NCBI GenBank assembly: GCA_019239915.1
Contig: JAFAZF010000053.1
Location: 1 to 36,694 of the forward strand
Length of the DNA stretch: 36,694 bases
Origin: Sphingomonadaceae bacterium
GTDB lineage: Bacteria > Pseudomonadota > Alphaproteobacteria > Sphingomonadales > Sphingomonadaceae
Reading direction: 5' to 3'
The position numbers and the translations under genes were made by a program. Position 1 is the first letter of the stretch. Every line of letters starts with the position of its first letter. Below, piece after piece: positions 1-36,694 of the stretch. The notes under the pieces are model-generated. The model worked only from the letters and a program-made list of their open reading frames with translations, was not told the origin of the DNA and made no database searches.

Positions 1-285
1 TGGCGCGCCGAGCGTAACGACGTTCAACGGGTTCGGTGACGCGCTCAGCGCGGCCGGCGTCGGCGTCGGGGTCGGTGTGGGCGTGGGCGTGGGCGTCGGC
101 GTGGGTGTCGGCGTCGGCGTCGGCGTGGGTGTCGGCGTCGGCGTCGGAGTGGGCGTCGGTGTCGGCGTGCTGTTGACGTGGTCGTCGCCGCCGCACGCCG
201 AAAGGCTGAGAGTCAGCGAAGCCAAGGCCGCAACCGTCGCGCCCCGCACAGCCACCCTGCGGCCACGAACACCCTGCTTTGCCAT
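1..285 (-). CDS. Lipoprotein with long Thr-Pro repeat, C-terminus outside window
   Basis: The reading frame opens with ATG at 285 and is still open at base 1, so 95 N-terminal residues are visible. The N-terminus is basic (RGRR), followed by a hydrophobic stretch and a lipobox LSAC with the lipidated cysteine at residue 31. Then come GGDDHVNS and 19 uninterrupted Thr-Pro dipeptides (about residues 40-77), and the start of a folded region ([12 protein letters not shown]). A GAGGGGG Shine-Dalgarno sequence lies about 8 bases before the ATG. The layout is that of a lipid-anchored protein with a stiff, extended spacer that holds a C-terminal domain away from the membrane. That domain is outside the window, so its function cannot be stated. 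The plus-strand Val-Gly reading of the same bases is a shadow. Confidence 0.8.
56..169. repeat. Hexanucleotide microsatellite, 19 units
   Basis: Nineteen tandem six-base units of the type GGCGTC, with single-base variants such as GGTGTG and GGAGTG. On the minus strand they encode Thr-Pro dipeptides. The unit length is a multiple of three, so gain or loss of units changes spacer length without a frameshift. Confidence 0.95.
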
Positions 286-495
286 CGATAACCCCCTCGA
301 ATCCGATGCGATAACGCGATCTGATCCAGGATGAACTTCCGGTCATCCCCCAAATGGGTGAAGCCCGGCCGCCGGTGACAGATTTCGTCTTGGCGCCTGC
401 TGTCAGCAACTTGACCGGCGCTCGCCGCCGGCTGCAAGCATACCCCTCGGGTGCCGGCGCGGGGGCACGGTGCCGCTTGAACAAGGCCATAGGCG

Positions 496-2145
496 ATGGA
501 GATCGACTGTTTCCTCTATCCGGGATGGCGCCCGCTGATTCGGCCGGCGGCAAAGCGCCGCGAGTGGATGGACGAAACACCGGAATCGTTCGCCTATCGC
601 TGCCTGCCGCTGTCGATCGCCAACTGCCACGGCTGGGAGATCGGCAGCCCACTCGGCTTCTCCGCGATCTGGCATGGCGGCACCGATACGGACAGCGTCG
701 AGATCAGCCTCGATGACGATGGCGCGGCCGAGCTCGACAGGCCGGTCTCGCTGTTCGGGCAGGGCACGATCACCTTCCATGTCGCCGGCCTGTTCCGCAC
801 CTCGCCGGGCTGGAACCTCTGGGTCGGCGGCCCGTCCAATGCGGCCAAGGACGGCATCGCGCCGCTCGCCGGCATCATCGAGACGGATTGGTCGCCCTAC
901 ACCTTCACGATGAACTGGCGCTTCACACGGCCGGGGCATCGCGTGCGGTTCGAACCGGGCGAGCCGATCGCATTCTTCTTCCCGGTCGAACGCGGCACGA
1001 TCGAAGCCGCCTCGCCCCGCTTTCGCCCGATCGAGGAAGCGCCCGAGCTCCAGCGCCAGTTCGACGAATGGAGCCGATCGCGCAGCGCCTTCCAACAGCA
1101 CGTCCGCGAGCATCCGCCGAGCGCGGCCGCCGACAAGTGGCAGAAGCTCTACTATCGCGGCGTTGCACCGGATGGTTGCCCCGGGAGCGCGGGCCATCAG
1201 TCCAAGCTGCGCGCGCCTAGTTTTGCACCGCCGTTGCAGACGCCATGGCCGCGGCCTTCGGCCAAGTCCGACGGCGAACGGCGCGATCCGCCCGCTCCGC
1301 AGTCGAACCCCGATCCGCTCGCGAAGCGCGATTGGCTGCTCGTCATGCAGGAGCAGCTCCGCGCCTTGTCACCACGCGCAAACGACATCTATCGCTACGA
1401 CGACATCGACCCCGAGGCCTTCCTCGACGACCATTACGCGCTGAACCGGCCGGCGATCCTATGCGGCGAAATCGATGATTGGCCGGCGCTGAAACGCTGG
1501 TCCCCCGCCTATCTCGCGCGGCAGGTCGGCGCGGCGCCTGTCGAGTATCAAGGCGAGCGCACAGGCAACGCCCGATTCGAGCTGGAGAAGGACCGGCATC
1601 GGCGCAGCCAGCCATTCTCCGACTTTATCAAGGCGATCGCGCAACCAGGAAACGACGCCTATCTGACCGCCTATAATTCCGGCGCCAACGCCATCGCTCT
1701 CGCACCACTACGCGACGATCTCGGCCGCATCGACAAGCTGCTGGCGCACGGCGATGCCGCCGACGAGGGCATGCTGTGGATCGGGCCGGCCGGAACGTTC
1801 ACGCCGCTCCATCACGATCTCACCAATAACCTCCTGGTGCAGATCACCGGCCGCAAGCGCGTGCTGCTCGTACCGGCCTCCGAGACGCCGCTGCTGCAGA
1901 ACCATGTTCATGTCTTCAGCGAGATCGGCGATCTGCTCGATCCGGAAGCGGCGCGCCGCTTCCCGGAGATCGCGCGCGTGCGCGTCTTTGACGTCGAGCT
2001 GCAGCCCGGCGAGATCCTGTTCCTGCCGATCGGCTGGTGGCACCAGGTCACCGCGCTCGATTTCAGCGTGAGCGCCACCTACACCAACTTCCGCTGGCGC
2101 AACGACTGGCACCAGAGCTTCCCGACGGTGGCCGCGCGCGGCTAG
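496..2145 (+). CDS. DUF6065-JmjC/cupin_8 fusion, probable 2-oxoglutarate/Fe(II) oxygenase
   Basis: The protein has 549 residues. About 1-230 match the DUF6065 type (start MEIDCFLYPGW, then WEIGSPLGF and PYTFTMNWRF). A Pro-rich linker of about 50 residues follows, then a cupin_8/JmjC domain from about 290. The iron-binding facial triad is visible: H439 and D441 in PLHHDLTNN, and H516 in GWWHQV. JmjC proteins of this kind hydroxylate protein side chains using Fe(II), O2 and 2-oxoglutarate; the substrate here is unknown. No signal peptide is seen, so the protein is cytoplasmic. Its stop overlaps that of the convergent LuxR-type gene by four bases (CTAG). A TonB receptor and a second Fe(II) oxygenase lie nearby. 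The fold is well supported; the role of the DUF6065 part is not known to me. Confidence 0.85.
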   Translation: MEIDCFLYPGWRPLIRPAAKRREWMDETPESFAYRCLPLSIANCHGWEIGSPLGFSAIWHGGTDTDSVEISLDDDGAAELDRPVSLFGQGTITFHVAGLFRTSPGWNLWVGGPSNAAKDGIAPLAGIIETDWSPYTFTMNWRFTRPGHRVRFEPGEPIAFFFPVERGTIEAASPRFRPIEEAPELQRQFDEWSRSRSAFQQHVREHPPSAAADKWQKLYYRGVAPDGCPGSAGHQSKLRAPSFAPPLQTPWPRPSAKSDGERRDPPAPQSNPDPLAKRDWLLVMQEQLRALSPRANDIYRYDDIDPEAFLDDHYALNRPAILCGEIDDWPALKRWSPAYLARQVGAAPVEYQGERTGNARFELEKDRHRRSQPFSDFIKAIAQPGNDAYLTAYNSGANAIALAPLRDDLGRIDKLLAHGDAADEGMLWIGPAGTFTPLHHDLTNNLLVQITGRKRVLLVPASETPLLQNHVHVFSEIGDLLDPEAARRFPEIARVRVFDVELQPGEILFLPIGWWHQVTALDFSVSATYTNFRWRNDWHQSFPTVAARG

Positions 2146-3239
2146 CCGCCGATTGCGCCGTGCATACCGTAGCCGGCGAGCAGACGGACGAGCTCGGCCT
2201 GCCGGCTCACACCGGTTTTCGTGAAGATCGCCTTCAGCTGACTGCGCGTCGTCGCTTCCTTGACCCCGAGCGCGCGGGTCGCGTCGACGAGGCTGTCGCC
2301 CTCGAGCAGGCGGCGCGCGAGCCGCGCCTCGGCCGGCGTGAGATCGAACAGCACCCGCAGCAAGTCGGCACTCGGCACGTTGGCATTGTGTCCGTCCGCC
2401 AGCACGATCAGCAGACCGCGCGCGGAAAAGGCATCGCTCGCGCGCCCGCGCAAGGGCACGACGTGGAGGACGAAGGGCATGCCGCCCGCACGCGGCCGCA
2501 GCGGCAGCGACTGCGCCGCAATCGCGCCGCCGCGATAGCGGGCGAGTAGATCGGTGAAACGCAGATCGGTGTCGGCGCTGAGGAAGGCGAGCCGGTTCTG
2601 CCGTTCGACCACCTCGTTGCCGAGGCGATCGTTGAACAGGCTGTTGGCGGCCTGCAGGCGCCCGCCTTCGCCGACGATCGCGGCACCGGTGCCCAGCAGG
2701 GCGATCCCGTCGACAATCATGCGCGCTTCGTGCGCCTGCAGCCGCGCCGAGAGCGTCAGCGCGCGGGCGAGATGCGGGCGCAGCCGATCGAGGAATGGGA
2801 CGGCGGCGATCGCCTGCTCGTGCGAGCCGAAGCCCTCCATCACCAGCATGATCGCATCGTCACCCGCGCCCTGGATAACGGTTCCGGCGCCGGCGTCGAT
2901 CCCGTTGGGGATCAGGAAATCGCGATAGACCGGCATTGCGGCGCGCTGCCCGGCGTCGCGGAAGTCACTGTCGGTCTGGAAGCCGGGGTGCATCTCGACG
3001 AGCAGCGGGGCGCCGCGCTCATTCTCGTTCATCCAACCCTGCGCGATATAATCCTCGATGATCCAGACCACTTCCGGCGCGGCGGTCCATGATAGCCCGG
3101 ATGCCGATTTGGTGAAGAACAGACCACCCGCGGCGCCGCAGGCGCGACCGAGATCGCTGAGCACGCCAGGCCAATATTGCGGCTGCGCACCCGCTTCGTA
3201 GATCGCATCGAGCAAGCCCGTCGCGTCGAAGCGCGCCAT
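2142..3239 (-). CDS. LuxR-type helix-turn-helix transcriptional regulator
   Basis: The protein has 365 residues. The C-terminal part from about residue 300 is a clear LuxR/GerE DNA-binding domain: LTPAEARLARRLLEG, then the helix-turn-helix around ATRALGVKEATTRSQLKAIF and VSRQAELVRLL. The N-terminal 290 residues have no acyl-homoserine-lactone motif I can recognise. A PAS-like sensory segment (GTGAAIVGEGGRLQAANSLF) lies at about 180-200. It is transcribed divergently from the TonB-dependent receptor, about 200 bases away, so it may control the receptor, itself, or the convergent JmjC gene. That link is inferred from position only. Genes of this type near TonB receptors are common in sphingomonads. 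Confidence 0.85.
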   Translation of the reverse strand: MARFDATGLLDAIYEAGAQPQYWPGVLSDLGRACGAAGGLFFTKSASGLSWTAAPEVVWIIEDYIAQGWMNENERGAPLLVEMHPGFQTDSDFRDAGQRAAMPVYRDFLIPNGIDAGAGTVIQGAGDDAIMLVMEGFGSHEQAIAAVPFLDRLRPHLARALTLSARLQAHEARMIVDGIALLGTGAAIVGEGGRLQAANSLFNDRLGNEVVERQNRLAFLSADTDLRFTDLLARYRGGAIAAQSLPLRPRAGGMPFVLHVVPLRGRASDAFSARGLLIVLADGHNANVPSADLLRVLFDLTPAEARLARRLLEGDSLVDATRALGVKEATTRSQLKAIFTKTGVSRQAELVRLLAGYGMHGAIGG

Positions 3240-3368
3240 GTTCTCTCCCCAGTCCTGACCAACAACTTATCGCCGGCTGCGGCGAGGACAAGCGATTGAT
3301 CTTGTTGACTCCCTTGCGAGCTTGGCCGGCACGCCGACCATCGGCACGTTCCGCCGCTCATTTTCGCG

Positions 3369-3387
3369 ATTGCGAAGCGGTCGCAAT
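3369..3387. promoter_or_regulatory. Candidate iron-regulator (Fur-like) operator before the TonB receptor
   Basis: The 19-mer ATTGCGAAGCGGTCGCAAT is a perfect inverted repeat of 7-base arms around 5 bases. It overlaps a possible promoter with -35 TTGCGA (3370-3375) and -10 TAGAGA (3393-3398), 17-base spacer. It agrees at 15 of 19 positions with the site before tonB at 7557-7575. Assignment to Fur is inferred from the 19-bp palindromic form and from the iron-uptake genes. Confidence 0.55.
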
Positions 3388-3448
3388 AGCAATAGAGACG
3401 CTGTGCCTGCTCAGGGACGTACGGGCGCAACGAAGGGGAAATCGACAG

Positions 3449-5809
3449 ATGAAGACCGATGAGGGCCGGCGGACTCGCTCCGTCGCCGCCGGGCTAATGG
3501 CCGCGACCGCAACCGCGAGCGTGCTGGCGGCAGCGCCGGCCATCGCTCAGGACGCGGGTAGCGCCGCATCGGCGTCTGACAGCGGCTCCGTCCAACTCGG
3601 CCCGGTCAGGGTCGAGGGAGACGCGGGCGTGGCGCCCGCGGCCAATCCCTATGCCGACCCGGAGGCGCCCTACAAGGCCGACCGCCTCTCCTCGGGCAAG
3701 TTCGCCGAGCCGCTGCTGAACACCGCGCGCACCGCCACCGTCGTCACCAAGGAAGCACTCGAGGACAAGCAGGCGACGACGCTGCGCGAGCTGGCGCGCT
3801 CGACCGCCGGCGTCACGCTCGGCTCCGGCGAGGGCGGCAACGCGTTCGGCGACCGCTTCTTCATCCGCGGCTTCGATGCGCGCAACGACGTGTTCGTCGA
3901 CGGCGTCCGCGATCCCGGCGTCGCCATCCGCGAGAATTTCGACGTCGAGCAGGTCGAGATCCTGCGCGGCCCCGCCTCCTCCTTCGCCGGCCGCGGCACC
4001 ACCGGCGGCGCGCTCAACATCGTCACCAAGCAGGCGCAGGACGGCAACTTCCTGCTCGCCGAGGGCACCGGCGGCTTCGAAAGCGGCGAGCGGCGCGGCA
4101 CGATCGACGTCAACCGCCAGATCAGCCCGACGCTCGACGTCCGCCTCAACGGCATGATCCAATATGGCGGCGTCGCCGGCCGCGACTTCGCGACCGACAA
4201 CCGCTGGGGCGTCGCCGGCGCCGCGACGTTCAAGCCGACCGACGACTTCACGCTGAAGGCGAATTTCGCGCACAGCCGCATCTGGGGCCAGCCCGATTTC
4301 GGCGTGCCGTACAACCAGGTCGCGCGGCGGCCGGTGACGAGCGGCGACGTCTCGCGCTATACCTATTATGGTATCGCCAACCGCGACTTCACTGAGTCCA
4401 CTCAGGACGTGGGCACGCTCGACGCCGAGTGGCGGCTCAACGATTCCGTCACGCTCGAGAACAAGTTCCGCGGCAGCCATTCACTGCTCAACTATATCGG
4501 CACGATCCCGGAAAACCCCAGCGCGAGCGGCGCCACGGCACCCTATTCCTCCAGCGCCACGCACTTTTCGGGTTTCGTCCAGCTCAACGCGCAGAGCCGC
4601 TACGAGCCGGTGACGGTGATCGCCGACCAGCCGCAGGCGACGTTCAAGTTCGATACCGGCGAGATCCGTAACACGCTCGTCGTCGGCGGCGAGTTCTCGC
4701 ACGAGAAGATCGACATCAACAGCTACACTGGCTTCACCTCGGAGCTCACCACCGGCCCGGTCGCCTTCACGTCGAGCGGCGCGCCGATCGTGAGCGTCTT
4801 CGACCCGACCCATTACCTGTTCGGATCAGGTGTAGCGCATCTCGGTACGAACCCGCAGCGCTACCGCGTCGACACCAAGGCCGGCTATCTGATCGAGACC
4901 GCCAATTATCGCGATCTCGTCATCCTCAACGCCGGCGTGCGCTACGACGATTACGACATCACCTCGGCCAACAACACGAGTTCGCGCAAGGCGCATTCCG
5001 GCATCACCAGCTACAATGTCGGGCTCGTCGTCAAGCCGAGCAAGATCGGCAGCGTCTACGTCGCCTATGCGACCGCCGCCGATCCCGTCGGTGACGAGCT
5101 CGACGCGACCGCGAGCGCCTATGGCGGTCTCTCGCCGACGCAGAACGCGCTGCAGATCTTCGGGCCGCAGCGCAGCCGCTCGATCGAGGTCGGCACCAAA
5201 TGGGAGCTGTTCGATCGGCATCTGCTCGCCAGCGCCGCCGCCTTCCAGACGCGCGTGACCAATGCCCGGGAGACCGCACCCGCCGGCCTGCCCGGCTACA
5301 CCAGCGGCCAGATTGTCGCCGGCGCGATCTATCGCGTGCGCGGCCTCGATTTCGAGCTCGCCGGCAACATCACGCCGCAGTGGAGTGTGCTCGGCGGCCT
5401 CGTGATCATGGATCCCAAGGTCCGCAGGTCGATCAACCCGCTGAACGACGGGCTCCAGCTCGCCAACATCGCGCCGACGTCGTTCAACCTGCTCACCAAA
5501 TATCAGCTCACGCGTCGGTTCGAGCTCGGCGGCCAGGCGGTCTACGCCTCGCAGATCAAGGGCGGCGGCCTGCTCGCGGCGAACGGCAACGTCCCCTACC
5601 CCGGCACTCCGCGCCCGACGATCCTGCCGTCCTACTGGCGGTTCGACGTCTTCGCCGAGGCACGCGTCAATGAGCATCTCGAGCTCAAAGTCTATGCGCA
5701 GAATCTGTTCAACAAGACCTATTACGACTCGCTTTATCAGAGCGCCCAGCCGTTCATCGCCGTGGCGCCAGGCCGCAACATTCTGGTAGAGGCCGCGATC
5801 AAGTTCTAG
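3449..5809 (+). CDS. TonB-dependent siderophore receptor (Fiu/PiuA-like)
   Basis: From ATG 3449 the product has 786 residues. The start follows AAGGGGA and gives a proper signal peptide (basic [10 protein letters not shown], hydrophobic core, cleavage near AIAQ). The frame is open upstream to 3296, but that would place the putative operator inside the gene. The plug domain covers about residues 80-200, with [36 protein letters not shown] and [10 protein letters not shown]. The rest is a 22-strand-type outer-membrane barrel ending in a terminal Phe. The family imports ferric siderophores using TonB-ExbBD energy. The piuC-like gene 10 bases downstream mirrors E. coli fiu-ybiX and Pseudomonas piuA-piuC, which favours catecholate siderophores; the actual ligand cannot be read from sequence. 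Confidence 0.9.
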
Positions 5810-5819
5810 GCACCCGCAC

Positions 5820-6503
5820 ATGCTGATTGCGATCCCCGACATCCTGAGCAAGGCGGAGGTGGCGGAGTTCCGCCGCATCATGGACGCCGAGACTTGGGAA
5901 GACGGTCGCTCGACGTCCGGGGCGCAATCGGCCGAGGTGAAGCAGAACGAGCAGCTGCCGCCGGATGGCGCGACGGCGCGGAAGCTCGGTGAGCGCGTGG
6001 TCGTCGCGCTCACCCGGAACCCGCTGCTGATCGCGGCGGCGGTGCCGCTCCACATCTTCCCCCCTTTGTTCAACCGCTACGGGCCCGGAAAATATTTCGG
6101 CGAGCATGTCGACAACTGTATCCGCGGCGATCACCTCACCGGGCTGCGCATCCGCACCGATCTTTCGGTGACGCTGTTCCTGTCGGAGCCTGACGAATAT
6201 GACGGCGGCGAGCTGATCGTCGAAGACTATTACGGGCAGCACAAGGTCAAGCTGCCGGCCGGCCATCTCGTCCTCTATCCGGCGACGAGCCTTCATTCGG
6301 TCACGCCGATCACGCGCGGCACGCGCGTCAGCTCCTTCTTCTGGATCCAGAGCATGATCAAGGACCCCCTGGCGCGGCGCCTGACCTTCGACATGGACAA
6401 CGCGCTGCAAACGCTGGTGGAACGGCTCGGGCGCAACGACCCCGAGGTCCGCAAGATGACCAACATCTACCACAACCTCATCCGCTACTGGGCGGACGTG
6501 TAG
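5820..6503 (+). CDS. piuC: Fe(II)/2-oxoglutarate-dependent hydroxylase, PiuC/YbiX family
   Basis: The protein has 227 residues, the usual length for the PKHD-type hydroxylase YbiX/PiuC. The family signature is plain: [16 protein letters not shown] with iron ligands H96 and D98, the distal histidine in [12 protein letters not shown] (H159), and R169, which would bind 2-oxoglutarate. The C-terminal segment ([16 protein letters not shown] and a final NLIRYWADV) is also typical. The gene begins 10 bases after the receptor stop and is surely co-transcribed with it. Members are iron-repressed and genetically tied to catecholate siderophore receptors; their substrate is not established. No signal peptide is present, so the enzyme is cytoplasmic. 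Confidence 0.93.
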
Positions 6504-6551
6504 CGGCGGGTACCCCGCCCGACGCATTTTTGATCGGCTGAATAAACATAT

Positions 6552-6675
6552 CGTTCGCACTGAGCCCTTCGACTGTCTGCCAAGGCAGGCGCTCCGGATA
6601 GACTTCGATCCTGCGGATCGAAGTCGAAGTACCGCCACAGCGCGTGCCTTTCGACTTCGCTCAGGGCGAACGGGG
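6552..6675. repeat. REP-like intergenic element, copy A (composite)
   Basis: The outer arms CGTTCGCACTGAGCCCTTCG (6552-6571) and TCGACTTCGCTCAGGGCGAA (6651-6670, followed by CGGGG) face each other. Between them lies a perfect hairpin at 6601-6625 with an 11-base stem starting GACTTCGATCC and the loop TGC. It is longer than the other five copies and its left arm has lost the usual stem. It sits between piuC and the convergent tonB, where it could also serve as a transcription barrier. Confidence 0.8.
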
Positions 6676-6726
6676 AATGGTGGATCAGTAAGGTCGAAAA
6701 GTGCTCCAGGCTGATCGGGATGCGCT

Positions 6727-7518
6727 TTAGTGCCGGATCGAGAATTCGATGGGCACGGTAATCTCGATCTCGTCAGGCCGATCCGGGGGGATTTGCGGCA
6801 GCGGATCGGCGCGATGCAGCGTCTCCATCGCCGCCTGGTCCAGCGCGGCAATGCCGGACGAGCGCTCGAGCGATGCCGAGAGCACGTGGCCGCTACGATC
6901 GATCCGGAACCGGATGTAGGCGATGCCCTGCTGCCGGGCATGTTCGGCATCGGGGGGGTAGCGACGAAAGCGCTCGAGGCGCGCCAGCACGCGCCCTTCC
7001 CATTTGTCCGGTCCGTGGCTGGCGGGCGGCTGTGGCGGCGCTGCCGCGGCGGCTGGCGGCGACGGCGCGACCGCCTGCGGATCGGCCGCGGCCGGTTGCG
7101 GGAGCGGCGTCTGCGGGGCCGGCAGCAGCACCGGCGCCGCGATCGGCACCACCGGCGTAGGCGCGAGCGCCTGAACGGTCTGCTCGACCGGCCTCGGCCG
7201 CGCGACAGGTTTGGGCCGCGGCGGCTGCGGCGTGGTCGCGGGAAGCAGCGTGACAGTCAGCGTCGTCGGCGGCCGCTTTGCGTGCCGGACCTCTCCCAGC
7301 GTCACGAACAGGCCGATCGCGAACAGCGCGCAGGTCGCGGCCGAACCGACGCCGCCGAACAGCCGGCCGCTCCGCGAGGGCTGATAGCCGTACCGCTCGA
7401 TCGGCGCATACGATGTGATGCGGGCGCCCGCCGCGGCGCGGAGCGCGCGATCGTCGACGCGCGCGCCTGACGCCCGATCGGGCGCGACCACATCGTCATC
7501 GGGGATCGTCGTCAGCAT
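6727..7518 (-). CDS. tonB: TonB energy-transducing protein
   Basis: From ATG 7518 the product has 263 residues. The open frame extends to 7668, but that would read through the promoter and operator-like site. A cytoplasmic N-terminus of about 60 residues precedes one membrane helix (GSAATCALFAIGLFVTLGEV). A long Pro/Ala-rich periplasmic spacer follows, with PPRPKPVARPRP and several PQPP-type runs. The C-terminal TonB domain contains WEGRVLARLERFRRYP, YIRFRIDRSGHVLSASLERSSG and ALDQAAMETLHRADPLP. It couples inner-membrane proton-motive force, through ExbB-ExbD, to outer-membrane receptors such as the neighbouring siderophore receptor. No exbB or exbD is present here. The cytoplasmic extension is longer than in E. 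coli TonB. Regulation by the same factor as the receptor is suggested by the shared 19-bp site. Confidence 0.9.
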   Translation of the reverse strand: MLTTIPDDDVVAPDRASGARVDDRALRAAAGARITSYAPIERYGYQPSRSGRLFGGVGSAATCALFAIGLFVTLGEVRHAKRPPTTLTVTLLPATTPQPPRPKPVARPRPVEQTVQALAPTPVVPIAAPVLLPAPQTPLPQPAAADPQAVAPSPPAAAAAPPQPPASHGPDKWEGRVLARLERFRRYPPDAEHARQQGIAYIRFRIDRSGHVLSASLERSSGIAALDQAAMETLHRADPLPQIPPDRPDEIEITVPIEFSIRH

Positions 7519-7544
7519 CGCTTCACATCGCAGTCGGTCGGCCC

Positions 7545-7575
7545 CGTCTAGCTTGGATTGAGAAGCATTTGCAAT
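7545..7575 (-). promoter_or_regulatory. Candidate tonB promoter with overlapping Fur-like operator
   Basis: The plus-strand 19-mer ATTGAGAAGCATTTGCAAT lies at 7557-7575, about 40 bases before the tonB start. On the minus strand TTGCAA (7574-7569) and TAGACG (7550-7545) form a possible -35/-10 pair with an 18-base spacer. The operator would therefore cover the -35 region, as at the receptor promoter. The match to that site is 15 of 19 bases. Confidence 0.55.
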
Positions 7576-7691
7576 TTCTCTTCGCACCGTCCTGCAGCGC
7601 GTCGCGCGGACGCTGCGAGATGTCGAGCAATCGCAGCGACATGGCGCCAGGGGGCTTGCGATACCCAACTCGGTTTGATCTACGCTGGCGC

Positions 7692-8408
7692 ATGACCAGC
7701 ACCGTTGGCGGCCATCAGCCCGAACCCGACGCGCGTTTCGCCGCCCTGCTCGCAGCCGAGGACAAAGCGCTGGCGCTCCTCGACAGGATCGAGTCGTCCG
7801 GACTGATCCGCGCCGGTCGTTCGGAACGCGAGATCGAGCGCGAGATCCGCGGGCTCGCCGCCGACGCCTTCGGCATCGACAAGCATTGGCACAAGCGGAT
7901 CGTGCGCGCCGGCAGCAACACGCTCGCGGTCGCCGGCGACAATCCGCCGGTCCGCACCGTTGGCGAGGACGATCTCGTCTTCCTCGATCTCGGGCCGGTG
8001 CTCGAGGCGTGGGAGGCGGATGTCGGGCGCAGCTATGTCGTCGGCGACGACCCGGTGAAGCATGCGCTCGTCGCCGAGCTGCCGCGTCAGTTCCGGGCGC
8101 TGAAGGATCGCTTCGATGCCGATCCCGAGATCACCGGCGCCGCACTCTATGCCTTCGCCTGCGAAAGCGCGGAGGCCGCGGGCTGGCGGTTCGGCGGCGA
8201 GATCGCCGGCCATATCGTCGCCGAGTTCCCGCATGCGCGCATTCCGGGGCGCAAGCAGGCGCATCACATCAGCCCGGACAATCCCGATCCGATGCGCGGC
8301 CCCGATCCGCTCGACCGCCAGCGGCATTGGATTGGCGAGATTCACCTCGTCTCGCCGGACGGCGCCTTCGGCGGCTTCTACGAGCGACTGCTCGATCGCC
8401 CGGAATAG
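7692..8408 (+). CDS. M24-family metallopeptidase-like protein (Xaa-Pro aminopeptidase fold)
   Basis: The product has 238 residues from ATG 7692; an upstream in-frame extension to 7569 would overlap the tonB control region. It shows the pita-bread M24 fold: W-HKRIVRAGSNT, a first metal aspartate in VFLDLGPV, a second in EADVGRSYV, a histidine in GGEIAGHIVAEFPH and a glutamate in GEIHLVS. These fit the D-D-H-E-E dimetal site, although the final glutamate is less clear (GGFYERLL). The protein lacks the N-terminal creatinase domain of full-length aminopeptidase P, as in other short M24 proteins. It is cytoplasmic with unknown substrate, and is divergent from tonB with about 170 bases between them. 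Confidence 0.75.
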   Translation: MTSTVGGHQPEPDARFAALLAAEDKALALLDRIESSGLIRAGRSEREIEREIRGLAADAFGIDKHWHKRIVRAGSNTLAVAGDNPPVRTVGEDDLVFLDLGPVLEAWEADVGRSYVVGDDPVKHALVAELPRQFRALKDRFDADPEITGAALYAFACESAEAAGWRFGGEIAGHIVAEFPHARIPGRKQAHHISPDNPDPMRGPDPLDRQRHWIGEIHLVSPDGAFGGFYERLLDRPE

Positions 8409-8593
8409 CCGGCCACAACCCGGTCGTCGCGCCGGCCGCTACCCCGCCGATGGCGCGCGCCTGCCCCGCCGATAACGCCGCAAGGCGACACGTTTGTGGA
8501 AATTTCCCGGCCGTCGCGTTAGTTTAGCCGCAGGGACGCGACCTCAGCCAAAGCACAAGCATCGCGCGCTACGACGGAACCCGGAGGAACGAT

Positions 8594-8911
8594 ATGGATC
8601 GCGTCGCCCGCTTCGGACTGTCCTTCACGGGGACCCGGAAGAGCAAGCGCGAGAAGATCTTCGAACCCGTCACGATCGTCGCCGGGGTTCGTCAGTCAAA
8701 GGCGCATCTGCTCGATCTCTCCCTCACCGGCGCCCTGGGTCATGCCGACGCACCGCCCGCCGTCGGGACGCTGATCACGGTGCTCTGTGTCGACGAGCAG
8801 TTGAAGGGCTCGGTGGTCTGGATCGAAGCCAAGCATTTCGGCATTTCCTTCGATCCCGCGCTCGAACCCGATACTGTGCAGCGTGTCTTTCGCCAGGCGG
8901 TGAGGAAATAG
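8594..8911 (+). CDS. PilZ-domain protein, probable c-di-GMP binder
   Basis: A 105-residue single-domain protein. Both PilZ signatures are visible: RxxxR at residues 15-19 (RKSKR), followed by the start of the barrel, and D-x-S-x-x-G at 41-46 (DLSLTG). The strand VVWIEAKHFGISFD near the end also fits. Proteins with both motifs usually bind cyclic di-GMP and pass the signal to motility, adhesion or polysaccharide machinery through a partner. No partner is evident nearby. A strong ribosome binding site (GGAGG) lies just before the ATG. The gene stands alone and is convergent with queA. Confidence 0.82.
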   Translation: MDRVARFGLSFTGTRKSKREKIFEPVTIVAGVRQSKAHLLDLSLTGALGHADAPPAVGTLITVLCVDEQLKGSVVWIEAKHFGISFDPALEPDTVQRVFRQAVRK

Positions 8912-8953
8912 GCGGTAGGCGATAAACGCGCGGACCGCATCGCGCTCAGCACC

Positions 8954-9979
8954 CTACGGCAGCAGCAGCGAGGCATCCCCGTAGGAGTAGAAACGGTAGC
9001 CGTTTTCTATCGCATGAGCGTAAGCCGCCTTCATCCGCTCCAACCCCATCAGCGCCGCGACCAGCATGAACAGCGTCGAGCGCGGCAGGTGGAAGTTGGT
9101 CATCAGGCCGTCGATCGCGCGGAAGCGGTAACCGGGCGTGATGAAGATGTCGGTCTCGCCTTCGAACGGACGGACGATGCCGTCCTCACCCGCCGCGCTC
9201 TCGATCAGGCGTAAACTGGTAGTACCGACCGCGATGACGCGACCGCCGGCGGCGCGGGTCGCGTTCAGCCGGGCGGCGGCGGCGGCGTCGATGCGGCCCC
9301 ACTCGGCATGCATGCGGTGCGCATCGCTGTCCTCGACCTTGACCGGTAGGAAGGTGCCGGCACCGACATGCAGCGTCAGCGTCGCATGGCCGATGCCGGC
9401 CGCCTCCAGCGCCGCGATCAGCGCCGGGGTGAAGTGCAGCGCGGCGGTCGGGGCAGCGACCGCGCCCGGCGCCGCGGCGAACATCGTCTGATAGTCGGCA
9501 TCGTCGCGCGCGTCGGTCGGCCGACGGCTGGCGATATAGGGCGGCAGCGGCATGCGGCCGGCGCGCGCGAGCAGCAGCTCCACCGGCTCATCGCCTTCGA
9601 ACTCCAAAACGATGCTGCCGTCCTCGCCGCGGTCACCGGCGATCGCCACGACCCCCGCGCCGAAATCGATCCGATCGCCGGCATGGAGCCGCCGCGCATT
9701 GCGCACGAACGCCGCCCAGGCGCGCGGACCCAGCCGGCGGTGCAGCGTCGCGCCGATGCGCGCGTCGCCGCGCCGGCCCTCGAACTGCGCCGGGATCACG
9801 CGCGTATCGTTGAAGACGAGCAAATCGCCGACGCGCAGCAGCGACGGCAGATCGCGGACACCGTAATCCGCGATGCGATCACCCGCGAGGAGCAGCATCC
9901 GCGCCGCATCGCGCGGTTCGGACGGACGAAGCGCGATGCGATCGGGTGGAAGCGCGAAATCGAAGAGGTCGACGCGCAT
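8954..9979 (-). CDS. queA: S-adenosylmethionine:tRNA ribosyltransferase-isomerase
   Basis: The protein has 341 residues, the normal QueA length. It starts [19 protein letters not shown] and contains [18 protein letters not shown], the TAALHFT segment, [36 protein letters not shown] and [11 protein letters not shown], all characteristic. The enzyme transfers and isomerises the ribose of SAM onto preQ1 at position 34 of tRNA, giving epoxyqueuosine. The ATG overlaps the TGA of the upstream cyclophilin gene (TGATG), so translation is likely coupled. The tgt gene that often follows queA is absent here; the next gene downstream is on the other strand. Confidence 0.96.
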
Positions 9980-10740
9980 CAGCCGCCGGGAGCGGACCCC
10001 GGATCAGGCACTACCGGTCCTGTCCCCGGCGCGCTGTCGCCGTCCGCCGCCGGCGGCGGCGTCCCGGCGGGCGGAGGCGCGAGCGGGTTGGGTCGCGCGT
10101 TGACGGTTTGCACGCCCGCGCAGCCGCCCTCGATGCTGGCATGGAGGACCTTCGACGGATCGCTCGGCGGCTCCCCGCGATGGATCGCATCGACATAGCC
10201 CATGCCCGAAACGACGCGGCCGAACACCGTGTAATGCTTGTCGAGCTTCAGGTTGGGCAGGAACATGATGTAGAACTGGCTGTTGGCGCTATCCTCGGAC
10301 GCCGCTCGCGCCGCCGCGACCGCGCCGCGGACGTGCGGCAGATCGTTGAACTCGGCAGGCACGTCCGGCAGTGTCGAGCCGCCCTCGCCGTTGCCGAGCG
10401 GATCGCCGCCTTGAGCCATGAAGCCGTCGATCACGCGATGGAAGGCGAGCCCGTCGTAGAAGCCCGAGCAGGTGAGCTGGCGGATGCGATCGACCATTTT
10501 CGGCGCCTTGTCCGGCCGCAGCTGGATCACGACCTTGCCACCGGTCGAGAGATCGAGGTCCCACAGATTTTCCGGCGCTTGCGGCGGCACGACATAGTCG
10601 CTCTGCGGCTGCGCCTGCGCCGCCTTCACGAGCTTTTCCGCCTTCGGCGTCTTGTGGGGCTTGCTCTTCTTCTCCTTCGCCGGCGCGGCGCTGGTGACGG
10701 CGATACCCAGAAGCACTGCGAGAACCAGCCTCGAACGCAT
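9979..10740 (-). CDS. Secreted peptidyl-prolyl cis-trans isomerase, cyclophilin type
   Basis: About 253 residues from ATG 10740; ATG 10752, four codons earlier, is possible. A signal peptide ([21 protein letters not shown]) directs it to the periplasm, followed by a Lys-rich segment. The cyclophilin domain covers about residues 50-215, with [20 protein letters not shown] carrying the conserved Phe-His-Arg, then SQFYIMF and YTVFGRV. The C-terminal 40 residues are a Pro/Gly/Ala-rich tail. The enzyme speeds proline isomerisation during folding of exported proteins. It sits between coaD (61 bases upstream) and queA (overlapping by one base). The GEGG-to-LP stretch after the active site is longer than in minimal cyclophilins but looks intact. 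Confidence 0.93.
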
Positions 10741-10801
10741 GATCTTGCCCATCTCCCGCTACACGACGCCGCGACGGCTTAGCCGATCGCGCCGCGCGTG
10801 C

Positions 10802-11314
10802 CTATGCCCGCGCGCTGCCCTTGCGGCCCAGCGCCGCGACACGCGCCGTTACCGCCTGATCGACCGCCGGCGTCACGAACTTGTGGATCGCGCCGCCATA
10901 AAGCGCGATCTCCTTGACCAGCCGCGAGGCGATCGGCTGCAGCGCGACGTCGGCCATCAGGAAGACGGTCTCGACGCGGTTGTTGAGCTGCTGGTTCATC
11001 CCCGCCATCTGATATTCATATTCGAAGTCGGCGACGGCCCGCAGGCCGCGCACAATCACCGCCGCACCCTGCGCCTCGGCGAAATCCATCAGCAGCGAAT
11101 CGAACGCGACGACGCTGACGCCGGGCAGGTCGGCCGTCTCGCGGCGGACCATCTCCAGCCGCTCCTCGACCGAGAACATAGGCGACTTGGACGCGTTGGT
11201 GGTGACGCCGATCACCAGGCGGTCGACGAGCTTCGCGCCGCGCCGGATGATGTCCATATGGCCGAGCGTGATCGGGTCGAAGGTACCGGGATAGACCCCT
11301 GTCCGCTCCTTCAT
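10802..11314 (-). CDS. coaD: Phosphopantetheine adenylyltransferase
   Basis: 170 residues from ATG 11314, the standard length. The nucleotidyltransferase motif GTFDPITLGHMDII is at residues 10-23, and RGLRAVADFEYEYQMAGMN and PIASRLVKEIA are typical of CoaD. It catalyses the fourth step of coenzyme A synthesis: 4'-phosphopantetheine plus ATP gives dephospho-CoA and pyrophosphate. The gene starts 10 bases after the ispA stop and is almost certainly in the same transcript. The longer open frame upstream (to 11620) runs inside ispA and is rejected. Confidence 0.97.
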   Translation of the reverse strand: MKERTGVYPGTFDPITLGHMDIIRRGAKLVDRLVIGVTTNASKSPMFSVEERLEMVRRETADLPGVSVVAFDSLLMDFAEAQGAAVIVRGLRAVADFEYEYQMAGMNQQLNNRVETVFLMADVALQPIASRLVKEIALYGGAIHKFVTPAVDQAVTARVAALGRKGSARA

Positions 11315-11324
11315 CGCCCACCCC

Positions 11325-12233
11325 TCACCGGTCCCGCTCCACGATATAGTGCGCGATCGCGCGCAGCAGATCGGCCTCGGACCCGAAGGCGGCGAGATGC
11401 GCGATCGCCTGATCGACGAGCAGCGCCGCCTGCCGCTTCGCGCGCTCGACGCCGAGCAGCGACACGAACGTCGCCTTGCCGGCGGCCTGATCCTTGCCGA
11501 GCGCCTTGCCCGCGAGCGCCTCGTCGCCTTCGACGTCGAGCAGGTCATCGGCGATCTGGAAGGCAAGCCCGATGTCACGGGCATAGCCGCGCAACCGGGT
11601 ACGGCCTTCGGGCGGGACATGGCCCATGATCGCGCCCGCCTCGAGGCAGAAGCCGATCAGCGCGCCGGTCTTGAGCTGCTGCAGCCGGGTGACGGTCTGG
11701 AGGTCGAAAGTGGTGGTCTCGGCGATCAGATCCATCATCTGCCCGCCCGCCATGCCGGCGGGGCCGGCCGCGCGCGCCAGCTCGAGGCTGAGCTCTGCGC
11801 GGACGAACGGATCGGGATGGGTTTCGGGATCGGCGACGACCTCGAAGGCGAGCGCATGCAGCGAATCGCCGGCCAGCACCGCGGTCGCCTCGTCGAACGC
11901 TTTATGGACAGTCGGCCGCCCGCGGCGAAGGTCGTCATCGTCCATGCACGGCATGTCGTCATGGACGAGCGAGTAGACGTGCATGCACTCGATCGCGAGC
12001 GCCACCCGCGACGCCCGCGCGCGGTCGACGTTGAACAGCTCGCACGCCGCCATCACCAGCAGCGGCCGCAGACGCTTGCCGCCGCCGATCGCGGCATGCC
12101 GCATCGCTTCGTACAGCCGCTTGCGCGGATCGTCGGGAACGGTGAGCAGCAGGTCGAAATGGCGATCGACGTCCTGTGCGATCCGCGCCAGCGCGGGACG
12201 CAGGCTGAGCGGGCTCGGCACCGGCGCGATCAA
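11325..12233 (-). CDS. ispA: Farnesyl diphosphate synthase / short-chain polyprenyl synthase
   Basis: About 302 residues if translation begins at TTG 12233, which overlaps the TGA of xseB (TTGA). A GTG six codons later is an alternative, and no ATG fits well. The prenyltransferase motifs are clear: GGGKRLRPLL, the first aspartate-rich motif HDDMPCMDDDDLRRGRP, GGQMMDL, LKTGALIGF and the second aspartate-rich motif AFQIADDLLD. The enzyme condenses DMAPP/GPP with IPP to C15 farnesyl diphosphate, the precursor of undecaprenyl phosphate, quinones and carotenoids. The xseB-ispA pairing is conserved widely in proteobacteria; dxs, often next, is absent, and coaD follows. Confidence 0.93.
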   Translation of the reverse strand: MIAPVPSPLSLRPALARIAQDVDRHFDLLLTVPDDPRKRLYEAMRHAAIGGGKRLRPLLVMAACELFNVDRARASRVALAIECMHVYSLVHDDMPCMDDDDLRRGRPTVHKAFDEATAVLAGDSLHALAFEVVADPETHPDPFVRAELSLELARAAGPAGMAGGQMMDLIAETTTFDLQTVTRLQQLKTGALIGFCLEAGAIMGHVPPEGRTRLRGYARDIGLAFQIADDLLDVEGDEALAGKALGKDQAAGKATFVSLLGVERAKRQAALLVDQAIAHLAAFGSEADLLRAIAHYIVERDR

Positions 12234-12475
12234 GTCGCGTCGAACGGGGCCACGCCCGCCGGCTTGCCGTCCTGCCCGAGCTGGATCTGTTCGATCCGCG
12301 CCTGCGCAGTCGCCAGCCGCGCCTCGCACTGCGCGCGCAGCCGATCGCCGCGACCGTAGAGGTCGATCGCCTTGTCCAGCGGCGCATCGCCGCTCTCGAG
12401 CTGCTGGACGATCGTCTCCAGCTCGCGCAGCGCCTCCTCGAAGCTCAGCGCCGCCAGATCCTCTGATTGGCTCAT
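12230..12475 (-). CDS. xseB: Exodeoxyribonuclease VII small subunit
   Basis: 81 residues from ATG 12475, matching the usual 70-85 residue size. The family signature LSFEEALRELETIVQQLESGDAPLDKAIDLYGRG is present, followed by LRAQCEARLATAQARIEQI. XseB is a small helical protein that assembles in several copies with XseA to form exonuclease VII, which degrades single-stranded DNA to oligonucleotides. The xseA gene is not in the window. It is the first gene of the tightly packed set xseB-ispA-coaD; its stop overlaps the proposed TTG start of ispA. Confidence 0.94.
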   Translation of the reverse strand: MSQSEDLAALSFEEALRELETIVQQLESGDAPLDKAIDLYGRGDRLRAQCEARLATAQARIEQIQLGQDGKPAGVAPFDAT

Positions 12476-12527
12476 GTCAGGCTTGTGGGCCGCAGGTGGC
12501 GGAAGATCAAGCGCGTGCCGCCCGCGG

Positions 12528-13211
12528 TCACTTGCGGAACGGATCGACGACGCCTGCCGGCAGCACGTAGGAGGAAGTGCCCTCGGCGGTGCCCTCCTCG
12601 CCGGCATGCTTCGCCGCCTCGCGCTCGGCGCGGAGCTGTTCGATCAGCGCCTCGCGATCGCCGGCAAGACGGTTGTCGGGCTGCGCCTCGATGCCGGCGG
12701 CCTTCGCCGCTTTCGCCACGATCGCATCGAGCTCGCGCTGTGAGCAGAGGCCGAGCGTCACCGGATCCTTCGGCACGATGTTCATGATGTTCCAGTGGCT
12801 GCGATCGCGGATCGCGGCGATCGTCGAGCGCGTCGTGCCGATCAGCTTGCCGATCGCGCCGTCCGAGACCTCGGGATGGTTGCGGATGATCCACGCGATG
12901 CCGTCCGGCTTGTCCTGCCGCTTGGAGACCGGCGTGTAGCGTGGCCCCTTGGTGCGGCGGACCTGCTCGGGACCCTTGGCCATCTGCAGACGGTAGGAGG
13001 GATCGTTCTGGCCCTTGTCAATCTCGGCCTGGGTGAGTTCGCCCGCGCGCACGGGATCGCGGCCGGTCAGCTTGGTCGCGGCGGTGTCGTCGGCGATCGC
13101 CTGGACCTCGAGGATGTGCAGTCCGCAGAACTCGGCGATCTGATCGAAGCTGAGCGCAGTGTTGTCGACCAGCCAGGAAGCGGTCGCGTGCGGCATGAGC
13201 GGCTGGGCCAT
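12528..13211 (-). CDS. trcR: Cell-cycle transcriptional regulator TrcR (DUF1013)
   Basis: 227 residues, start MAQPLMPHATASWLVDNTALSFDQIAEFCGLHILEVQAI. This is the highly conserved alphaproteobacterial DUF1013 family, named TrcR in work on CtrA-linked cell-cycle control. Two helix-turn-helix-like parts are visible: the N-terminal LSFDQIAEFCGLHILEVQAI and the central SDGAIGKLIGTTRSTIAAI, the latter following GIAWIIRNHPEVS. The family is nearly confined to alphaproteobacteria and thus helps place the organism. It lies 52 bases upstream of xseB on the same strand. A stem-loop with a T-rich tail precedes it at 13229-13260. Confidence 0.88.
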   Translation of the reverse strand: MAQPLMPHATASWLVDNTALSFDQIAEFCGLHILEVQAIADDTAATKLTGRDPVRAGELTQAEIDKGQNDPSYRLQMAKGPEQVRRTKGPRYTPVSKRQDKPDGIAWIIRNHPEVSDGAIGKLIGTTRSTIAAIRDRSHWNIMNIVPKDPVTLGLCSQRELDAIVAKAAKAAGIEAQPDNRLAGDREALIEQLRAEREAAKHAGEEGTAEGTSSYVLPAGVVDPFRK

Positions 13212-13228
13212 TGGGGGCCTTCTCCAGA

Positions 13229-13260
13229 CAAAGAAAGGGCCGCCCCTCGCGGGAGCGGCC
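13229..13260 (-). terminator. Probable intrinsic terminator before trcR
   Basis: On the minus strand a GC stem (GGCCGC at 13260-13255 with GCGGCC at 13243-13238, extended by CCC/GGG across a one-base bulge) is closed by a GCGA tetraloop. It is followed by CTTTCTTTG. It would end transcripts arriving from the secreted-protein gene upstream, or act as an attenuator in the trcR leader, because it ends about 25 bases before the trcR start. Confidence 0.6.
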
Positions 13261-13433
13261 GGTGCGTGACGAGCGATGTAGTCGCGGGCGGGGCGGAGGG
13301 CAAGCTGGTCCGGTCGAAGTTACCGCAGCCGATCTCCGAAACGCGGTGCGCCGGCACGAACCGGAGCGCTGGAAGCGCTAGCGATGCGCCTGCCTCCAAC
13401 GCTCCGGCCTGAGCCGGAGCACGAAACGTTCGA

Positions 13434-14045
13434 TCAGATCGTGTTGGCGGGGACCGCGGGCGGCGCCGGCGGCTTCGGCGCCGAGACCGGCAGCGGCGCG
13501 ACCGGTGCACGCGGCGCAGCCGGCGCCGCCACCGGCGTCGGTGCGGCGAGCCCCATCCGGCTGCAGTCCCCCGCCTGGTGCGAGACGACCTGCGGCTTGG
13601 CGCTGCCGCCATAGGAGGTGACCTGCATGCTGCGGCTGCAGCTCGCGCCGCCACTCGAGGTCGAGACGAAGGAATAGCGCACCACGCTGCCTGCCGGCAC
13701 GGCCTGCGCGGCGGCGAGGTTCGGCGCGGTCGCCATCGTGCGCGCGCGCGCCTGCATCGCCGCCACCTCGCGCATCATCGCGTCGCTTTGCGCATCCATC
13801 TGCGCGAACATGCGGTCCATTGCCGCAAACGGATCGACGAACGCCACCGGCGCGACGCGCGCGACCGTCACCGGCGTCATCACCAGCTTCGGCGCGACAT
13901 TGCCCGAATAGCGGATATGGGCGGTCATGCCGTTCGGCAGCGTGACCGTCTCGACATGCGTCGGCTGCGTCGCGGCAGCGATCGCCGCGCCGGCCAAAGC
14001 GAGCGTCGCGACGCCTGCAACCGCCAGAGCCCGAACCATGCGCAT
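13434..14045 (-). CDS. Secreted protein of unknown function, Pro/Ala-rich C-terminus
   Basis: 203 residues with a clear signal peptide (MRMVRALAVAGVATLALAGAAIAAA). The mature part begins THVETVTLPNGMTAHIRYSG. At about 70-110 there is a Met-rich helical stretch with repeated MDxMxAQMDAQSDAMM-like pattern. A small domain follows with two cysteines that could form a disulfide (GASCSRSMQVTSYGG ... AGDCSRMG, about residues 130-162), and then a Pro/Ala-rich tail. I do not recognise a family with known function. The signal peptide puts it in the periplasm or outside the cell. It stands alone: 90 bases separate it from the upstream SDR gene, and a terminator-like hairpin lies about 175 bases downstream. 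Confidence 0.7.
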   Translation of the reverse strand: MRMVRALAVAGVATLALAGAAIAAATQPTHVETVTLPNGMTAHIRYSGNVAPKLVMTPVTVARVAPVAFVDPFAAMDRMFAQMDAQSDAMMREVAAMQARARTMATAPNLAAAQAVPAGSVVRYSFVSTSSGGASCSRSMQVTSYGGSAKPQVVSHQAGDCSRMGLAAPTPVAAPAAPRAPVAPLPVSAPKPPAPPAVPANTI

Positions 14046-14134
14046 CGAAATCTCCCCTCACGATGAATGGCGGCCGAACGATGCCGCAGCGATCCTGAAC
14101 GGCGGACTAACGTCCCGTTCAGCTTCGGCGCCGG

Positions 14135-14812
14135 TCAGACCCGGCCGGTGACGGGCAGCAGCGCGCCGGTGATCGCCTCGGCATCGTCGGACAGCAGGAA
14201 CGCGATCACCTTGGCAAGCGATCCCGGCGCCACCCAGCGGTCGAACGACGCGTCCGGCATGTCCTTGCGGTTGACCGGCGTGTCGATGATGCTCGGGAGC
14301 ACCGCGTTGACGCGCACGCCTTGATCCTTGAGCTCCTCGGCAAGGCTCTCGGTCAGCTTGTGGACGCCGGCCTTGGAGGCGGCATAGGCGCCCATCCCGG
14401 CCGCCGCTTTCACCGCGCCGTTGGCGCCGATGTTGACAATCGCACCCCTCGAATTGGCGAGGTGCGGGATCGCGGCGCGGCTCATCGCATAGGCGGTGCC
14501 GACGTTGAGGCGGTAGAGCCGTTCCCAGCTCTCGGGCGCGCCCTCGCTTACCGTCTGCCAGACGAAGCCGCCGGCTATGTTGACGACGCCGTCGAGCGTG
14601 CCGTGCTTCGCGACGATGTCGCCGAGCAGCGCCTCGGCCGCGGCCGGTGCGCTGATGTCTTGGCCGAGGAAGGCGTCCGCGGCCTCGGTGGGCGCACCGC
14701 CCGTCGCGATGTCGATCGCGATCGGCTTGGCGCCGCGCGCCGCCAGCTCGGCAATCACCGCACGGCCCAGCACGCCGCATCCTCCGGTCACCGCGACGAC
14801 GCGCCCCTGCAT
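14135..14812 (-). CDS. Short-chain dehydrogenase/reductase
   Basis: 225 residues, one Rossmann domain. The cofactor motif TGGCGVLG is at residues 9-16, followed by IAIDIATG. The NAG motif appears as NIAGG, the catalytic Ser region as IVNIGANGA (an alanine or asparagine in place of the usual Ser), and the active-site YxxxK as YAASK. The C-terminal part has the conserved [15 protein letters not shown]. The altered catalytic serine is worth noting: the Tyr-Lys pair is intact but the IGANG segment lacks the standard Ser. Substrate is unknown, and NAD(P) preference is unclear. It is divergent from purC. Confidence 0.85.
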
Positions 14813-14901
14813 GGCTCACCCTTCCCTTCGATCCCGATGCGGGACGGCTACCGCCTCCCACGACCGCCAGCAAGCGTATCGCGCGCGCAACGGACGGCGC
14901 G

Positions 14902-14930
14902 TTGCGCGTCCGGGGGGCATGCGTTATATC
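14902..14930 (+). promoter_or_regulatory. Candidate purC promoter
   Basis: TTGCGC at 14902-14907 and TATATC at 14925-14930 form a -35/-10 pair with a 17-base spacer, about 94 bases before the purC start in the divergent gap between the SDR gene and purC. AT-rich hexamers are rare in this background. Confidence 0.4.
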
Positions 14931-15023
14931 TGCAGCCAACCGCCTCGGCTGCGCGTCCCTATCGGCGCCGCGTCCGGGGCGATCATCGTTTCAGGCGCAC
15001 CCGCGCCTTCCGGAGAGCAGCCG

Positions 15024-15800
15024 ATGGCACGCCGCCGCCAGATCTACGAAGGCAAGGCCAAGATATTGTACGAGGGTCCCGAGCCCGGCACGCTGATCCA
15101 ATATTTCAAGGACGACGCCACCGCGTTCAATGCGCAGAAGAAGGGCACGATCTCGGGCAAGGGCGTGCTCAACAACCGCATCTCCGAGCATATCTTCACG
15201 ATGCTCGGCGCGATCGGCGTGCCGACCCACTTCATCCGCCGGCTCAACATGCGCGAGCAGCTGATCCGCCAGGTCGAGATCGTTCCGATCGAGGTCGTCA
15301 TCCGCAACGTCGCGGCGGGCAGCATTTCCAAGCGGCTCGGCATCGAGGAAGGCACGCAGCTGCCGCGCACGATCATCGAATATTATTACAAGGACGACGC
15401 GCTCGGCGATCCGATGGTCTCGGACGAGCATATCGCCTGCTTCGGCTGGGCGAGTCAGGACGAGATGCACGACATCGCCGACATGGCGATCCGCGTGAAC
15501 GACTTCCTCACCGGGCTGTTCGCCGGCGTCGGCATCAAGCTGATCGATTTCAAGCTCGAGTTCGGCCGGCTGTGGGAGAATGATTTCAGCCGCGTCATCC
15601 TCGCCGACGAGATCAGCCCCGACGGCTGCCGGCTGTGGGATTCGCAGACCAACGAGAAGCTCGACAAGGATCGCTTCCGCCGCGACCTCGGCGGCGAGGT
15701 CGAGGCCTATCAGGAAGTCGCCCGCCGCCTCGGGCTGATGCCCGAAGGCGAGAACGCCGTCCTCGACATGGAGACGCACCGCCGCAAGCGCGGGCGGTGA
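15024..15800 (+). CDS. purC: Phosphoribosylaminoimidazole-succinocarboxamide synthase
   Basis: 258 residues from ATG 15024, chosen for the GGAGAG ribosome binding site 7 bases upstream and the standard N-terminus [24 protein letters not shown] synthase motifs are clear: [58 protein letters not shown] and [15 protein letters not shown]. It ligates aspartate to CAIR using ATP in purine synthesis. In many alphaproteobacteria purC is followed directly by purS and purQ. Here about 3 kb with a surface-lipoprotein cassette separates them. Confidence 0.97.
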
Positions 15801-15845
15801 CGCTGCGTTTTTGCGGCAAGGGCCCGCGATCGCAGTTCGATCACC

Positions 15846-15930
15846 ATTCGTGCTGAGCTTGCCGAAGCACTGTCCTTTAATGCGCCGGTTGAAGGGAAGA
15901 ACGGCACTTCGACAAGCTCGGTGCGAACGG
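15846..15930. repeat. REP-like intergenic element, copy B
   Basis: Two facing hairpin units. The left has stem GTGCT/AGCAC around GAGCTTGCCGA (about 15850-15870). The right has stem GCAC/GTGC around a core with TCGACAAGCTC (about 15905-15924), and ends in GAACGG. The cores belong to the GAGCTTG subtype shared with copy F. Confidence 0.85.
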
Positions 15931-15945
15931 AGCGCTGAACGCGAT

Positions 15946-15970
15946 CGCCTCACACGGAGGCGCTGTCTTT
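15946..15970 (+). terminator. Possible weak terminator after purC
   Basis: Stem CGCCTC (15946-15951) and GAGGCG (15957-15962) with a five-base loop, followed by CTGTCTTTAG. The T-tract is poor. If active it would separate purC from the lipoprotein-Slam cassette. Confidence 0.3.
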
Positions 15971-16033
15971 AGACGGAATTAACCAGCGCCAGCCTATTGC
16001 TCGCCGCGTCATTCACCCGACGGGAATAGGTTC

Positions 16034-17302
16034 ATGCGCAAGTCTCTCGTGCTCCTCGGCTGCACCGCGCTGGCGGCCTGCGGCGGCGGCAACGGCGCGG
16101 GGCCCACGACGGTCGGCGGCTCGGCATTAACCAGCAGCAATCCCAATGCAGATCCCGGGCCCGGCACCGGCGTGAGCTTCACCACCGACACCAGCGACAC
16201 GGGCACGACGCCGACCACCGGTACGGCAACGACGTTCCTCAGCGGCCTGACGCAGCCGAAGACCTTCAACGTGATCGGCGGCTTCCAGTCGCTGAGCGTC
16301 CTCCCCGGCGATGCCAACACTACCTACACGACGACATTGAGCGATGGCACCGTACAAACGACGGTTTATCCGGAGACGGAGACCTACAAGGGCGACGCCA
16401 CGACGGTGCAGAGCCCGGCCGGCAGCATCACTTACGATCCGCGCTCGGGTATCTTCACGCTGAACATCACAGACACGAACGCCGGCATCAGCAATAGTTT
16501 CGCCTATCAGGACCCGGCGCATCGCACCGATCCGGCGTTCACCCAATCGGGCACGCCGAACCTCGCCGGCTTCAACTATCTTGAGGCCGGGTCGGGCACC
16601 GACGCGACCACCTTCTTCTATCAGCGCCCCGGCGAGAGCACGACCTATGTCTCGCTCGCAGGCTATGTCCATAATGTCACGCCGTCGGGTGGCACCCAGA
16701 CATTCGAACGTGGCGCCTTCGTTATCGGCACACCGACCGTAGCCTCGCAGGTTCCGACTTCCGGGACGGGCAGCTACACCGGCGGCATGTTGGCGACGAT
16801 GGTCGACGAGCCCTATCAGACGAGCCGCCAAGACACCTTCTTCCAGTGGATCGCCGGCCAGAGCAAGGTGGACGTCAACTTCGGTAGCGGCGCGGTGAGT
16901 GTTGCTCTGAGCGGCACGGTCGGCCCGGTGACGTCGCAGACCGACACGCTCGACCATATCCCGACCATCACGCCGACGCCCGTCAACCCTCCGATATCCG
17001 CGCCGCCGACTATCGCCGCCGGCTCGACCTTCACCGCCAGCGGCACGGGAACGATCAGCTCGGTGTTTGCGGGAGGCTTTTCGGGCCACTTCTCGAGCGC
17101 CAGCTTCACCAACGGCGCTACAACAACGGCGGTGGACTTCTCGGCACCCGCCCCTGGGAGCAGCACGGCGGGCGCCAGTTCGATAGATGGCTCCTTCTAC
17201 GGCCCGAACGCCGTCAATGTCGGCGGCAGCTTCCGGATCACCGGCGGCGTGCCCAGCCAGCGTGTCGACATCCTCGGCGCGTTTACCGGCGCCAAGCACT
17301 AG
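16034..17302 (+). CDS. TbpB-like surface lipoprotein, probable Slam cargo
   Basis: 422 residues. A lipoprotein signal with lipobox LAAC puts the lipidated cysteine at residue 16, followed by a Gly/Thr/Ser/Pro-rich tether. The remainder is rich in beta strands. The C-terminal end (about residues 385-421: DGSFYGPNAVNVGGSFRI, then ILGAFTGAK) is the hallmark of the eight-stranded barrel of transferrin-binding-protein-B-like lipoproteins, which also occurs in other Slam-dependent proteins. A Slam homologue begins 24 bases downstream, supporting export to the outer leaflet of the outer membrane. The ligand is unknown; no receptor gene is adjacent, and the handle-domain residues for transferrin cannot be recognised. 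An environmental sphingomonad would hardly meet transferrin, so another ligand or a structural role is likely. Confidence 0.82.
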   Translation: MRKSLVLLGCTALAACGGGNGAGPTTVGGSALTSSNPNADPGPGTGVSFTTDTSDTGTTPTTGTATTFLSGLTQPKTFNVIGGFQSLSVLPGDANTTYTTTLSDGTVQTTVYPETETYKGDATTVQSPAGSITYDPRSGIFTLNITDTNAGISNSFAYQDPAHRTDPAFTQSGTPNLAGFNYLEAGSGTDATTFFYQRPGESTTYVSLAGYVHNVTPSGGTQTFERGAFVIGTPTVASQVPTSGTGSYTGGMLATMVDEPYQTSRQDTFFQWIAGQSKVDVNFGSGAVSVALSGTVGPVTSQTDTLDHIPTITPTPVNPPISAPPTIAAGSTFTASGTGTISSVFAGGFSGHFSSASFTNGATTTAVDFSAPAPGSSTAGASSIDGSFYGPNAVNVGGSFRITGGVPSQRVDILGAFTGAKH

Positions 17303-17326
17303 TCGCGCAGCGGGGGAGCACGTCCC

Positions 17327-18697
17327 ATGGCGCGACGGACCATCGCGCTCGTCGGGCTGGGCCTGTCCTCGTTGGCGCTGACCGGTTTCTCCCCCGACGC
17401 GGAGATCCTCGGCCAGCCGACCTGCGCGGACGGTGTCTGCACGACGAAGCTCACCGGCGCGCAGCTGCTCGACGACGCGCAGCGCCTCGTTCTCGCGCAC
17501 CGCTACGACGAGGCGAAGCCGCTGCTGATCGCGCTCGCGCAGGATCCCAAATACAGGATGGAGACCGACTTCCTCGACGGCTACGTCGCCGAGGAGACCG
17601 GCGACCTCAACACCGCCGCGCATTATTTCCGGCTCGTGCTGCAGGATCGTCCGGACGTTACCCGCGCCCGCCTCGAGCTCGCCCGCGTGCTGATGCTCCA
17701 GGGCAAGGACGACGCCGCCGACTATAATTATCGCATCGCCAGCAAGGACAAGGACCTGCCGCCCGAGATCGCCAAGACGATCAGCGATTCGCGCGACACG
17801 CTGCGCAACCGCCGCCGCTGGCACCTCAACGTCGATTTCGATCTCGTCCCCGACAGCAACGTCAACAACGCCACCGACGCGCGCGCGATCGACGTCACGC
17901 TCGGCAACACCACGCTGCCGCTCCAGCTCGACAACAATGCCCGGCGCCAATCCGGCCTCGGCCAGAGCGTGTCCGTCTCGTCCGGCATCCGCTTCAAGCT
18001 GCGCGACAATCTCGCGATGCTCGTCGATGCCGATGGCCAATTCGTTAACCAGAAGGGCAGCGCCGACGACGATGCCTCGGTGCTCGTCGCCGCCGGCCCC
18101 GAATATACGTTCAAGGACGGCACCAGGCTCTCGGTTGAGGCGCTGATGGCGAGCCGCTGGTTCGGCGGCAAGACGCTCACCCGCGGCCCCGGCGCGCGCA
18201 CCAACTTCCAGAAGAATCTGAGCCAGGGCTCGCGCATCGGCCTGCAGGTCGATGTCCGCCACAACAGCTCCTATTATGGCGGCGAGTTCGCCGGCTGGCA
18301 GGTCGGCGCCTATGGCAGCTACGAGCATATCGTCGATCACACGATGGTCGCCTCGCTCACGCTGTTCGGGGTGCGTCAGTCGCTCGGCTCGGCAGCCTAT
18401 TCGAACACCGAGGCGGGCTTTTCGGCCGGCATCGGCGGCGAGCTGCCGCGCGGGATCAACGCCGGCATCTCGGGGGGCGTCTCGCGCGCCTGGTTCGATG
18501 CGCCGATGGCGTTCCTCTCGCCCGAGCCGCGCCGCGACTGGAAGCCGAGCTTCCGCGCCTATGCCGGCCTGCGCAGCATCAAGGTCGCCGGCTTCTCGCC
18601 GTCGGTTACCTACACCTACAACGCATCGCTGAGCTCGATTCCGCTCTACAAGACGACGCGCAGCCGCGTCCTGCTCGGCATCTCGCGGTATTTTTGA
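17327..18697 (+). CDS. Surface lipoprotein assembly modifier (Slam, DUF560 barrel)
   Basis: 456 residues. A signal peptide (about 1-20) is followed by CADGVC (Cys 33 and 38, possible disulfide). A TPR-like helical domain spans about residues 45-155 (AQRLVLAHRYDEAKPLLIALAQDP, AEETGDLNTAAHYFRLVLQDRPDVTRARLELARVL). From about 160 an outer-membrane barrel begins with RRRWHLNVDFDLVPDSNVNNAT and ends with a terminal Phe (SRVLLGISRYF). This two-part build is that of Slam proteins, which move specific lipoproteins to the cell surface (the type XI secretion route). The upstream TbpB-like lipoprotein is the natural substrate. GGGGGAG precedes the start. After the stop comes purS, not a related gene. 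Confidence 0.87.
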   Translation: MARRTIALVGLGLSSLALTGFSPDAEILGQPTCADGVCTTKLTGAQLLDDAQRLVLAHRYDEAKPLLIALAQDPKYRMETDFLDGYVAEETGDLNTAAHYFRLVLQDRPDVTRARLELARVLMLQGKDDAADYNYRIASKDKDLPPEIAKTISDSRDTLRNRRRWHLNVDFDLVPDSNVNNATDARAIDVTLGNTTLPLQLDNNARRQSGLGQSVSVSSGIRFKLRDNLAMLVDADGQFVNQKGSADDDASVLVAAGPEYTFKDGTRLSVEALMASRWFGGKTLTRGPGARTNFQKNLSQGSRIGLQVDVRHNSSYYGGEFAGWQVGAYGSYEHIVDHTMVASLTLFGVRQSLGSAAYSNTEAGFSAGIGGELPRGINAGISGGVSRAWFDAPMAFLSPEPRRDWKPSFRAYAGLRSIKVAGFSPSVTYTYNASLSSIPLYKTTRSRVLLGISRYF

Positions 18698-18777
18698 CGG
18701 TCATCCGCCTCCGCCAAGAGGGAGGATTACATCGTCATCAGTTGCCCTTTGCGGCGCCATGCGCCATGGCCGCGGCC

Positions 18778-19005
18778 ATGAAGACGCGCGTCACCATCAC
18801 GCTCAAGAACGGGGTGCTCGATCCGCAGGGCAAGGCGATCCATCATGCGCTGGAGGGGCTTGGCTTCTCGGGCGTCAACGATGTCCGCGCCGGCAAGCTG
18901 ATCGAGCTCGATCTCGACGAGGGCGTGTCGGACCGCGACATCGAGGCGATGTGCCGCAAGCTCCTCGCCAACACCGTGATCGAGAATTTCCGCATCGAGC
19001 GATGA
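18778..19005 (+). CDS. purS: Phosphoribosylformylglycinamidine synthase subunit PurS
   Basis: 75 residues from ATG 18778 (MKTRVTITLKNGVLDPQGKAIHHALEGLGF). The frame is open upstream into the end of the Slam gene, but only this start matches PurS length (about 75-80). Typical features are the alpha/beta fold with VNDVRAGKLIELDLD and the C-terminal MCRKLLANTVIENFRIE. PurS is the small structural subunit that joins PurL with glutaminase PurQ in the three-part FGAM synthase. purQ follows after 124 bases that contain a REP-like element; purL is not in the window. Confidence 0.95.
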   Translation: MKTRVTITLKNGVLDPQGKAIHHALEGLGFSGVNDVRAGKLIELDLDEGVSDRDIEAMCRKLLANTVIENFRIER

Positions 19006-19029
19006 CCGCCGCTGCTGAAACGAGGAGGA

Positions 19030-19107
19030 CCGTTCGTGCCGAGCGCAGTCGAGGCACGCTGATGTATCACCTGCCGCACGTCCCTCGACTTCGCTCGGGA
19101 CGAACGG
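19030..19107. repeat. REP-like intergenic element, copy C
   Basis: The left unit has stem GTGCC/GGCAC around GAGCGCAGTCGA; the right unit has stem GTCCC/GGGAC around TCGACTTCGCTC. The outer ends CCGTTC (19030) and GAACGG (19107) complement each other. It lies between purS and purQ. Confidence 0.9.
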
Positions 19108-19129
19108 AAGCTTGGCCGGAAGGCACGAC

Positions 19130-19795
19130 ATGAAGACCGCCGTGATCGTCTTCCCTGGCTCCAACTGCGATCGCGATCTCGCCGTCGCGCTCGAGCAGAC
19201 CACCGGCCGGAAGCCTGCCATGGTCTGGCATCGCGAGAGCGCGCTTCCCGAAGGTACCGCTCTCGTCGCGGTGCCCGGCGGCTTCTCCTATGGCGACTAT
19301 CTGCGCTCGGGCGCGATGGCAGCGCGCTCGCCGATCATGAAGGCGGTGGTCGAGGCCGCCGGCCGCGGCACCGCGGTGCTCGGCGTCTGCAACGGCTTCC
19401 AGATCCTCACCGAGGCCGGGCTGCTGCCGGGTGCGCTGATGCGCAACGCCGGTCTTTCCTTCGTCTGCCGTGACGTGCCGCTGACCATCGCCACCAGCCA
19501 GTCCGCCTTCACCAGCCGCTACGAGGCGGACGAGGCGCTCTCCATCCCGGTCGCGCATCATGACGGCAACTACTTCGCCGACGACGAGACGCTCGATCGG
19601 CTGGAAGGCGAAGGCCGCGTCGCCTTCCGCTACGCCGAGGACGTCAACGGTTCGGCGCGCGACATCGCCGGCATCATCAACGAAGCGGGCAACGTGCTCG
19701 GCATGATGCCGCATCCCGAGCGAGTCATCGAGGCCGCGCATGGGCGGACAGACGGACGGCGGCTGTTCGAAGGGCTGGTCGCAGCGCTGGCGTAA
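19130..19795 (+). CDS. purQ: Phosphoribosylformylglycinamidine synthase subunit PurQ
   Basis: 221 residues from ATG 19130, with GGAAGG six bases upstream; a TTG six codons earlier is less likely. Start [17 protein letters not shown] is typical. The class I glutamine amidotransferase triad is visible: the nucleophile Cys in GVCNGFQIL (about residue 87) and the His and Glu of [10 protein letters not shown] near residues 198-200. PurQ releases ammonia from glutamine for the PurL-catalysed conversion of FGAR to FGAM. It belongs with purS just upstream. Confidence 0.97.
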
Positions 19796-19877
19796 GCAGC
19801 GACCACTAATGCGTCATGTGACGAAACTAGGCACGAGACGCGCTCGATCACGACGCGCTTGGATGGAGCGGCAATGT

Positions 19878-19897
19878 ATCCTGACTTTCGTCAGGAT
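19878..19897. repeat. Short palindrome with TTTC loop, copy 1
   Basis: A perfect hairpin with 8-base stem arms ATCCTGAC and GTCAGGAT around TTTC, in the gap after purQ. It resembles the palindrome at 30862-30881, read on the other strand. Confidence 0.8.
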
Positions 19898-19966
19898 GAC
19901 CACCGATCAGGCGCGAGCGCGCCGTGCCCTCGGAACGCCAGCTCCGGCGCGCCTTCAAACCGAAAC

Positions 19967-20036
19967 CCGTTCAGCCTGAGCGAAGTCGAAGGCCACGCGC
20001 TTGTGGCCGCACTTCGACTACGCTCAGTGCGAACGG
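19967..20036. repeat. REP-like intergenic element, copy D
   Basis: The most compact copy, 70 bases. The left unit has GCCT/AGGC around GAGCGAAGTCGA, the right unit GCACT/AGTGC around TCGACTACGCTC. A central stem GGCCAC/GTGGCC (19991-20008) joins them. Outer ends CCGTTC and GAACGG. Confidence 0.9.
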
Positions 20037-20075
20037 TCACTTTTTGGAAGGGCAGGCTTCCCCCGCCCCCGAGCC

Positions 20076-20201
20076 TCAGCCCTGGCGCGCCTTGAAGCGG
20101 CGGTTCGTCTTGTTGATGACGTACGTACGGCCGCGGCGACGGATCACGCGATTGTCGCGATGACGCCCTTTCAGCGATTTCAGCGAGTTGCGGATCTTCA
20201 T
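20076..20201 (-). CDS. rpmJ: 50S ribosomal protein L36, cysteine-free form
   Basis: A 41-residue protein starting [19 protein letters not shown] and ending [12 protein letters not shown]. It contains no cysteine or zinc ribbon, so it is the zinc-independent form usual in sphingomonads. L36 binds 23S rRNA in the large subunit and helps late assembly. The gene stands alone on the minus strand between purQ and a lipoprotein gene, not in a ribosomal operon. Its leader (20236-20270) holds a GC-rich stem with a T5 run downstream on the minus strand. Confidence 0.97.
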
Positions 20202-20366
20202 GGCAGCCGCCCGGGTCTCTTCGAATAAGTGATCGGAAAAAGCGAGGCGCCCGCCTATGCGGGGGCGGCGGACAAGTCAAGGCATCCGCATCGTTCGGTG
20301 GCCGGCCATGCAGCGAAAGCGTAGCGACGCGCGTTGCATCCGCAACAATCGTCGCGAGCCACGCCC

Positions 20367-20981
20367 ATGGACCGAATTAAAATCGCCCTCACCGCGTTCG
20401 TCACGCTTGCGCTCGCCGGCTGCGCGACGACGCTGCCGCCCACCGGCCCGGTCACCGTCACGCGCTTCCATATCGACCAGCCGCCCGCGATGAGCGATGT
20501 CGCGCTGGAGCCACGGCCCGGCGCCGATCCGCAAAGCCTGGAATTCCAATCCGATCTCCCACCGATCGCGACCGAGCTGAGCCGGCTCGGCTTCCATGTC
20601 GTTGCGCCCGGTAGCACGTCACCGCTCGTCGCGATCGTCGACGTGACCCGCCAGTCGCGTCCCGGGCCGCCGCGCCATTCGCCGGTGACGATCGGCATCG
20701 GCGGCGGCTTCGGCGGCGGCGGCTGGCACAGCGGCGGCGGAGTCGGCGGCGGAGTCGCCTTTCCGGTAGGCGGCGAGGCCGGACCGGACATCGTTGGCAC
20801 GCAGCTCTCGATCCAGCTCAAGCGCCGCAGCGACGGTACGGTCGTCTGGGAAGGCCGCGCGTTCATGGAAGCGCGCGCCGATGCGCCGCAATCCGCGCCC
20901 GATGCCGCGATCGCCAGGCTCGCGTCGGCGCTGTTCCAGGGCTTTCCGGGAGAATCGGGTCGCACTATCACGGTGAAATGA
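20367..20981 (+). CDS. DUF4136-type lipoprotein
   Basis: 204 residues from ATG 20367 (MDRIKIALTAFVTLALAGCATT); the open frame extends 11 codons upstream without a good signal sequence. The lipobox LAGC gives the lipidated cysteine near residue 18. The body has the DUF4136 pattern: TVTRFHID near the start, a beta region ending VAIVDVTRQ, a Gly-rich loop (GGGFGGGGWHSGGGVGGG, about residues 110-130) and TQLSIQLKRRSDGTVVWEGRA near the end. Function of the family is not known. The TGA overlaps the ATG of the following carboxypeptidase gene (ATGA), which suggests translational coupling. Confidence 0.82.
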   Translation: MDRIKIALTAFVTLALAGCATTLPPTGPVTVTRFHIDQPPAMSDVALEPRPGADPQSLEFQSDLPPIATELSRLGFHVVAPGSTSPLVAIVDVTRQSRPGPPRHSPVTIGIGGGFGGGGWHSGGGVGGGVAFPVGGEAGPDIVGTQLSIQLKRRSDGTVVWEGRAFMEARADAPQSAPDAAIARLASALFQGFPGESGRTITVK

Positions 20982-22105
20982 GCCCGACCTCCCTCAGCAT
21001 CACCAGCGCGTTCGACAGCGGCAACATCCGCCTCCTCTCGATGCTCGACGATCGCGTCGAGCTCGAGATCGTCCGCGATCACCAGTCCGACTTCTACCAG
21101 TGGTTCCACTTCCGGCTGACCGGCGCCGCCGGACGTGCGCTGACGCTGGCGATCGTCAATGCCGGAGGCTCGGCCTATCCCGACGGCTGGCCGGGCTATA
21201 CCGCCTGCGCCTCCTATGATCGCGAGACCTGGTTCCGCGTGCCGACGAGCTTCGCCGACGGCACGCTCGCGATTCGCCACACGCCAGAGCGGGACAGCGT
21301 TTGGTACGCCTATTTCGCGCCGTACAGCTACGAGCGCCATCAGTCGCTCGTCGCGCGTATCGCAGCCGAGCCGGGCGTCCGCTACGCCGCGCTCGGCCGC
21401 ACGCTGGATGGCCGCGAGCTCGATTGCCTGACGATCGGTGACGGCGCCAAGCAGGTCTGGCTCTATGCGCGCCAGCATCCCGGCGAGACGATGGCCGAGT
21501 GGTGGATGGAGGGCGCGCTCGAGCGGCTCACCGATCCTGCCGATCCGGTGGCGCGCGCTCTCCGCCGGCAGGCGACCTTTCATGTCGTGCCGAACATGAA
21601 TCCGGACGGCGCGATCCGCGGCCATCTGCGCACCAACGCGGCCGGCGTGAACCTCAACCGGGAGTGGCACGCGCCGAGCCTGGAGAAGAGTCCGGAAGTT
21701 TTGCACGTGCTCCGCGCGATGGACGCGAGCGGCGTCGACTTCGCGATGGATGTCCATGGCGACGAGGCCATACCCTATGTCTTCCTCGCCGGGTTCGAGG
21801 GCATCCCGTCGCTCAAGGAGGCGCAGGTGAAGGGCTTCGATGCCTATGCCGGCGCGCTCGCGCGGCGCACGCCGGACTTCCAGCGCAAGCATGGCTATGC
21901 GGTTACGAGGCCCGGCAGCGCCAATCTTTCGATGTCGACCAACCAGCTCGCCGGGCGCTTCGGCTGCGTCGCGATGACGCTCGAGATGCCGTTCAAGGAC
22001 AATGACGACCTGCCGGATCCCGAGCGCGGCTGGAGCCCCGAACGCTCCGCACGGCTCGGCGCGGATTGCCTTGGCGCACTCTATGATATGATGGGCGATC
22101 TCTAA
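20978..22105 (+). CDS. M14-family carboxypeptidase, cytosolic CCP/AGBL-like
   Basis: 375 residues, no signal peptide. An N-terminal beta domain (SAFDSGNIRLLSM, FYQWFHFRLTGAAGR, about residues 1-125) is the kind found in cytosolic carboxypeptidases of the Nna1/AGBL group. The M14 catalytic part follows with zinc ligands in RQHPGETM (His and Glu), VPNMNPDGAIRGHLRTNAAGVNLNREW, the third ligand in MDVHGDE and the catalytic Glu in TLEMPFKDN. Eukaryotic relatives trim glutamate side chains from tubulin; what the bacterial forms cut is largely unknown. Overlap with the DUF4136 lipoprotein gene makes them one unit. Confidence 0.9.
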   Translation: MSPTSLSITSAFDSGNIRLLSMLDDRVELEIVRDHQSDFYQWFHFRLTGAAGRALTLAIVNAGGSAYPDGWPGYTACASYDRETWFRVPTSFADGTLAIRHTPERDSVWYAYFAPYSYERHQSLVARIAAEPGVRYAALGRTLDGRELDCLTIGDGAKQVWLYARQHPGETMAEWWMEGALERLTDPADPVARALRRQATFHVVPNMNPDGAIRGHLRTNAAGVNLNREWHAPSLEKSPEVLHVLRAMDASGVDFAMDVHGDEAIPYVFLAGFEGIPSLKEAQVKGFDAYAGALARRTPDFQRKHGYAVTRPGSANLSMSTNQLAGRFGCVAMTLEMPFKDNDDLPDPERGWSPERSARLGADCLGALYDMMGDL

Positions 22106-22435
22106 GGCGAGATCGACCGATTGCTTTTGCGCCGGAAGCGTCGCTGGTGACGATACCGATGGCAGCCAGCACTATGCGCGGCTTTCCACTTTCCTACAGC
22201 GTGCCTGTTGGCGCATGCTCGCGCTTTGCGGTTGCTGGATTCGCGAACGACGCTGCCGGCTTAAGGTCACACGGCGTAAGATCACGCTACCATGTGACCT
22301 TTCGCCTCACTTTCGGTCCGGCGGAATGTGACCTTTCGCAATCCGGGAAGGTGATGCGAACGCCGCGCTCGGCAGGGCTTTCGCTCGCCCCTCCCCTCGC
22401 CTAAGAGCGCGTCTTTCGTGGTTCAGGGGGATCGT
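22106..22435. other. Gap of about 330 bases before gpmA
   Basis: No gene supported. A short open frame at 22147-22404 has no homology-like features. The gap holds the repeated GTGACC motif described separately and presumably the gpmA promoter. Confidence 0.6.
22263..22339. promoter_or_regulatory. Repeated GTGACCTT motif upstream of gpmA
   Basis: The 14-mer ATGTGACCTTTCGC occurs exactly twice (22292-22305 and 22326-22339), 34 bases apart start to start. AAGGTCAC at 22263-22270 is the same half-site inverted. The three sites, about 100-170 bases before gpmA, look like binding sites for one regulator. I cannot name the factor. Confidence 0.45.
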
Positions 22436-23122
22436 TTGCCCACGCTCGTGCTCATCCGCCACGGCCAATCGGCCTGGAATCTGGAGAACCGTTTCACCGG
22501 CTGGTGGGACGTGAACCTGACCGAGCAGGGCATCGCCGAGGCCAAGGCAGCGGGCGAGCTGATGGGCGCGAAAGGTCTCGATTTCGACCAGTGCTTCACC
22601 AGCGTACAGACCCGCGCGATCAAGACGCTCAACCTTGCACTCGAAGCGATGGGCCGGCTGTGGCTACCGGTCGAGAAGGACTGGCATCTGAACGAGCGCC
22701 ATTATGGCGGCCTCACCGGCCTCGACAAGGCCGAGACGGCGGCAAAACATGGCGACGAGCAGGTCAAGATCTGGCGCCGCTCGTTCGACACGCTACCGCC
22801 GGTGCTGGCGGCAGGCGGCCCCTATGATCTCGCCCGGGATCGCCGCTACGCCGGCATCGCGATCCCGCAGACGGAGAGCCTCAAGGACACCATCGCGCGC
22901 GTGCTGCCCTACTGGGAGAGCCGCATCGCTCCCGAGCTGAAGGCGGGCCAGCGCGTGCTGATCTCGGCGCACGGCAATTCGCTGCGCGCGCTCGTCAAGC
23001 ATCTGTCGGCCATCCCGGACGACGAGATCACCGGCCTGGAAATCCCGACCGGCCAGCCGATCGTCTACGAGCTCGACGACGCGCTCAACGCCACCGACCG
23101 CTATTATCTGAGCGAGCGGTAG
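22436..23122 (+). CDS. gpmA: 2,3-bisphosphoglycerate-dependent phosphoglycerate mutase
   Basis: 228 residues if read from TTG 22436, which has AGGGGGAT just upstream; GTG 22418 is the alternative and adds six residues. The catalytic motif [20 protein letters not shown] is at residues 5-24, with [14 protein letters not shown] and [14 protein letters not shown] supplying the acid and second histidine. It interconverts 3- and 2-phosphoglycerate in glycolysis and gluconeogenesis through a phosphohistidine. The insertion between RSFDTLPP and ESLKDT is normal for this family. purE follows after a REP-like element. Confidence 0.95.
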
Positions 23123-23138
23123 CATGATTGCCGCCCCC

Positions 23139-23221
23139 CCGTTCGTCCCGAGCGAAGTCGAGGGACGTGAGGCGAGCGATCTGCTGGCGGCACGTGCCTC
23201 GACTTCGCTCGGCACGAACGG
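23139..23221. repeat. REP-like intergenic element, copy E
   Basis: The left unit has stem GTCCC (23145-23149) and GGGAC (23162-23166) around GAGCGAAGTCGA; the right unit has GTGCC (23194-23198) and GGCAC (23211-23215) around TCGACTTCGCTC. Outer ends CCGTTC and GAACGG. It lies between gpmA and purE. Confidence 0.92.
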
Positions 23222-23236
23222 TGAAGGGCAGCGATC

Positions 23237-23719
23237 GTGACTGGCCCCCTCGTCGGCATCATCATGGGCTCGTCCTCCGATTGGGAGACGATGCGTCATG
23301 CCGCCGAAACGCTGGCGAAGCTGGACGTCGCCCATGAGGCACGAGTCGTCTCTGCGCACCGCACGCCGCAGCGCCTTTACGACTATGCGACCGGCGCGGC
23401 CGGGCGCGGGCTCAAGGCGATCATCGCCGGTGCGGGCGGTGCCGCCCACCTGCCGGGCATGGCTGCGGCAATGACGCGGCTGCCGGTGCTCGGCGTGCCG
23501 GTCGAGAGCAAGGCGCTGTCGGGCATGGATAGCCTGCTCTCGATCGTCCAGATGCCGGCGGGCATTCCGGTCGGGACGCTCGCGATCGGCAAGGCCGGCG
23601 CGGTCAATGCCGCGCTGCTCGCCGCCGCGATCCTCGCGACGAGCGACAAGGCGCTCGCCGCCCGCCTCGACGCGTGGCGCAAGGCGCAGACCGACGCGGT
23701 CGCCGAGAACCCCGAGTGA
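23237..23719 (+). CDS. purE: N5-carboxyaminoimidazole ribonucleotide mutase
   Basis: 160 residues from GTG 23237, preceded by GAAGGGCAG. Class I PurE features are plain: [13 protein letters not shown] at residues 7-19, [61 protein letters not shown]. The enzyme moves the carboxylate of N5-CAIR to C4, giving CAIR, the substrate of PurC encoded upstream. The purK start lies 10 bases after its stop, so the two are translated together as in most bacteria. Confidence 0.97.
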
Positions 23720-23729
23720 CGGCGCGCGG

Positions 23730-24794
23730 ATGATCGTCCCGCCCGGCTCCACGATCGGCATCTTGGGCGGCGGCCAGCTCGGACGGATGGTCGCAGTCGC
23801 GGCCGTCCAGCTCGGCTATCGCACGCACATCTACGCACCGGAGGCGAGCGGCCCCGCCGCCGACGTCTCGCGCTGGACGCAGGGACGGTATGAGGATGCC
23901 GACGCCCTCGCCCGTTTCAGCGGACAGGTCGATGTCGTCACCTACGAGTTCGAGAACGTCCCCGTCGTTGCGCTCGGCGTGCTCAGCGAGAAGCTGCGGC
24001 CGTCGGCGAGGCCGCTGGAGGTGGCGCAGGACCGTGCCAGCGAAAAGAGCTTCGCCGAGCGCCTCGGTGTAGCCGTCGCCCCGTGGCAGCCGGTCGACGA
24101 TCGCGCCGCGCTCGACAGCGCACTCGCCGCCATCGGTGCGCCGGCGATCCTCAAGACACGACGCTTCGGCTATGACGGCAAAGGCCAGGCCCGTCTCGCC
24201 TCCGCGGCCGATGGCGATGCGGCGTGGGCTGCGATCGGCGGCAGGCCGGCTGTGCTGGAGAAGCAGATCGGCTTCACGCACGAGTTCTCGATCCTGATCG
24301 CGCGTACCTCTGGTGGCGCCTGCGCGGTGTACGATCCGCCCGAGAACGTGCACCGCGACGGCATATTGCGGCTCTCGAAGCTGCCGGCACCGAGCGCGCT
24401 CGCGTCGCAGACCGCGCTCGCCGCAGCCTCGGCACAGCGCATCGCGGACGCCCTCGATTATGTCGGCGTGCTCGCCTGCGAGTTCTTCGCGACCAGCGAT
24501 GGCATCCCGCTGTTCAACGAGATGGCGCCGCGCGTGCACAACAGTGGCCACTGGACGATCGAAGGCGCGGTTACCTCGCAATTCGAAAATCACGTCCGCG
24601 CGATCTGCGGGCTGCCGCTCGGATCGACCGCGCTCGCCGCCGCGCATGTCGAGATGCGCAACCTGATCGGATCGGACGTCGACGATTGGCAGGCTATCCT
24701 CGCCGATCCCGCCACGCATCTTCACCTCTACGGCAAGCGCGAAGCCCGGCCCGGCCGCAAGATGGGACATGTGACGCGGCTGCGGCTGGACTAG
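23730..24794 (+). CDS. purK: N5-carboxyaminoimidazole ribonucleotide synthase
   Basis: 354 residues from ATG 23730; the frame is open back into purE but this start gives the canonical N-terminus (PPGSTIGILGGGQLGRM). ATP-grasp features include DVVTYEFENVP, ILKTRRFGYDGKGQ, EKQIGFTHEFSILIAR, ACEFFATSDGIPLFNEMAPRVHNSGHWTIEGA and YGKREARPGRKMGHV. It uses ATP and bicarbonate to carboxylate AIR to N5-CAIR, which PurE then rearranges. It is the last gene of the gpmA-purE-purK run; a REP-like element follows directly. Confidence 0.97.
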   Translation: MIVPPGSTIGILGGGQLGRMVAVAAVQLGYRTHIYAPEASGPAADVSRWTQGRYEDADALARFSGQVDVVTYEFENVPVVALGVLSEKLRPSARPLEVAQDRASEKSFAERLGVAVAPWQPVDDRAALDSALAAIGAPAILKTRRFGYDGKGQARLASAADGDAAWAAIGGRPAVLEKQIGFTHEFSILIARTSGGACAVYDPPENVHRDGILRLSKLPAPSALASQTALAAASAQRIADALDYVGVLACEFFATSDGIPLFNEMAPRVHNSGHWTIEGAVTSQFENHVRAICGLPLGSTALAAAHVEMRNLIGSDVDDWQAILADPATHLHLYGKREARPGRKMGHVTRLRLD

Positions 24795-24797
24795 CGG

Positions 24798-24878
24798 CCG
24801 TTCGCCCTGAGCTTGCCGAAGGGCTATTCTTCTCGGCGGGCAAGAAAAAGCAGGGCTCGACAGACTCAGCCCGAACGG
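24798..24878. repeat. REP-like intergenic element, copy F
   Basis: The left unit has stem GCCCT/AGGGC around GAGCTTGCCGA; the right unit has GGGCT/AGCCC around CGACAGACTC, a more divergent core. Outer ends CCGTTC and GAACGG. It lies between convergent purK and the 101-residue protein gene. Confidence 0.85.
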
Positions 24879-24897
24879 TTTGGGATGAGGGCTCCCC

Positions 24898-25203
24898 TCA
24901 GCCCCGTCGCTTGGCGTGCATCGGGAAGCTGCCGAACGCGCCAACGGTGATGCTGCCGGTCATCGCGTCGCCCTCGATCGAGGCGGCGCAGTCCATCGTG
25001 ATCGGGAACGGCACGCGCACCTCCATGCGGAAGCGCAGCTGATCGCCGTCGACCCGCCCATCGGTGACATCGGCGCCGCCCATCGCCGCCTGATTGCGGC
25101 CGGTGACGCTGCCGTCCGGCGCGGTGGCCAACGTCAGGACCGATTTCTGCTCACCCATCGGCGATTGCGAGACACAGTCCCAGGTGCCGTCGATATCCGC
25201 CAC
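24898..25203 (-). CDS. Small cytoplasmic protein of unknown function
   Basis: 101 residues from GTG 25203. It starts MADIDGTWDCVSQSPMGEQKSVLTL and continues with alternating beta strands (TVTGRNQAAMGG-like turn, ADVTDGRVDGDQLRFRMEV, ITMDCAASIEGDAMTGSITVGAFGSFPM), which suggests a small beta barrel or sandwich. There is no signal peptide. I do not recognise a family with known function. The TAG stop of the M16 protease gene is part of its ribosome binding site (TAGGAGG), only 9 bases before the GTG, so both proteins are made from one message. Coding is supported by strand-consistent codon use and by this coupling. Confidence 0.75.
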   Translation of the reverse strand: MADIDGTWDCVSQSPMGEQKSVLTLATAPDGSVTGRNQAAMGGADVTDGRVDGDQLRFRMEVRVPFPITMDCAASIEGDAMTGSITVGAFGSFPMHAKRRG

Positions 25204-25212
25204 GCCGCCCTC

Positions 25213-28071
25213 CTACTTCGCCGATGCCGGCGCCGCCGCGCCTTGCGCCACCTCGATCGGCAAGCCGAGCGTCGCCAGCTGCGGCTTCACCTTTGCGGCA
25301 TCGCCGACGACCACCCAAACCAGCTTCGCCGGATCGATCGCGGCGCGCGCGGTCTGATCGAGCGTGGCGACGGTCAACGCGCGATAGCGGTCTGCGAGGT
25401 GCGAGTAGTAATCGTCCGGCCGCTCGTAGAGATCGTTGCGCTGCATGCCGCCGAGGACGTCCGAGCCGGTCTCATAGGCGCCGGGCAGTTCGCGGATGCT
25501 GTTGCCGACGGTACGTTGCAACTCGGCGGGCGTGACGCCCTGCGTCGTCAGGAACGCGCGGAGATCCGACTGCAGCGCCGCGATCGAGGCGCCGGTCTTG
25601 TCGGTCTGCACCGGCGCGTACACCAGGAACGGCGAGGTATCGTAGACGCGGTCGATCAGCGATTGCGCGCCATAGGCCCAACCCTTGGTTTCGCGCAGAT
25701 CCTCGACGATCCGCGAGACGCTGCTGCCGCCGAGCACCTCGTTCGCCGCGATGAGCGGCACGAGCTCGTCATGGCCCTTGCCGGACAGCAACTCGCCGGC
25801 GAGGATCAGCGACTGCGGCGCGTTGGGCCGGTCGACGATCAGGATGCGCGCGCTCGGCGCGGGCGGCGTCGCGGCGAAGTTCTTGGTGCCGCGCGCGATC
25901 GCGGCCGGCTTCCAGCCGCCGAAGCTGCGCTCGAGCTGCGGCATGATCTGGCCAAGCGGCTGATCGCTGACCACGAAGATCTTGAGGTCGTCCGACCGCA
26001 GCCAGGCATCCTTGAACGCGATCAGATCGGCGCGCGACACCTTCGCCACTGCCGCCGGATCGCCGGTGCCTGTGAACGGCACGCCATAGGGATGCGTAGG
26101 CCCGTAGAGCAGCGGCGGCAGCGTGCGCAGCGCGATCGAGGTCGGCGCGTTCTTCTCATTGTCGATCCGCGCGAGCTGCTGGACGCGCAGCCGCTCGACT
26201 TCGCTTGGCGCGAACGCAGGATTCCGGACGATGTCGGTCAGGAGATCCAGCGACGGCGCGAGATTGGCGCTGAGCGCGGTGAGCGCGATGGTCGTGCGGT
26301 CCATCGAGGGGCTGGCGCCGATCTCGGCGCCGAGACGCTCCTTGTCCTCGGCGATCTCCTCCGAGCCGCGCGTCGTCGTGCCCTCGTCGAGCAGCGCGAG
26401 CATCAGCGATTGCGTGCCGAGTGCCGCCTTGGGATCGGCGGCGTTGCCGGCATCGAAGCTGAGCGCAAGCCGCGTGACCGGCACGGCGTTGCGCTGCGCG
26501 TAGATCACCGGAACGCCGTTCGCGAGCTTGGCATGCGCCACCACCGGGAAGTCGAGGTTCACGATCTCGCCGATCGGTGGCGCGGTGCGCGGCACGATCT
26601 TGTCGGTGCCGGCGACCCGCTCGGCCGATGGCGCTGCGGCGGCCTTGACGGTCGCCGCGACCGCGCCCTTCTCGGCCTGCTGGCTCTTCGACTCCTCATA
26701 GGCGCCGCGATCGCCGGGCAGCACGGTCAGCGCGTAGGTCGGGCGGCCGAGCCACTTGGCGGCGGCCGCGCGCACCTGCTCGGGCGTCAGCGCGGCGTAG
26801 GCCTCGAGCTGCTTCTTGTAGAAGCCGGGATCGCCCGCATAGAGCTGGCCTTCGGCGAGCGCCACCGCCTTGCCGCCGAAGCCGCCGACCGATTCCAACC
26901 CGCGGATGCGGCTCGCCACTTCGCTGGTGACGGCACGGCGCACCTCATCCGCGCTCGGACCCTTGGCGATGAAATCGGCGACGATCGCGTCGAGCCGCTT
27001 GGATACTGCTGCCGGATCGACGCCGGGCTTCACGTCGGCGCTGATCTCGAACAGGCTGACCCGCTCGAACGGCTGCGTGCTCGCCGAGACCGAGACGGCG
27101 AGCTTCTCGTTGCGCACCAAGGCGTTGTCGAGCCGCGAGCTTCCCAAGCCGCCGATGATGTCCGAGGCGACGTCGAGCGCGACAAAGTCGGGCGCGGTCC
27201 AGCCGGGGACCGCCCAATTGCGGTAGACACGGGTGGTGGCGACGCGATCGTGCAACGTCTCGGCCTTCGGCGCCGGCAGCGTCGGCACGTCGGCGGCGGC
27301 CGGCGTGGTCTCGGGGCCGCGCGGGATGTCGCCGAAATAGCGCTCGACCATCGGCCTGGCGGCGGCAACGTCGATGTCGCCGGCGAGCACCAGCACCGCG
27401 TTGTTCGGCCCGTAATGCTGGCGGAACCAGTTCTTGACCGTGTCGAGCCCGGCGCCGTCGATATCGGCCATCGAGCCGATCGTCTCGTGATGATAGGGAT
27501 GGCCATCGGGGAACAGCGCCGCGAGCTGCGAGTAGGAGACGAGGCCGAACGGCTGGTTGTCATCCTCGCGCTTCTCATTCTCGACGACGGCGCGCTGCGC
27601 GTCGAGCCGCTTCTGGTCCATCGCGCCGAGGAGATGGCCCATGCGGTCGCTCTCGAGGAATAGCGTGTAGGCGAGCGATGGCGTCGGCACCGTCTCGAAA
27701 TAATTGGTGCGATCGAACCAGGTCGTGCCGTTCCAGTCGGTCGCGCCGATCTTCTCCATCTGCTCGAAATACTGGCCTTTGATGTTCTCGGAGCCGTAGA
27801 ACATCAGATGCTCGTAGAGATGAGCGAAGCCGGTTTCGCCGGCCGGCTCGTCCTTCGAACCGACATGATACCAGACCGAGACCGCGACGACCGGCGCCTT
27901 GCGATCGGTGTGGACGATCACCTTGAGGCCGTTGGCGAGCGTGAACGTCTCGTAGGGGATGTTGACCGTGGCCACGAGCGGCGCGAGCGGCGCCGGCTGC
28001 AGCGCGGGCGCAGTGGCGAGCGCGGGAACCGAGGCGAAGGCGAGCAGCGGGAACAGATGACGTTTTTTCAC
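25213..28071 (-). CDS. Secreted M16-family zinc protease, two fused M16 halves
   Basis: 952 residues from GTG 28071, which follows GAAAGG and opens a short signal peptide (KKRHLFPLLAFASVPALATA); the frame is open further upstream to 28173 without a signal. The inverted zinc motif HxxEH is at residues 84-88 (HLYEH), with the distal Glu in VVENEKRE. A second half, from about residue 490, has the same fold but no zinc motif (LALSFDAGNAADPKAALG, LMLALLDEGTTTRG), as in processing-peptidase-like pairs and PqqL. The two halves form a closed chamber that degrades peptides in the periplasm. The substrate is unknown. Confidence 0.93.
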   Translation of the reverse strand: MKKRHLFPLLAFASVPALATAPALQPAPLAPLVATVNIPYETFTLANGLKVIVHTDRKAPVVAVSVWYHVGSKDEPAGETGFAHLYEHLMFYGSENIKGQYFEQMEKIGATDWNGTTWFDRTNYFETVPTPSLAYTLFLESDRMGHLLGAMDQKRLDAQRAVVENEKREDDNQPFGLVSYSQLAALFPDGHPYHHETIGSMADIDGAGLDTVKNWFRQHYGPNNAVLVLAGDIDVAAARPMVERYFGDIPRGPETTPAAADVPTLPAPKAETLHDRVATTRVYRNWAVPGWTAPDFVALDVASDIIGGLGSSRLDNALVRNEKLAVSVSASTQPFERVSLFEISADVKPGVDPAAVSKRLDAIVADFIAKGPSADEVRRAVTSEVASRIRGLESVGGFGGKAVALAEGQLYAGDPGFYKKQLEAYAALTPEQVRAAAAKWLGRPTYALTVLPGDRGAYEESKSQQAEKGAVAATVKAAAAPSAERVAGTDKIVPRTAPPIGEIVNLDFPVVAHAKLANGVPVIYAQRNAVPVTRLALSFDAGNAADPKAALGTQSLMLALLDEGTTTRGSEEIAEDKERLGAEIGASPSMDRTTIALTALSANLAPSLDLLTDIVRNPAFAPSEVERLRVQQLARIDNEKNAPTSIALRTLPPLLYGPTHPYGVPFTGTGDPAAVAKVSRADLIAFKDAWLRSDDLKIFVVSDQPLGQIMPQLERSFGGWKPAAIARGTKNFAATPPAPSARILIVDRPNAPQSLILAGELLSGKGHDELVPLIAANEVLGGSSVSRIVEDLRETKGWAYGAQSLIDRVYDTSPFLVYAPVQTDKTGASIAALQSDLRAFLTTQGVTPAELQRTVGNSIRELPGAYETGSDVLGGMQRNDLYERPDDYYSHLADRYRALTVATLDQTARAAIDPAKLVWVVVGDAAKVKPQLATLGLPIEVAQGAAAPASAK

Positions 28072-28178
28072 GGATGCTGGCCTTTCGTCGGCAAGGGCCG
28101 CGCACCATAATCCGCCGTGGCGGTGGAGCAAGCGACGGCTGATCGACCCCCGCTCGAAGGATCTTTTCGCCACAGCGT

Positions 28179-28206
28179 CTTGTGTTGCAGAAATACCACA
28201 CCATCT
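28179..28206 (+). promoter_or_regulatory. Candidate heat-shock (sigma-32) promoter of clpB
   Basis: CTTGTG at 28179-28184 and CCATCT at 28201-28206 with a 16-base spacer resemble the alphaproteobacterial RpoH pattern (CTTG ... CCATnT). It lies about 55 bases before the clpB start. Identification is by similarity to the consensus and by gene function only. Confidence 0.4.
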
Positions 28207-28260
28207 TCGGGCTCAGGGGCTTTTTGCCCACACCTCACTGCGAAGGGGATGTCAGCTTCC

Positions 28261-30840
28261 ATGAACCTCGAGAAATTCACCGATCGCGCGAAGGGCTTTC
28301 TGCAATCTGCGCAGACCGTCGCGATCCGCATGAACCACCAGCGCATCGCGCCCGAGCATATCCTGAAGGCGCTGCTCGAAGACGACCAGGGCATGGCTGC
28401 GGGACTGATCGGCAAGGCCGGCGGCTCGCCGCAGGCGGCGACGCGCGCTACCGATGCCGCGCTCGCCAAGCTGCCGCAGGTTTCGGGCAGCGGCGCCTCA
28501 AGCCCGCCGGGCCTCGACAACGAAAGCATCCGCGTGCTCGATAGCGCCGAGCAGATCGCGCAGAAGGCGGGCGACAGCTTCGTCACCGTCGAGCGGTTGC
28601 TGCTGGCGCTCACCCTCGCCTCGGCGACCGCGGCCGGCAAGGCCCTGGCTGAAGCGGGCGTGAAGGCGGACGCGCTCAACGCAGCGATCAACGAGCTGCG
28701 CGGCGGCCGCACCGCCGACACCGCCGGCGCCGAGGACCGCTACGACGCGCTCAAGAAATTCGCGCGGGATCTCACCGAGGCGGCGCGCGACGGCAAGCTC
28801 GATCCCGTCATCGGCCGCGACGAGGAGATCCGCCGCACCATCCAGGTGCTCGCGCGGCGCACCAAGAACAATCCCGTCCTCATCGGCGAGCCCGGCGTCG
28901 GCAAGACCGCGATCGTCGAGGGGCTCGCGCTGCGCATCGCCAATGGCGACGTGCCCGATACGCTCAAGGATCGCACCGTGATGGCGCTCGACATGGGCTC
29001 GCTCATCGCCGGCGCGAAGTATCGCGGCGAATTCGAGGAGCGGCTGAAGGGCGTGCTCGACGAGGTGAAGGCTGCCGAGGGCGAGATCGTCCTGTTCATC
29101 GACGAGATGCACACGCTGATCGGCGCCGGCAAGTCCGAAGGCGCGATGGACGCATCGAACCTGCTGAAGCCTGCGCTCGCGCGCGGCGAGTTGCACTGCG
29201 TCGGCGCGACCACGCTCGACGAATATCGCAAATATGTCGAGAAGGACCCGGCGCTGCAGCGGCGCTTCCAGCCGGTGTTCGTCGGCGAGCCGACGGTCGA
29301 GGACACGATCTCGATCCTGCGCGGCCTCAAGGACAAGTACGAGCTGCACCATGGCGTGCGGATCACCGATGGGGCGCTGGTCGCTGCGGCGACGCTGTCG
29401 AACCGCTACATCACCGATCGCTTCCTGCCGGACAAGGCGATCGACCTGATGGACGAGGCCGCATCGCGGCTGCGTATGGAGGTTGAGAGCAAGCCCGAGG
29501 AAATCGAGGCGCTCGACCGCCGCATTGTCCGCCTCAAGATCGAGCGAGAGGCGCTCAAGAAGGAGAGCGACAAGGCGAGTGCGGACCGCCTCGCCGCGCT
29601 CGAATATGATCTTGGCCAGCTCGAGCAGCAATCCGCCGAGCTGACCCAACGCTGGCATGCCGAGAAAGACAAGATCCAGGCCGAGGCCAAGCTCAAGGAG
29701 CAGCTGGAAGCCGCGCGCATCGCACTCGAGCAGGCGCAGCGCCAGGGTGATCTGGCGCGCGCCGGCGAGCTTTCCTACGGCGTCATCCCCGGCCTCGAGA
29801 AGCAGCTGCAGGAGGCGCAGGACGTCTCCGCCTCGGCGATGCTGCGCGAGGAGGTGACGAGCGAGGACATCGCGAGCGTCGTCAGCCGCTGGACCGGCGT
29901 TCCGGTCGACAAGATGCTCGAAGGCGAGCGCGAGAAGCTGCTCCAGATGGAGGCACAGCTCGGCCGGCGCGTGATCGGCCAGGCGGAGGCGGTCCGTGCC
30001 GTCGCGACCGCTGTGCGCCGTTCGCGTGCCGGCCTCCAGGATCCGAACCGGCCGCTCGGGTCATTCCTGTTCCTCGGGCCGACCGGCGTCGGCAAGACCG
30101 AGCTCACCAAGGCGCTCGCCGAATTCCTGTTCGACGACCCGTCCGCGATGGTCCGCATCGACATGAGCGAGTTCATGGAGAAGCACTCCGTCGCGCGATT
30201 GATCGGCGCGCCTCCGGGCTATGTCGGCTACGAGGAAGGCGGCGTCCTCACCGAGGCGGTGAGGCGGCGGCCTTACCAGGTGATCCTGTTCGACGAGGTC
30301 GAGAAGGCGCATGGCGACGTCTTCAACGTGCTCCTGCAGGTGCTCGACGACGGTCGGCTGACCGACGGCCAGGGCCGCACCGTCGACTTAACCAACACGA
30401 TCATCGTGCTGACCTCGAACCTCGGCTCGCAGTTCCTGACCCAGATCGCCGACGATCAGGATGTGGCCAGCGTCGAGCCGCAGGTGATGGAGATCGTCCG
30501 CGCCCACTTCCGTCCGGAGTTCCTCAACCGGCTGGACGAGATCATCCTGTTCCACCGGCTGGGGCAGCAGCATATGGGTCCGATCGTCGACATCCAGGTC
30601 GCGCGCGTCCAGAAGCTGCTCAAGGACCGCAAGGTCGCGCTGTCGCTGACCGACGCCGCGCGCGCCTGGCTGGGGCGGGTCGGCTACGATCCCGTCTACG
30701 GCGCGCGGCCGCTCAAGCGCGCGGTGCAGCGCTACCTGCAGGACCCGCTCGCCGACCTGATCCTACGCGGTGAGGTACCCGACGGCGCGGTGGTGACGGT
30801 CGACGAAGGCGATGGTGCGCTGGTGCTGAAGGTGGGGTGA
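28261..30840 (+). CDS. clpB: ATP-dependent disaggregase ClpB
   Basis: 859 residues from ATG 28261 ([18 protein letters not shown]); ATG 28249, four codons earlier, is nearer to the GAAGGGG sequence but not the usual start. The N-domain covers about 1-145. The first AAA+ module has Walker A GEPGVGKT (Lys 215) and Walker [12 protein letters not shown]. The coiled-coil M-domain at about 400-530 ([25 protein letters not shown] onward) separates it from the second module, with GPTGVGKT (Lys 612) and [11 protein letters not shown]. ClpB hexamers thread aggregated proteins and, with DnaK, refold them after heat stress. The gene is monocistronic. Confidence 0.98.
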
Positions 30841-30861
30841 ACCGGCGAAGGGAGCGACTGT

Positions 30862-30881
30862 GTTCCTGCGAAAGCAGGAAC
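30862..30881. repeat. Short palindrome with GAAA loop, copy 2
   Basis: A perfect 8-base stem GTTCCTGC/GCAGGAAC around GAAA, between convergent clpB and the [2Fe-2S] protein gene. It has no T-tract. On the opposite strand the loop is TTTC, as in the palindrome at 19878-19897. Confidence 0.8.
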
Positions 30882-30918
30882 CGGCCGCGATCGCCAAGCC
30901 TGCCGCCCCGGCTGGTGA

Positions 30919-31212
30919 CTACTCCAGCGCCCGCGCCACGTCCTTCATCGCTGTGCCCGGCTTGACGAGGTGCCACTCGTTCGGCTGCGCCGCGTCGAAC
31001 GCCACGACGCGGCCCTTCGGGCAGAGCTTGAGGCAACCGCTTTCCACGATACCGACGCTCGCCCTGCGCCCGCGTGGCTGATCGAGCCATTCGCGCAAGG
31101 CTTTCGCGAGCGACGCACGCTTCTTCGGCCCGAAGCCGCCGCCGACGCGCTTCGAGCATTTGCTGCAGACCACGATCGTGCGCGTCCACTTCGATGGGAT
31201 GGTGGCGCGCAT
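30919..31212 (-). CDS. Thioredoxin-like [2Fe-2S] ferredoxin-domain protein
   Basis: 97 residues from ATG 31212, which overlaps the TGA of the upstream gene (TGATG); a GTG one codon earlier is possible. Four cysteines are placed as in thioredoxin-fold [2Fe-2S] proteins: C16 and C19 in VVCSKCSK, and C60 and C64 in ESGCLKLCPKGR. The Gly-rich GGGFGPKKRASLAKALREWL segment lies between them. Such proteins transfer electrons or act as cluster carriers; the partner here is unknown. It is the last gene of a minus-strand set after phaB and a ribbon-helix-helix gene. Confidence 0.82.
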   Translation of the reverse strand: MRATIPSKWTRTIVVCSKCSKRVGGGFGPKKRASLAKALREWLDQPRGRRASVGIVESGCLKLCPKGRVVAFDAAQPNEWHLVKPGTAMKDVARALE

Positions 31213-31439
31213 CACTGCTCCCGCCGCGCCCTCTCGAACAGCCAGACGCGGATCGCGCTCGCGAGGTTTGGCGGATCGCCCTGCGTCACCCGCGCCGCAT
31301 CGATGCGCGCGACCAGCGCCGAAAGCGGCAGCGCGTCGGCCGCCGCCGCTTCCTCCAGCGCTTGCCAGAACAGCGGCTCGAGTGTCACCGAGGTGGCATG
31401 GCCGGCGATCATCACCGAGCGCTTGATCGGCCCCGCCAT
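31212..31439 (-). CDS. Ribbon-helix-helix domain protein (RHH_4 type)
   Basis: 75 residues from ATG 31439 (MAGPIKRSVMIAGHATSVTLEPLFW). The pattern KRSVxxxGHxTSVxLEPxFWxxL, then LSALVARID and NLASAIRVWLFE, is that of the small RHH_4 family, whose ribbon-helix-helix fold usually binds DNA as a dimer. The target is unknown. It lies 13 bases after phaB and overlaps the ferredoxin-like gene by one base, so it may be an autoregulator or a regulator of the polyhydroxybutyrate genes; that is inference from position. The longer open frame upstream runs inside phaB and is rejected. Confidence 0.82.
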   Translation of the reverse strand: MAGPIKRSVMIAGHATSVTLEPLFWQALEEAAAADALPLSALVARIDAARVTQGDPPNLASAIRVWLFERARREQ

Positions 31440-31452
31440 CCCAGGTGCCGCC

Positions 31453-32175
31453 TCAATACATGTGCTGGCCGCCATTGATCGACAGCGTGGAGCCGGTGAT
31501 GAACCCAGCATTCTCGCTGACGAGGAAGGTGACGCCGCGCGCGATCTCATGCGCCTGTCCGAGCCGCCCGACCGGGATACGCGCGACGATCTTGCCGAGC
31601 ACGTCGTCCGGCACGGCCGCGACCATGTCGGTATCGATGTAGCCCGGCGCGATCGCGTTGACGGTGATGCCGAACTTGGCGCCTTCCTGGGCAAGCGCCT
31701 TGGTGAAGCCGTGAATGCCCGATTTTGCCGCGGCATAGTTGACCTGGCCATATTGGCCCGCCTGGCCGTTGACGGAACCGATGTTGACGACCCGGCCCCA
31801 CTGCCGCTCCCGCATCCCGGGAAAGGTGACGCGCGCCATATTGAAGCAACCGCCGAGATTGGTGTCGATCACCTTCTTCCACTGATCATAGCTCATCTTG
31901 AGCATGATCGTGTCCCGCGTGATGCCGGCATTGTTGATGAGAACGTCCACGGGTCCCAGATCGGCTTCGATCTTGGCAAGCCCCGCCTCGCAGGCGTCGG
32001 GATCGGACACGTCCCACTTGTAGGCGCTGATGCCGGTCGCGTCCGCGAAGCTCTTCGCCTTTGCATCGTCGCCGCCGTAATTGGCCGCAACCGCGTAGCC
32101 GCGTTCCTTGAGCGCGACGCTGATTGCCTGACCGATGCCGCGGGTTCCGCCCGTCACGACTGCAACGCGTGCCAT
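31453..32175 (-). CDS. phaB: Acetoacetyl-CoA reductase
   Basis: 240 residues from ATG 32175, with GAGAGGAG upstream. SDR features: TGGTRGIGQAI at residues 8-18, NNAGITRD, the catalytic Ser in VVNIGSVNGQAGQYGQVNY, YxxxK in NYAAAKSG, and APGYIDTDM. The combination of NAGITRDTIMLKM, GQYGQVNYAAAKSGIHGFTKALAQE and the C-terminus ITGSTLSINGGQHMY is specific for PhaB/PhbB. It reduces acetoacetyl-CoA to (R)-3-hydroxybutyryl-CoA, the monomer for polyhydroxybutyrate. The synthase phaC and thiolase phaA are not in the window. It is the third of five same-strand genes. Confidence 0.93.
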   Translation of the reverse strand: MARVAVVTGGTRGIGQAISVALKERGYAVAANYGGDDAKAKSFADATGISAYKWDVSDPDACEAGLAKIEADLGPVDVLINNAGITRDTIMLKMSYDQWKKVIDTNLGGCFNMARVTFPGMRERQWGRVVNIGSVNGQAGQYGQVNYAAAKSGIHGFTKALAQEGAKFGITVNAIAPGYIDTDMVAAVPDDVLGKIVARIPVGRLGQAHEIARGVTFLVSENAGFITGSTLSINGGQHMY

Positions 32176-32215
32176 GCCTCGCTCCTCTCGCTTCGTTGCG
32201 GCTCCGTTCGGAGCC

Positions 32216-33223
32216 CTATGCCCGGTGCGACCAGCCTTCAAGCTCCCGCGACAGCAGAGCACGCAACATATCGATGCCGATCGCCCTAGCGTTAAGACAA
32301 GGCAAATAGGCGAAACGTTCCCCGCCCGCCGCGAGAAACGTTTCGCGCCCGCGAATCGCCAATTCTTCGAGTGTTTCGAGGCAATCCGCAGCGAAACCGG
32401 GAGCGATGACCGCGGCCCGTTTTATGCCTCGGCGGGGCAGCGCAGCAAGCGTCGCGTCGGTCGCCGGCTCGAGCCATTTCGCGCGACCGAAACGCGACTG
32501 GAACGAGACGATCAGCTCGCGCCCGAGTGCTTCCGAGAGCAACCGCGCGGTCTTTTGGCAGTGGCAGTGATAGGGGTCGCCGAGCGCGAGCGTGCGCGCC
32601 GGCATGCCGTGGAAGCTGATGAGGATCGCCTGCGGCGCGAAATCCAGCGCGGCGAGATCCTCCTCGGCCGCCGCCCTGAGCGCGGCGATGTAGAGCGGAT
32701 CGTCATGATAGGCCGGCAAGGTGCGGATGGCGGGCTGCCAGCGCATTCCTGCAAGCGCGGCGAAGGCGGCGTCGTTCGCGGTGGCAGTCGTCGCCGCGCA
32801 ATATTGCGGATAGAGCGGCGCGATCAGGATGCGCTCGCAACCCGCCTCATTCAGGGCAGCAATGCGATCGGCGATCGCCGGCTGGCCGTAGCGCATCGCA
32901 TGATCGACGATCACGTCGGGTCCGAACGCATCCTTAAGCGCCGCGGCCTGCGCCTGGGTCGTCGCGGCGAGCGGTGATCCCTGCTCGCTCCAGACTTGAG
33001 CATAGGCGTGCGCCGACTTCGCGGGCCTGGTTCGCAGCACGATCCCGCGCAGGATCGGCTGCCAGATCAAGGGCGGGATTTCGATCACGCGTCGATCGGA
33101 GAGGAATTCCGCGAGGTATCGACGAACGGCGCGCGGCGATGCCTCCCCGGGCGTTCCGAGGTTGATCAGCAGCACGCCGACCTTGCCGCGCGCGATCGAA
33201 GGATGGTCTAGCGGTGGGGTCAT
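32216..33223 (-). CDS. hemH: Ferrochelatase
   Basis: 335 residues. Typical segments are VGVLLINLGTPGEASPRAVRRYLAEFLSDRRVIEIP near the start, the catalytic histidine in ILISFHGMP at about residue 205, YHCHCQKTARLL, SFQSRFGRAKWLEPATDATL and APGFAADCLETLEEL. It inserts Fe(II) into protoporphyrin IX to complete heme. The Caulobacter-type C-terminal [2Fe-2S] cysteine cluster is absent; the end reads YLPCLNA as in the cluster-free enzymes. Its ATG overlaps the TGA of the Mo-hydroxylase gene by four bases (ATGA), so translation is coupled to an apparently unrelated protein. Confidence 0.97.
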   Translation of the reverse strand: MTPPLDHPSIARGKVGVLLINLGTPGEASPRAVRRYLAEFLSDRRVIEIPPLIWQPILRGIVLRTRPAKSAHAYAQVWSEQGSPLAATTQAQAAALKDAFGPDVIVDHAMRYGQPAIADRIAALNEAGCERILIAPLYPQYCAATTATANDAAFAALAGMRWQPAIRTLPAYHDDPLYIAALRAAAEEDLAALDFAPQAILISFHGMPARTLALGDPYHCHCQKTARLLSEALGRELIVSFQSRFGRAKWLEPATDATLAALPRRGIKRAAVIAPGFAADCLETLEELAIRGRETFLAAGGERFAYLPCLNARAIGIDMLRALLSRELEGWSHRA

Positions 33224-35412
33224 GCGCCGATCCTGAACGGCAGAGAGCGGTAGCGCTGGCCGGTGGCGGTGAACAGTGCGTTGGCGACGGCGGGCGCGAG
33301 CGGCGGCACCGCGAGCTCGGCGACGCCGCCGGGCGGCGCCTCGCTCGGAATGAGCTGGACCTCGATATCCGGACAGTCGGCAAGGCGCGGCAGTCCAAGC
33401 GCGCCGAGCCGGCGCGGGCCCGCGAAACCGCCCGCGTAGCCGGGCTCGGCACCGATCGCCGCGCCGAGCGCGAAGACGATGCCGCCCTCGATCTGCTGGC
33501 CGACCAGATCGGGATTGACGACGGTGCCACAGTCGACCGCCGCGAACACGCGGCCGACCTTGACGTCCTGGTCCGCGGTCACGCCTGCCTCCGCGATCAG
33601 CGCGATGTGACTGCCGAACGCGGAATAACAGGCGAGCCCTTGCGCACCACCCTTGTGGCCGCCTTGCCATCCCGCCATCGCCGCCGCCGCCTTGAGGCAA
33701 GCCGCGAGCCGGGGCGTCTCGCGCAGCATCCGCAGACGAAAGGTCAGGGGGTCGACACTGGCGGCGGCGGCGAGCTCGTCGACGAAGCTTTCGGTGAAGA
33801 AGGCAGTGTAGCTGTGCGCGTCCGAACGCCAGACGCCGGTCGACACGCCGACTTCGGCACGGCGGTAGTCGATCGCGAGCGCCGGAACGTCGTAGGCCGG
33901 GAGCGCGCCCGCGACGGCCGATGCGGGTCCGCCGAGCCAGCTCAGGCCGAGGCGCGCCATCGTCTCGTGCACGGCGGCCGGCGCCGCGATATCGGCGCGC
34001 CACGCCGCGACGCCGCCATGACCATCCAGCGCACCGGCCAACCTCGCGCGCGCCGGCGGGCGCATGCGATCGTGCGCGCACTCCTCGCCGCGCGACCACA
34101 TGAGCTGCACGGGGCGGCGGCTTCGCGCGGACAGGATGGCGGCCTGCACGGCTGCGTCGGTCTCGAGCTTGCGCCCGAAGCCGCCGCCGCCGAACATCGG
34201 ATAGACCGTCACCGCGCTCTCGTTCATCGCCAACGCGGCGGCGGCGGCGGCGCGAAGCTGCGCGGGCGCCTGCGTCGGCGCCCATATTTCGAGCCGTCCG
34301 CCCGCCAAGCGTGCGGTCGCGACGAGCGGTTCGATGGCGGCATGTGCGGCGAACCCCACCGCATACTCCGCAGCGATCGGCAGCGCATCGGGTAGGCTGC
34401 CATGTGCATGCACCCGCCTGCCCTCGGACGCCATCGCGCGATCGAGCGCGGCCGCGATCGCCGCATCGGCGACGAGTTTACCTCTCGTGGCAAACCGCGG
34501 CGCGAGCGCTTCGGCAGCGCGATCGGCGGCCCACCAGTTCTCCCCGAGTGCCGCGACCCATCTTTCCGCTTCGATCACCGCGATCGCCCCGCGAACACGC
34601 GCGGCAGCGGCCTTGTCGCTCGCCACCAATCGTGTCTCGCCCACCGGGCCCTGGCGAAGCGACGCGAAGACCATCCCGGGCAGTCGCACGTCGCCGGCAT
34701 ATTGCGCCGAACCGTCAAGCTTCGCCGCCGTATCGAGCCGCGGCAGCGGCTGGCCGGCGAGCTTGCGCTCATCGCGGAGACGGAGCGTCAGGGCGTGCGG
34801 GGGCTTCAGCCGCGCAGCCTCGACCGCAATTTCGCCGAAACGCAAACGATCTGTGCCACGCACGACAAAACCCGCCTCGGTATCGCAAGCCTGCCAATCG
34901 ATTCCCCAACGCTTCGCCGCCGCCATGCAGAGCAGCGCGCGGGCGCGGGCGCCGGCCTCCCGCAGCGGCGCCTCGAACGCGCGCACCGACGTCGAGCCCG
35001 CCGTCATGACCAGCGGCGCGCGATCGGCGAGCATGTCGTCCGCGAACTCGCCAACTCGCCCAGCTACGCGCGGCCACGTCCCTGCCAGCTCCCGCGCCAG
35101 CAGCCGGTTAGCATAGAGCGATCCGATCGGGGCCGGCTCCACCGCGATCGTCCGCCAGTCCGCGCCGAGCTCGTCGGCCAGGATCTGCGGCAGGCCAGTG
35201 TAGACGCCCTGCCCCATTTCGGTCTGCGGCACCGCGACCGCGACATGCCCGTCCTCGCCGATCTTGAGATAGCCCCCGAGCGCGGTTTCGCCCGGTGCGA
35301 CGTTGAGTACGGCGCGATAGTCGCGTGGCCACAACGACCAGGCGACGATCAGCCCCAGCCCTGCACCACCCGCGAGAAAGCCCCTGCGCCCGATGTCCAC
35401 GGCCGTCTTCAT
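33220..35412 (-). CDS. Molybdenum hydroxylase large subunit, IorB-like (xanthine dehydrogenase family)
   Basis: 730 residues. The N-terminus MKTAVDIGRRGFLAGGAGLGL is a twin-arginine signal, as in IorB-type aldehyde oxidases/isoquinoline oxidoreductases. Molybdopterin-binding segments include AVPQTEMGQGVYTGLPQILADEL, YAGDVRLPGMVFASL, AAIEPLVATA, FGGGGFGRKLETDAAVQAA, WRSDAHSYTAFFTESFVDELA and a C-terminal GGVAELAVPPLAPAVANALFTATGQR. In the last one the catalytic Glu is kept, but the usual GVGE reads GVAE. Such enzymes hydroxylate aldehydes or N-heterocycles and normally need a small [2Fe-2S] subunit; no iorA-like gene adjoins. The region upstream holds a divergent sensor kinase. Confidence 0.9.
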   Translation of the reverse strand: MKTAVDIGRRGFLAGGAGLGLIVAWSLWPRDYRAVLNVAPGETALGGYLKIGEDGHVAVAVPQTEMGQGVYTGLPQILADELGADWRTIAVEPAPIGSLYANRLLARELAGTWPRVAGRVGEFADDMLADRAPLVMTAGSTSVRAFEAPLREAGARARALLCMAAAKRWGIDWQACDTEAGFVVRGTDRLRFGEIAVEAARLKPPHALTLRLRDERKLAGQPLPRLDTAAKLDGSAQYAGDVRLPGMVFASLRQGPVGETRLVASDKAAAARVRGAIAVIEAERWVAALGENWWAADRAAEALAPRFATRGKLVADAAIAAALDRAMASEGRRVHAHGSLPDALPIAAEYAVGFAAHAAIEPLVATARLAGGRLEIWAPTQAPAQLRAAAAAALAMNESAVTVYPMFGGGGFGRKLETDAAVQAAILSARSRRPVQLMWSRGEECAHDRMRPPARARLAGALDGHGGVAAWRADIAAPAAVHETMARLGLSWLGGPASAVAGALPAYDVPALAIDYRRAEVGVSTGVWRSDAHSYTAFFTESFVDELAAAASVDPLTFRLRMLRETPRLAACLKAAAAMAGWQGGHKGGAQGLACYSAFGSHIALIAEAGVTADQDVKVGRVFAAVDCGTVVNPDLVGQQIEGGIVFALGAAIGAEPGYAGGFAGPRRLGALGLPRLADCPDIEVQLIPSEAPPGGVAELAVPPLAPAVANALFTATGQRYRSLPFRIGA

Positions 35413-35478
35413 ATGATCGCGCGCGTCGTGGCGCCAGCCGCTTGGCGGCCCTCGGTCGCAGCCCTATAGCCGGCGCGA

Positions 35479-36694
35479 ATGACCGCGCCCGGCCACGATC
35501 CCGCTCCGCTCGACGAGGCGCTGCGCGCTGCGGCGATTGCCGCCTTCGATTTCGACAGCTTCGCCGCGGATCCCGCTCTCGAGCGCATCACCGGTTTCGC
35601 CGCGCATCTTTGCGAGGCACCGATCGCGCTCGTAAGCCTTGTCGAGAAAACCCGTCAGCGCTTCCTCGCCCGCACCGGGCTTGACGCCGCCGAGACGCCA
35701 CGCTCGATGTCCTTCTGCGCGCACGCGATGCGCCGTGACGGAATCATGGAGGTCGTCGATCCCGCGAACGACCCCGACTTTCGCAACAATCCGCTCGTTA
35801 CCGGACCCCCGCATATCGCCTTCTACGCGAGCGCGCCGCTGATCACCGAAGACGGTGTGCCGCTCGGCGCGCTCTGCGTGATCGACGACAAGCCGCGATC
35901 GGGACTGACGGCGCTGCAGCGCGAAGGCCTGGAGGTGCTTGCCGCCGCCGTCATGCGGCGGCTTGGCGAGCGCCGGAGCGATCATGTCCGCCGCCTCGCC
36001 GCTTCGGATCGCGAAGCACGTTCGCGACTGCTGGCCGATGCGATGCCGCAAATGGTCTGGTCTTCGCGGCCGGACGGCTACACCGACTATTTCTCGGCGC
36101 GCTGGTACGAGTTCACCGGTCTCGCGGAAGGCGAAACCGACGGCTTCCGCTGGCCGACGGTGCTGCATGCCGAAGACCGGCAGCGCGCCGGCGAGACGTG
36201 GCAGCGCGCGATCGAAAGCGGCAACCCTTACGAAACCGAGTACCGCATGCGCCGCACCGACGGTGAATATCGCTGGGTGCTCGCCCGCGGGTTGCCCTTG
36301 CGCGGTACGGATGGCGCGATCACGCGCTGGATCGGTACATGCACCGACATCCACGAGCAGAAGCTCGCACAGGCCGAGCGCGAGGTGATCAGCCAGGAAC
36401 TCAGCCACCGCATCAAGAACATCTTCTCGGTGATCGCCGGGCTCGTCACCTTCGCGGCGCGATCACGACCCGGTTTCGGCGACATCGCCGCAGACCTGCG
36501 AGACCGTATCATGGCGTTGGGCCGGGCGCATGATTTTGTCCGCCCGCACAGCGTGCGATCGCGCACGGATCAGCATCACGACAAACTGCATGGTCTTCTC
36601 ACCCAGCTGTTCGCGCCGTATCGCGCCGAAGCCGATCCGCGCGTCCTGATCGCCGGCGACGACGTGCCGGTCGACGATCGCTCGGCGACGCCGC
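35479..36694 (+). CDS. GAF-PAS sensor histidine kinase, HWE/HisKA_2 type, C-terminus cut by window edge
   Basis: ATG 35479 opens a frame with no stop before the window ends, so 405 residues are visible. No membrane segment or signal peptide is present. A GAF domain spans about 30-160 (APIALVSLVEKTRQRFLARTGL, SFCAHAM, ASAPLITEDGVPLGALCVIDD). A PAS domain covers about 184-295 (ADAMPQMVWSSRPDGYTDYFSARWYEFTG to WIGTCTDIHEQK). The dimerisation helix of the HWE/HisKA_2 family follows, with the phosphoacceptor histidine H310 in ELSHRIKN. The ATP-binding domain begins at the edge. Related soluble kinases feed the general stress response or light/redox signalling in alphaproteobacteria; the signal here is unknown. 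No obvious ribosome binding site is seen. Confidence 0.88.
   Translation, partial: MTAPGHDPAPLDEALRAAAIAAFDFDSFAADPALERITGFAAHLCEAPIALVSLVEKTRQRFLARTGLDAAETPRSMSFCAHAMRRDGIMEVVDPANDPDFRNNPLVTGPPHIAFYASAPLITEDGVPLGALCVIDDKPRSGLTALQREGLEVLAAAVMRRLGERRSDHVRRLAASDREARSRLLADAMPQMVWSSRPDGYTDYFSARWYEFTGLAEGETDGFRWPTVLHAEDRQRAGETWQRAIESGNPYETEYRMRRTDGEYRWVLARGLPLRGTDGAITRWIGTCTDIHEQKLAQAEREVISQELSHRIKNIFSVIAGLVTFAARSRPGFGDIAADLRDRIMALGRAHDFVRPHSVRSRTDQHHDKLHGLLTQLFAPYRAEADPRVLIAGDDVPVDDRSATP

Follow-up and report, generated by a model that had tools for sequence, protein, structure and literature searches.

A TbpB-like lipoprotein gene tightly linked to a Slam gene in Sphingomonadales, often within a purine-synthesis gene cluster

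The window analysed here is a stretch of 36,694 nucleotides from a Sphingomonadaceae bacterium (contig JAFAZF010000053.1). On its + strand, a gene for a putative Slam-cargo surface lipoprotein of 422 residues (16034–17302), assigned by its ORF, Pfam, a family profile and a predicted structure, is followed after 24 bases by the gene of a 456-residue Slam (SlipAM, the T11SS outer-membrane protein; 17327–18697), assigned by Pfam and a family alignment. Both ORFs and the gap between them agree with the first-pass annotation, which had placed the pair at 16034–18697. The pair is flanked upstream by purC, encoding SAICAR synthetase (15024–15800, + strand; the Pfam match lies on a longer ORF, 14577–15800), and downstream by purS (18778–19005, + strand, ATG at 18778; PurS 100.4 bits against a cut-off of 22.2) and purQ (19130–19795, + strand; GATase_5). 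No consensus promoter was found on the + strand from 15750 to 19150, and the two terminator-like sites before the cargo gene are at chance level. Between purC and the cargo gene (15907–15931) is a repeat of 25 bases, which occurs exactly once more in the genome and, with three mismatches, at 24797–24821.

The cargo begins with a signal peptide carrying the lipobox pattern LAAC (residues 13–16, with Cys16), followed by a T/G/P-rich linker (residues ~17–75; 16 Thr and 6 Pro in 59 residues), a TbpB-type handle (~76–232) and an 8-stranded barrel (~245–421). A lipobox pattern is also present in 78 of the 79 called cargo ORFs of relatives, whose start codons were picked by a script rule. Pfam TbpB_B_D matches residues 349–420 with 32.7 bits (cut-off 26) and is matched at E <= 0.1 by all 69 members of the cargo family, and the profile of these 69 sequences matches the TbpB C-lobe in the PDB with an E value of 8.4e-9. 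The lipobox, the Pfam match and the PDB match bear out the original description of a TbpB-like surface lipoprotein. The NCBIfam equivalog model slam_lipo (NF041636) gives 20.1 bits for the window cargo, below its cut-off of 80; at E <= 0.1 it matches 64 of the 69 members, the best with 2.5e-9. The predicted structure contains the expected C-terminal 8-stranded TbpB-type barrel and a single handle–barrel pair, i.e., one lobe, which rules out a two-lobed protein. In the fold comparison, the alignment of residues 78–422 covers 210 of the 232 residues in the TbpB C-lobe, including its handle. The large N-terminal part that had at first seemed to match no known family is thus a TbpB-type handle, and an unmatched fold in this part is ruled out. 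The Foldseek TM-scores of the model are low (0.52 by target length for an isolated TbpB C-lobe) and its rmsd is large on two-lobed targets; the detailed alignments re-examine the matches of Foldseek itself and cover the listed families, and HphA is among these fold matches.

The Slam partner comprises TPR matches within residues 80–137 and a DUF560 barrel (165–456) ending in a terminal Phe. SlipAM/DUF560 (PF04575) matches with 70.4 bits (cut-off 22) over the whole model, positions 1–288 of 288, and the domain is found at E <= 0.001 in all 66 members of the Slam family. At the N-terminus, TPR_19 reaches 27.7 bits (cut-off 25) and TPR_Slam stays below its cut-off (29.1 versus 35.2). The proposed build of TPR plus DUF560 is therefore borne out by the SlipAM and TPR_19 matches. 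With regard to the 14-stranded barrel expected of a Slam, a rough amphipathicity scan marked 17 candidate stretches and gave no strand count. Near the N-terminus of this Slam branch, Cys33 and Cys38 are retained by at least 90% of the aligned family and may form a disulfide. At E <= 0.001, the window's genome contains one match to the cargo family and one to the Slam family.

Relatives were found with the cargo alignment as query, whereas a scan of genome contigs with the window Slam sequence alone returned none; the cargo profile gave 94 matches in named genomes, and 80 of them were retained. By record title, 78 of these 80 loci bear Sphingomonadales names, the other two being ‘Microvirga sp. 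SRT01’ (L118) and an unspecified alphaproteobacterial MAG (L174). In 79 of the 80 loci, the cargo is directly followed by a Slam match on its own strand, and at the sole exception the contig ends one base past the cargo match. Where both ORFs were called (76 loci), the gap between the genes ranges from -29 to 95 bases. The pairwise distances of cargo and Slam are correlated over 44 loci (r 0.84; 0.70 after regression on purC). With a Slam directly 3' on the same strand in 79 of 80 homologous loci, the pairing is far beyond chance, and together with the correlated distances it rules out a chance neighbourhood. The cargo and the Slam are a tightly linked module of Sphingomonadales. In the family, 44 of 397 genomes and 20 of 96 genera carry the cargo, and the family-genome search found it in none of the nine other genomes of the window's own genus. 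From these 44 genomes, the window's own and 39 others were examined, with the four weakest (G263, G283, G292 and G420) left out; the 39 loci overlap the set of 80. Of the family alignments, A3 includes 68 of the 78 usable relatives and A4 includes 65 of the 75, ten having been left out of each as near-copies judged by title and position. In the Slam tree, the Slam of L118 groups closely with that of Sphingomonas sp. Leaf343, and this record is probably a mislabelled assembly.

We then consider TonB-dependent receptors, given the uptake systems in which Slams are known. A plug-domain HMM, trained on 19 of the 22 plug matches in this genome (21 matches are over the Pfam cut-off), found no receptor adjoining the pair in the available flanks of the 80 loci. 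Plug matches occur in the flanks of 7 loci, the nearest about 2.9 kb from the pair, which is about background, as 5.9 loci of 80 are expected at the density of this genome. Some of the 80 loci have short flanks, so that a receptor beyond the contig end would be missed. The early observation that no receptor gene adjoins the pair holds true in the window, where a TonB-dependent receptor lies 10.2 kb upstream (3296–5809) without sign of a link. By contrast, Hooda 2017 counts TonB receptors in 120 of 185 Slam clusters (PMC5449769). A receptor-linked uptake cluster is without support here, given the background density and the lack of adjoining receptors in these flanks; a receptor for the cargo could be coded elsewhere in the genome. 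Because the pair is kept over 80 loci and TonB receptors are not enriched around it, the earlier view that transferrin is an unlikely ligand is strengthened. In the upstream region at 496–5809, a DUF6065/cupin_8 gene and the TonB-dependent receptor share a strand and are separated by a minus-strand ORF that has no Pfam match.

Comparison with known systems places the pair among the Slam1/Slam2 type (SlipAM, DUF560; T11SS/TXISS), with which it shares TPR repeats, a full-length PF04575 barrel and an adjoining TbpB-barrel lipoprotein. It differs in having one dedicated cargo, no adjoining TonB receptor and a Sphingomonadales host. Compared with TbpB proper, which has two handle–barrel lobes and a linked TbpA-type receptor, the window cargo has one lobe and no adjoining TonB receptor. 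The lack of such a receptor also sets the pair apart from hemophilin HphA and from HpuA; moreover, the cargo is lipidated by pattern, whereas most hemophilin-type cargo of TXISS-1B is described as soluble (PMC8406197). NilB–NilC of Xenorhabdus likewise combines a surface lipoprotein with a DUF560 partner, the likeness to NilC being one of published description rather than of sequence or fold. Grossman 2021 defined a DUF560 subcluster 1C drawn largely from environmental Sphingomonadaceae and mapped TbpB-barrel neighbours for cluster 1 (PMC8406197); the present Slam shares its host group with TXISS subcluster 1C, of which it may be a member. Grossman 2025 described a ‘Sphingomonas surface protein’ with two to three handle–barrel pairs after proline-threonine repeats (PMC12282271). 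These proteins resemble the window cargo as TbpB-barrel cargo in Sphingomonas, but carry several barrels, whereas the cargo has a single pair behind a T/G/P-rich linker; with one handle–barrel pair, the cargo family is therefore not of the published architecture. Grossman 2025 also has a lipidated haemophilin-like group 2, marked by sequence similarity to known haemophilins, to which the cargo may belong. The environmental setting that the first-pass annotation found noteworthy is less surprising than it was put, because subcluster 1C and the ‘Sphingomonas surface proteins’ had already been reported. Environmental Sphingomonadaceae Slams, TbpB-barrel cargo of Sphingomonas and co-occurrence with nucleotide-synthesis genes are already in print. 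Specific to this branch of a known kind are the lack of an adjoining iron-receptor gene and the frequent location inside a purine-synthesis gene cluster. Such a minimal pair of one lobe and one transporter, with no adjoining receptor, offers a handle in environmental bacteria on the role of Slams outside hosts.

The cargo and the Slam are very likely a dedicated exporter–cargo pair that puts the lipoprotein on the cell surface; in other words, this two-gene set very probably places one TbpB-like protein outside the cell. The anatomy of the two proteins, the predicted cargo fold, the tight linkage and the correlated divergence come from the present data, to which lipidation, translocation and surface display are added by analogy with the known Slam family, display by the Slam with high confidence. 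In the proposed mechanism, the cargo would be synthesised with a signal peptide, receive its lipid at Cys16 and reach the outer membrane. There the Slam, with its TPR part and outer-membrane barrel, would recognise the C-terminal TbpB-type barrel of the cargo and pass the lipoprotein to the cell surface. The cargo would then stay tethered through its lipid and the flexible T/G/P-rich linker of about 60 residues, with its handle pointing outward.

The pair lies between purC and purS–purQ in 46 of the 80 loci, in 45 of them with purC on the same strand (in the other, L171, the purC match is on the opposite strand and 7.7 kb away). Of the remaining loci, 7 have purC only, 4 purQ only and 23 neither (5 of the 23 with short flanks), and at least one pur gene is near the pair in 57 loci; these counts are minimum values, as some contigs stop close to the pair. 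Up to 23 loci thus have the pair away from pur genes, e.g., near dnaA, ftsH or dxs. In the nine other genomes of the same genus, purC is followed by an acyltransferase in eight (with purS behind it in seven; Pfam was run on three) and directly by purS in one. At 28 other family loci, the first 1.5 kb past purC contains the pair in 6 and purS within 279 bases in 5 and at 631 bases in 1, while 16 gave no assignment. The search was extended for 15 of these and 5 more genomes: a ~960-residue ORF precedes purS in 3 of the 20 (an M16 peptidase in both of those scanned), 1 has purS directly, and 16 showed no purS in the 8 kb covered. The purC–purS stretch is a variable site (L097–L105, L237, L241, L245), which is either empty or occupied by an acyltransferase_3, the ~960-residue ORF or the Slam pair. 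On a tree of 76 Slams, the location near any pur gene (55 of 76) needs 5 changes versus 18.5 in shuffles, and it is found on both sides of the midpoint root. We therefore take this location for an old gene order that was inherited and has undergone several moves or losses; the slot itself also accepts unrelated genes. A mobile insertion is not favoured as its cause given the few changes on the tree, although the root is a midpoint root and the slot is variable in relatives. Among the matches listed, no description of a purC–Slam arrangement was found in the literature.

The location might alternatively be functional, with the cargo aiding nucleobase or folate-related uptake or being co-regulated with purine synthesis. 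The 46 and 57 loci counted above speak for this reading, as does Grossman 2025, which reports that Slams co-occur with purine and one-carbon genes, discusses this mostly as a functional link and allows ‘coordinate regulation or inheritance’ for one gene (PMC12282271). We nevertheless consider it very unlikely, given that the same-genus slot holds an acyltransferase (8/9) or nothing (1/9), that the ~960-residue ORF takes the slot in 3/20 other family genomes, that up to 23 loci have no pur gene near the pair, and that the tree fits an old inherited order. Most likely, the pair's place in the purine locus is inherited gene order without a link to purine metabolism. Such order is a sufficient explanation of the Slam/nucleotide-synthesis co-occurrence in this lineage, and the published co-occurrence should be read with caution, being explicable here by one old gene order as against shared function.

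For the cargo itself, a co-receptor role appears rather unlikely, in which it would catch heme, a siderophore or another nutrient and deliver it to an unlinked TonB-dependent receptor. Uptake through an unlinked receptor is possible, but no receptor adjoins the pair in the available flanks, plug density is at background, no Cys besides the lipobox Cys is kept in at least 40% of the 69 members, and the best-kept His (His163) is present in 53 of them. Given that no TonB receptor travels with the pair, we tentatively prefer a surface protein that binds a ligand or acts like an adhesin independently of a receptor, more in the manner of NilC than of TbpB. Sphingomonad outer membranes contain glycosphingolipid. 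The cargo might be a surface adhesin or glycan binder, or else a structural protein of this glycosphingolipid outer membrane, a reading we hold possible, short of probable. We lean to adhesion or glycan/lipid binding because receptor partners are missing and the all-beta handle is conserved nearly like the barrel (mean pairwise identity in the family 0.46 versus 0.51), which fits a shared constant ligand; the proposed interaction of NilC with host glycans (PMC9100927) offers a precedent. However, the handle loop at residues 182–192 varies from 11 to 50 residues across the family, and at 0.58 the barrel's C-terminal half is clearly more conserved than the handle; the binding face may therefore vary from species to species. 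A broader reading, which we regard as unlikely, is that a receptor-free single-lobe TbpB-like lipoprotein/Slam pair has been fixed since early Sphingomonadales, mostly in the purine locus, and serves to attach to or organise a glycosphingolipid outer membrane, a role unrelated to host iron. The patchy occurrence of the pair (44/397 family genomes, 0/9 others in its genus) stands against such early fixation. If this reading were true, iron piracy would be a special case within a more general system of surface display.

In other Slam branches of the order, a different TbpB-barrel ORF, particular to the branch, adjoins the Slam (L007, 187–1227, on the opposite strand; L017, 169–1494). At L012, an autotransporter beta-domain ORF (5–1252) ends where the reading frame of the Slam homologue starts.
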